A stretch of DNA of 64,000 bases from Ulva prolifera (Eukaryota; Chlorophyta; Ulvophyceae; Ulvales; Ulvaceae): positions 372,001 to 436,000 of the forward strand of contig CM041196.1 in the NCBI GenBank assembly GCA_023078555.1, written 5' to 3'. Of this stretch, positions 1 to 64,000 are shown in pieces (the first letter of the stretch is position 1; each line of letters opens with the position of its first letter). The translations under genes and the position numbers were made by a program. The notes below the pieces were generated by a model. It was not told the origin of the DNA. It did not search any database and saw nothing but the letters and a program-made list of their open reading frames with translations.

Positions 1-270
1 AGGTATGTCGAACACTGTTTCGACCCAAACTTAATCAATGGAGAAGTGTGCGGGCTGTAGAAGCAATGTGAGTCAAACATGACTTGAGTGCACATCGATC
101 TTTGCAGCTCTGGGTAGTCAGGTCGGATGCTCCAAAATGTTCGCGAGTATCGGTGCACGTCCAGCGCAACGCACAGCATCAGGGCGTCGGAAGCACCAGA
201 GGTAGCAAGCGACAGTCCATGTCGCGATATAGAGACATGTAGGTAGCGTTGATCTGATCGTGACCGTACC

Positions 271-3200
271 ATGAGCGGTCACGGGGCACCTCAATCAATC
301 ATGCGTCAATTCCCACTACGCAAGCCTTGGCACCATACCCTCCGGATAACGTGTTTGATCGCAGCACTACTTTCTCTTCACCTAATAGGGCTGACTCTCT
401 TCTTCAATGGCTTCCTCTTATCAAGGACAAGTTTGAACCGATACAGCACTGCCGACGCTCCAATAGTCACATTCGATGGCACAGCCGCTGAAGTGGGCAG
501 GTTGCAATCAAGACCATTTGACAAAGCCTTCATTATGGTCATTGACGCTCTTCGGCTGGATTTCGTCAAAGCCCAGGCCTACTCTGATATTGAAGGCGGT
601 TGTGTGGAGATCATGCCTCGCTTGTGTGACCTGGTCACACAGCTGGTGCGCATCTGAAGGCCACTAAATCTCTGCTGCGGCCACCATGCATGTCCTGAAT
701 CGAGTCGAGACGAGCCCCAGATTGACCGCCTGAATGCTCAATCCCTCTGGCACCTCGTTCCATCTGCCAATGATCCGCCCAAGCTGTGCAGGGCAGCAAC
801 GGAGTCCTGGCGTCATTTCCCGCTGATCCGCCAACGACAACCATGCAGCGCGTCAAGGCTCTCCTAACTGGGTCCCTGCCCACGTTTCTCGACGTCAGCA
901 GCGTGTTCGCTGGGGGAGAGATCCGGGAAGACAACGTGCTGCTGCAGGCGATGCGCAGCGGCATGCGTGTCGGGGCTGTGGGCGACGACACCTGGACGCA
1001 GCTCTTCCCTCCCTCCTCTCATGCATCCCTCAACCTGTCGCACCCGTACCCCTCTCTCAACGTTCACGACCTTGACACTGTCGATGATGGTGTCGCTGCA
1101 GTGCGCCCCCCGCCTGACCAGCCCAGCAGCCGCCTCTGTGGCTGTCCAGAGCTGTACTGCCATCTCGTGATGCTGCCTGTGCCCACTGGGCCTGCCTCAA
1201 TGCCCATCTTACTGGCGTGAACCCTTGTTGCTGATGTTGTAGCACATTGTGAGCCTGTGCGCCCAGCTGTTTGCATCTATGGGCTGCAGCACCTCAGCCT
1301 GGCTTTGCTGGCAAGGTCTATGCAGCGACGGTCGTCTGAGGGGGGTTTCCAGGTGGTTTACCCCTTCGGCATATGTGGTCCTGTTAATTCGGAGTTGTCA
1401 ATGTCCAGTAGGGTACGGCTCAGTAGATTCAGATTTACTTTTACTTCACAAGCCGAACCTGTCGCCAGAGCATAGCAATGCATCGTCGCACTTGGCCACA
1501 TGGTAATTGCGACTCATGCATACTGTGCTCTAGGCGTACACTGCACCCTGACCCTCCGAAACCTCGAATCTGAAATTGTCGGGGGGCATTTCTGGGGCTG
1601 CCGTTGCAGAGTCTGCCGCATCGCTGCTGAGCCATGATGCGGTCCTTGCCCTCCTAGGCTATGCACACACATCCACTTCCAGGGAATCATGTGATCTGAG
1701 CGGGGCTGCGACTCTGCGTGCCTCTCCGATGGAGCCATGTGCGTGCCAGCGCGTGCATCTCACTCGTGACGATGCAAGCAGCCAGCGCTCATGTCAGGGT
1801 ACAGAAGCGACATTATCGCTGTGCAGGAGCTGCGGGGCGGGTTGCTGGAGTCTGACAGCTGGGACGTTCTGGTGGCACACTACCTCGGCGTTGATCACGC
1901 CGGCCACACCTACTCCGTGGGCTCTCCTCAGATGGCAAGGAAGGTGGCGCAGATGGACGCCGAGATCTCTGATGTGCGGCCCCTGCCGCTGACGTGCCTG
2001 CCTGGCACGGCCACGTGCCTCTCCCATGTCTGCCCGAGTCCCTGCGTGCATGTGTTGCTGGATGTTATATCAAACCTGGCACCAGGCCCAATCGCAGCAT
2101 GCCTGCACAACGCGCGGCTGCATTTGACGTTGACGCCAGGGGCTCGGTGCCACCCACTTGTCGAGAACTGCCATCTAACGGACCTTGCACGCGCGTTTCG
2201 CTACCGTACGCTGGGTGGCGTATGGCAGACAGTGCGTGCTGGCGGCTGGGATGTCAGCGTGGGCTTCGACACTAAGCTGCACACACTCTGAAGTGGCCAG
2301 GGGTGCAGGTGTTTGAGCGGCTGGTCGCGGACGCCGGGCCAGGGCAGCGGCACGAGCACACGGTGATGCTGGTGTTTGGGGACCACGGCCAGACGCGCAC
2401 AGGCGACCACGGTGGTGGCACTCCAGAGGAAGTGGACACACCCCTCCTCGCGGTCAACCTCGCTGCCGCCGCTGCGGCCCGAGCCCCGCCCGCTCCGCCA
2501 GCACCAGAGGTGGACGTGGTTGCACCCACACCGCTCCCGCCCGACCTCGCCGCAGCCGCTGCAGCTCATGCTGCGGTGACCCCGCCGACGGCAGAGGTGA
2601 TGGAATCGTCTGCCCTCGACGCAAGTCTTGCGGCCGCCGCAGCCCGCGCCGCGCCCACAGAAGCAGCGCTGGACGCGGTGGACCCGTCCCTGCTCGCCGC
2701 CAACCTGGCCGCTGATGCGGCCGCCGCTGCGGCGGGACAGCAACCCCCCGCGGAGGCCCTGCATGCCGCCGCGGCTCGTGCTCCGCCTGCCCCGTCAGCC
2801 CCGGCACCGGCTCCGCTCGCCCCGGCAGTCCCCGCGCCGCCTGTGGCCATGCCGCAGCGCGCCGTCGCGACTTCTGGCAACCTGCCAGTCGTTCACCAGC
2901 TTGACTTTGCAGCGTCCCTGTCAGCGCTGCTGGGGCTGCCGCTGCCGTTTGAAAATGTCGGTGCGGACCTCCCCCCCCCGGCAATCTTCACAGTGCATGT
3001 TGGTGATCGCTTGCTGCACGACGTGTGCTTTGGGTGAGTCTGCACGGCCTGCAGTGCCCTAATAGCTTCCTTGGCGTGAGATCAATGCTGCATGGTCAGA
3101 TTTGTAGAGGTAGGCAGCAGTGCATGGGCCGCGTAGGAACATATCACACCCAGACCTTATCGCATTTGCCACGTATGTCAGATTCGTTGCACGCTACAGC

Positions 3201-6200
3201 CACTTCATTGCTAATCACACATGCATGTGCGTTCTCGCGGTGCGCCACTCCCGGGCCACCGCTCACCGCCATGCAGAGCGATCGCTGCATGACCATCTTT
3301 ACTCCTGCATCCATCAATGCTTGGCCAGATGCTGCCGGCCTGCACCACGCGCAGTACCTGCCCCAGCACCGATACGATGTCACTCACACGTCACACGGCT
3401 TCAGTTGTGCAGTGACTCTGCAATCGAAGCAGACCGGCACCCGCTCAGAGACTCGCTGTGCCGTCTCTCATGTGGCCACTGGTGCTATGCAGGCAAGGTC
3501 CACCCGCAGCTGTGGGCCCTCGCCCCAGAGGCCCCCGCCCTCCCGGCCACCACCTGCGCCTGCCTGCCCGCATGCATCGACTCCCTCTCTGCTCCGCCAG
3601 AAAACTCCATCGCCGCCTGCGCCGCCTGCTCGCCGTGCCTGCGCACCTACGCCACCCGCATCTCCGCCAACGCCGACCAGGTGCACACCTACCTCGCCGC
3701 CTACGCCGCGGCGCCCCTCTCCAGCGTCTCCCCGGCCTCCATCGCCAGCCTCACGGCCCTCATGCCGCCCCCGGCGTCCGCCGCGGGCGGCCGCGCGGAG
3801 CCGGCGCCGCACACAGCGGCCGCGCTCGCGCACCTCCACGCCGCCGCGCACGTCGCGCGCACACAATGGACCCACTTCAATGCGCCCGTCGCGGTCGCCG
3901 GCCTCGTGGTGCTCGCGCTCGCCACGGCCCTCACCGCCGGCGCCCTCCACGCTGCCCTCTTCCTCCGGGCCCTCCACTACACCCGCCTCATCACCTCCAC
4001 CCGCTCCTTCTTCGCCCTCTCCTGCCCCCCGGCCTCCTCCACCGCGCTCCTCCCGCCCCCCGCCATGGCGATGCTTGCGCTCCTCGCCGTCCGCGCCGCC
4101 GTCCCCTTCTCCAACTCGCTCGTCCTCGCTGAGGCGCAGGTGACGCAGTACCTCGTGGTGACAGGGGTTCTGATCCTCACGGCGGCCGCGCTGTCCCGCG
4201 CGGCCATCGTCTGCCGCTCGCTGTCACACGCCGGCCACCAGCTTCCTCCGCGCTCCTCACCCGCCGTCTCAGCGGCCGTCACGCTGCTGTCCCTCGCCGC
4301 CGCGGCCTCCCGCGCCGCCGTGCCGGTGCCGCCGCCGCTGTCCCACAGCCGCCGCACGGAGAATGTGGAGCCTGCGGACGGCGACACGCCGCCGCGGCGT
4401 GCCCGCGTCACGACGCTGTCCGTTTGGGGCGCACGCGTCTCGTTCGCGGTGTCCCGCGCCAGCATCATGAAGGCGGCACGCCTCACGGTCGCGCTCCTCT
4501 GTGGCGTGACCCTCGTGACCACCTCCTCCTGGCTCCTCCGCAACCTCTGCTTCCTCACGATCATCATGCAGCTGTTCTTCACGCAGCAGCGCCGCGTCAT
4601 CGGGGTCGCGTGGTCAATTGGGAGCGTCCTGCTGTCTCTCGCCAAGCTCCCCGACCCCGGCTGGCTGCTGCCCTCCTCCATGCTCATCCTCTGCAACACG
4701 CTGTGCTGCGTGCACGCGCTGTGGTCCCCCAAAGCCACAGAGTGCACCGTGTGGGCGCCGCTCGGCATCGACCGCGGCACGTCAGCGGTCGTCCACATCG
4801 CGCTGTATGGCGCCACAGCATGCTGGTCGTGCATGTCGCTCATGCGTGATGGCGCAATCGACCGCGTCGGCGTGAGCCCGTTTGACAAGGCGTCCGTGGC
4901 GGAGGCACCTGCCGGCACACGCGGGTCGGTGGATGAAGGCTGGTGGGACGGTGTGGTGGCTCAGGCGGCGCCGGCGCTGGTGTGCCTTGCGCTGCTGTCG
5001 CACTATGCGCACGCGGCCGTGCAGCGCTGCGTCGCGGTGCCGGGCACCGTGCGGCGCTTCGGCACGCATGTCCCGTGGTTCAAGTTCTTCGGGGACATCG
5101 TGCTGCTCCTGCACAATGCGCTGGCACCACTCGGCCTCATGAGTGACGCCCAGGTGTGAGCCCCTGGTCTCCTGTGATATTTGCATGCTGTGCTGTGATG
5201 CGATATGCTACAATTTGTCTGCCGTACGCTGTGATGTGCTTTCATGTCGTCGAGATGCGCTGTGTCGGCTTGTCTTGGCCTGTGATGTACCATACTGAAC
5301 TGCCGCCGTTTGATGCCACACCGGTGATGCCGTGGTGAAATCATGCGCTTCGTCACACATGCATCTGCGGGCCCTAACATCGGGCGCGCTGCTGCAGACG
5401 CTGTTGCTGCTGCTGTCGCTGGACAATGAGGACATCGAAGAACAGGAGCTGGAGGCGCACGCCCGCCACAGCGCCCCGGTGCGACCCCTCCACCCGCCCA
5501 CGCCACGGCCAGAGTGCCAATTCATGGTAGTGTGTGTGCATGCCGCACCTGGCTGTCCCCACGTGGCCTTCACACCTTGGGTGGGCGGCATTGATCGAGG
5601 TGTCCAGCCAACAGGAAGTATTGAAGAGACATTATCCATCATGTGATAACGTTGTATAGCTCAGTCCCAACGGAGACCCACCGCAAGTCCGCAAGCTCGC
5701 TGTGTACTGCCAATCAGAATGTCACTAGCTGCTGCCTGAGTCCCCCTGTCCTCGGTTCCATTGCACACCCTGTGTCGCATCGTCCTCTTCAGCCACTGTG
5801 TTGTGTTCCAAGCTTCGGCGCCCTCTGTCGGCAGCCCTCCGGTGCGCCGGAGCAGGCACAGGCGCCGGTGACTCAAAACTCTCAAGTCGTCGTCCGTGTT
5901 GTGTGTCTGAGGGCCGGCAGCACGTCATGCCGACACATCGTCACAGCCCCAGCGTTGCTGCAGGATCCCGCGGGCGACGGTGGCACGCAGGGGCTGCTCG
6001 ACGGCTCGCAGCGCGCCTCCCGCCTCCGCCGCCGCCGCATGTTTCTGCGCGGCCAGCCCTTCTTCTGGCAGCCACACGGCCAGGCGTACCGGCGCGCTGG
6101 TTACCGCCTGTTGGCCCGCGCCGCCGCCGCGCACGCCCTCCTGGCCACCCTCTCGCTGCTGTTCCTGATGCGCGCATGCCTCACGTGGCGGAGCGCCCCC

Positions 6201-8320
6201 GGGGCGCCCACGCTCGGGGAGCAGTCGCTGGAGCAGCTGTGGCGGCGGGCGCTGCCCCGTGAGGCGCCGCAGTGGCTACAGGGCATCCTGCTGCTTGCGG
6301 TGCAGCAAGCCACCGCGCTTGGATTCACGTTCGCGTATGGCATGTGGAGGTGCGCAGCCACACGCCACTCTGCCTTCCCTCGCCCTCGATTGTGCCAGTG
6401 ACAGTGACGGACAGCATCGCAGGCCTCCAGGTTCTTGTAACTGTAGCCTCTGACCGGGCGTCAAGTTGAATGCCATGTGTACAGATTCCCGGAACAGCAA
6501 GGACTGCTTGAATCCTCGGACACGCGCCTGCGTAATGCAGGGTCCCGCGGATGCTCGTCCGCTCTCTCCTTGTCGTCGCCCTCGGGCCGGTGCCGGGCGG
6601 CGTGCTGCCGCACATCGCGGCGCGCCTCCCTGGCGCCGCCCCCCTCGTCATGGCCCTCTCCTCCGCCACCGCGGCCGTCGACGCCACATTCACGACCGTC
6701 CGCACCGCCCCCCTCGCCCTCGTCACGCCCCGCCTGACATACGCGGCCCTCGCCGGCCTCGTGGTCGCGGCCGCCGCCGTCGCGCGCTCCGCCGCCGCGG
6801 CGCGCACGACGTGGGCGCGCTGCTTCATGGACAGCCGCCTAACGGAGCAGGCCGCGGTCGCACCCCCGTCCAGCTTCCACAGCGCGCGCGGCATGGCGAT
6901 GGAGTTCGGGGAGGGCGTGTGGGACCTCGTGCGCGACTTCACCGCTGACAGCAACGCTCGCGCCCTCTCCGCGACGGACGCGCTCCTCATGCTCACCCTC
7001 GCCTGCGGCGGGCCGCTGTGGCTGCTGTTGCTGCCGCCGCGCGCCGGCGCCATCGCAGCGCACACGCTGGTCCTCGTGCTGTGCGTGCTGGGCGTCCTGC
7101 AGATGCACTGGTGGGTCGAGCTCGCGTTTGACCGCCTCGTGCTCTTTGCCGCGGAGCTGTTTCGGGAGCAGCACCCCGGCCGCGACATCCCCTTCACGCA
7201 TGCGCCCGGCGCGTCGGCCTTCACCGGCACGCTGCTCGCATGCATGCTGCTGTGCCTGCTGCCGCACGCCGCCTTCCTCGGCAGCGGCCACTTTTGCGAG
7301 TTTGCCGGCGTGCAGTGGCCGGCGGCGTTCGTGGGGTTTGACTCGAGCGACCCCCCCTGGCGCTCCGGCCTGCTCATCGCGGCCAATACTTTTCTGCCGC
7401 ACGCGCTGGTCGCGGCGCTGGTGGTCCTCGTAGCCACGCGCGAGGGCCACGCGCTCATGCAGTTCCTCGACTCGGCGGCCGCGGAGGGCCACGTGCTGCA
7501 GCTGCCGAACCGCATCCCGCGCGAGCAGATCCACACGGCGGTACAGCCCCCGCTCGGCGAGCCGGACGCGGTGCCGCGGCCGCACAGCGGCAGCGGCCCG
7601 CCATTGCCGCTGTCGACGATGCGCCGGCGCGCCGCGTCGGCGACACCCGGCGCAGCGCGAGCGCGCTCCGACGCGTCCCGTGCCGGCGCCGCCGCTGGCC
7701 TGGCCTCTGACGACGAGGCCGCATTCTACTCCGTCGATCCTAGCCTCCCAGAAGGCTCCGACTCGATCGCAGAGGCGCTGGAGCTTGTGCGGCCAGGGCC
7801 GGCCGCGACGCTGTGGGACCGGGTGGTGCTGGGGTGGATGCATGCGCACACCCGCCTCGTCGCGTGGCTGTCGGGGCTCTCGTACCTGGAGGCCTGCAAC
7901 CACGCAACGCCGCCGCAGACCCTCTCGACAACGCGGTCGGACGTGTCGCTGTTCGACGCGAGCCGCACGCCGCAGCAGTGGGCGAGTGCGGAGCTCACGC
8001 ACCTCGTGCTGCTGGCTGCGCTGCTGCTGCGCCTGCTGGCCGTTTCGCTCGACGTGCTGTGCGCGTCAGTCAGCGCGTGGCTGCAGCGGCGGCACCTCAT
8101 GGTGTGGGCGCTCTTTGCGCCGAAGTGGCTGTTTGAGGTGTGCTTCTGGGGGGTGGCGGCGGTGTCGCTCGTGGCCGCCGCGGCTGTTGCGGACGGCTGC
8201 GTCGACCACCTGCTTCCCAGTGTGTGGCGGCGCACGGCGGGGCCGGAGTCGACGCTGGATCGCGCGATAGACAACGGTGGCGCTGCTGCCGCCGCAGGGC
8301 ACCAGGTGGACGGCCGGTGA
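271..8320 (+). CDS. PIGO: GPI ethanolamine phosphate transferase, PIG-O/GPI13 type
   Basis: Adds ethanolamine phosphate to the third mannose of the GPI anchor precursor in the ER lumen. Inferred exons: 271-645, 792-1100, 1827-1973, 2309-3002, 3493-5153, 5398-5478, 5964-6349, 6541-8320, about 1,810 residues, all phases compatible. An N-terminal membrane segment (about 26-46) is followed by an alkaline-phosphatase-superfamily domain with its metal-site motifs: IDALRLDFV (91-99), ADPPTTTMQR (136-145), GVDHAGH (249-255) and GDHG (301-304) followed by a second GDHGG (309-313). The rest is a long multi-pass region; AAFVGF and HLMVWALFAPK near the C-terminus are typical of PIG-O. The protein is much longer than human PIG-O (about 1,090). 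One cause is an Ala/Pro-rich insertion at about 315-480. The exon 4 donor is uncertain: GTGATC at 3003 fits the phase, while GTGAGT at 3034 does not. Family call is sure; exact ends of exons 2 and 4 are less so. Confidence 0.88.
1378..1452 (+). repeat. Dispersed ~75-bp intronic element, copy 1
   Basis: Begins gtcctgttaattcgg and ends acttcacaag. The shared core ggtacggctcagt is at 1412-1424. It lies in PIG-O intron 2, same strand as the gene. Closest relative is the copy at 40174. Confidence 0.85.
2440..2880 (+). repeat. Ala/Pro-rich internal repeats inside PIG-O
   Basis: Coding low-complexity block in PIG-O exon 4. Units such as DTPLLAVNLAAAAAA, PSLLAANLAADAAAA and DASLAAAAARAAP recur with variation. 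It lies directly after the GDHG metal motif and before the conserved LPLPFENVG stretch, so it is an insertion into the luminal catalytic region. The shadow frames here give long Arg/Gln-rich ORFs on both strands that are not genes. Confidence 0.7.
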
Positions 8321-9361
8321 CGGTGGTACTGCAGCGCAGGGCATCGTGCAGCATGCATGCTCCTTTGAGTGCGCTGTGTGGATTTGCGCTGCGGTGCCAC
8401 ATGGGGGTTGGTGGGGGGGGGGGGGAGTTTGCCCCTTGGCAGTGGGCAACACAGGCGTCTTGCGCTGTGGGGTGGTGCATGACGAGAGCGAAACGCGAGG
8501 CTGAGGCCAGCTGTGTTGGGCTGGGCTTTTGCATTATATCTTGCCTCACAAGGGGACGCAACCCCTAGCTGTGGTCATGTTGCAAAGAGATGAGTGTGCA
8601 GAATGCAGTTTCCACCCCTGAGTGTGATTCTCGGGAGTTTGCATGTGTTGTTCAGTCGTTCGGCAATGCTCGAGATGGAGGCGGCATGTGACATGTATGT
8701 AAATCATGGCAGGCTCGAGGTGCATTGTTGCTATGATTCTGTCACCCATGACAAACACTCGTGTTTGCTGACCTCTTGCACAGAAGACGCCGGCCTGGTG
8801 AGAGAGCCTGGCTGCACCTCGGCGGCAGCAAAAAATGATTGCTTCACTGCCACCTCTTGGAAGTAGCGCTACTTCTAAGAGGTTGCGGCAGTACAGATGT
8901 GGCGATACGAGCGGCCTTTACCATGGTATACTCGATCTTGCACTGAGGAATCTCCAGCTGCAGGTCGATGCAGCTGTGAATTATTGGACCAAGCTTGAGT
9001 ACCATCAACTAGCAAAATATGGAGCATGCATCAGTATCAGCCGGTCGATCATAACATAGGTAGCACATGGATCGCGCTCCCAGTAATGCATGCACGAGGA
9101 CGACGGGGTAACACAAGCCGCACTGTGTGTCAATGTCGCACTTGTATGTTACGACAGTGCCGCTAGCGGCTTCTTGTTGCTATAGCTTGAGTAGCTCGCT
9201 TGTACGTTGGTGCTTGCAACTCGAAGCACAGCAGCTCGCTGTGAGTCGGGTGTAGTGCGATATAGTCATGCTCCGTAAAATACAGGAGAGAATGTCGTAG
9301 TAACACAGAAAAGCTATTTATTCAATTCCATCGTCCGTGCTGGGCGCTTCTTAGAACCTAG
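8321..9361. other. Intergenic region between PIG-O and the E2 gene
   Basis: About 1 kb between two genes in the same direction. It holds a run of 13 G at 8413-8425, a candidate TGTAA polyadenylation signal at 8698-8702 for PIG-O, and AT-richer DNA upstream of the E2 start that should include its promoter. No coding stretch is recognisable. Confidence 0.6.
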
Positions 9362-12300
9362 ATGCCGCAAGACGACGATGAATGCATTGTCGTGTGCGAT
9401 TCACCTGTCTTGCCTCTTCGCAGGCCTGTGGCGGTCTCAGTGGAGGATGCTGCCATAGCCATTTCTGACGATGACTGCGATGACGACTGTGTGGAGGTGC
9501 CAGTGTCTGACGCTGGGAAGCTGCGTCTGGACTGCTGCAGCAGTCCAGTGGGCCTGGAGCAGTTACACCGCAGGCTCGACCTTGCCGGTGCGGATCTGCC
9601 GTCGACATGAGAAGGCCATGCATAGCTTTTTTTTTTTACGTACTGTGAAGTGAACAGCTACTGGTGTGCATTGGGATCGCGAGAATCCATCTGTCGGGGA
9701 CACAGTCTCGAGCAGCAGTGGTCCGGGATGTCAGATTCGGTAATGGCCGAACGAAAACCAGCTGCAACATGTGCATACACGCATGCAGGGGCTAGTCTTG
9801 CACAGATGTGCTCCCGTCTGTCTTGTCCGGCATGCGGTCGAGCTTTGAGCTGGCGGGACGTCTGCAACGCGAGACCAGAGCTTGCATCTCAAGATCAGCA
9901 GGCACCGCTGAGTTGCGTTACCATACTTCAGGCAGCGATGCAGGCTTTGAACGCCCCAGCCTGTGCGGACGCAGTCGATCGACTGAAGCAGGTGTGACGC
10001 ATGGCGTATTGGTGCGCAGCACGCATAACACGTCCCAAAATCGAGGCGCTCTGAGCACAACGCTGCATCAAGCGAGCCTATCACGCACAAGCCCTGCCGA
10101 TCCACGCACACAAACTTGCATCAACATGCTGCATTGAACACTGAGCAGCATGCTGGATTGAATACTGAGCAGCATGCTGGACTGAACACTGATAGGCATC
10201 CTGCTGTCTAGCACATATTTTAGTGAGGACAACACAGTGCTGAGCTCATGGCGCCATCTGCAGGACTCCGCAGCTCTGGAGATGGAGCCATGGCGGCACG
10301 CACACTGGATTCTCAACGAGCTTGACACAGGTCAGCTTCAGTCCATGCTCCGGCTGCACAGCATGCCGGTCCCCCCGTCCAAGCTGCAGTGCATCACGAA
10401 CCTGCGTGAGAGCAAGCGCGCCAGGGGCGCCCTCCGCCAGGCCTCCATCGCCGCCGCCATCCTCGCGGTCACCTTCCGGCTGCAGCTCGTCGTCCTCGGC
10501 CGCCTGCCCGCCGAGGCCGCCGCGGCGCCGCCGCAGCAGCAGCCGAGCGGCTCCAAGCGCGCAGCGCCGGCACCCTCCGAGGCTGCCCCGCCGCTGTACA
10601 GCATCCGCCGGTTCGGGCCGCACGATCCGGCAAGCGCCAGCGCCCCTCCAGCCGCCCCTCCAGGCGCCCCTCCAAGCAAGCAGCAGAAAAGCTCAGCGCA
10701 GCCGCCGTGCGCCACTCCCACCCCTGCACCACTGTGGCAGCCCAGTGATATGACCGCCCTGCACCACGTGCTCTCGGGCCACTGCCGTGTGTACTTTCTG
10801 GCAGGCTGCCCCCCTCCAGAGGCAGGTTCCTCGTTCCGTAGCCGAGGTCGTCAGACGTCGGCGGCGGTGGCGGCATGCTGGTGGCTGCCGTGTTTCGCAT
10901 GCCTTCACATGCGATGCGTCGGTCCTGTCACCGTCGAGCCCCTGTGTGCACTTACGAAATATGACATATCGATGCTTCGCAAACGGCAGCTCTGATTTCC
11001 TTCGCCAAGCCTGTGCCTGCCGCACGTGCCACTGAGTCCATCAGGCTACCCGCCTCCATACCATGCATTCAAGTCAGGCATGTGTACGTCCGATTTCCTC
11101 TGTGAAGCTACAGGCCAGCGACCCCGGCATGTCCCCACAGCAACCCCCCCGGCCAGCAGGCCGCCTCCCAGGACCCCTCTAGCCAGGGGTTCACGCACCG
11201 CCCCGCGCCCGTGTCAAAGGCGCTGGCCGCCTCGCGCAACTCCATCGCGGCACCCAGCAGCCGCTCCGCGGCGGCCGTCGGGCGGGGGGTAGGGTACGCC
11301 GGCGGCAGGGGGCAGCAGGCGGGCTGGAAGCAGGGCGGCGCGCGGCAGGCCGCGGCGGCGCAGGCGGCGGCTGCGGAGAAGGTGGCGTGCCTGCAGGCGC
11401 TGCTGGCCCTCGTGCGGGCGGCCGACTCCGGCCCCGTGGCGGTGCGCAACCCTGGCTCCACCACCGTGAGCAGCACAGCCGGGCTGACTCGGTCTGGCTG
11501 CACCTGTTGATGCATGAATATTTCGCTGAATTCATGCATTGCCGCACCACGCGACGCTCCCGCCGCGGTGGCGTTCCGCTGCCCATTGTTGCGAAACTCA
11601 CAGCCTACAGGTCCATTCATTCGCCAGCGCGGTAGGTGCGGCAAGAGCGCAACAGCAGGCCGGGCGAGTGGTGCGTGCTGTGTGCTGTGATCTGGTTGAT
11701 TGCTGCTTACAGCGGAAACATGTGTGCACAACACAATGACAACTCCGGCGTGTATATGTTCCGTGCATTACGTCTACTGTCTGTGCTGTGCTCAATAGCC
11801 CGCCAGCTTGACGCAGAGTATCTAGAGTCTCCCCCCGCATCCAGGTCTACCTGCATGTCACCAGACACTTTCAGCGCCCTGTAGCTTGTGTGTAAGCCTG
11901 ACCCTTGGAGCAGCTGCCTCACTGAATCACTGAGTGAGTCACTCGGTGACTCATGGAATGAGGCTTACCGTCGGCAACGTGTGCGTGCTGTGCAGGGCGT
12001 GATGCCGGCCCCGCTGGCCGTGCTGCGACACGGCGGCGTGGCCAGCGTGGTGCACGCGCTGATGCAGGACGCGCTCGACGCCGTGCTCGCCGACGCCGCC
12101 GTGCAGGCCGCCCTCATGCACCTCGTCAGCCACCTCAGCACGCTCGCCGACACGCTGCCGCTGCTCTCCGCGCCGACCTCGTGGCCCGCCCACCTGCGCC
12201 CCCCCGAGCAGCCCGACGCGGCACAGCACGACAGCGACTCAGGTGCGGCGGCCCCCTGCACTGCTGCGTGCCCCGGCATGCACTCCCGGTACTTTCTCAG

Positions 12301-14905
12301 TAGGTTTCCCCTCCAGTTTATCGGCTGTGTATTGAGCGCGCGCGTGTGCAGTCGTGTTGCTGCCACTGAGCGTCTGGGTGCAGGGGAGACGATTGCGGGG
12401 CGGCTCGAGCGCATGCGGGCGAGCTGCGGCATGTGGGAGCGCGAGGGGGAGGCGCTGCTGGACGGCGACGGCGACGGCGAGGCAGCGGCGGCAGAGGTGG
12501 CGGTTGTGCTGCTGGTCGCCGACACCGCGGACCGCGTGCGGGAAGCGGTCGCCATCGGCGCCACGCTGCAGGTGCGCTGCGCACGCTGCGCATGCTGCGC
12601 ACGCTGCGCACGCTGCGCATGCTGCGCACGCTGCGCATGCTGCGCTGCAAGGAGCTCTGGTCATGAGCACCCGATCACTCGGCACCTGCCGTGCGTGGTA
12701 GCAGCACATGTCTAGCAGGTGGGGTTATGTGACATGATGTGTTCCTGAGCGGCGCCACGTACATGCATGTGGTAGGGCGTGGCAGTGATGCAGGCGGCGG
12801 TGGCAGCGCCGGAGGCAGCGGTGCTGCAGGCGGCCGGAGGTTCTGCGGCGGTGGCGGGGCCGTCGTTCGCCGCCGCGGCCGCGGCACAGCCCGGCGCGGA
12901 CGCGGCGAGCGGCGGCGCGGTGCCGGCGGCCGTGCGCAGCGCGCACGTCGCGGCGATGCGGCGGCTGGCGCTGTTGTACGACGTCCCGCTGCTCGCGGCG
13001 CACGCGTTCCGCGGCGACGCGGCGAAGGACGGTCTCGGCGGCGGCTCCGGGGACAAGCAGCGCATGAAGACGATCATGAAACAGGCACGTGCTCTCGCCG
13101 GTTGTTCTGGAACCACGCTATGGCAGCATCGGTCAGCGGCGTGCGGGCCTGCATGCGGGCTGTCCTGTGCCCATATCGGGGCGCCCAACTGGCTGTACAC
13201 CCACCCATGCTGCCCACCATGCTGTTCTTCCGTACTTCGTGGGTGTCTCCACAGCTACTGCCCACCTGCCTCAGGTCAAGCGCGAGGCCCGTCGCTGATC
13301 ATGCGTGCGCTGCCCTTGTGAGCACTCCAGGCGGCGACGGTCAGCATGCATGCATACACCATCATAATCCGCCTACAGCTGCGGCAGGTGCCGCCACAAA
13401 GCTTCGGTGCCAGCATGTCGAGCATCACAGAGGCCTGCGCACACGGCAGAGTCGACGCGCGGAACAGCCCAACGGGCCAGCGCAGCTGCAGCTGTCAGGC
13501 GGTCCACCGAGCATGTGCGCGCTGCAGTCACCGCACAGCCCACCCTGACAGTCCGGCGCAGCTGCAGGTGTCGTCCCTGGCGACGAGCCTGCCGGCGCAC
13601 TGGGAGTCGTCGGTGCACGTGGCGGTCGACGCGGAGCGCTTCGACGTACTGCGCGCTCTCATCCTGCCCGACAGCGGCACCCCCTACGCCTTCGGCGCCT
13701 TCACCTTCGACATCTACTTCCCCCCCGGCTACCCCACGCACCCGCCCAAGGTGCCCTGCGCCTAGCTGCTCGCTGCCGATGTTCCCCTTTGCCGCGCCGG
13801 GCCCGTAGCCTGCGTCCGCAGGCTCTGTCGTCAGCGGGTTTGTCTGCTCGTACAGATGCCACTGCCCTGCATGACCGCAGAACGTGGATTGCAGTGAGCC
13901 CAGGGTCGTATCATGAAACTCAGTGCGCTCAATGTTCCACCTGTTTTGGTCGCACCGTGCGTTGGGGCCGTCGGCATGCGCTCTCTCCTGCCCTGTGGCT
14001 CTCTGCACGCCTGGCATACACGATTCTGGCATGAGAGCAGCGGCCGTGACTGCGTGCTGGCGTGGCGCAGGTGTCGTTCCTGACGACCGGCGGCGGCCGG
14101 TGCCGCTTCAACCCTAACCTGTACGACTGCGGCAAGGTCTGCCTGAGCCTCCTCGGCACCTGGGACGGCCCCTCCTGGGACCCCGCCTCCTCCACCCTCC
14201 TGCAGGCACGCCCCCTACCCCCTCCCCGTTCTCGCACGGCGCCGCCGCCGCCACGCCGGCAGTTGCCCCCCGAGGGCCCCCCTGTGAACCCCATGCCTCA
14301 CAGCGGCTGCCGTGCCGTTGCACGCGCACTGCAGTAACTTCAACAGCCGCTCCCGGCACCGCACCGAGTGGGGTTCCGCCGCCACACGTGTCAGACACAG
14401 CACGCTTCCGAGGAACTTAGGGTTTTGCAAGCCGGCGTGCCATGCAGCTGTATGTATGGATGCATGGCCGATTGATACCCCATCGTTGGCTGCGTCACAC
14501 CCCACCATAGCGGCGCGCTGACTAGGCGGTGTCAACGCTGATGAGGCGTTGTGGCATGCAGGTGCTGGTGTTTCATACATTACACCCAGTTCATGCATGC
14601 AGGTGCTGGTGTCGCTGCAGGCGATGGTCTTCTGCACACACCCCTACTTCAACGAGCCTGGCCATGACCGCTTGGCCGGCTCAGCCCTAGGCGACGCCGC
14701 CTCTGACCGCTACAACGCGTCCATTGTGGCCATGGCGGCGCAACACGCCATCCTGGCGCCCCTGCAGCGCCCCGACAGCCACCCGCATGGCGTCTTCAAG
14801 GACGTGCTTGCGGTGCACTGGCGTGCCAAGCAGGCCGAGATCCGTGCCCATCTCGCACAGTCGCCACACCTCGCTGCCGTGGCGGCCGCGCTGGACAAGT
14901 TGTAG
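9362..14905 (+). CDS. Large E2 ubiquitin-conjugating protein, BIRC6/BRUCE-like UBC domain
   Basis: A roughly 876-residue protein with a C-terminal UBC fold. Inferred exons: 9362-9587, 9789-9991, 10264-10790, 11114-11441 (or from 11141), 11996-12242, 12384-12571, 12794-13084, 13568-13750, 14071-14205, 14603-14905; all phases agree. The UBC domain (about 665-860) has [15 protein letters not shown], the HPN-equivalent RFNPNLY, the catalytic cysteine in [11 protein letters not shown] (Cys755), then VLVSLQAMV and PYFNEPG. That order is characteristic of BIRC6/UBE2O/UBE2Z-type E2s, and the tail [15 protein letters not shown] resembles BIRC6 most. The N-terminus has acidic-flanked hydrophobic motifs (ECIVVCDS at 7-14; [12 protein letters not shown] at 31-42) like SUMO-interaction motifs, a CPACG pair at 88-92, and a SAP-like stretch near 165-185. 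BIR repeats are not seen. Two introns (after 13084 and 14205) use GC donors. UBC call is firm; N-terminal exons are inferred from phase and sequence character. Confidence 0.82.
10123..10194 (+). repeat. 24-bp tandem repeat, 3 copies
   Basis: Three head-to-tail units starting at 10123, 10147 and 10171, each built on the pattern agcatgctggattgaa followed by a variable actgag. It lies in intron 2 of the E2 gene, about 70 bases before the exon 3 acceptor. Confidence 0.85.
12577..12645 (+). repeat. 9-bp tandem repeat (CTGCGCAYG), 7 copies
   Basis: Seven consecutive 9-base units alternate between ctgcgcacg and ctgcgcatg, starting five bases after the exon 6 donor of the E2 gene. Because the unit is three codons long, read-through would give a Cys/Arg/Ala-rich peptide without a frameshift, but the next exon joins cleanly from the upstream donor, so I treat it as intronic. 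Confidence 0.85.
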
Positions 14906-15878
14906 GTGCATGCTCCTGCCTGCCCAGCTGTTGGTGAGGGTGCACCGGCGTTGCTGCAGGGTGTTCTGGCGCATGCAGGTGGCCAAAGGGCGCAGAGCCG
15001 TGACGGTGGTGGCTGGGCGGCGGCACAGCAGGCGGCCCGCCTCAGGCGATGCTCATGCTGCGGCCGCGCCACCAGCTGTTGCAGGTGGTGCTGGGTGGCG
15101 TCCGATATGTGTGCGCATTTGGGGACACACAATGTGTGTTTTGTCTCATTCGAGGTGTTTTCATTTTGCTGGCACAAACGTCTCTCGTTGGACATCGAGA
15201 GCGTGTGTTTCTGGGCCTATGGTTCAGTGTGCGCGGCGAACCGCATGGTGTGATGATTGCATGCGTCGCGGCGACTGTGCAGTGGTTGCAAACGGACTGC
15301 CATTGCTCGTACTCCACCATGGGCATGCATTTGCGAGTGACGCACATGTTCTGCCTGAGAGGAGTCGAGCAGGGAGTAGCAGGCGCGCCAGCACTGCCTC
15401 CCCATGCGATGGTTGAATAGGCCACTGTGGCGCAGCGCATGCAAAGACGGGGTGACTGCTGATCTTGCCTGTACTCTACACATTGTATGGCAGTACCTGG
15501 ATTTGTACTCTAGAACAAAAACAATCATGATGCAGTATTCATGCCCCGAAATGACCACTTCCAACATGTAACTCGGCCACATCAGCCGACTCTGAAGATG
15601 GCGTTCTGCCACGGTTTGACTTCTTTGACCAGATCTACTACAATCCTGCTGTCGACTGCTGTACCTCCTGCCCTTGTGCCAGCTTCGGCATTGGCAGCAG
15701 TGCAGGGCATGCATACCACTACATGCAGGCAACACACCGAGCCCCCTTGTGTGCGCCCCGCCCCTCTGCCGCACACGGCACAGACGACGGCTTCCCCCCC
15801 CGGCTTCCGACGGCTTCCCCAAAATGCATGCAGATGCGCACACATCGCATGTGAAATGTGCAACCCTCCATCCGCCCT
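14906..15878. other. Convergent intergenic region between E2 and Era genes
   Basis: About 1 kb between two stop codons facing each other. It should contain both 3' UTRs. It has several gcatgc/tgcatgca palindromes and a TGTAA on the plus strand near 15567. No recognisable coding stretch. Confidence 0.55.
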
Positions 15879-18800
15879 CTACACCTCCATCGCCGGCACC
15901 GAGAAGTTCGGCCGGACCTTGACGCGGACAGCCACCTCGACCCGGCGGTGCATCATGTGCGCCAGCTCAGCGCCGACGCGCTCCTGCAGCCGCTTCAGCC
16001 GCTCCTTCTGCTCGCCCTGCACCCGCGTCTTCATGCGTGTCGACGCGACCGGGATGTCCACAAGCACCACCGCCTCCCCCCCCGGCGCGAGCGCGAAGCG
16101 GCGGCAGATCGGCCGAAGCTTGTACGGCACCTCGTGGTTGTGGCTCCAGTAGAGCTTCTCGCGCACGAGCTCGGCCGCGAGCTGCGGCCAGGTGAGCTCT
16201 GTCGGTGCCGCGGGCTCAAACTCCCACTCGGCGGTGGTGGCGGCTTCGGCGAGGTGGGCGCGCAGCGGCGCGACGCCAGCCGTCGACGCGGCGCACGTGT
16301 AGAACACCCCCCGGAACTCGCACGCGTGGCGCAGCCGCTGCACGACGCCGAGGAGCTGCATGCATGCGCGCGGTCAGACCAGCTGTTCAGAATCGATGCA
16401 CAAGTACATGGGCGATCGCACAATAGACGGTGTTCCGGTCCTGGTGAGCCCGGACGCTGAACTCCAGGAGCCCAATCGCTCATGCATCCGAAACATAAAG
16501 AGAGCCCTCAGATGGCATGCCCTGACAGAGCAGAATAGCAGTGCCAAGTCCAAGAACAACCCACAAAGTCCGACCCCTGTGCATGCATCTGGGACACCAG
16601 CAGTCACCTCCAGGGGCCAGCCACGAGGAGCGTCGCGCAGGGTGTGCTGTGCTGGGCGGCTGCGCACCTCCTTCTGCTTGTCGGCCAGCACGTCGGCCTT
16701 GTTGACGACGAGGATCACAGGCCGCGGCGTCCACGACTCGCCAAACCCTGACGGCCCGCGGGGCCGGCCGAGGGCCTCCGCGATCTCAATCGTCTGCACC
16801 ACAGCACGCGCTCAGCTCGCGTGGTCCAACGATGTAAAATTTTGTGGCGAGTGTGTACGCGCGTGCATGTGGGAGCCATGCATGCATGGCGACACTGCTG
16901 CCGCGCGCTGTCCCAGCTAGAAACATGCCAGGCTGCGCGGCTGCCCGCAGGAAACAGAAAACAACATGCCACCGCCGCTGCTCCGTCCCCACCCGTGCAG
17001 CGCCTCGCCAACGCACAAAACAGGAAAGAGTGTCAGCCGACAGCGGCAGGCCATCCCCAGAGCAGGGCGCCATCATGGCCCCCGACAGCAGCGCCCAGAC
17101 CACCTGGGTCCCCAGCCCAACGGCCGCCATGAGCTTTGCCATCGGAACCGTGGAGCATACGGTCCAGGGGCGCACCTGCTGCCGGAAGTCCCGCGTCTGC
17201 GCGCCCGAGTCGCGGCCGCGGCCGCCACCGCGGCCGCTGTCGGCGCGGCCGCCCTTGGGCTTGCGGCGGCTGCGTCGTTGGAAGGCCTCGGCGTCGACGA
17301 TGAGGGCGAGGAGGTCACACTCCTGCACGTGCTGCCACGTGCTGCCGACGCGCATCGCCTGGCTGCGCGTCTCGTAGTCCCGCGTGCCATGCATGCCGGG
17401 GGTGTCGTAGATCGCAACCTGCAGAGCGCCCCTCTGCCATCAGCTTCAACTGCCGACCTCTGGGTCAATGGATTTCATGGCAGCGCCTTGTGGTATACAT
17501 ATATACTCTGGAGCACCGCCATGCAATGGCACGAGTTCATGTGATTTTCACGCACATCATTCTCGCAGCTCACGTGTGGGAAGCGGCCGCGAATCGTGCA
17601 AGTACAACCTCAAAGCAGTGCACGTACACACTTGCGCAACTCAGAGCACGTCAGAGCACATAGCGCTTGTCGCAGGAAGATGCGGTATGCGGGATTGGTG
17701 CAAGCGAACAGGCAGCCACGAGGCGGCAGGCCTTGCGTACGACCCTGCCCCCGTTCTCTCAAACGAGCGTCATGTGACGTTGGTGCATACGGCGCCCCGG
17801 GCACGCGCCACCATGCTGCACTGCCTCACGCATCCAGGGCAAGCTTGACCCGGGGCTGCTGCCACCAGCGCTGCGGCTCCGCAAAAAACCCTCAAACCCA
17901 CAGCTACGGAGAGGGCGTGGCGCGCCTGGCTGTTGCCTTCTGTGAAGCAGCCGAGCACCGGCTGCCGAGTCGTCTCGGGGCGCACCGACACCGCCGTCAC
18001 GGTGCCGCCGACGAGCGCGTTCGTCAGGGTGGACTTGCCGGCGTTCGGGATGCCGACGACCCCGAGCCGCAGCATGCGCTGCTCCTCTCGCGGCGGCCAC
18101 CGCAAGGGGCCCCACTTGGGGCGGGTGCTGGACTCTGCCGTGCGTGGGGGAGGGGCGGGAGAGGGGCTCCCGGCCGCGGCTGTGGGCGTGGCGCCGTCGG
18201 AGGTGTCCACAAGGAACGCCGGCATCCCCTTGGTCGCTTCTGCAGCCACCGGCTGTGACGTGGGGGCACACGCAAAGCATCGCGATCATTTGTGTGTGGT
18301 CTGCTATGCATGGTGCGGGAGAGGGGCCGCGGGGTGCGTACCGGAGAGGTCAGAGGGAAGGCCGATCATGCTGTTGGCCTGCGCTGAGAGCTGCCGGAAG
18401 AGCTGCTCGTGGCGCTTGTCGGCGTCGCCGAGGCTGCGCTTGCGGGGGTGCCACAGCGTGATCTCCTCGATGTCCCTGCACCACGGACGCCCGCACAGTC
18501 AGCACACGCACCCTGCCCCTGATGATGTTGCCCCTCGTGCGCCCCGACAGCTCACAGCGTCAATAGACTCGTTTCCGATCGGTTCAGAGCGACCTTGATG
18601 CGAGGGCATGCTTGACCCGAGGTCGAACCAGCGACCGAGCTGCTGCAGCACTGCTCATGGAGCTATGCGAGTGGCGCGTGAGGGCTCGACATGGCGGCAG
18701 CCAGGGACCCCCCTCCGCCACGAGGGACAAGACAGAGTCACGCCTGCCTGCCACGTGTCAGCGCTGCATGCCCACCGTGCCTGCACGCGCCGCCCCACAC

Positions 18801-20172
18801 CCCCGCAAGACACCGCACCTGCCGCCCTCCGCAGCCTGTCCCACCGGACTCTGTTCCGTGGCAGCACCACTGGCTCCGCTGCAGCCATTGCCCCACATGC
18901 AGAAGATCACCACAACAACCAGGCCTCCTGCCTCCCGGGAGCCCTCCGCCAAACTGCCGGCCGGAGCAGCGTCACATGCGAGCGAGGCAGGGTACTGCCA
19001 GTGGTGCATGTCTGCGTTGGGCAACAAATTTCCACAGGCGGGAGGCAGGGGCGTGCCGGAAACCCTTCGTCGACGGGTACCCCGCCACAGGTTCATCCTC
19101 CGCGTCCCCCGGCTCCCGCAGCTCCTTCTCTGCCGAGGCCCGCGCCACCTGCGAGGCCCTCAGCGGCCGCCGCCGCTCCCGCCCGCGGCCGCCACCCCCG
19201 TGGGGCGCGTCAGGCGCCGGGGCCGCCGCCGCGGCGGGCCGCAGTTCCCCCCACGACGGCGGGGTCTTGCCGCCGTGGGGCGCGCCCTCGGCCTGTGCGG
19301 GGCCCTCCACGGCGCCGGAGGCCCCACTGAGACGCGGCGCCGGCTTTGTGAGCTGCTCTACAGCCTCGCTGACCGTCACACCGGCGCGGGAGATGTCCGA
19401 AAAGTCCTCGTCGGCGCCCGGTGGTGCCTCCTCGACGTCGGACAAGCCGCCGTCGTCCGCGACCTCGGTGCCACCCACTGCAACACATGTGTTCAAATCA
19501 ACGCCCGCAAGCTGCTGCCACGTTCGCAGTGCCAACCACCTCACGGACTGGCCTTCAAGTTCACCACGCACGCTCTGCGGCGGTGTGACTCACTGTGTAA
19601 GCGATCAAGCGCAGGCAAGTGTGCATGGCGAGGCACATGTAGCACTGAGTCGCTGCAGTCGCGCACGCAGTGCCTTCACATCTCGGCGTGGGCACAGGTG
19701 ATCGAGGCAGTTGGCTAGACGCGGATGTGCAGAGGAGGCAGCGAACCAGGCGGGCAGAGAGGCAGGTGTGTGAGGGGCGGGCGCGTACCGGACTCGTACT
19801 GCTCGATCGCCAGGGCCCGCTGCACGAGCGATGCCATGAGCGCCTGCTCATCGTCTGGCAGGGCATGGTGGCCCGAGGCGCGCAGGCTCATGTACTGCTC
19901 CACCAGCGGTAGTGGCTGCAGCGCTGGATGTGCGTCTACCTCTGAAACAAGGCTGTCGTCTGAGGCATTCTGGCGGGCGGTGCTGGCTGTGGTGGAGGCT
20001 GAGGCGGTGCTTGGTTCACGTGGACGTGCGTCTGCGTCTTCGTGAACCTTGCCAGCGGAGGGATCTGAAGTCTCTGACGAGAATGTGCGGCCGGGGATAC
20101 GGTGGAGGCTGCCTCGGGTGGGAGCTGTGGGGCGCCTGGTGGGCTTTGGATGCTGGCTGAAGTGATCGCGGA
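15879..20172 (-). CDS. ERA: Era-like GTPase with long N-terminal extension (organellar)
   Basis: Era-family GTPases bind small-subunit rRNA and assist 30S-type subunit assembly; in eukaryotes they act in mitochondria or plastids. Inferred exons in order of translation: about 20172-19789, 19477-19081, 18475-18342, 18239-17926, 17418-17176, 16793-16668, 16355-15879. The junctions from 19789 on all keep phase. Motifs: G1 GIPNAGKST, a TTRQ at G2, G3 DTPG, G4 NKAD, G5 around CAAST, then a KH-like C-terminal region ending in [16 protein letters not shown] basic Arg/Gly-rich insertion lies between G3 and G4 and is absent from ordinary Era proteins. The N-terminal part is Ala/Pro/Ser-rich with acidic patches; its first exon and targeting peptide were not found. 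The intron after 17926 begins with GC (CAG|GCGCGC). Family call is firm, 5' end open. Confidence 0.85.
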
Positions 20173-22421
20173 CTGCAGGGCACCAGGACTGTTGCAGGGC
20201 GTGTGAAAGTCAAGGAGGCTGCACCACAGCTGCATACGCCCACAACGGATGTACTAAATCGCTCATTTGAATCTTTCCAGGTAGATTCTTCGTTGACTAG
20301 CACTCCGTAGGCCCTAAACTGTCATCTTGACTGTTACCTCATGCCATTCCAAGTCGCGAACCAGTTTAGCGGCAAAAGCGCATGACATCCAGTAACGACC
20401 AGGTGCATGCAATCACAGAGCTAGTGTCCAGAACTTCAGGGCATATGCACATGCACCTTGGCCATAGATGAACACCTGACTGTCGACCTGGATCGTTTCC
20501 GCCATGTGTCCCTCGCGTCCATGGCATAAGGTTACGCTGCAGGCGAGCATGAACCTCCAGTGTCTGGGAAATCGTCGACATGACACGTCCAGCGTTCTGT
20601 GCGCGGCCCGGGAACGGCGCATGCTGCGAGACGGCGGAGAGCAGCGACGGGAACATCTCAACTGTCAGCGAGCACACAAGCGCTGGCCGTTTGGCGCAGC
20701 TCATGATGGAGTTTTGTCAAGGAATCGACTGATACATAGTGGCCTCGGTGTTGCTCTGATCGCACCGGTGTGCCACACACCAATTCAAAACAGTGCGCGT
20801 ACAAGAATCGCTGCGAAATATCGCCGCGTGTACCTTGTCGCACAACACAACACTAGTGCCAACATAATGCGCGCTTTTGTCCACACGGTACGAGCTGTGC
20901 ATAGAGCCTCGCTGCTTGCGACCGCGCGGGACTGAGGGCTGACAGTCCTGATTGTGTCCACAGGAGGCCTTGGCATCAGTGGCGTCGCGCCAGGCCAACA
21001 GCCCCCTAGGCCTGTCAGCAAACAGGTACAACTCGGCACAAAGTGTAAGGCACAAAGGCTGCTGCAGGAGCTGCCGGGCACATGGCCACCGGGCCTGCAT
21101 CCATTGCAACACAACAGTAGAAAGAATCAACACCCCAAGTGAGGCGTGCCTGGCGGGCTGCTTTTGGACAAGGCGCTGCCGAGGCCCAGAGCCCTCGCCA
21201 AATCATCTGCGAGTCGTATTCTCCGATCGATCAGCATGGCTGTGCACTCCTCAGTGCTGGTTGAACGCTGCATATTGTGCATGGTGCTTGAAAAGTTGTG
21301 CTTTTTTGGGATTTGGGTAGGTGTTGAGCTAAGGTATTTTCAGTGCACACGTGTTTTCAAAGCAATACTTGCGTTTGACCGGGCGACGGCCCCATGTATG
21401 CTGCAATTTCATGTTACCCTTGCCCAAATCTAAACAGCCTGCGCCGTTGCCAGTGCCGGGCACATGCGGGGGCCAGATACTTAGACACATGCTGTTCTTC
21501 GACCGCAACAGGAGAGGCCATCCCGCTCTCCCACACGGCCGCAGGCAGCTCAGTCCAAGGCCCCAGAGACGATGGACTGACCGGACCTTACTGCAGGGTC
21601 CACATGAAAGCAACTGCATGTGGCACAAGGACAAATCCAGAGAGGCAGGTAGCACCGCAGGCCACAAACAGGGCACCAGACCCGCAAGCAACTACGGCTC
21701 AGAAAAAACCAGATACTTTGTGCCTCCTGAGCGATGCATCTTAAGATGCATCCTGGGGACGCCTCAGCAAGCTGCTCGCTGGCATGCCAGAGCACAGCAG
21801 GTCAACGCTGAATTATCCCGGGAGCGTTCCCGTATGCACCGACACTCGCAGCACAGCGGCGCTTGCACGCAGAGGCGATGGCTGCAGCGGTCTGCTCAGA
21901 GGGACATCGGACGCGGCGATCGCAACGCCTTGTCATGACGGATACTCTACCTATGTACTATGTATACCTCAGGTAGGCAAGCGAATTCGCTCTGCGCTGT
22001 GAGTAGGGCCCTGGATCGAAGAACGCTTTCAACTCAGAGTGCAGCGTGCAGGCCCGCTTTGCAGGGCACAATGGGTATGTGAGATCAAGTCCGAAAGAAA
22101 GAGCGGATATGTGTTCCTGTGATTTGAGCCATTGCATGGTAGAGGATGAAGCTACGAGCACGGGCTTCTTGGCGTCCCTGTGAATGCACCACCTTCCGTG
22201 CGACGCAGCACCGTGTGTCTACAGGGCGACCCTGCGTTTGCCAGGTGGAAGCCGTCACTCTTAGCACTGCGGAAGTGCTCGCCACCAATTCGAGCAGGGT
22301 GCCTCATTGTCTGAATGATAGTGACACAGTACCGCCCGGCATAAGTTCTTGGCCTATCTGTTTCTGCCGTTCTGTCCCTGCCGCGGGTGCGAAGAGTAGC
22401 TGGTCAGTCCGAGCTAGCGCC
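20173..22421. other. Divergent region between Era and IleRS genes
   Basis: About 2.2 kb that should hold the missing first exon(s) of the Era gene on the minus strand and the IleRS promoter. A minus-strand open frame at 20366-20704 (with EMFPSLLSAVSQHAPFPG) looks protein-like but matches no family I know. The rest has lower GC than the flanking exons and no recognisable gene. Confidence 0.5.
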
Positions 22422-25400
22422 ATGGAGAGCGCCGTGGAGGGGAAGGACTTCAGTTTCCCTGCAGAGGAAGAGAAAGTTTTAGAGTTCTGGGAGAGTATCG
22501 ACGCTTTCAATCAACAGCTCGAGCGCACGAAAGGATGCAAGGAGTATGTGTTCTTCGACGGTCCTCCGTTTGCGACTGGGCTGCCGCACTACGGACACAT
22601 CCTAGCAGGAACCATCAAGGTACGCTGAAGCCGTTCTGTTGTATTTGTTGCGTTTGTGCTGTCCTTGTGGCCTTGATCAGAGGTGGTGCTCACCATCCTG
22701 ACAGCATGCAGGACGTGGTGACGCGTTACGCTTCTCAGACCGGACACCACGTCCAGCGAAGATTCGGCTGGGACTGCCATGGCCTTCCAGTGGAGTTTGA
22801 GATCGATCAGAAACTAGGTACGCATCCAGGGCGTCCGTGAACTGAAAATGAAGCCCGCCATAAGGCCACCAGTTGGATGTCAGGAGCACATCACACCAGC
22901 AGATAGACTCATGCCACAGGCGCATGGAAAACAGCACTTAGAACTCAGAAGCGGAGCATGCTGTGCTGTTGAGCTGCCAGCGATGCTGCAAAAACCCAGC
23001 AGCACAGACAAGTGCACCATGGCCCTGCAGGCATCAAAGGCCCAGAGGATGTGCATGCCTTCGGAATCGACAAGTACAACGAGGAGTGCCGCAGCATTGT
23101 GATGCGGTACTCCAAGGAGTGGGAGAAGACGGTCACACGGCTGGGGAGGTGGATCGACTTCAAGAACGACTACAAGACACTCAACCCCGACTTCATGGAG
23201 TCGGTGTGGTGGGTCTTCGGGCAGCTCTGGGAAAAGGGCCTAGTCTACCAGGGCTTCAAGGTCTGCCTCAGCGCTCCTGCTACCCACCTGGGCACCTTGT
23301 GTGTGTGGACGAGCGCTGCACATCTGCTCTGCTTCCCCACACATCCTATCCATGCATCTCTCACACTGTCATCGAACGCTACCGTTTCCTGCATATGAAC
23401 TCAAACATGCCTACATATGGCATGCTGCTCATAAGGCGTCTGATGAGGCCCTTTGGCAAGGCCGAAACATGTTATGCCAGTCCGTGATGTTCATGTAATA
23501 CAGCATCAACCAGTGAACCCTCTACCTCAGCTGAGCTCAGTTCGTACATAAGGCCGGGTACGCCTGCAGTGCGTGTGCTGTGGCTGCATGCAACTGGTCT
23601 GGGGCGGTTTGCATTGCTGCCGCATGAAGCGTACACTTCGCCACGTTCTGGGGCACCGCCACATGCATGCTTGCCACCGCTACTCACTGGCACTTCACCC
23701 CAGCTGGACCCCTGCAAGCTGACTTGTGACACACATTGCGCTGAATCACTTCGTTCTGAAACGCCGTGTGCTGAAACACTGTGTGCCGAGATATCATGTG
23801 CTGAAACACTGCGCGCTGAAACCCTACGAGCTGCATCACTGCACTGCGAGCGCAAATACACTGTGTGCCACGACGCTGTGTGCTGAAACACGGCGTGCCA
23901 GAACATCGCGTGTTCAAACACTGCATTCTCACACACTGCGCGCATAAATGCACTGCGTGCTCAAGCACACTGCGTGCTGACACTCGTGCTGCCCCGGCTG
24001 CAGGTGATGCCGTTCTCGACGGGCCTCTCCACGACGCTCTCCAACTTCGAGGCCGGCCTCAACTACCAGGACGTCTCCGACCCCTCCGTCATGGTGTCCT
24101 TCCCGATCCTCGACGACCCCGCGGGCGCGCAGCTCGTCGCGTGGACGACGACGCCGTGGACGCTGCCGAGCAACCTCGCCCTCTGCGTGCACCCCGACTT
24201 TGACTACGTCCAGGTGAAGGACCCGGCCAGCGGCGCGGTGTACATCGTCGCAGAGAGCCGCCTCGCCGCGTTGCCGGGTGCCTTGCCGAAAAAGGCCAAG
24301 GGCAAGGGCAAACGTGCGCCCCTCGCAACCACCTGCATAGCGGACGCATCGGCTCCATGCATTGCGGGCGCTACACGTGCCGTGTATCTGGACCCTGCTG
24401 CCGTAGTGTTGTCCCGCAATTGCTGGAGTGTATGGCACCATGGCCGGAGCGGAATCCGCCTGAATCGCATCATGGCCACACGCATCATGTGCGCCCCTGT
24501 AGCCGCATGGCATGATCATGCGTGCGTGCATACCCACGCTGCATGTGCATGCAGCGGCGAGCGCCGGCTTTGAGCGCCTTTCGGCTTTCAAGGGCTCAAC
24601 CCTCGTCGGCAAGCGCTACAAGCCGCTCTTTGACTTTTTCGTGCCGGAGTACGGCGAGACCGCGTGGCGCGTCGTCGCCGACACGTACGTCACCGACGAC
24701 GCCGGCACTGGCGTCGTGCACCAGGCCCCGGCCTTCGGCGAGGACGACTACCGCGTGTGCATCGCGAACGGCGTGCTCGCGCGCGGCGCTGGCGTGCCGT
24801 GCCCCGTCGACGGCGCCGGCCGCTTCACCGACCCCGTCGCCGACTTCAAGGGGCAGTACGTGAAGGAGGCCGACAAGGCGATCACGGCGGCGATCAAGGC
24901 CGCGGGGCGCCTCGTCGACAACAGCACGCTGACGCACTCGTACCCCTTCTGCTGGCGCTCCGAGACGCCGCTGCTGTACAAGGTATATATCACATGAGGC
25001 GCATGCATGTCCGTGCTGTGTGCTAGGCGATGCTGCGCCCTGGCGGCAACGCCGGCAGCATGTTGCCTGTTTTCGCTTCCTGCCCGTGACTCGCTGTGTC
25101 GCCAACCAATCGGCAGCTTCGCACTGCGGCTCCTGCGCGAGTGCTGTGACGTGTTTCTGAGGAGAGCCCGGTTGCAACATAATCACGGATGAAGCTTCCC
25201 AACGCTCTACACAAGTGTGCCTTGCTGTGCTGCTGGATGCCGACCCACAGCCGGCGACTCGCGGCATACATGCGAGCGAAGTAGCAGAACCGAGCGAAGC
25301 AGCATCCCACCCGGCGGGGTGTTCCCCCTGCTCACGACAGCGCGGCATGCATGCAGGCGGTGCCGAGCTGGTTTGTGCGCGTCGAGGAGATCCGCGACCG

Positions 25401-28400
25401 CATCATCGCGAACACCGACGAGACGGCGTGGGTGCCGGCGTACGTGCAGGAGAAGCGCTTCAAGGCGTGGCTCGAGGGCGCGCGCGACTGGGCCGTCAGC
25501 CGCAGCCGCTACTGGGGCACGCCCATCCCGATCTGGCAGTCCGCGGACGGCTCGGAGCGCGTTGTCGTGTCGTCTGTCGAGCAGCTCGAGAAGCTCACCG
25601 GTGCGGCCCTCCACGCATACGCGCCGCCATGCTAGCATACCTCTCGCCTGCCTTTCTTGCGCTGACGGTCGCCCGTTCACCCAAGCCACCCAGGCGACTG
25701 ACATATATGAAAACAGTAGATGGCGTGGCTGTGACTTGCGGATGGGCGATGGCAACCCTGTTCAGGGCAGGGACTGCAGTGCACCACCACCAGTGATCCG
25801 GGTGGCGCCTGAGCCCACATCATGCTCCCACAGCGGCGCCAGCCACACAGATCCACGCTGCGGCTGCAGGCGCCAAGGTGACGGACCTGCACCGGCACTT
25901 CATCGACGACCTCGACATCCCGTCGCCCTCCGGCGGGCCGCCCCTGCGCCGCATCCCGGACGTGTTTGACTGCTGGTTCGAGAGCGGCAGCATGCCGTAC
26001 GCGCAGTCGCACTACCCCTTCGAGAACAAGGAGCACTTTGAGGCGAACTTCCCGGCGGACTTTGTCGCGGAGGGCCTCGACCAGACGCGCGGCTGGTTCT
26101 ACACCCTCATGGTGCGCGCCGCTTCCTCCTGAAGAGCTTCTTCTGTCACCGGCACATACGGTCCAGAACACATTGCTCAAATAAGGTCAAGGAAGTAGTT
26201 CAGAGCAGCGGCTGTTCAGAACACAAAGTTCAGACACGCTTCAGATCAGACTGGTGACGGGTATGTGATCTTGTCCTGTCCGAGATCTAGAGCTGCGTGG
26301 CCGTGTCCGCTCCCGGATGCGACCCTGTGTGGCTCGGGCAACAGAGAGCATGCGACCCCGTGCGCACACGCGCCGCTCCGGCCGCACCGCTCCGGTTTGT
26401 AGTGACGCCGGCGTGCGCTGTACGCACGCGTAGAGCACAGCATGTGCCACAGACACTCCAGTGCCTACACATGTGCTTGTGTCAGCTGTGACCTGGTGCA
26501 TCGGGACTGCAACGACTGGTGCCAGGCTCCTCGGCCGTGACGAGTCGCCATGAGACAGCAGCGCACGCCGGGGTGATCAGCACCACGAGGCGCTGTCAGT
26601 GCAGCTGTGACCTCCCGCGTGGGTGTCCTCCGTGAGGCTGCAGATGAAGCTTCGGCGGGTGCTCTGCAGGTGCTCTCGACGGCGCTCTTTGACAAGCCCG
26701 CCTTCAAGCACCTCGTCTGCAACGGCCTCGTGCTCGCGGCGGACGGCAAGAAGATGTCGAAGCGCCTCAAGAACTACCCCGACCCCACCCTCGTGCGCCC
26801 CCCGCCCCCGCACACACCCACCTCTTCATGCTGCCTCGCTGCCGCCGCTCTGTTGCACCTTGGACCGCCTGGCGGCCACCTCGCCCATGCATCTGTACGC
26901 CGCGGACGAAGCCTCCCGGGCGTGAAACCCCGGGTCGCAAAGGAGCGCGGGTGAAGGACCCCTCGCACCACAACCTGCAGAGCTTTTTGGCGCACCGCGT
27001 TTTGTTCCTGCATGGCGAGCCCTGACGCATGCCGGTTGCTATGCCCGTTTGTTCTGCACGTGCCGCTCCCGGCTGCAGGTGGTGGACAAGTATGGCGCCG
27101 ACGCGCTGCGGCTGTACCTCGTCAACTCGCCGGTCGTCCGCGCCGAGTCCCTCAAGTTCGTCGAGGCCGGCGTGTTCGCCGTCGTCAAGGACGTCTTCCT
27201 GCCGTGGTACAACGCGTACCGCTTCCTGTGCCAGAACGTCGTGCGCGTGGCCGCGGAGGGCCGGCCGCTGGAGCCCGCCGCCGTGCTCGCGGCCGCGCCG
27301 ACCAACGTGCTCGACCGCTGGATCCAGGCCGCCACGCGCAACCTCGTCAACACGGTGCGCGTTCCTGCCCCTTCCTCCCCCTGCGCCCCCGCGGCGGAGA
27401 GCCTCAACTACAGCTGCGCATTGTCCACTCGAAGCGTCTCACGCTTGTATACGAGCTGTGTTGCACGGACCGTGCAAACTGATTGCACAGTCTATCACCC
27501 TGGAAGCAAGACACCCATTCAACAAACCATCACGGCAACCCATGACTGACCCGGAGTCTGAACGGCCCCCGCACATCGACACTGCAGGGTCAGCGGACGC
27601 CGTGGGTCCAGCGTGCGCTGCGGCGCTGACACACGCGGTGGGGGCGATGCGCGTGGGTGTACATGCATGCGGGCCCCAGGCGGGGCGATGCACGTGCGTG
27701 TGTACATGCATGCGGGCCCCAGGTGGGGGCGATGCACGTGCGTGTGTACATGTATGCGAGCCGCAGGTGGCACTTGCGTGCAGGTGCGGGAGCAGATGGA
27801 GGGCTACAAGCTGTACGCGGTCGTGCCGTTCCTCGTGCGCTTCATCGATGACCTCACCAACATCTACGTGCGCTACAACCGCCGCCGCCTCAAGGGCCGG
27901 GGGGGCCCCGCCGATGAGGCCGTCGCCCTCGCCACCCTCTTTGACACCCTCCTCAAAGTGCGCCACCCTCCCCTCCTCCCCGCACCGTTACCACTACAGC
28001 CCGCTTTGGTAGTTCAGCTACACCAGAAGGAGTACAAAATCTCTGCACTACACGTTCATCATGCAGACGGCGACCATGTGTAGGGCCTGTCTTGCTGCAG
28101 AATTGATAGTTCAGCCGCCCGTGCTGTCGATGAAACCAGCCGAGGCGCACACGTCCGCGCACCGTTGTTTTGGACAAGAGGTGCTGTCTGATGTCTTGAC
28201 ATTGACAGCCACCCCGACGTGCGGGCGCACAGCTGCCGCTGCTGTTCCAACACATCCAGTGCAACGGACTGGTGTGGAGGGGCGAGCGAGCGTGCGCTGA
28301 CGTGGCGCTGCTATGTGGCTGCAGGTGTGCATCACGATGTCGCCGCTGACGCCGTTCCTGACCGAGACGATGTACCGCAACCTCCGCCGCTGCCTGCCGC

Positions 28401-30059
28401 CCGACGCGCCCGAGTCGGTGCACTTCCAGAGCATCCCGGAGGCCGCGCCGGAGGCCGAGGGCGACCCGCAGATCGTGCACAGCGTGGCGCGCATGCAAGC
28501 CGTCATCGAGCTCGGCCGCGTCGCGCGCGAGCGCCAGAACCGGCCCCTGCGCACGCCCCTCAAGCGCCTCACCGTCGCACACTCCGATGCCGCGTTCCTC
28601 GCCGACCTCAATGGTGCGCTCGTACTTTGCTTTCATCACCAAATGCACCCTGATCGGCGCATGCGCGGCCGCAGAGTGCCCGCACACCCGCCCCCGCGCA
28701 CACATGCAGCACACACTCTGTGCGCGCCGTGCACCCCAAAGCGTTGCCACAAACGTCAACTGGAGCGGCGGCGCAGCCACATGCGTGGCTACAGGGGTTT
28801 CAGGGGCCGCCCGCGTCAATGCAGGTGAGCTGCGGGAGTACGTAGTGGAGGAGCTCAACGTGTCGGAGCTCGCGACAGCGGCGCCGGACGACTTCAGCAC
28901 GACGACGGCGGTGCCGAATTTCGCCGCCGTCGGCAAGCGCCTCGGCAAGGACCTCAAGGCGGTCGGCGCGGCGATCAAGGCGATGACGGCCGCCGACATC
29001 GCGGCCCTACAGGAGAGCGGCTCCGTCACCCTCGAGGGCCACACTCTGTCCTCCTCCGACGTCCGCGCCCCCTCCCCTCCTTGCCCCCACGGCTACAGAT
29101 GTTGCCACGCCAGAATCCGCCATGCTTGCCACCATGCTCGGTTCGGTTGCGAGCGGTCGGAGATCGTACTGGAATGCAGTGGACGCATCATATGCTCACA
29201 TGTAGTCCCGTTGCTTCAGAGTTGTCAGTGTCCTATAAAGGATACGGCTCAGTAACTGACGACGTAGTTCACCTTCACATGTAGTCACATGCATCTGCCG
29301 CCGCGACGGCAATATGCCGGGTCACGTACAGCAGTGAAATCCATTAAGCCACGACCCCGGTATCTGGGAGATAACCGCACCCATCCTCCACGCCAGCCGT
29401 ACAGCACGGCAGCGACGTCTGATGCGCACGCATGAGCGGCATGCATGCACGTGCAGATCATCATCAAGCGCGAGAGCAAAGACCTCGGCGCAGAGCAAGA
29501 CATCAACACGGACGGCGAGGTGCTGGTGGTGCTCGACCTGCGCGCTGACTCAGCGCTCCTCGCGCGTCGCACCGCCCGAGAGCTCGTCAACCGCTTCCAG
29601 AAGCTCCGCAAGAAAGCCGGTCTCAAGCCAGGGGACTCCGTCGACCTCTTCTACTCCCCCCCCTCAGACGCCGCGGCCGCTGCGGAGCTGGCGGACGCAA
29701 TCGCCGCGGAGGACGCGTACCTCCGCGACAGCCTCGGCGGCGCCGTGCTGCCGGCGGCCGCGCGGCCGGGCGGCGCAGTCGTGCTGGAGCGCGAGGCGAC
29801 AGCCGTGCAGCTTCCGAGCGACGGCCGTGCGGCCATCGAGGTCGCAGTCGCGGCGCCGGCGGCGGCGGTCGCAGCGCCGGCTGTGGAGGCCGACTACGGC
29901 GCCGCGGCGGTGGCGGGTGTGGAGGCGTGGGTCGCGTCAAAGGACCTCAAGCGGCTGAAGCAGGAGGCGGAGGGCGGGGAGGTGGCGCTGCGGCTCGACG
30001 GGGCGGATGTGAAGCTGGTGGTCGGGAAGCACCTGTTCTGGAATGCGGAGCGAAGGTGA
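22422..30059 (+). CDS. IARS1: Isoleucyl-tRNA synthetase, eukaryotic cytosolic type
   Basis: Charges tRNA-Ile and edits misactivated valine. Thirteen inferred exons, phase-consistent throughout: 22422-22619, 22712-22817, 23031-23260, 24004-24313, 24555-24982, 25357-25600, 25870-26111, 26670-26792, 27079-27354, 27784-27957, 28325-28613, 28825-29060, 29457-30059, giving 1,152 residues, normal for the eukaryotic enzyme. Class I signatures are HYGH (56-59) and KMSKR (614-618). The CP1 editing domain has [10 protein letters not shown] (about 226) and [26 protein letters not shown] and [16 protein letters not shown] are also typical. The anticodon-binding and C-terminal domains follow, with an Ala-rich tail. 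No organelle targeting peptide precedes the conserved start, so a cytosolic location is inferred. Two introns have unusual donors, GTCTGC (23261) and GTCCGC (29061). Confidence 0.95.
23735..23985 (+). repeat. Degenerate short tandem repeat region
   Basis: Intron 3 of the IleRS gene contains many imperfect copies of a roughly 10-20 base phrase resembling gtgctgaaacactg. Divergence between copies suggests an old or mutating array. Confidence 0.7.
27642..27775 (+). repeat. 41-44 bp minisatellite, 3 copies
   Basis: Three units begin at 27642, 27683 and 27727 with gggcgatgc and contain tacatgcatgcgggcccc followed by aggcgg or aggtgg. The array sits in the IleRS intron between exons 9 and 10 and runs up to the exon 10 acceptor. 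Each unit ends in a cag-g step like a 3' splice site. Confidence 0.88.
29205..29279 (+). repeat. Dispersed ~75-bp intronic element, copy 2, flanked by direct repeats
   Basis: Begins gtcccgttgcttcag and contains the shared core gatacggctcagt at 29241-29253. It is in the last IleRS intron, same strand as the gene. The 12-base word tcacatgtagtc occurs on both edges, at 29196-29207 and 29275-29286, like a target-site duplication. Confidence 0.8.
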
Positions 30060-31683
30060 CAGCCACTCTGCACTGGCTGGGGCGGGTGCTCACAGGTCAA
30101 GATGGCGGGCTGCTAGCTGAACAGGATTCTTGTGGTGCACACTGCGGGCCGCACGCACGACCTTTGGAGTACAGGCGAATGTGGAGGGCGCGTGCGTGTG
30201 CGAGCCTGGATTTGTAATGAATTACTGTGCCATGAAGCAGTTCGTACGCTTCATTGATGTGTGGGTGTGGTTCATTGTCCTGTAGAAGGCCACCTGCAAG
30301 ATGCATCTTCGCTTGGGCCCAGTTGTTAATACGTGAGCGTGAAACGCAGTTCACAGCACCTGAACCAGTTCAGTTCACCGACATGTAGGACCTACAAACG
30401 GAGAACGACAAGAATGTCCATGCTGAGGTGCCCACAAAGGTACTCTGGAAACAGATCTAGCCTTGCTTTGCAAGAAGTTTAGCTTGACTTGTCGACGGTG
30501 GACCATGAAGGCACTCTTGGTGTCGAGTCTCTTCACTGATTATGGTAACAGACTTGCGTTCCTATCGATCACAATGTGCAGGTTGCCGACGCAGGTGCTG
30601 TTGCCTCTTCGTCCATGCAGCTTCTTGAGACAAAGACACAATCATATTGCCGTAATCGACAGGACCGTACCCAATGCCTGAAGGTATCATGTATACGAGT
30701 GTGCGGCAGCATTGTTGTTGACTGGGACCAGATACACCCGCTGTCAAATGCAAACAATGGACATTAACTGCCTTGACACACTGACTGTCCTTAGGAGACT
30801 GTGCGATATAGCAGTATGCAGACGACGCTGTTTGCTGCATTTGGTGCTCTGACTGAATGGTCACTGCAATGGACAGAACGGCCGATTGTATTGTCCCTGG
30901 TGGGCCGTGCTGGATGTGGTGCAGAGATTGTACCGCAGATCAGGACCACACAGCCATACCGTTACACTCAGCTACACCTCCGGGTGGCGTGTGGACAACC
31001 CGCATACACTTGCAGCAATGTCACTCAAACAGGGCACCAACGCCTTTTGTGCTACAATCTGCTTTGACAACAGGGTTGTTTACACGCAAACGGCACCTGC
31101 AACATGCAAACATTGACCGCCGAGCAGGCTCGCTGCCGACCAACCCCACACATCCAAGCACGCCCAGCACCTGCCCCACCACACACCAAGCTCCTCATTG
31201 CTTGACGAGCCAGCCTGCCACTGCTGAGGACCACGCTGGCTGCAACGGCTTATCCCGTGCACCTGCCCCCTTTGACCATCTCCCCATTGTCACATTGAGC
31301 GCACCCTACGGGCGGCTGCAGCATCCCAATCACAGTCCCAAGCATCACAGAAAAAAAAAAGATGTTGTGAGCACATCACGAGTGTGGCGCATACCGCAGA
31401 ACTGCTGTCTTCCAGCTCTTGTCAGGCCAGCGATGCTGAAGAGGCAACGATGCGGGTGGTTGGCGCCCACACACAGACACAGGCATGTACCCATGCACGC
31501 ACACCGGCTCAAGCTCTGCCCGGCTGGTCGCAGAGGTGAGTGCAAACACACATGCACCACTACCCCGGCCGCACACTCAGAAGGCCTGAGGCAGGGTAGG
31601 AAGAGGCCAAGGGCAGTGGCAGAGCCCATGACGAGGCTGCCACAGCACTGGCCCTGGCTGGGAGGGTGTCAGCGGATGCTGGA
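30060..31683. other. Convergent intergenic region between IleRS and CREST-like genes
   Basis: About 1.6 kb between two facing stop codons. It holds a candidate TGTAA signal for IleRS at 30213-30217 and a run of 10 A near 31351. GC content falls visibly here compared with the IleRS exons. I see no gene in it. Confidence 0.6.
30213..30217 (+). promoter_or_regulatory. Candidate polyadenylation signal TGTAA
   Basis: TGTAA lies about 155 bases after the IleRS stop. TGTAA is the usual polyadenylation signal in chlorophyte algae. A five-base match is weak evidence alone. Confidence 0.3.
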
Positions 31684-33069
31684 TCACATTTGCCCGCCCG
31701 TCTTCTTCTGCTGCTTTGCGTTCACTTCCAGGAGTGGGAGCGTCTGGTGCACCGAGATGCATGACAGGATGTGCCACGCAGCGTGAACCATCGGCATGAA
31801 CGGCCGGATTTCGTCCGCTGCAAAGAGGGCCAGACCAGCACCACCCGCCGCGAGGTGCACCTTGTATGCACGCCTCAGCTCTCTGCGGTTGCATGCCTGT
31901 CGCAAGTACTCAATCTCCATCACCGCAGTGTTCGCTGCAGATGTTGCAAAGGGTACAAATGGCGTGGCAGCAGCGGTCAGCAACATCCAGGCGTTGCTGC
32001 TCTTGGGATACACTGCACATACAACCATATCGTCGGCACACATCAGGTATGGAGCTGATACAGGCGATGTAAACAAGCGGCACACAACAACAAAGCAGGC
32101 CAAGCATATGATGCAGTGAATTGATCATAGATCGAGACGGCGAGCCGGCAGGGATCAGGTGTCTGAAAACTTGTCCGTTTCACAAACACCAGGGTAGCGT
32201 TGTTCTTCACTGGTCGTTCACGCCGTGCAGATAGCTTCAAAGGTTAACGGCGTATGTGTGCTGCAGATCTGTGCACAGACAGTGCATTGGCCATGTTGAC
32301 AGTGGGCGAACACGACATGCCTGCTTTTGTCATCGTCGCTGACGCTGCAGATATAGCCCAGTAATCAGCTCGCCTGCTCCATTTCCGGATTGGCCCATGG
32401 GAAGCGTGATACAACGCTGCAATCAAGCCCACGCCTACCTGGCTCGCTGCGTACGCCTTAGTCCACGGCTGTTCACTCCGCCTGCAGATAGGTAGCAATG
32501 TAACTCTCTTGCGGTGCCGAATCATCGTGATGGCTCCGATATCAATGCAATGCTTGCGGACAGCAGACACTCGGACGGGTCGAGCCCAGCTGAGCTGCTC
32601 GGGCATGTCCTCACGCAGCATGCGAGGGCTTGAGCCCAATACATAGCGTATCAATAGTGTTGCGCCTTATGTACTGCTCCTTGCTGCGCCAACACGACCG
32701 AATCGATAGCAAAGAGGACAAGCAGGTGCGGGCGGACCTGAACATGCTGGCTCCGACGATAGCGTATGGCACGGATGTAACGACGTTGATTGCCCGCTCT
32801 CGCTTGCTCCAATCTGTGTACTCCAGTTTGCCTTCCTGCACTGGTCGCTGTGCAATCAATGGCCACCTCGGTCCAGACCGGTAGTGCTGAGCTCAGAAGA
32901 AACGCCCTGAGACGCACCATTGGCCGCAAATGCTTTTCAACTGTAACACCTATCTCTCGGAGATGTGGCTGGATCCTTCGGGCTGCAGGTCGGTGACGGG
33001 CGAACGCATCTATGCAGTCCAACGTCTTTCCGGACCTCTGCTTACCGATGCGGTCGCAAATGAAACCAT
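31684..33069 (-). CDS. Small CREST-like multi-pass membrane protein (plant/algal type)
   Basis: Function unknown. Four inferred exons, translated 33069-33046, 32835-32738, 32481-32321, 32012-31684, giving 203 residues; all phases agree. Exon 1 encodes only MVSFATAS. The protein is mostly hydrophobic with the pattern of the CREST superfamily (alkaline ceramidase, PAQR/hemolysin III, TMEM8): LYHASHG with His66, RRADYW with Asp80, and HAAWH with His171 and His175, which would form a metal site in the membrane. LFAADEI before the last histidines resembles an uncharacterised plant family I recall but cannot name. The third intron has two possible donors: a GC donor (GCAG|GCATGT at 32320) or GTTCGC at 32311. 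The GC version fits the other GC introns here. Lower GC than its neighbours. Family assignment is by motif, not by a close named homologue. Confidence 0.68.
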
Positions 33070-33783
33070 TTACCGTGGCGAAAGAATCACTGGCAAAGGA
33101 TGTTATTTGCAGTAACGGATCGATAAGCATGATGATTTGTTGCGCTTGGGATGTTCGGGATGCGATGAGTATAAGTATAGAGTGTGCGTGTTAGCTCTTC
33201 AAAGGTTCTGGACGTGCACAATATGGCTCGATACATGTAGTCAGCTGGTAGCATCACCGTTTGCACACCAGTTCCTTAATGAATCATCAGACGTGGTGCA
33301 TTTGGGCGTGCGGTAGGGCGACTGTGGCGAGATGGCCTATCCACCACTGCCGCGACAGGTCCAACGCGTGCTATCTGCGCGTGCACCATGCCGATTGCGA
33401 AACAAGCACCACCATGTGCACCAATGACGACCATTCATCAGGAGTCTAAGTGTGAAATTCTACACTGCACACTGACCACAATTGCTTTTGACGTCTGAAC
33501 AATTGGCGCTTCACTGCCGTTTAAGTTCCAACGATGTCAACCACGCAATTTACCATGTACGTATTCACCATTCTGCTGACGTCTCACAGACAAGATATGC
33601 TAATTCGCTGACGGTGCGCCTACCAGAGCCTGATTCAAGGTTCGTCCAAATGAAGCAACGACTCCCCGTTCACGGAATTCTGCGCCCGCTCTCCCCCAGA
33701 GAAACCGTCCGTGGCGTGGAAAACATCTGCATACAGCACGTTGTTATCGTCGCAGTTTCGACGTGCATGGCAAGTTGTAATGC
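33070..33783. other. Intergenic region upstream of the CREST-like gene
   Basis: About 0.7 kb between the DeSI stop and the CREST-like start, both genes on the minus strand. AT-richer than the flanking genes. No recognisable coding stretch. Confidence 0.5.
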
Positions 33784-35947
33784 CTACGCCACAGGCCGCA
33801 TCGCAGCACGCCAACCCAAGGTGGTAGAACGACAATGTTGTGGCAGTCTTGCAGACGATGAGGCAACCGCAAACATCATGGTGTCGCGTGAAACAAAATC
33901 GGCCTGCTCGTGCTCACTAACACCCAGTGTAATTGATGTACTTGGCACAACGTGAGCATAGCCGGAGCGATCACCTGTTACAGTTCGTAGCCGTGCATCA
34001 TCAGAGAGTGCCTGGGACGCCCATTGAGACGAACGAGCTGTGTTTCCATGTAATAACTCCTGAGGCAAAGGGGCCTCCTCCTCATGAGCAATGTGTTGTA
34101 ATAGGGACCTGCCTTCTGGGTCACCACCACCCAAGTGACTTTGAGGCACCGGTAGATCTGCAGACATGAGCCCACACTGAGCTTATATCCGTGGCATAGC
34201 AATAGAGATGTTGCAGTGACTGCATTCTGGCCTCAAACCATACCCGACAAGTTGGGATTGCCACATCACCCATACACGAAAAGGCGCTGCAGCACCGCAG
34301 TCGGCATGACAGTACTTACACAGCAATATGAAGACTGCGTAGACTGTGACAGAAGCAGTGAGGCTGGCTCAGCTGGCAAAGTTACGGGGAACATGCAGCA
34401 TCAATGATGCTCCAGACACAAGTTGACTGCTGTGCAAGTGCTGTACAAAGAAGGACCCACATGTGCATGGGAATGAACGCTCAACCACTGTCCCATTCGC
34501 TGAGTGTTTCCACTCGCAGCATCGGATGATACTCACGACTGTTAGGGGGATGCCAAAGACTTTTATGTACTGCTGGCCCCGGTTTGTGCGCTCGTGGGGA
34601 AAGAACAAATAGATGGCACTGTGCTGAACCTGCTTTCAAGGTTCTATTTTCAATCTGACACACACATTGAGACATCGCAGCAGCTGTCACGGCCGCTGAG
34701 CCACATTGTGTGCTTCCTGCGCCTTTGCACTGTTGCAGCAGTAGCATTGACTGGACAGTTATTGCTACTGGACGGGGCCAGGCCAACAAGCGCTGCAAGG
34801 CTACTGCAGTGCAAGGCGCATTCAAGTTCCTCGAGTTGTCGTGGTGCAGGGGCATGGCTATACGCCAAACAGGCGATAGACATCACAGGATACTAAGGAC
34901 CGCACGCAGGACCCGTCACTGGCATCACAATCATTTCAAAATCGTAGCAGGAGGCTGTTCTGCTGCGTTTGGCCGCAAGTGGCATATCATGTTTTATGTG
35001 AGTCTGTCACATATGTTCCATAAAAGGTCTTTGCAGGTGACAAGCGTGTGGACCCACATTGGCCTGCCAGGCGTCCTCACAGCAATCTAAGCAGGGACTT
35101 ATGCAATGGCAAAGTAGATGTGGAGACAGACATGTGCACCATCTGCATGTTGTGCTGGAAGCAACAGACCAGCTGCCAAAGAACTGGTCTGAAGCAGCCG
35201 ATCATCATGGTTGATGCAGGTGCACTGATGAGTGTAGACGAGCTGTGTAACGGCGTACCTTTGTCCCCATATGGACACATTGACGGAGGCTGAAGAGGCG
35301 GTACAAGGGACGTGGGGCATAAGCAGTGTAGCGCAACTGCCACTCCAGCAAGCCTATTCGTCCACCCTGGGGGCCTCTTCCCGCACAAGGCGTAGCAAAG
35401 ATCGCTGGAGAAGTTATTGCAGTTGGTCTGCAAGAGGTGGTACCTTCGACCTGAGTATTCTATTCCCATGTGATCAATGAGCTCAAGAAGCTCATCTTCG
35501 GTGTACGATGTCCGGCCTACCTCAATGCTGCAGCGGAGTGACACTGCAGAACAAGACATGTGACACCACTACCTGACAGCACCATCATCATATAGTTTGC
35601 CGTCAACACGGGGGTAGCAGCCTTACCCTCTCCTGGTGCTTCTAGAGGAGCAGTGTCGAAGATGCCAGAGCAGTCATACGGATGAGCTGCATACCAGCGA
35701 CTAGGAGTCAATCTCGAGACCCCCGTTGTGATACTTCAAAGCCAGCACATAAGACCTTTAAGACCATCGACAGTTTTGCCGTTGTGTCGAGGTGCATCAG
35801 ACTTCACAGAAGCGCACCGCCGAATGCGTACTCGCGCCCATGGCACTGTACGCCGGTATGGTATGCTCCAAGGCCAGCCCAGTTCAAATATGCGTTGAAA
35901 TCCGCTAGGTCATACACGTTAATGACGACGGGTGAAGAAACTGTCAT
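33784..35947 (-). CDS. DESI2: PPPDE-family desumoylating/deubiquitinating isopeptidase (DeSI-like)
   Basis: Thiol isopeptidase that removes SUMO or ubiquitin from substrates. Inferred exons: 35947-35818, 35686-35627, 35543-35259, 34157-33784, giving 282 residues with all phases compatible. The start ATG is followed at once by SSPVVINVYDL, the usual PPPDE beginning. The catalytic pair is His30 in GAYHTGVQCHGREYAFGG and Cys105 in YHLLQTNCNNFS. HPYDCSGIFD and CGKRPPGWTNRLA are further family motifs; spacing is close to human DESI2. The last exon encodes a Ser/Glu/Gln-rich, probably disordered tail. Its acceptor phase matches, but a 1.1-kb intron separates it and a donor at GTAACA inside it could end the exon earlier, so the C-terminus is tentative. 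Confidence 0.85.
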
Positions 35948-36909
35948 GTTGCGTGATGGTGCTTCCCAAACAGGTTCCACATGTCAACAACACTTCATTG
36001 ACCAGAATTTATCACGAGACATGCAGCCTTTTCAACAAATCTTCTCTCGAGAATTGTCTGTACCCTTGGGATAAGAATACGATGCAAATCGCAGCAGACC
36101 GACTTCCAGAGGAAAGGCAGATGTGCACAATGTCAGATCCGGCGATCATACGTTATCAAGCGAGTTGCAATTATCATCTTTATGAGCCAATTTAATGCCG
36201 ACAGAATGTCTGTGTGTCCGTGCTATGCACACAATGATCTGCGACGTATTGACGTCATCACTGCTCTGTGCGCTCATCGGCGTCATCGGATAATGCAACC
36301 AGCTAACCGCCATGTGCGGCCGTTGTGCATCGCCACATGAGGTATTTGAACACGCACGGTCGAACGTTTGCATTCCTTTATATTTCATTGTTCAGGAATG
36401 CGTTCCTGGGCCGGCTGAAACGCGCAGCCTGTCGCAGTACACAACCACAGCAAGCCATCGTGTTTCGAGTGTGGCAGTAGTGCAGCCTGAAAAGCGACTA
36501 CACGATTTTGTGCCACACAGTAAATCCAGAACCTGCGGCGTGCGTATAAGCTGGGAATGCATCCTCCCGGGCAGCCGCTGGGCACGATGAGTTCAACACA
36601 AATCGGGTCGATCTGCTTGAAGAGGCAATGCCTCCAAGACGCAAACCGAGCTGTATGAATGCGCGTACATCCATGAGTGCAATTCTATCGCGTTTGAGTC
36701 TCAAACAAGGTATAGATCATAGTTCTCAGCACAATGTATACCCACTCCTGGTCCTGAGTCTTGTATACATCTGCCATCTTTCTATCATATCCTTTTGTGC
36801 GGTACTTATTCGATACACGCGACACTGATTAAAAGCACTATCCCTTTGAGCATAATGGCTTACCAAACTCTTTGGAGCATCTGGGACGCTGACAAACAGC
36901 AGCGCCTGC
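35948..36909. other. Intergenic region between DeSI and NDC1
   Basis: About 1 kb, AT-richer than either side. It should include the DeSI promoter and the NDC1 3' UTR, both on the minus strand. I see no coding stretch or repeat. Confidence 0.5.
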
Positions 36910-39900
36910 TCAAGCCCTGCCACTGCTGGTCTTTACTGCGGTGGCAGATACCTCTGGCACTGCACCTTCAGCAGCAGCTGCAGCCACAGCCATGTCATCT
37001 GTCGGCGTCTTGGCACTGCTGCCGCTGCTGCTGCCACCGTCGTCCTGCGGACGCTTGTCCCCACTGCTCCTCCCCGCATCTGAGCCAGATGGCACAGCCC
37101 GCTGGAGCCCCTGCAGCCCTGCCGTGACCCACGACGCCCCCACCCGCAGCTTCTGGTCATTCGTCGGCTGCCGGTACCAGTACGCTGCTCGGCGCAGGGC
37201 CGAGGCGAGGGGCCCCGCCACCGTGACCCCGCCGTCCCCGCCGGTCAGCTTGACTCCAAATGCTGACACGACCGGCCCAAGGGGGCTCCCTGACACCGCA
37301 TCAGCCAGCTCTGCACCAAAGCCACACATTCAGCAACGCGACGCCACATGTCTCACCGGAGTAGCTCACGAGCCACACCGCCAGCAGATGCCGCACGCAG
37401 CTGAGGGCGGCAGCTTTGAGGAAGCAGCACAACTCAAACTCCACGGATCACAGGCGTCGCCCTAACAAACTCCAACTGTGAAGGCACAGGAGGAACTTTT
37501 GGAGAGCTCAATTGCGCCATTGTCACCACCGGCCGCACACAGGTCTGGCGCCACATCAGATGAGGCGCCACGAACACCGCCTGGCGACCACGCACTCCGC
37601 CGTTGAACACAGCAGATTGGAAGCGAGGGCGTTGACAGTAAATGGAGAGACGTGGCGAGCTGAGCAGGAGGGGCGCACGGGTCGGCAGCGGGAGGTTGAG
37701 CTTCACGGCGCCGGCGGAGCGGCCGAACGTGAGCATCGTGCCGAGGTGCTGGTACTTGAAGGGCAGCAACGTGCGGCCGTTGATGGCTGCCCACAGGTTC
37801 CATGCGACGTAGTCCGCCTGCTGCATAGCAACCTGCACCCGGCCACCGCGTCACATCGGAAAGTGTGCGCCGCCGCATGTGCACGTCGGAAAGGCAGCAG
37901 CCCGGTGCATCACATCAAAACCATGCCGAAGGTCGCGGAGTCTTTGTGAGGGGCCAGCAGGCATGCCGCTCCTATGCGCCTGTGCCTCCTCACCTCCGGC
38001 AATCTCGGCCGCACCGTTCGTTTGTCGGCACACACAGGCACTCTGCAGCTGCAGCCAGAGGCCGCTGACCTCGAGGACAAAAACACCTGCTATGGCGACA
38101 ATCGTAGTCGATAGATCAGGAACACCAAGCTGGCCAGCGTGGCGCGTAAAAGGCTCTGCTGCGGCGATGCGGAGCCGTAGGTTGGGCTGTGGAGCGCACC
38201 TGCGCCGTGGGGGCGAAGCCGGCCTTCTGCTCGTCCGGCACACTCGCGAGGGCTGCGGCGGTGTCGCCGATCGCGAAGACGCGGGGGTGGCCGGGCACGC
38301 GCAGCGTCGCGTCGGTCGTCGTCATGCCGCGCTCGTTCGCCGGGAACGGGAAGCCCTCCTTCTGGTCCGCCGTCGTCGCCTTCGTCCCTGCACACGCACT
38401 GACCCTGCCCTTCCGCTGTCGATGTACCGTAGTCCACCCGGCTATGCCCGAATGCGGCAGCAGCAGCCCCCGCCGTTTCGGCGCGCGCCGAGCGGAATCG
38501 ATCCTCTGCTGTGAGCTCCTCGCGCGATCAGTGCCGCCGCCACATGGAAGCCAGAGGTGACATTGAGCTTGCATTGGTGGGTCACAGCACATACGGCCCT
38601 GCTGTGTCAGTGAGTGCGCCGGCCATTGCGATGCACACAGCCGCCTCCACGCCAGAATGGCATGGAGGCTGTGGGCGGCCGGCACGAAAATCGGTCCATT
38701 GCATGTGTGGCGCACGGCATGGGACAGCTGGCATGTGCGCACGCGCTGGGCTGCTGCAAGGACATGCCGAGCCTACGTCACAGAACAGCACTGAAGTAAG
38801 ACCCCCACAGGCCCGGGACATGCATGCGGTCGGCGCGCCGTCGGCCCCTGGCGGATGGGCAGCTGCAGCGCGCACCTGCGGTCCACAGCACGAGGTCGCT
38901 GTGCTCGGTCTCGCGTTTGCCGTTGGCGTCGAGCGAGAGCTTCTTGCCGACGTCGGCGCACGCCGGCACGGCGCGGCCCTCGGACACGCGCTGCACCTTG
39001 GCGGTGCGCGTCACGACGCCCGCCTGCAGCAGCGACTTCTCTGCGGCTTCCACCAGCGGCGCCGCCTGGCCCTACACACACCCACAGCCACTCATATACA
39101 GCCTGTCTGGTACTTTGTCATGCACAGCCCACCTGGTATGGCCCGAACTGACGTGTTCAGTCTGGGTATTTGGTTTCTTGTATTGAAAAAAAAAAACAAG
39201 AAAACAAACAAATCTCCATTGCAATGCTATGCAGTCTGGCTTGGTGTTCTGTCACACAATGTCCTGAGCCTGTGTGACTTGTGCCCAGAAAGTATCTGCT
39301 AGGTTGTAGCAGTGGCCGACACGCCATGCATGGCATCGCTACAGCCGTGCAGTTGCACACAGACAGGAATGCTGCACCTGCCATGGTGTTCTACATCACC
39401 TATGCAGGCTTTCTAGCAGTCTGGAGACAGCCAGATGTGGCATGGTGCGGTGCCTCGTTGCCATGCACGCATGAACACATGCATCATCGATGCCATGCAC
39501 GCATGAACACATCCATCATCGATGCCATGCACGCACGAACACATGCATCATCGATGCCATGCACATCACAGCAGCCGCAGCAGCAGCAGGCAGCCCGTGG
39601 ACGGCCTGTGTGAGAGCCTGCCGCGAGCGGGCGCACCGGCATGACGTCACCGCTGGGGGACAGCAGGTGCACGGCCGCGGCACCCGCCATGCGCTCCGCG
39701 ACCGTCGCGGCGAGCTCGACTCCAGAGTACCCCGCGCCGACGACCGACACGACGGGCCGCGGCGCCGAGGGGTCCGCGGTGACGGCGGAGAGGTGCTCGA
39801 GCGCGGCGTCGACGCGGCGGACGTCCTCCAGCGTCGCAAAGCCAATCGCGTGCTGCACGGCGCCCTCCACCATCTCTGCACAACACGGCCGCCTCGCCCG

Positions 39901-42006
39901 AGAGATCCTGCCCACGGCTGCTCACCCTCCAGTGGTGACACAGGGCTTGCCTGGGGCTGAAAGGTGCCATAAACGTGGACCTGTCGGCCGCGGTGTGGGC
40001 AACCATGCGTACAGGAACGCAAACAGCAGCGTGGACAGCAAGGTCCCCCGAGTCACGATCGAGAACAGTTTGATCCACGTAGCCATAGCTCACTGGCCCT
40101 GGGGTGCCTGGAAGAAGCACGACTCGGGCCCAGAGCGGGCGCAACGCCCACATGCATGTGGCCCCGGCATGCGGTCCCGTTCATTCGGTGTTGTTAATGA
40201 CCTCTTCAGGATACGGCTCAGTGAGATACAGATCCGCTTTACTTGACAAGCGCATGCATGAGCTGGCGCTCCGCACCGAGGTTGGTATCGGAGCCGAGGG
40301 AGAGCACGAGCCAGTCGTACGGCAGCTTGAAGCCGTCGGCGAGCGTCACGACGCCACCGGCAGCGCCCGCCGCAGCACCTTCGCCGTCTGCCTGCGCCGG
40401 CGCCACGGACTCCACCTTGCTCTTGATGTAGCGGATCTGGAACACCGGCGCAAGTGAGCGGCGCAAGGTCGCGGTCTCGCGGCTGCGGTTTGACTCCTCT
40501 AGTGGTAGTGGAACGGCATGAGTGGGTGAGAAGACAAGCTGCCGGGCGGTCTATGAGGTAAAGGCGGCGCGTGCAAGAGCGCCTGTGTAAGGCAGCAGCG
40601 AATCGGTGGCGGCAGGGCTGCAGTTCCGATTGCGACCAGGCACAGAGCTAGAACAAGGCGGCGTTCCGGAATCACCGTGTGGCGACACCATCAAAATGAT
40701 GGACGACTTCCTTGCGACTTCATCACGTCTAGTGCGCTGGAGAAGTTGATGCCAAGCGTGTTGAGGCCAGCTTCTGCACCATGGCAGGTGCATGACAGCT
40801 TCCTCGCATTGTGCCAAGCAGCGCGCCTATGCTGCATGAGAACCGATCGCAGCTGAATGGGTCGTGCCGACACATGACACTCTGTGAGGAACTTGCAGTC
40901 GCTGAGCAACGTTGGCAAAACTGGTGAAGTGTCCACGGCATGTGCACACGGGAATCTTACAGTTGCTGGGCACGCCGAGGTCCAGGAATGCAGACATTGA
41001 CAGAATGGCGTTCAGGCGTGACTGATAGCGGTGAAGTCCTTACAGCATGGCAGGGAGATACGCCCAGATTCCATACGACTGCAGCTGTGGCATCACACAC
41101 AGTTATAGAGCATAGACATCTCCATCGGGGAAGTCATGCTTCTGGTGAGCCAAACCGCAAGAATCTTTGAGCTGTGACAGAGGATCGACGAACAGGAAGA
41201 GCGTTTGTTGACGTTTGCAGCTTCTGAGGCAGTTGGTGTGGTGCTGATGCCTGTTGATGCTGGCATTGGATATCTATTCTGTGTCATGTGCCACTGCTAG
41301 TACACATCGAATTTGAATTTTGCCCGTTATGTGCAAATTGATGTGATGAGTGGCGCATGTGTTGGAGCTCTTGCAGCACTCAAGACAGGCTGGCCATGTC
41401 ACGTAAACACTGGATGCTGCCAAGCGGTCTGGCAGAGACTTCAAGACGACAGCTACGTCTGGCATGCAAGATGACGCTTGCATTCAGCTACGGTGTTTTG
41501 CACACTTGATGGCAGCAAGGAGGGCATACATTGTATGGCGCGAGCAAAGTTGAGTACTCGGGTGCGACCTCATCTTCACTGGCAGTCTTGGTAAGCAGAT
41601 CATATAGGAGTGGCTTGAAGACAAATCGATCATTTTGATCTACCAGAGTTATTCTTGGCTTCTGATGTTTCGGCCACATGAGGCTCTCAAGCCTGATTGC
41701 GGTGTACAATCCTCCGAAGCCCCCACCAAGTATACATATGCTCGGAGGGTTGCCCTCTCCCCCAATACCAGGGGCCGAAGAATACGCTGATGTAGCTGTA
41801 GAGGCGTATGGTGGTGGTCTATTTGGTGGAGTGATCCCTGGCCCCGAGGCTCTCAACCTGGGACACTGCTTCCCTACATGCCACGCCATCGATGCGCTTT
41901 GAATACTACATTTCAGTAGAAGTAGACACGACGCCGAAGAAATGATAGATGTCCCGAGCGTGGCTCCTTCTGGAATCCAGAAAACTACCTTGGCCTGGTG
42001 CGCCAT
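36910..42006 (-). CDS. NDC1: Plastid type II NAD(P)H dehydrogenase, NDC1 type
   Basis: A single-subunit flavoprotein that passes electrons from NAD(P)H to plastoquinone and related prenylquinones; in plants it is found in plastoglobules and is needed for phylloquinone and tocopherol redox metabolism. Exons: 42006-41530, 40436-40277, 39875-39637, 39071-38876, 38387-38200, 37832-37679, 37310-36910, giving 604 residues, every junction in phase. It has a Ser/Ala/Pro-rich N-terminus fitting a transit peptide, an FAD site GGGFGG (94-99), LVDQNDRFVFKPLLYDLL, the second Rossmann motif GAGYSG (259-264) for NAD(P)H, HPRVFAIGD, and QQADYVAWNLWAAING near the C-terminus. The order matches Arabidopsis NDC1. 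The start could instead be the ATG at 41889. The C-terminal tail is longer and Ser/Ala-rich. Exon 1 is much less GC-rich than exons 2-7. Confidence 0.92.
39461..39566 (+). repeat. 32-bp minisatellite, 3 full copies plus a partial
   Basis: Units start at 39461, 39493 and 39525 with ccatgcacgc and include atcatcgatg; a partial fourth begins at 39557. Copies differ at one or two positions. The array is in the NDC1 intron between exons 3 and 4, near the exon 3 donor. Confidence 0.9.
40174..40250 (+). repeat. Dispersed ~75-bp intronic element, copy 3
   Basis: Begins gtcccgttcattcgg and ends acttgacaag, with the core gatacggctcagt at 40210-40222. It sits in NDC1 intron 2, antisense to the gene, just inside the exon 2 donor. 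Confidence 0.85.
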
Positions 42007-44717
42007 GCGAGCCTCGTATCCATGCCAGCGTTGGACGCAAACGATGCCAACGACAACCAGCGCTCTGCATCCCTGGAGTCTGCATGGACGCTATAGATTT
42101 ACAGGAAAGTTTGATTTAGAGCTGCACACGCAAAACGCAATATCACGGGATAAACTTTGAGTGACGCGTAATGTGCTGTGGACGGGACGTTCACAGGAGT
42201 CTGGCAAGCAAGCAGGACGGCTCGGTTGCGGGCGCTGTCAAATGGCTACTGTTGGCAATGGTGCACAACGACGTACTTGCTTTTCGCGCTTTTCAGCTGT
42301 TTCGCGTTTCGTGCACCGGAACCAGCCACAAACGGTGTGGCTTGCAGTGCAGCTGGGGCCAGCCAGCACTCGAGGCCGAGGTGAAGAATGGTTCACTGCC
42401 AGCAATATTTGTGTACGTGCCACCCACCTGATATCCTTCGATGTCATCCAGTATAAGGAAAGCGCTCATTTTCTGCGCATCGGCGGTCATAGCTGAAGCT
42501 TGACATCCACGGCGAAAGTGCAAGCAACGAAACGGAAGCATCGCGGGTACAGTACATCGCTTCCCCAGCAACGTTCGTTCTCCATCCAGTCGCAGCATGT
42601 AGTGAGAGTGACCAAACATCATTGTCTGTGAACATGGCAGTGGCTCAGGCAGCCCAGGCGTAACACCACATGCTGCTGCTGCCCCACTGGGCACCTCGGT
42701 CTGTGGACCGGCACATCCACCTGACAACACAAATTCAGCATGGCTTACAAAATAGCTTGATCTCTCATAACTTTGCGGCTTCCAGGCCAACCTCTCTGGC
42801 GGTCCATGGACGGCAACACACCAGAGCCATAAGGGCAGTGAGCTTGGCACACAAACTATGTATGTATATAAGCAACATCAAAACAAGGCCGCTACTCAAC
42901 GCAGTCCTAGTGGCCGTGTTTCAGATTCCTTCAACACCAGCTGGAGTGGGTGGCAGCTGAAGCTTGCTGCAAGCATTGGTCATACACAGAGGAGCTCAAT
43001 CAGCGGCCACGAGGATATGCCCATGCAATTGACTAACATCTGGATGTGCATGCATTCTACAAGCGTACGACCTTTCATTCAGCCGGTTCGTTTGCCCAGC
43101 TGATACAGTACGTTGCCTAGCTGGCCTCTCAGAGTGCCTCTCATAGTGCCACCACTTCAACTCCATGCAACTTGAAGGGGACAAATCATGCCAGGGCGAC
43201 AAACGGCTGACGACTTGTTGCCTCCTTCTCATGATTTCAACCACAAGCTGAAGCAGCAGCAGCCCTGAAGGCAGTTGCATAGGCCACCAGACTTGGTGTG
43301 ACGCTGCACAGTGCACACCATGATGCACCACAGGTACACCACAGTCAGCTTCGAAGCAGTGTAATGGAGCCTGTGCACTACATACTCTCTGCTGTACGGG
43401 TTTCACTTCATGATGCAAGATACACGACGGCCACTTGAGTCTGGCCTAGGTGTGGTGGGGCAGGTGTGCTGTGCACAGTGGCATGTGGCCAAGGCGCTGG
43501 TCATTTACAAGCCCCACTAGCGTCGCATTAAACTGTGAACGATTGTGAAGGTTGGGCACCCGCTTCCGAGGCACTTGCGGCAGCCCTCTTGGGACCAGGA
43601 CACCTGGCAAACGGTGTGGTCACTTGTCAGATGCGGCCAACGACCCACGTTGCACTGTAATGTGCCTCGTGCACGCAGGTGTGGATTCAGTGGCCGCGAA
43701 TGCATATAAATATTACTTATACTGGGGAAGTGGGAGCTAACCTATTCCATCACAAGAAGACCCGAAGCAAATGGACCGGGTCCAAGATTTCTACGTCTTG
43801 TTACACATTTATTTTCTCGCGCACGCAGGGCTAATGGAAATGTTTGTCGATGCTCACGGTCCATGTCGACTCCAGGCAACATCATGAGATCATCGGCGCT
43901 AGCACGTATTCGTGTTTCTGGCCAACGTGAACGGACGCAGGTGGTGCTGTGGCTGACGACTGCGCTGATTGCCGTTGCTGGATGTACTGCCTAAGTCGTA
44001 GATGGATTGTCACCGTCGTCATCGTGTAGCACTGTCATCGAAGGCCGCTGCGGCTGTCTATTTAAAACACGGGATCACTCTATCCGTCCTACGCAATGAT
44101 GTGTCGCTCGGCGAACCGCTGCTACTACAGCTGCATCAGCTGTGCAATCTCAAATTTGGTCAGCGGTTCATCGTGACCTCAAGTACGTCTGCAGATTCGT
44201 GCGTGCGACCAATCAGTCTCTTGGCTGCTAGCCACAAAAAACGGCGCCACGTGCAGCGCAGTGCATCGGTTGTAGTTGGTGCACTATCTCCTGAGATATT
44301 ACGAGCAGGCCAAGGGTAGTGAGCCGTCAAAAAGATCCGCTTTGTACGGTACGAGACCTCGAGATTCGGGAGCTGTTCGCACCCCTCGCGCCATTTGGTC
44401 GTCACCGATGTGTCGGAGGCTTCTGAGTCAGCTTCCTTTCCCAGGGGGTCGAAATTCGGCTCAACCAAAACTGCCAGGTAAAGGAACACCCAACACACCA
44501 TTCGAGCTCACGCGGGGGGCACACAATCACGTCGAGCTGCGTACCAAAATGTAAGTGCATCTTTAAATTTTACATTGTCAACAATCACACCGGTCTGTTT
44601 GAACAGTGCTTGCTGGAGAATCGCGCACAGCATCTCCGGTGCATCATTGACGCCCACTCGACGAATGAAGGCCGTTTACAACTACAAGTCTCTTGAATTC
44701 ATCAGTGCTGGGTGCTC
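42007..44717. other. Divergent region between NDC1 and the PCMT-BTB gene
   Basis: About 2.7 kb, AT-richer than the genes beyond it. A minus-strand open frame at 42293-42850 contains MTADAQKMSAFLILDDIEGYQ followed by a plausible GTGGGT donor, so a small unrecognised exon is possible, perhaps an upstream NDC1 exon. Otherwise I see no gene. Promoters of both flanking genes should be here. Confidence 0.45.
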
Positions 44718-47260
44718 ATGATAGGTGCAGACGAGCAACATTCCGGGCAGGTGCCGACAAATGCACCAGGTCTGGTGCACGACCAGGTCGCAGAGGATGA
44801 GATGCACCATGACGACAGCGACCATGAACAGGCGCCAGAAGGAGACATGGTAGACGATATGGATTTTCCTGACCCACTGTTGTGGGGTGAAGACCATGAC
44901 GAGACAGACGAGGACGAACAGGTTGAAGATGACATGGAAAGCGATGAGGACGACAACATGAATCAAGAGGACCTCGGTGTCCTAGATGCTGACTTACCCC
45001 TGCATCTTCAAGAGCATCAATTGCGTATGTGGAACTTGCGCGGCCAGCTGGGTGTACTGTGCGTTCCCCACCTCGCCTCTTTCTTCGCGGTATCTTCTGC
45101 CGCCGACTCCAGAAACCTTAGTCCATGAATTCCTGATTCCAACAGCAAAGCTTCGCAAGGTCTACCTTGGTGTTTGCGTGTAAGGACCCTGCTCCCATTG
45201 TCTCGGATGGTCCACTGAATGTGCATGCATGATCATCTCCTGGGCTCGGACCGTGATGGCCCGACCACACTAATGTGGTGCGTGATTTTGCAAATAATAC
45301 CCTGTTTAGAGGCTGGATCGTGGCATATATCCCCAACGCTGACCTAAACTAGCGGATATTAGTGGCCGTTGTGTCGTGATTACCATGTGAAACGGGACGA
45401 TGCCCGCTTGGTGTGACTTCGGCGAAGCACGTCTACAGATCACTGTCTACACTGTATCGAATGACGTGATAATGCTGTGTGCAGGCCAGAATTTGTGCGG
45501 ATGCTTCTGCCTGCCAACGGACGAGAGCCGCGCACCAATGAAGACCTAATTCGAGGTCTGAAGCGGCATTCGAACATCTCATGGTACGAGTCCAGACCTT
45601 ATCGTACAAAAAACTGATCATTTGTGCGTGGCAAAGTATCTGGACGGCGCGCTGCCCTCAATCGTAATTCTTTTCGTGGCCCTTGCTGATGTGGCGCCAA
45701 GGATTTATGGGTGACACAGAATAGGTGTCGGGCAGACTGAATTCGCGTCCCTCCACATAACATGGGCCCAATCGAATTTTTCAATAAGTACTGTAGTCTC
45801 TTCGGAGATTTGTCCTCGCTTTTCGCGACAGTCAGCGACACAGCGCCGTATGGCCAGGCTTCAGATTGGCCACAACGTATGCCTTACAAGGGAATTCTCG
45901 GGTCATGATGGCAAGGCAGCATGTAAAATTTCCAGGTGACCCAGCATGTCACGTCATTTCAGGGGCATGTCCGACAAGGGCTTCTGGGCTCCGCGATGAA
46001 TGTACATGTCGACGCGCGCGTGTTGCCGACAAAGGCAATCGTCGCTGGTTGCATGTCATACAACCGCGCGGAGCCTAAGTAGCCCATCATATTTCGTACA
46101 TGGCCCAATTATTTCATGGCGTAGTGCGCTGGACGTGCTACATGTCGCTGTGTCTCAACGAACTTTGGACGCTCATACGCATCATCGGTATACTCTGCGC
46201 TGCAATGCGCACTCAAGCTACACTGCCACAGCAAAATTGCGAACTGGAAATCACTCTCGCCACAGCCGGCATTCTTGACGTGGACATGTCCTCAGCGAGA
46301 CGTCAGCGGTGCTTTGCAGCAAGGCGGTGCTAAAAGCCTTCTCGGTTTGCTCCCGGGATATATTTATGCCAGATGACCAGAAAGACGAGGCATTCGATGA
46401 CCAGCCCGTGCGCCTAGACCGCGACTTCAACATATCTGCTCCTCGTGCGCTCCGTCAATCCACTCGTCACGTGCCTCATTTTGATTGGTTGCTCACACCG
46501 ACTTCATGAGGCATCACCTGCAGCCCTGCATGACAGCATTCACCAGTGACCCTTTCCGGCTCATTACGCCCGTGCGGTGTTCCCAAGGGCGACTGCAGAG
46601 TGCGCAGAACATCGCGCGAAGCAAGCATGCGAATCGTAATTCCAACTGCTGACGTGCGTGAGCGGCAATCTGCAGATATGCATGCATGCATGATCCAAGG
46701 GTTACAAGTTCAGGAGGGTGACCATGTCCTCGACATCGGCTCCGGCTGCGGCGTCACCACCGCCATTCTGGCCTATCTCGTGCGCTCCCTTCCCGACGTT
46801 GACTGATGCAGCGGTGACGCTCGCTGTCAGTGTTGCTGAGTCCAGTGCCGCTGCTGGGGTCGCTGTGAAAATGGCTGTTGTGTTTCAACAAATCCAAGAT
46901 TCAAAAAAATCACAGCGCAGCAGCACGGGCGTGTGCAGGCAGGCAAGTCCGGGCGGGTCGTGGGTGTGGAGCTACGAGAGCACGCCCTCACCCTCGCCCA
47001 CTCCGCGATGGCCGAGATGAAGAAAAAGAAAGAGTGTGCCCCTCCCCCCCCCAACCCCCATCTCGGGCGCATATCCTAGACACCTCCGCCACTGGGGCGC
47101 ACATGCCCTGCCTGACTGCGCACACAGTATCCCATCACTCAACGCCCCCCACGTGGGACGCGATGTGCCACTCGATTGGGCAGCGCACATGGATTCATGT
47201 TGAATTGTTTGGGATCGGGAACGTGTGGCAAGCTCGCGGCATGAAGATATCACCAGCACG

Positions 47261-47293
<33 letters not shown>

Positions 47294-49395
47294 TTCCTAC
47301 TAGAGATTCCCCAGTGCGTGATGGCGATGCACGGTGCAGGTACTGTGCGCGAGCGTGCGACCTCACCTTTGAGCAGGGCAACGCCTTCATCCTGCCGCAG
47401 CACGAGGGCTCATTTGACCGTGTGCACGTCGGCGGCCTGTGCGACGCCGCCAAGCTGCCCGCGCTGCTGCGCTTGCTGCGCCCCGGCACCGGCCGCCTCG
47501 TCGTGCCCTGCGGCTCGGAGCTCCTCAGCCTCTCCCGCACCGGCGCCAAGGTAAGCCCCCTACTTTGGCCGGCCTGCCGCCGTCGTGCTCGCGGAACAAT
47601 AGTGAATAATTATTGCAATTATAATTGATACTGGAAGGTCACATGCATGCACTCGCCCTTGTGGGGCTGATCATCAAGACGGTCGGTGGAGCATCACCAT
47701 GAGATGCACCCCACGCCCCCCTCGAGCCTGTGCCCCGCACGCAGCGCTGCACCAGTGCTTGCGAACGGCCTGAGTTCCCTGCAAGCCGCATGCTGGCGTG
47801 TTGTGCCGATGCGTGACGCGGGGCGGGCTGTGCTGCAGATCCGGCGGGAGGTGCTGGCGCACGTGCGCTTTGGCGAGCTCGAGATGCCGTCCGACGTCGA
47901 CATCGTGTTCGGCCACCTCGAGCACCACCGCGAGGCCCGCCTCACGCCCGCCGCCGAGGCCTCGCACTACGCACAGGACATGGCCGCGGCGCTCGCTGGC
48001 GGCGGCGGCGACGACTGCGGCGGCGGCCCGCCCGGCGCCCTTGAGATCGCCGGCGGCGGCGAGCGCCGTGGCCGCGCCGACGTGGCCGCCGCTGGCCTAT
48101 ACGACGACGCCGACGACCTCGAGGTCCACTCGACGTGCACCTGTGGCAGCTTTGGCATCGCGTCAAACCGTACGCATGCCGCTCATGCATGCGTACCCTG
48201 AATGTCGACGCGTGCACAGTTGTGCCGCGCAATGACGATGCGATGTGTCGCGGTGGATGCACGCATGGGTGGCGTTATGTGAGGTAGTATGTGCAGGGTC
48301 CCTATTCGGCCGCTCCCCAACCGCCCGCACCTCAATAGGCTCGTATGGGTCCCCCCCGACCCCCGGCATGGCCGCCGCAGCCGCCGCCACAGCCGCCGAC
48401 AGCCCCTCCGCGGAACCGCCGCACGCCGTGGACGCGCTCGTCGTGCCGCACATGCCGCCCTCGCTCGCCGCCCTCGGCCCCCCCGACTGCACCATCCGCG
48501 GCGCCGGCTTTGAGCTGCACGCACACTCCGCCGTGCTGCGGCAGCGGTGCCCCGTCACGCAGGCGCAGTTTGCGTCGGGCATGCGCGATGCGAACGCGCG
48601 CACCGTGACGCTGCCGCCGCACTTTGCCGAGGCGCCGATCCGCGCGGCGCTGCAGTACATGTACACCGACGAGGCGCCGCTCGACGAGGACACGGCACTG
48701 CCGACGCTCGCGGCGGCCGTCTACTTCAACATGGCGCACCTCGCCGCGCTGTGCTGCGGCTTCATCATCTCGCATCTCCGGTCGCAGGTGCGCTGCGCCC
48801 CCCCGGAGCCCGGGCTCCGTGTGTGCGAGTCAGCTGTTTGCATTGTACTTCTACTTCTCCGGAACACCTTCAGAGCTGGGGCTTGCGCGCGTGCTGCCGG
48901 AGCGTTCCGTGCGAGTGAGAATTGTTGACATGCGGCGTCTGTGTCTACAGCTCCGGTCCTGCTGTGCGGTGTTGGCGTCTGCCGTTGACGCCCGGACATG
49001 TGGCGAGTTGCACCTTCCCAACCTGTCATTCTGGGCCCCAGACCTTGGGCGCCGTGATCACTGCACACCTTTCTGACCACTGCGGGCCTGCATGAGGCGC
49101 TCACCAAGAGCGCGCGTGTGTGCAGGAGGTCGAAGACGCGGTCGAGGCGGCGGCGCAGCTGCATGTGTTTGCTTCGGAGCACGGCCTCGACGCCCTCGCG
49201 GCCTTCTGTGCGTCATTCCTCGCGGTGCACATCGCCGCCGCTCGCGCCGCGCCGTCGTACGCCGCGCTGGGCACGCGCCAGCTCGACGAGGTGCTCGCCG
49301 CGGTCGCTGCAGAGCGGGACGTCGTCGTCGCGCGCCTCGAGGCGCTCTCCACCGACCTCGCCGACCTCGGCCTCGACCTCGGCAAGCGCGCCTAG
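44718..49395 (+). CDS. Fusion protein: acidic N-terminus, PCMT methyltransferase domain, BTB domain
   Basis: Nine inferred exons: 44718-45058, 45485-45583, 46320-46444, 46676-46779, 46939-47033, 47340-47550, 47839-48169, 48297-48787, 49126-49395, giving 688 residues with all eight junctions in phase. Residues 1-100 are Asp/Glu-rich. About 130-365 form a protein-L-isoaspartate O-methyltransferase domain: NEDLIRGLKR, ISAPHMHA (about 185-192, created exactly by joining exons 3 and 4), the SAM motif VLDIGSGCG (about 206), GRVVGVE, FDRVHVGG and GRLVVPCG. A Gly/Asp-rich linker follows. About 498-600 form a BTB domain (FELHAHSAVLRQRCPV, ALQYMYTDEAPL, YFNMAHLAALC), then a helical BACK-like tail. BTB domains recruit Cullin-3, so a role as a substrate adaptor for damaged (isoaspartyl) proteins is inferred. 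Exons 1-4 are AT-richer than exons 5-9. The exon 1 link rests on phase and a GTGCGT donor only. Confidence 0.85.
47262..47293 (+). repeat. Poly-C tract of 32 bases
   Basis: An uninterrupted run of 32 C in intron 5 of the PCMT-BTB gene, about 46 bases before the exon 6 acceptor. It lies where a polypyrimidine tract would be, though longer and further upstream than usual. Confidence 0.95.
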
Positions 49396-51446
49396 CGCCG
49401 GCACCCGACGCCCCCGTAGCGGCTCGATGTGCCTAGCACCGGTGCCGGGGGTTCTGGGGGTGAGTGCCTGATGAGTGCGTGTGGGTGTGGCCAGGGGGGG
49501 AGCAGGGGCGTTTGAGTGTACTCTGACCCTGAGAGTGGGGGGGCTGTGCGGCGCTAGTGAGTGCCCGGGGGGAGTGTCCATGGCGGATTGTCCTTGAGGA
49601 CAGTGCTGCCTTGGCTTCACGGCTGCATGCGCTCTGCAGGCGTGGCTCCGTATTTTTCTTGTGTGCTTGTGTCTATGTGTGTTGCATGTGTTCATTGTCG
49701 TTGGTCGCGGTTAGGCAATGCCGCCGCGTCGTCGCACCGAGTGGTGCAACTTGTGTGTGTGTGTTGCGCCGATAGAGGGTTGTCTTGTGTATTTATGCTG
49801 TGCGTCAGGGGCCGTCCTAGCCCATGCCATGCTGATGTTTGCAGCCCACGGAGCATCCATACACCGCCCTTTCCTGCAGCATGCTCCCTGCCTGCGCCGG
49901 CTTGCGGCAGGCTGAAGCTGTCCCCTGCAGTGCAATCGTGGCTGCTGGAAGGCGGGGGTGATAGAGAGAGGAGGAGGAAAGCGCGTGTGGCTGGGGCAGG
50001 AGATGCGGCTATGCCAGGCCCTGGTGTGCCGGCAGCGCCCCTCCGCGGTTTGTGCCACCGCTGTGGCGTGTGATGGGTTGGCCTAGCTGGATTGTTTCTT
50101 TGTGTGTGTTCCTGTGTGTGTGTGTGTGTGTGTGTGTGGGTGTGTGGGTCCCCCCTGCGTGTGGTGTGCGAGACCCTTGAAGAGTGACTGGTGCCATGGT
50201 AGTCCTGATGATGTGGTGGCCAGATATTGAATGGAAGCGCAGCTGCTGGTGCTGAGCTGGCTCTTGTAGCGGTAGTGCATGCCCTGCCTGCTGCAGTGTT
50301 GCTGACTGGGTATGGTCACCAGCATAAGATTGACATATTCACAGCAGAATTATGGCTGTGTAGAGTAGAACGATCTCAGATTTTTATTAATTTCATCCAG
50401 CCGCCATTGTCACTCAGAGTTTTTCATACGAACATTGCAGGTGTTGCTGAGAAGCTTTACCCAGCCGCCACTGTCACTGAGAATCGATGTATATAAACAC
50501 TGCAGGTGTTGCTCAGAAGCACACTCAGGGCTATTTGCTACCATTTCTCTGACCAAGAACGAGCATGCTAGTTTCCGTACAGCAAGGATCTAGACCACGC
50601 TGCTTGTCACCGAACAGTTTGGACCTCTGACAACACCTGGTCTTCCTGTTTTGGTGGCAGGTGGACATGGGTGCAATTGCCATATGCAATTTGACTTCCT
50701 GCTGTACATCAATCATGTTGAACAAGCATTCGTGTTCGCGTTGCAAGCTGCTTCTAAGAACATTGTGTGACAGAACTCTGACAGGTCACTGCCTTGCTTA
50801 CTTAAGGTGCATCTGTGCACGATCGACACCACATGTCACTATGAGATTCCCCCAGCATCTAGTGATCGTGAAAGGTGCAAGCTTTGGCATGAAGGCCGGC
50901 TGGGAATGCACCCCTGCTGCGTGTGCATTGGTCATTTACACTTCCCGTCACATTCAGCAAGTCGCTCTACATCAAATTCCACCCACACCGAACGCATGCT
51001 GACACCATACCCATGCGCAGATGAGGGTGCACAGCAGAGCCAACCCCGCGCGGCATGCCAAGCTGTTCGCTGCGTCATGGGCACGAAAACCGAGATAGTA
51101 ATAGCGTTCTGCATCCTGTGCCCCACCATGACCGCACCGCCCGAGGAGCACCGAAATCAGTCTACCTCCACTGTGCGCACCGTTCATCTTTCCACTGCAG
51201 GCTTGGTCTCACTTCATTGCAGAAGCAAGCGCACGGCAGGCCATCTTGCTAGTGCAGCAAAGCAGGCACCACGTCGCTCAACACCGGTTACGGCCTGCTC
51301 AAGGCGTCACGGCAGATTCGCCGGTTACACAGAATCGGCCGTCTCAGGTGTCAAGCCAAAGCCAAAGTTTCCAGCAGACCGGCACTATGGCAGCATGCGC
51401 GCGGCCCCACTGAGCGTGACATTCCACACAGCACACCGAGTTGCGC
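49396..51446. other. Convergent intergenic region between PCMT-BTB and aconitase
   Basis: About 2 kb between facing stop codons. It contains a TG dinucleotide repeat at 50113-50148 and a TGTAA on the minus strand (plus-strand TTACA at 51325-51329), about 120 bases after the aconitase stop. No recognisable gene. Confidence 0.6.
50113..50148 (+). repeat. TG dinucleotide microsatellite
   Basis: A run of TG repeats, lightly interrupted by G at its right end, in the spacer after the PCMT-BTB stop. Confidence 0.95.
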
Positions 51447-54400
51447 CTAACCAGAGGCGGCACCGGCACCCATGGCGTTCAGGGCGGAGCCGTGCTTGAA
51501 CCAGGTGATCTGGTTCTCGTTGAACGTGTGGTTGACCGGGAACTCGTAGCTGGCGCCCGAGGGGCTGGTGCCGCGCACGAGCAGCTGCTGACCGGGCGCT
51601 GGGGGCAGGCCAATGATGGACAGGGTGTCGCGAGGGCCGACCTTGTCATAATCAGCGGGGTCGGCGAATGTTAGCGGGAGCATGCCCTGCACAGGCCAAG
51701 ACGGTCACACATACACCACACGACTGCAGCTGGATGCCCTGCCCGTTCACAGCAAGCGATGCATCGTGTCGGATGGATCCCTCACGCAGGTCCTGGTATC
51801 AAAATGTAGATGGCGAGGGTACTGCCCGGGCCTGGGCAAACGGACCACTCAGGGCATTGAGACAGCACACCGCTCCTGCATGTACACCAGAAAGCAGACC
51901 TGCACTCGAGTGAGAACGCATGCGGCACCTGCTGTACGACGGCAGCACAAAGCAGCGACAGAGCAGCGCACGTACAAAGCAGCATGGGCTAGAGCGCAGG
52001 CACATTCTGGAGGGAGGGGGGCGCAGATGGACGCACCTGCTTCTTGAGGTTGGTCTCGTGGATGCGGGCAAAGGACTTAACGATGACGGCGACGCCCCCG
52101 AGGTGGCGCGGCTCGAGCGCCGCGTGCTCGCGGCTGCTGCCCTCGCCGTAGTTGTCGTCCCCGACGACGACCCACTTGATGTTGGAGGCCTTGTAGTCCC
52201 GCGCCACGTCCGGCACGCCGCCAAACTCGCCATTGGTCACGTTGTAGATCTACACCGCCACACGCTGTTTGACACAGCCACACAGCCACAGCCATGCATG
52301 CATGCGCGCGCACGTACTACATCAATGATGGCAGGCAGACGCATCATGGTATGGTATGTGCATCACCCGTCTCACATTCCCCACTGTCTTGATGTGGGCC
52401 GACAGGTACTGCAGCAAGTCCATGCCCGAAACGGGGCGTCACACGCCGCGGTGGTGGGGCGGTGACCCACTACCCATGCATGGGCTATCAACAAGATAAT
52501 CTTTCAGCATAGCAGTGGTAGCGAGACACGGTCAACGGCGCAGCCCGGCATGGCAGGCATCGCAGGGCACGGTGGGAGGCGCACAGAGTTCGGGGCATCA
52601 TTCTCGGCGTTGATGGCGCCGATGAGCATGTTGTTGGAGATGTTGTCGAGGTGGCCGCGGAACTTGAGCCATGGGCCAGCCATCGAGATGTGGTCAGTCG
52701 TGCACTTGCCCTTGGCCTTGATGAGCACCTGCGCCGCCGGCCGCACGGATCAACGCCCCATGGCCCACGTCACGAGACAACGTGGCGTTGCCTGTTGAAA
52801 AGGAGCTGTGGCATCTGAACGCAGCCTCTGCGCATGCGCATGCACTACCGCTACATGGAACTGGAACGCAGTGGTGGGACTGCACGGCACAGCCGCCGCC
52901 ATGCCTGCCACTTGGGGGGCTGGAACATGGGACAAGGAAAGCTGCGTATCTTTGAGCTTTGCAGGCATTGGAGACCCCGGGACACGAGGCCAGAGATCAG
53001 GAGGCTTCAGGCTGGGGTGGGAAGCGTACCTGTGCGTTGTTGATGTCGCCACCATCCCACTTATTGAAAGGCTCGAGCAGCTGCAGGCGGTTGGACTTGG
53101 GGTCAACGACCACCTGCACAGCAACCCTGCCTGAGTCAGCCACCTCCCTCCCGCACCTCCCTCCGACATCCTGACAGACAAAGGGCTGGGTGCGCATCAG
53201 GCACTGCTGTGGTGTCTGTGCAGCAGCCCGGCAGAGTCTGCACGATCACACTGCAGGGACAGAGGGATGCTGTCCACACCCGCTGTCGCACCACTTTTAC
53301 ACCCTGCATCGTGTTTGCATGCAGACACAGCCTCAAGTGCAGGCACACGCTGACAGAGCGCACCGGGATGCTGGATCCATCCTTAGGGGGAGCCTGGAAG
53401 GTATCCTCTCCCGGGTCAAAGCCCTGTGCAGGGAGCTCGTCGCCGAAGGGCGTGTCAAGGTGCACCTCCTGGCCATCGGCGCCGACCAGGGTATCCTTCT
53501 CAGGGTTAAAGGTAAGGTCTCCGGCGATCGAAAACGCAGTCACGAGCTCCGGGGAGGTCACAAACGCGTGTGTCTGGCGGTTGCCATCGTTGCGCGCCGC
53601 AAAGTTGCGGTTGTACGATGTAACGATGGAGTTGGGCACGCCGTCGGCGATCTCTGTGCGCTTCCACTGACCGATGCATGGGCCGCATGCGTTGGCGAGT
53701 ACAGTGCCACCGACCTTCTCAAACGTGTCGAGGATGCCGTCGCGGGCTATGGTGGCGCGGATCTGCTCTGAGCCGGGGGTGATGGTGAACGGCACCTTGC
53801 TCTTGATGCCTGCACACCCGTGTATGTAAGCACCATACGGGAATTCACGCTACATATCCTTTGTTCCTGGTGCCTCCTTACCACATGTGTGGGCATAACA
53901 GAGAGCCCGACGGATGAACAAGAAATCTGCTGAACACTGACTTCCACCAGGATGTGCAACCAACTTGCCTGGAATTTCAGATGGCTCCCGGTGATCTGTG
54001 TTGAGCAAGCTGTCGAGAACCGCTCTTCAAGAAAGAGGAAAGACATTGGCACAGGGTCCATGGGGCCGCACCAGCAGACAGGGCCTGTTCGCAGATGGAC
54101 GCGGCGCGGGCCATGTCCTCGTAGGAGGAGTTGGTGCAGGAGCCAATGAGGCCAGCGCCGAGTTCGATGGGCCACTTCTCAGCACGCGCCTTGTCAGCAA
54201 ACTTTGAAAGCGGTGTGGCGAGGTCGGGCGTGAAGGGGCCGTTGATGTGGGGCTCCAGCTTGTCGAGGTCGATCTCGATCACCTGGTCATACTTGGCTCC
54301 CTGCATCACGTGAACCGGTGGTGCACCCCCACAAAAAAGTATACACACGATGCGATCGCTGTGCAACTGTTTTCCTGTACAGGATACCGTGCATCTGCCT

Positions 54401-56457
54401 GCTTCCCGTATGCCTGACTTCAGTGGCCTGTGCCTACGCTCGAAGATCCTGATGAAGCAGAGCTGGCTCTGCTGACGGCAGAGACTGCAGTGCCATTGGT
54501 GCCTCAGGAAATGAAGTTGGCGTACAGAGGATGGCTTTACACTGAGTAATTGTGAGCTCCGCCTCTGCGATGAATGATAGGTATTGGCAGGAGTGACGCA
54601 CCTCATCAGGGGTCAGCATGTCGATGTATTCATCAGCAAGTGCTGCAATGCCATCACGCTCTGTCGCCTTGAGGTAGTCGCGCATGCGGCGGTTGTAGGG
54701 GAACATCGACGTCGTGGCTCCGATCTCAGCCCCCATGTTGCAGATCGTGGCCATGCCAGTGCAGGACAGCGACTGCACGCCAGGGCCGTAGTACTCAACA
54801 ATCGCGCCGGTGCCACCCTTGACCGTCAGAATGCCTGCAGGACAGCACCTGTTGCAAAGGCACAGGGTCAGGACATGCAGACGTCATTGTGTATCACGCT
54901 GCAAAGCTGTATTGAGATGGTTAGCTGAGCATCCACCTGGTGAGTATGTGTTCGATGCGATGTATCGGTCATGGCAAGTAGACGGGATATGGTTTGGGGG
55001 TACTATGGTGAGCAAAGCCTGACGGCGTCAAGACAGCATAGTGTGTGTGTGTTGTCGTGTCACCCTGCTGTGCAAACACAGCGATCTGTTACAGCTGCAG
55101 AAGCATGGATGCTGAGCAACGCACCAGCAACCTTGAGGATGACGTCCTTGGGCGATGTCCACTTGCTGAGCTTGCCAGACAGGTATACACCGATGACCTT
55201 TGGTGCCTTCAGCTCCCACGGCAGGCCAGCCATGACATCCACAGCATCTGCGCCACCGACGCCCACAGCACATGATCCGAGGCCACCAGCGTTGGGGGTG
55301 TGCGAATCTGTACCAATGATCATTGCGCCTGGGAAAGCATAGTTCTCCAGGACGATCTGGTGGATGATTCCGCTGCCCGGTTTCCAGAAGCCAACATTGT
55401 ACTTGGCACCAGCGCTTGCAAGGAAGTCATACACCTCCTTGTTGATGTCCTTGGCATGCTCAAGATCAGCCTTCCCGCCAAAACCATTCTGCCTGCACCC
55501 AATTATGCACTCGTCACAGTGCATGCACACAGCTTGGACAAACATAATCACTTGTAGGCGTTGCTGACTGCTGCCATGATTGTTGCCTGCCACTATTTAC
55601 ATCGGGCCTCACCTGTCCGCTTGTGGCGCCGTTGTCGCTTCAATAAGATGATCGCAATGGATGGTTGAGGGCACTGCAGCCTTGGAAAGGCCTGAAGAGA
55701 TGAATTGCAGCATCGCCATCTGTGCGGTTGCGTCTTGCATGGCCACGCGATCTGCATAACGTGATGACAGGGCTGGCCCAGAGGTGCAACACCAGCACAG
55801 ACTGCTATTCAATATTGACTCGAAGGCGAGCAAAATCATGAACGTGAGTAAGCTTGCCAGCAAGTGGAACACAATTGGGCGGAATCACCTGGTCTCAAGC
55901 GGAGATAGCTGACACCACGTTCAATGTCCTGGTTGTGGGGGTCGTCCAAGTGGCTGTACACTACCTACATACAGCGCCGATGTGAGAGGAACACAATGAT
56001 GCATCTAGCAGGTCCGATGCAAAGCAAGAGTTCACGGCTGCTGATTGGCCGTCACGATTGTGCCTTTTCTCAGGAGGTGAAGCGCGCCTTCTCCGCCAGG
56101 GACAAGGGGCGATCCAAACGCTTGCGAACAATCTGCATGTTGCTTGCGTTTGTTAATCTACCATGGCATGCAGTGCAATTGGCACGATTCAGGCACAAGC
56201 CGCAAGTGCCAGCAGGAGCTGAGCAAAGCTCGCGGAGGGTAATCGCACCTCCAGGCGGTTGCTCATGGTCTTGTAACGGTCGTCCACATATTCATCTAGC
56301 TCGAACTTGCTCATGGGAGTCTGCAATTCACATTCTTCTGCGTTCCCACACTAGTCGCTGGAGCAGAGACTGGCGCGAGAGTTCAGAGTATGCTTCGCAC
56401 CTTTGCCGAAGAGACTGACACACTGAACATCCGAGAAGATGACAGTTCTGTGGCCAT
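51447..56457 (-). CDS. ACO2: Aconitate hydratase, mitochondrial (ACO2) type
   Basis: Isomerises citrate to isocitrate in the TCA cycle with a [4Fe-4S] cluster. Thirteen inferred exons: 56457-56401, 56320-56249, 56132-56088, 55964-55889, 55751-55613, 55492-55125, 54834-54602, 54300-54072, 53809-53364, 53113-53030, 52728-52585, 52249-52037, 51686-51447, giving 781 residues, against 780 for human ACO2. Cluster cysteines fall at Cys385 ([13 protein letters not shown]), Cys448 and Cys451 ([11 protein letters not shown]), the same numbers as in the human protein. [41 protein letters not shown] and [18 protein letters not shown] are further signatures. A short Ser/Arg-containing leader ([19 protein letters not shown]) precedes MSKFELDEY and fits mitochondrial import; an upstream exon cannot be excluded. 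The intron after 56088 uses a GC donor (GAGAAG|GCGCGC). It is not the IRP1/AcnA type known from land plants. Confidence 0.95.
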
Positions 56458-57244
56458 GTTGGTCCTCGCCTGCATGAAGCACAAAGGTCCTGGTCAGTTT
56501 GGTTTGTCGGCACGATGGGTCCGGACGGCACGGTGCGGGGAAATACGCACCAACAGGAGGCGAGCTCGGCGGCTCGCATGCGCGAAAGCCATGATTATTA
56601 CAGCAGCTCTTGCTTCAACAATACCCCGTCGCGCAGGGCCGGCCAGGAAACTGAACGAAGGGCTAGCTTTGTGCCAAACCCGGTCAAACCGTGCCTACAG
56701 CTGTGAAGAACGAGGCGGTCGTGTAAAGACTAGTTTGGGGTTGGTTCAAATGTGTTCTTCTTGCGGAGAAGAAATGGAGTGAATCATTGGCACATGTCGG
56801 AGGACACACCCTCGTTTCGGGCGTGCATGGAGAATGCCACACGAGGTCGCGGCGCGGCACCAAGCAGGCTTCGCCACCAAAGCCACAGTAGGAAGTGTTC
56901 AGCGACAGTTACCCTTGACTGATTCCAACAACCTAGAAACCAAAACTGCATGGACGTGCGTGTGCGAAACACTGTTATGGCAAGATCACGGCGACGAAGC
57001 ACATGATGTCTCCTTGTATCCGCGTACATAGCCCAGCTGCCGCATGCTCATGCTTGACTGAACAGCACAGAGACTAGAAACACGTTGACTACTTTACATA
57101 CATACTGCATTATGCAACATATTGCGATGATGGATCGGTGCAATATATGCCCATTCCTCTTCGATCGCGGAAGGCAACATAACCGTAGCACAGTTTCCAC
57201 CCGGACCTGATTTTCTTGGCGAGCCATCAGATCACCTTCTCTAT
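56458..57244. other. Divergent promoter region between aconitase and DTW genes
   Basis: About 0.8 kb between two outward-facing starts, so it should carry both promoters and 5' UTRs. A possible non-coding first aconitase exon may lie near 56560-56580, where a GTGCGT donor occurs on the minus strand. No confident motif seen. Confidence 0.45.
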
Positions 57245-59684
57245 ATGGTGTGGTCTGGAACATCACGCGTCATGGTGGGTGAAAGTGCTGCAGTAAGATC
57301 GCCTGACCCGCGCTGCGTGCTCACCCGCAGTGTGTCCAACTCATACCTGGACAAGTGTGGCGTTACAAGACAGCAGTACACGTCAAAGGTATGTGCCTTT
57401 CTTTCACGGACTGTCCTCAGTTGGCTTTGATCCTCTATAGTGCACCTGACCACTGGCTGCTAGCACAGGAGTGCAGGCACTTGCAAGAGCACAGGCTAAG
57501 GCTGTGAAAGACGAGCTCCTCAAGTCAAACCTGACAGCAGCAGACAAGCATGCTATCCAGACCAACTTCATCTACACATGGGGCCGAAATCTCTTCATCT
57601 GCGATGATTGCTGGCTCCTGCCCGAGTACTGTGTGTGCCAGCAGCTGCAGTCATGCACACCCAGGACACGTGTGATCCTTCACCTTCACCATAATGAATG
57701 GTATGTTTCATCACACGTTCTGTGCGTTTGGGAAACCTGACAATCACATGATCTTGACGGATCGCATGGTCCCATCTACACTGGTCAAACCACCGACTGG
57801 TTGTCCCTTGCTGTCAGAGCACATACACAGTGAACACACGCACAAAGATCTGCTGGTGTGACGCCAGCATCGTCTGTCGCTCTAGGTTCGGAGCATGGAA
57901 AACGTACCTTTGCAACTGCTGCCTTCAAGAAATGCATTCTGCTTGAGCCTGGAGGAGTAGCCTAGAAATGGTTGCACAGCTGTGCTGCCAGTCAATTGTT
58001 CTGCGCATTGCTCGCACATGATTCCTGAACCAGCCATTGTCTGTGCCTGACTGGCCTGCAGAATACCATTTCTTCATGGTGGTGGTGGTGGTGGTGGTTT
58101 CGTTGGCAGTTGAAACAGTACATGTAGAAGCCCCACGTCACCCTTTCTACATGCCGTACTGAGCTCATGCCGTGACCATGCCGCATGCCGGTTCCTGCAG
58201 CAGCTTCTTCGACCACCACGGACGATTTAGGCGGAAACCTCTGTGCGCGACCACATTGCCATGCACACCCCAGCATCATCCAGGCACGATTATACTCTGT
58301 GATGTGACTCTACCTGCGTACGTGGTAATGCGCGGCTTGACCTCAACACAGCAGAGGGGCTGTGACATACGGGAGCACATGGACTCCCTGCAGCCCAAGC
58401 TTGCTTGTGCACACAGATCACACTGCTTCAACCTTCAATGAGGCGTATCGTATTCCACCTGCGCCCCTGCAGTTACCATGAAGTTCGAGAAAGATACTCC
58501 TGAGGCATGTCCTGTATATGTAGCGTACCTGTGATCCAGGTCCTCTGGGTGCAGGGCGCGGGTGAGCAACACGGGATGCATCGCGCAGCGCAGCCTGAGC
58601 AACAGCCGCATGCTGCTCAAGGGCCATGCACCGCATGATGTCGAGTTCAAACGGCTGTGCCTGGACGATCCCTCTACTGTCGTTGCCATCCTGTGGCCAT
58701 CGGACGACGCGCTCACACCAGCCCAAGTAGTAGATCTAGCCAGGTCACGGCGAGACTCTGACCGGCCGGCGGGTCTTCGCGACAGTGCTACAGACACCGC
58801 CGGGCTGGCTGAGAGCGGCCTTGCAAACGCATCAGACGTTGATGCAGCGCCGGCCTCCAGTCCTTCTGGGGCAGCAGTCCAGCGCCACGAGCAGGGCAAC
58901 CTCATCCTTGTGGCAGTGGATGCGAACTGGCCGTGCGCCCGGCGCATGATGCGGTGGTATGCTGATGTTCTGGGGGACCGGTTCGTGCAGATGAGCCTGC
59001 CGTCGGGCGATGTGTTTCCCCCCGGGCAGGAGGAGTCCTTGCTTGCACCCGTGCGCAAGTATCGGCCGCAGGATGGCTCGTTTGAGCATCGGTGCGCTCC
59101 AGAGTTGCTGTTGTACCGAGACATAGCGACACACTGATGCCACCACCTGCACACGCATGACCTGCCTCTGACTTGCCAGCGCTGTTGGTCTCTGCTGAAA
59201 GGCAGACGTGGCTGAACTGCCATGTGAATCATTGTGTCTTCTGGGGAGACCAAAGCTTTGTTTCGATCCTGGAACCAAGTTTGATGTGTTGAGCGCTGCG
59301 CGCAATCGTTCGCCCTGTATGCAGCAGCCTGGCGGCCCAGTTATGCCTCCGAGACGCATGCATGCATGCACTTGCGGCAAGAGCAGCTGGCCGACCACCT
59401 GTGATCTCCCGATTCGTCCGATTTGATGGAGACGTAGATGCATTTCAGAGCTTGTGTGCAGGGCATGCACGGCAGAGGCGGTGGCGGCGGCACTGCGGCG
59501 GCTTGAGGACGTGGCTGCGGGGGCGGCCCCCCAGGCGGCTGACATCGTGCTGCGGAACCTGCGAGCCAAGGTGAACGCTGTGCTGCGGCAGAACGCGCTG
59601 GTGGCGGGTGATGACTATGCGAGCGTGACACGGACGTGGCAGTGGCGCGGTGATGCGCACAGCGGGGACAGCTCCGATGACTGA
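57245..59684 (+). CDS. DTW-domain tRNA-uridine aminocarboxypropyltransferase
   Basis: DTW/TAPT enzymes transfer the 3-amino-3-carboxypropyl group from S-adenosylmethionine to uridine in tRNA (acp3U). Inferred exons: 57245-57274, 57331-57388, 57469-57700, 57886-57903, 58555-59091, 59462-59684, giving 365 residues. Exons 3-6 are supported by family motifs and phase; exons 1-2 are tentative. The metal-binding cysteines are C74-x2-C77-x6-C84-x-C86 in CDDCWLLPEYCVC, then TRVILHLHHNEW and VSNTGCIAQRSL. The signature appears as VDANWPCARRM (about 232-242), with Asn where most members have Thr (D-x-T-W). TAEAVAAALRRLE near the C-terminus is also typical. Exon 4 is only 18 bases. Confidence 0.83.
58078..58098 (+). 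repeat. GGT trinucleotide repeat, 7 copies
   Basis: Seven GGT units in the DTW-gene intron between the 18-base exon and exon 5. Reading frames through it are interrupted, so it is not coding in this model. Confidence 0.9.
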
Positions 59685-59764
59685 CATGGCGTGCTTGAGC
59701 CATGCCCATGACACGCCAGCGCTTTGGTGGACATGAGTCAGCCTGGGATAGTCCGGGTGGCTCA

Positions 59765-59769
59765 TGTAA
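59765..59769 (+). promoter_or_regulatory. Candidate polyadenylation signal TGTAA
   Basis: TGTAA lies about 80 bases after the DTW-gene stop. Supported only by sequence and position. Confidence 0.3.
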
Positions 59770-61607
59770 TTACAGAGGGTGGTTCAGGTAATTAGATCAA
59801 GAGAAGCAGAGCCAGACTGTATGTAACGATTCCCTCTCCAGAACTAGATTTGTCTGCCTGCCGGATGAGTGACAGTGGCAGCGCTCAGAGCTGTATATCC
59901 TGCTGGCATGATGCTCGCATAGATGCGTCAAATGTGTCGATCCCGCCGCTTGCGGCTCCCGTACATGCTGACCGCCTGGCTGCAGCTGTGACAATTTGAA
60001 ATTGTGGGGCATTGGAGCACAGTGATGGTGGAATCAGATGCTGTCCTCAGCATTCTGAGCAATCAACGATGCTACAAGCTTCTTGCAGCAGTGCCGGAAG
60101 GCCCGTGGGGCTGGGTGGGATGTGTGTCAGCGCTGCTCCCTTGCCTGCTGGGTGCATTGGAACGCATGCATGCCCGACCTGTGTCTGTCACGGCCCATAG
60201 GTATGGTGCTACGTATTCAGCGCTTCCTGAGGTTCGGGGCACATCACCAGAAGGGACTGCTGCCGATGCTTTCCTTGCTGATGGCGCAGGTACTGTGCCC
60301 CTGTGTCACGCAGCGCCACGCAGGCCGCAGCTTGAGGCCACTGTCGGGGATCACGTCGTTGCGACCCTTTATGAACTGTGGTTCTACCAGTTGTGGAGAC
60401 GGCGGGTTCCAGCAGTCACCGACCCCATGCCTCAACACATGCAAACTACTACGTGATGGAATTTTTGTTTTAGTTCGACTGGTGTGGCCCATGGATGCAG
60501 ATCATGCAATGAACAGTCAGAAGACACATGATGTCCTGTTGCAGCAGGCATTGATGTAACACACAGCGCATTGCATCGTTGCATTGCAGCGTTCAGTCGT
60601 GCTAGGGCGTCCGGCACTACGATCTTGACACTGCCACCTACGAGTGATGATAGCTTGGTCGACCAGGCATGTTCCTGACCAGCAGCGGCCGCACATAGAC
60701 TCGTGATTCAGAGCTCAGTTACAACAGAACATACCGCAGAAGTGTCCAACTAGTCGCCTGGCTTCTGCATGCACCCCGCCCATCTGCGGGCACTGTGCAA
60801 GCGTGTCCCATCCGCGGCAGGTGACCAGTAGGCCTGACAAATTTGCGTCTGTGAAACTCTGCCGCCGCCGCGGCATTGTAAAGTGAAGTAAGTACGGATG
60901 TATTTTGCAGCATTCGTCAAAGGAAATGGACAACAGCGATTGAACGGGCCCACCTGACAAAGGGCTTTGTCAGGTGAGCATGCAGCTCGGGTGGCACTGA
61001 TATCACCGGCAGCGCCGGGCACCGCCGGAAATGCCTCAAACACACGCACCCCGCCCCACCTGCATGAGTGGAGCGTGACACCACCGCCCATCCGCAGCAG
61101 GCCACAGTCCCCACAGCCGGGGCCTGCACACACACCCTCTGCCCGCCATTGACGGAAGCGCAATGCCCGCGCACAGATCGTGCCCCCAACGCCACATGCA
61201 TTTCATGTGCGCAGGCGTGCATCAGCATCCCCTAGGCAGAGAAGAAGATACAAAAAGGGGGCAGGTGGAGGCGGGAGGGGGCGCCATGGCGCATGGCCGG
61301 GAGCCAGCCTAGGCATCATCATGCGCACTCCCTCCACGGTGCGCTGTCATGTAGTCGCTTGCTGACCCCGGGCTGCTGTCCCGCTCCTGGAGGAGCGTCA
61401 GCAGCGGGGCAGCGGCCCGGGGTTGGCATGTGGGGCGCAGGAAAGCGCACGATGGCGGTTTTGGCATCACGCTGCCAAGGGACAGTCTCCTGCTTGGAGG
61501 CCGGGCTCTGGCCTGTGCAGCTTCATCAGCACCGTGGATCAGGAGCGGCCGCTGGGTAACGGCTTGCATGGATGGTCTGACGCATTCCCTTGCACAGCAT
61601 GTACTTT

Positions 61608-62430
61608 CAAAGGACAGAGGCCGGGCATGCTGCCATTTTTCAGAATCCATTTCCGAACCTAAGTATACTCTTCTCAAATCTACTTCTTTGCAGACTTTGT
61701 GTGTAGTTACAAAGGAAAGAGGCCGGGCATCGAGCCGTTTCTCGGAATCCACTCGCAAATCCACTCACTCATTCATGGCACTAGGCCGGGCACGAGCGCG
61801 TACCACAGCCCTGCCGGTGATTCCAGCCAAAAATTGAAGCCCCACACGGAGCACAATAGCATTCCCTTTGCACAACGCCAAACTCAACCGGCGCAGTGCA
61901 TTCGTCACAAACACCACGGTTCGGAGACGCAACCTCCGCCAGCCGCTTCAAGTGATCCATAGCAGGCTGTCCCAAGCGACCATACGGCTCATGCGACAAC
62001 GACACACAGCTATATATGCATCAGGGTCGTACCAAAGAGATGCATTTCGTTTCCTCACGTCCCGCGTCTCCGCAGCACCCCCATCCTCCCGGGCCGCTCG
62101 GCCGCAATAGGTATCAGCACAGGGGTTCACAACCGACACATCCCCTCTGCACAAAGCGTCACCCGGCGGCATAAACATGATGTCCCCCACTTTCTCCTGG
62201 GCCACCGCCCTGAGTGTTGTATGTAGTTACAAAGGACAGAGGCCGGGCATCGAGCCATTGCTAGGAGCTCACACGCAAATCCACTCATTCACCAGGTCAG
62301 TGCACGCCCACTACGGGCAAGTGCACTGCACATGAGAAACTTCAAAAGCGTCTTCACAATTAGAAAAAAGTTTTGTATGTAGTTACAAAGGACAGAGGCC
62401 GGGCATCGAGCCATCGCCAGGAAGTTTTGT
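61608..62430 (+). repeat. Dispersed repeat family with core aggccgggcat, 4 copies
   Basis: Four copies share caaaggacagaggccgggca (one with caaaggaaag) starting near 61608, 61709, 62229 and 62384. The last three also share gtagttacaaagga on the left and tcgagcc on the right. The second and third extend into cgcaaatccactca. Spacing is irregular, so the family is dispersed rather than in tandem. Confidence 0.85.
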
Positions 62431-62534
62431 ATGTATGGATGACTGCATGGCTGTATCCATTTGAACATTGATAGATGTTAAATTTGGGACCGAATGAAGC
62501 ATCCAAGAAGATATTTTGGACACTTCTACGCACG

Positions 62535-62590
62535 CACCTGCACCTGCACCTGCACCTGCACTGTGCAGGTGACCTGCACCTGCGCCATCG
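62535..62590 (+). repeat. CACCTG hexamer repeat with inverted copy
   Basis: About four direct cacctg units are followed by ctgtgcaggt, then more cacctg, so part of the array can fold back on itself. Confidence 0.85.
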
Positions 62591-62880
62591 CCATCCAGCC
62601 ATCCAGCGCCAGCAGAACTTGTCCTAGCTAGCGCCACTTTGTCCTAGCAAAACGTATGGTGGCATCATGGTGGTCATGGTGGCATGATGACACTACTAAA
62701 GGGAAAGCGGCACAATGGTGAAGCGCGGAAGGGGCAACGGTGAAGGACCTCCTGAGGCATTGTGGTGGAAGAAGCAGTGACATCCCGCAGTGGATGGATG
62801 AAGACCCAAGCTTGGCTCAGGTATGGCGTCGGGGAGCATCCTCACTTCATGGTGCGAAACGACCCCGCCACAGGAACTAG

Positions 62881-62930
62881 GTGTGCGAGGGTGTGGGAGG
62901 GTGTGGGAGGGTGTGGGTGGGTGGTGGGGA
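62881..62930 (+). repeat. G-rich 10-bp repeat (GTGTGGGAGG)
   Basis: Tandem units of gtgtgggagg with variants. It has at least four GGG runs and could form a G-quadruplex on the plus strand. Confidence 0.85.
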
Positions 62931-64000
62931 TTTGTCCTGTTGCAGCGTGGTCTGTCCTAGCATGCATCTTTGCTGATTTTGTTTTGCGCATGTGCACTGC
63001 ACCGGCGACGTCGTTGTGATGGATTGTTTGCAGTAATGATTGCAGGGATCCCCGGAGCGGCTGCCGCAGGTAGGCACTTCTGTACGCGTGCGCGCGACAT
63101 CCATTGAACAGCTGGGAACTGTGTGCAACCAGTCTACTCAGGGCAGTGACTATTGAGTTACAGCGTTTGCAAGTGGCTGAACGTGTGTCTTCTGTTGGCG
63201 CTGCAAGCTTCAATCTAGTCTGCTTGGGCCATGAACCGGCCAAATGCACATCTCCATGCCACCTTCGAACTGACAGCCATCCGTGCGCAGGCGGCTGCAC
63301 ACATTCCTCCGATAGATCAAGCTTCGGCGTTATGCAACACTGAATTCACAGGTGGTGCGGCTCCGCTTGTTAGCGCACACTCACGTGACCGATGACAGGT
63401 CGGAACGCAGTCGATGAACCAGGCATATCGACATCCTTGACACTTTCTGGCACAGTGCTCAGCTCATCTCACATTGCGTAATCAACGTACATACGAAAAC
63501 TCGTAGTCCGGTGTCTTGAGGTCGCTGGGCGCTCACCGGCGCTTGTGCTGTGTGTGAAGGTCCTTGGCGGGTGCCTTAGAGTACCCCCGGTGTCATGCAC
63601 CGCGCCTATTCTGTCTGGCCTGCTGGCACCAATTGCTGACATCTGTGCAATTTGCCGTACGCCAGTAGCAATGTCGTCGTGAGGCCTGGGTGACTGCATG
63701 TGGGGCAGTTTGTCCTTACACGGGGACCAGTGGTACACACTATACCATATCTATTCTAAACTCCTGCAGTTCATGTGCATACGCATCTGCTGCCTAGAAT
63801 GAGTTATCTCGTAGACTCTGCTTGTGAGCTCAGTTGGAGCCTTGAGTGTTCTCTGCTGTTGAGTCGGGGCTGGAACATGACGGGAAGCTGCAGAGGAGTC
63901 ATAGGCTTTGTACTATCGCCTGGCCTGCAACTGCAGACTGTCTTGTCGCTGCCGCTGAACTCATGCAACACTGGAACCATCTTAAGTTTCCGACGCACTT

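What the first reader, a model, noticed from the sequence alone, without database searches (positions are those of the whole stretch)
44718..49395. PCMT-BTB fusion: a candidate Cullin-3 adaptor for isoaspartyl-damaged proteins
Seen: a complete PCMT domain (ISAPHMHA, VLDIGSGCG, GRVVGVE) and a BTB domain lie in one phase-consistent set of exons with no stop between them. Known: BTB domains bind Cullin-3, and animal PCMTD1/2 join a PCMT domain to a SOCS-box-like module that recruits a different cullin complex. Inference: this organism independently wired isoaspartate recognition to ubiquitination. I do not know of a described PCMT-BTB protein.
Basis: partly seen in the sequence, partly recalled or inferred. 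Interest (0 to 1): 0.88.

Follow-up and report, generated by a model that had tools for sequence, protein, structure and literature searches.

The report
Damage-repair methyltransferase fused to BTB
A green seaweed gene joins a relative of a protein-repair enzyme to a module that normally recruits a protein-disposal machine, and the same fusion turns up in other algae and in amoebae, so it looks like an overlooked family of disposal adaptors rather than a one-off.

Summary
The fusion is real. Nine GT-AG, phase-consistent exons (44718-49395, +) encode 688 aa with PCMT (E 6e-31) and BTB (E 8e-13) domains. The Ulva mutabilis protein is 77% identical over 99% of the query, with 40 of 42 residues identical across the PCMT-BTB exon junction. 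It is not unique: the listed rows of two searches hold 100 distinct proteins with both domains, from green algae, Acanthamoeba, Physarum and unnamed protists. The genome also has a CUL3 and pieces of a separate canonical PIMT. Best reading: a Cullin-3 substrate receptor carrying a specialised PCMT domain where SPOP has MATH. 'Independently wired': animal PCMTD1 (PCMT-SOCS, CUL5) groups with this family against canonical PIMT, though on one long branch. 'For isoaspartate': catalytic Ser and AdoMet motif are kept, but published isoAsp-site residues are replaced in the family, so the substrate is open. Four paper searches showed no description of PCMT-BTB.

The parts
44718..45058 (+). exon 1: acidic N-terminal region, no Pfam match, predicted disordered in the Ulva mutabilis homologue
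   Evidence: (end corrected by P0001)
45485..45583 (+). exon 2: start of the PCMT domain (TNEDLIRGLKR)
46320..46444 (+). exon 3: PCMT, up to NISAP
46676..46779 (+). exon 4: PCMT, HMHA and AdoMet motif I VLDIGSGCG
   Evidence: matches PF01135 alone, E 4.7e-7
46939..47033 (+). exon 5: PCMT, GRVVGVE
47340..47550 (+). exon 6: PCMT, DRVHVGG to the GRLVVP strand
47839..48169 (+). exon 7: end of PCMT with the family motif VRFGELEMPS (canonical PIMT has V.(F/Y)VPL here), then linker
48297..48787 (+). exon 8: rest of the linker and the BTB domain
49126..49395 (+). exon 9: BACK-like helices and stop codon
   Evidence: fold of the homologue P0001, SPOP match to residue 663; Pfam lists no BACK model for the window protein
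45534..47871 (+). PCMT domain as bounded by Pfam (introns included)
   Evidence: E 6.3e-31
48485..48775 (+). BTB domain as bounded by Pfam; Cul3-contact position reads M-R-D (phi-x-D)
   Evidence: E 8.5e-13

Best explanation
The gene encodes a Cullin-3 substrate receptor. Shown by sequence and predicted fold: a PCMT domain with an intact AdoMet motif, a long linker and a SPOP-type BTB-BACK module in one chain, an arrangement shared by green algae and Amoebozoa. Inferred: BTB-BACK binds the N-terminus of the CUL3 that the genome encodes, and the PCMT domain, standing where SPOP has its MATH domain, holds the client in its methyl-acceptor pocket so that the client is ubiquitinated. The client is probably a protein with an altered Asp/Asn residue or a carboxylate-bearing end; as the pocket differs from canonical PIMT at isoAsp-site residues, plain isoaspartate is only one candidate. 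The methyltransferase half probably belongs to a eukaryotic side branch of PIMT that also includes animal PCMTD1/2, which carry a SOCS box for CUL5 instead of BTB-BACK.
Confidence: 0.6

Rival explanations
1. An active repair or modifying methyltransferase in which BTB-BACK serves for dimerisation, localisation or control of its own turnover, not for ubiquitinating clients.
For: AdoMet motif I in 89 of 89 family rows with both family motifs; the Ser whose change (S60A) inactivates PCMT1 (PMC11974815, passages) is kept in the SAPH motif of those rows; BTB domains such as BCL6, which match too, are known to me as dimerisation modules.
Against: Family-wide phi-x-E/D at the Cul3 contact (101 of 104); SPOP is the best BTB match of the compact member P0016 by sequence and fold; a separate canonical PIMT is present.
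Confidence: 0.18
2. A Cullin-3 receptor that truly recognises isoaspartyl damage: isoAsp is the degron, bound by the PCMT pocket.
For: SAPHM core and catalytic Ser kept; PIMT fold. Counted inside the best explanation as one version of it.
Against: Thr57 of canonical PIMT is Asn in 93 of 93 family rows that show the motif, and the canonical VPL stretch is replaced, both in the published isoAsp-site residues 57-59 and 212-216 (PMC8275801, passage). The related PCMTD1 shows no isoAsp methyltransferase activity (PMC10798966; PMC11514484).
Confidence: 0.2
3. Two neighbouring genes, a PCMT ending at 48201 and a separate BTB gene, joined only on paper.
For: If the donor at 48170 is not used, the exon 7 frame ends at a stop at 48201; exon 8 is open upstream of its acceptor; no RNA of this species was examined.
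Against: 40 of 42 residues across the junction are shared with Ulva mutabilis; P0002, a 477-aa protein predicted on a 2,704-base contig, carries the same junction region; single transcripts of other eukaryotes carry both domains.
Confidence: 0.02

Closest known systems
PCMTD1/PCMTD2, CUL5 substrate receptors of animals (PDB 9oma)
   Same: PCMT domain plus a cullin-recruiting module; best PDB sequence match for P0001 (57.9 bits) and P0016 (90 bits); PCMTD1 falls on the family's side of the tree.
   Different: SOCS box and CUL5/Elongin BC (PMC10798966) instead of BTB-BACK; PCMTD1 lacks the family's SAPHM (it has SAPCI); PCMTD1 is one long branch, so kinship is a lead.
Canonical PIMT / PCMT1 (EC 2.1.1.77)
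   Different: Canonical rows lie beyond a 100/99 branch; Asn instead of Thr57 and (F/Y)(G/S/Q/T)(D/E)L instead of (F/Y)VPL; fused to BTB-BACK.
SPOP and plant BPM (MATH-BTB-BACK, CUL3 receptors)
   Same: BTB-BACK fold and order of parts: recognition domain, linker, BTB, BACK.
   Different: PCMT instead of MATH; no MATH family in the Pfam scan.
PCMT1-cereblon C-terminal cyclic imide pathway
   Same: A PCMT enzyme feeding an E3 ligase: PCMT1 acts on C-terminal Asn and the product is a cereblon degron (PMC11974815, a preprint, passages).
   Different: There enzyme and receptor are separate proteins and the ligase is CUL4-based (recalled); here they would be one chain with CUL3.

Membership tests
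Canonical PIMT (PCMT1) | PCMT fold and Pfam PF01135 | tested here: met
Canonical PIMT (PCMT1) | AdoMet motif I and Ser of the SAPH motif | tested here: met
   (window LDIGSGCG, FNISAPHMHAC); 89 of 89 family rows
Canonical PIMT (PCMT1) | isoAsp-site residues Thr57 and 212-216 (YVPLT in human) | tested here: not met
   Asn and RFGELEM in the window; site from PMC8275801, passage; canonical rows have Thr in 18 of 19
Canonical PIMT (PCMT1) | groups with canonical PIMTs | tested here: not met
Canonical PIMT (PCMT1) | methylates isoaspartate | not testable with these tools
   needs an assay
PCMTD1/2 (CRL5) | methyltransferase half of the PCMTD branch | tested here: inconclusive
   PCMTD1 on the family's side (100/99.9) and its union with eukaryotic canonical PIMTs rejected (p-AU 0.0225; with PCMT1 0.011); single long branch, groups chosen
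PCMTD1/2 (CRL5) | C-terminal SOCS box | tested here: not met
   no SOCS family among the 18 Pfam families up to E 1; BTB instead
BTB-BACK receptors of CUL3 | BTB domain | tested here: met
   fold
BTB-BACK receptors of CUL3 | phi-x-E motif | tested here: inconclusive
   window M-R-D; family 82 phi-x-E, 19 phi-x-D, 3 other of 104; rule from PMC3616122 and PMC13061254, passages
BTB-BACK receptors of CUL3 | 3-box/BACK helices | tested here: inconclusive
   SPOP BTB-BACK matched to residue 663 in the P0001 model; Pfam BACK not found in the window protein
BTB-BACK receptors of CUL3 | CUL3 in the same genome | tested here: met
BTB-BACK receptors of CUL3 | binds CUL3 | not testable with these tools
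   needs a binding assay
MATH-BTB (SPOP/BPM) | MATH domain | tested here: not met
   no MATH family; PCMT in its place

The most novel reading that the evidence does not exclude
Early eukaryotes had a PIMT paralogue permanently attached to a cullin ligase: a PCMT-BTB-BACK receptor of CUL3. It survives in green algae, amoebae and other protists; in the line to animals the BTB-BACK part was exchanged for a SOCS box (CUL5), giving PCMTD1/2. Its pocket reads, or by methylation creates, an Asp/Asn-derived mark that is not plain isoaspartate, so that modification and disposal sit in one protein.
Probability: 0.3. Interest if true: 0.85.

Novelty: new variant of a known kind. Interest (0 to 1): 0.65.

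Why it matters
Cells either repair or destroy proteins with isomerised Asp/Asn residues, and how the choice is made is an open question. PCMTD1/2 are animal PCMT-cullin proteins whose origin and natural clients are little known. A broad PCMT-BTB-BACK family would give them a likely relative, would show a second cullin wired to the same fold, and would offer simple organisms in which to test what the pocket reads. It also warns that green-algal proteins named 'protein-L-isoaspartate O-methyltransferase' or 'PIMT1' may not be the housekeeping repair enzyme.

Tried and rejected
Rejected: two-gene artefact (junction conserved; both domains on single transcripts elsewhere). Rejected: lineage-specific oddity (100 distinct listed proteins). 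Rejected: that this is the alga's only PIMT-like gene (pieces on contig C2 with ETISAPHMHA and AIHVGAAAA; I did not splice that gene and did not look for its VPL end). Left open: whether PCMTD1 is sister to, or nested in, the family: it sits on the branch between family (92/93) and canonical rows (100/99); inside an open fork of the family. In one search the program warned of long branches meeting; it flagged PCMTD1 as the one long row. One bacterial row (P0019) was left out. Rows dropped before counts: rows with under 140 residues after the family motif (109 gathered besides SPOP, 104 used); 31 rows without both motifs were set aside, of which P0065, P0127 and P0129 show the SAPH part and are included in my totals of 93 and 19. 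The 89 rows include a few fragments without BTB (P0015, P0107, P0112). The alignment query gave 9 rows, fewer than single sequences. Each protein search scored only the roughly 8,000 candidates sharing most words, so absence from other groups is not shown. The two PCMT matches on contig C8 were not followed. Viral structure library: nothing was concluded from it. Pfam on ten of the other long frames of the window gave no family at 1e-5. Paper searches for PCMT-BTB: (0 papers each; 8 listed; 17 listed), judged by titles and abstract starts, with passages read in two of them; some searches were for background. The primary papers on PCMTD1 (Warmack 2022) and on the human PIMT structure (Smith 2002) are not held and are cited through passages of other papers.

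Full report
What is there. Spliced at GT-AG sites they give one stop-free frame with consistent phases. My first model (675 aa) used a wrong exon 1/2 junction; the Ulva mutabilis homologue P0001 shows the right one (exon 1 to 45058, exon 2 from 45485; 688 aa). Pfam on the 675-aa model gives PCMT at E 6.3e-31 and BTB at E 8.5e-13.

One gene, not two. P0001 covers 99% of the query part, and 40 of 42 residues are identical across the exon 7/8 junction that joins PCMT to BTB. A more distant relative, P0002, a 477-aa protein predicted on a 2,704-base contig, carries the same junction region. No RNA of the window's species was available.

How widespread. Of the 14 rows, 13 carry both Pfam domains; named sources include Ulva mutabilis, two Micractinium species, Chlorella vulgaris, Edaphochlamys debaryana and a Scenedesmus. 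A profile search found the distant relatives P0016 and P0017. With P0016 as query 143 rows passed and 120 were listed: 87 carry both domains, 12 BTB only and 21 PCMT only (my count from the table). Named among the 87 is Acanthamoeba castellanii (P0050, annotated 'BTB/POZ domain containing protein'); P0047 bears the label 'Phypoly_transcript', which I read as Physarum polycephalum. Ten of the 87 are EukProt transcript assemblies. Each search scored only the roughly 8,000 candidates sharing most words, so other groups are not excluded.

Cullin side. The exon-wise search found 17 cullin matches at three places. The N-terminal exon of the C10 gene, the end that meets BTB domains, matches 14 distinct chains, all Cullin-3; its middle exon matches Cullin-3 best (96 bits against 73 for Cullin-1). 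An exon of the C1 gene matches Cullin-4 best. That the C6 gene is CUL1 is my reading of its sequence, not searched. The Cul3 contact phi-x-E, aligned to SPOP M-E-E, is phi-x-E in 82, phi-x-D in 19 and neither in 3 of 104 family rows; the window has M-R-D, and the eight other green-algal rows printed have Asp too. KLHL3 E85A abolishes measurable Cul3 binding (PMC3616122, passages); in what I saw, Glu to Asp was not tried. PMC13061254 (passage) states phi-X-E plus 3-box as a general mark of CUL3 receptors.

Methyltransferase side. In the family Asn precedes the SAPH motif's Ile/Phe/Val/Met/Thr: 89 of 89 rows with both family motifs, plus P0049, P0053, P0071 (sorted apart by a chance VPL elsewhere) and P0065, 93 in all; canonical rows have Thr in 18 of 19, P0116 being the exception. 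The canonical (F/Y)VPL is replaced by (F/Y)(G/S/Q/T)(D/E)L. Residues 57-59 and 212-216 are given as the putative isoAsp site of human PIMT (PMC8275801, passage). The Ser, whose change S60A makes PCMT1 inactive (PMC11974815, passages), and motif I are kept (89 of 89). PIMT relatives with other acceptors exist: RiPP-associated PIMTs methylate Asp and give aspartimide (PMC13001092, abstract).

Relation to PCMTD1. In a tree of 111 PCMT domains, 92 family rows and 16 canonical rows fall apart cleanly, with PCMTD1 on a long branch between them: family without it 92/93, canonical rows without it 100/99. In a reduced tree of 45 rows PCMTD1 lies on the family's side (100/99.9) inside an open fork; forcing it together with the eukaryotic canonical rows gives p-AU 0.0225, with PCMT1 and an insect row p-AU 0.011. 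PCMTD1 is one sequence with a branch of 2.1-2.4, the program warns about it, and I chose these groups, so this is a lead and no proof. As prokaryotic rows lie on the canonical side, family plus PCMTD1 would be a eukaryotic side branch (inference). PCMTD1 binds AdoMet and CUL5/ELOB/ELOC without detected isoAsp activity, and PCMTD2 is reported as CUL5 substrate receptor in CD8 T cells (PMC10798966, passage; PMC11514484, passages; PMC13134007, passages).

Own-genome relatives. Pieces of a canonical-looking PIMT lie on C2. A PCMT-like domain on C5 lies beside kinase-like exons. Four BTB places were found in the genome, one of them this gene (a lower bound).

Verdict. Observation confirmed. A CUL3 receptor is the likeliest function (0.60, lowered slightly from my draft because the BCL6 matches and the missing Pfam BACK count against it). 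Specificity for isoaspartate and independence from PCMTD1/2 are not supported as stated. It works like PCMTD1/2 and SPOP but by architecture is a member of neither. No paper on PCMT-BTB came up, which cover open-licence PubMed Central papers only.

Noticed in passing
L001 (G000:C5:518266-521757), 811-2118 and 250-783, - strand: A PCMT-like domain (PF01135, E 2.9e-13) in a 435-aa open frame that ends with what reads like a kinase N-lobe (LGEGGFGVVYKA), with a kinase exon (PF07714, E 2.3e-30) next to it: a possible PCMT-kinase fusion in the same genome.
   Followed up: partly
G000:C2 about 4112.7-4117.2 kb (L003, L004), - strand: Pieces of a separate canonical-looking PIMT gene with ETISAPHMHA and AIHVGAAAA.
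   Followed up: partly
P0017 and P0047: Family members with a second BTB: P0017 has two BTB stretches by Pfam; P0047 has an extra, longer BTB-like stretch by eye.
   Followed up: no
P0020 (Cladorrhinum sp. PSN332): A fungal gene model that joins a NEDD4/Bsd2 domain to a PCMT domain with canonical motifs; it may be a merged model.
   Followed up: no
window 47265-47293: A run of about 29 C in intron 5, between exons 5 and 6; such runs are prone to sequencing error but it lies outside the coding exons.
   Followed up: no
G000:C8:684800-684949 and C8:3089868-3090095: Two further weak matches to PF01135 (E 3.3e-5 and 1.7e-4), perhaps other methyltransferases.
   Followed up: no
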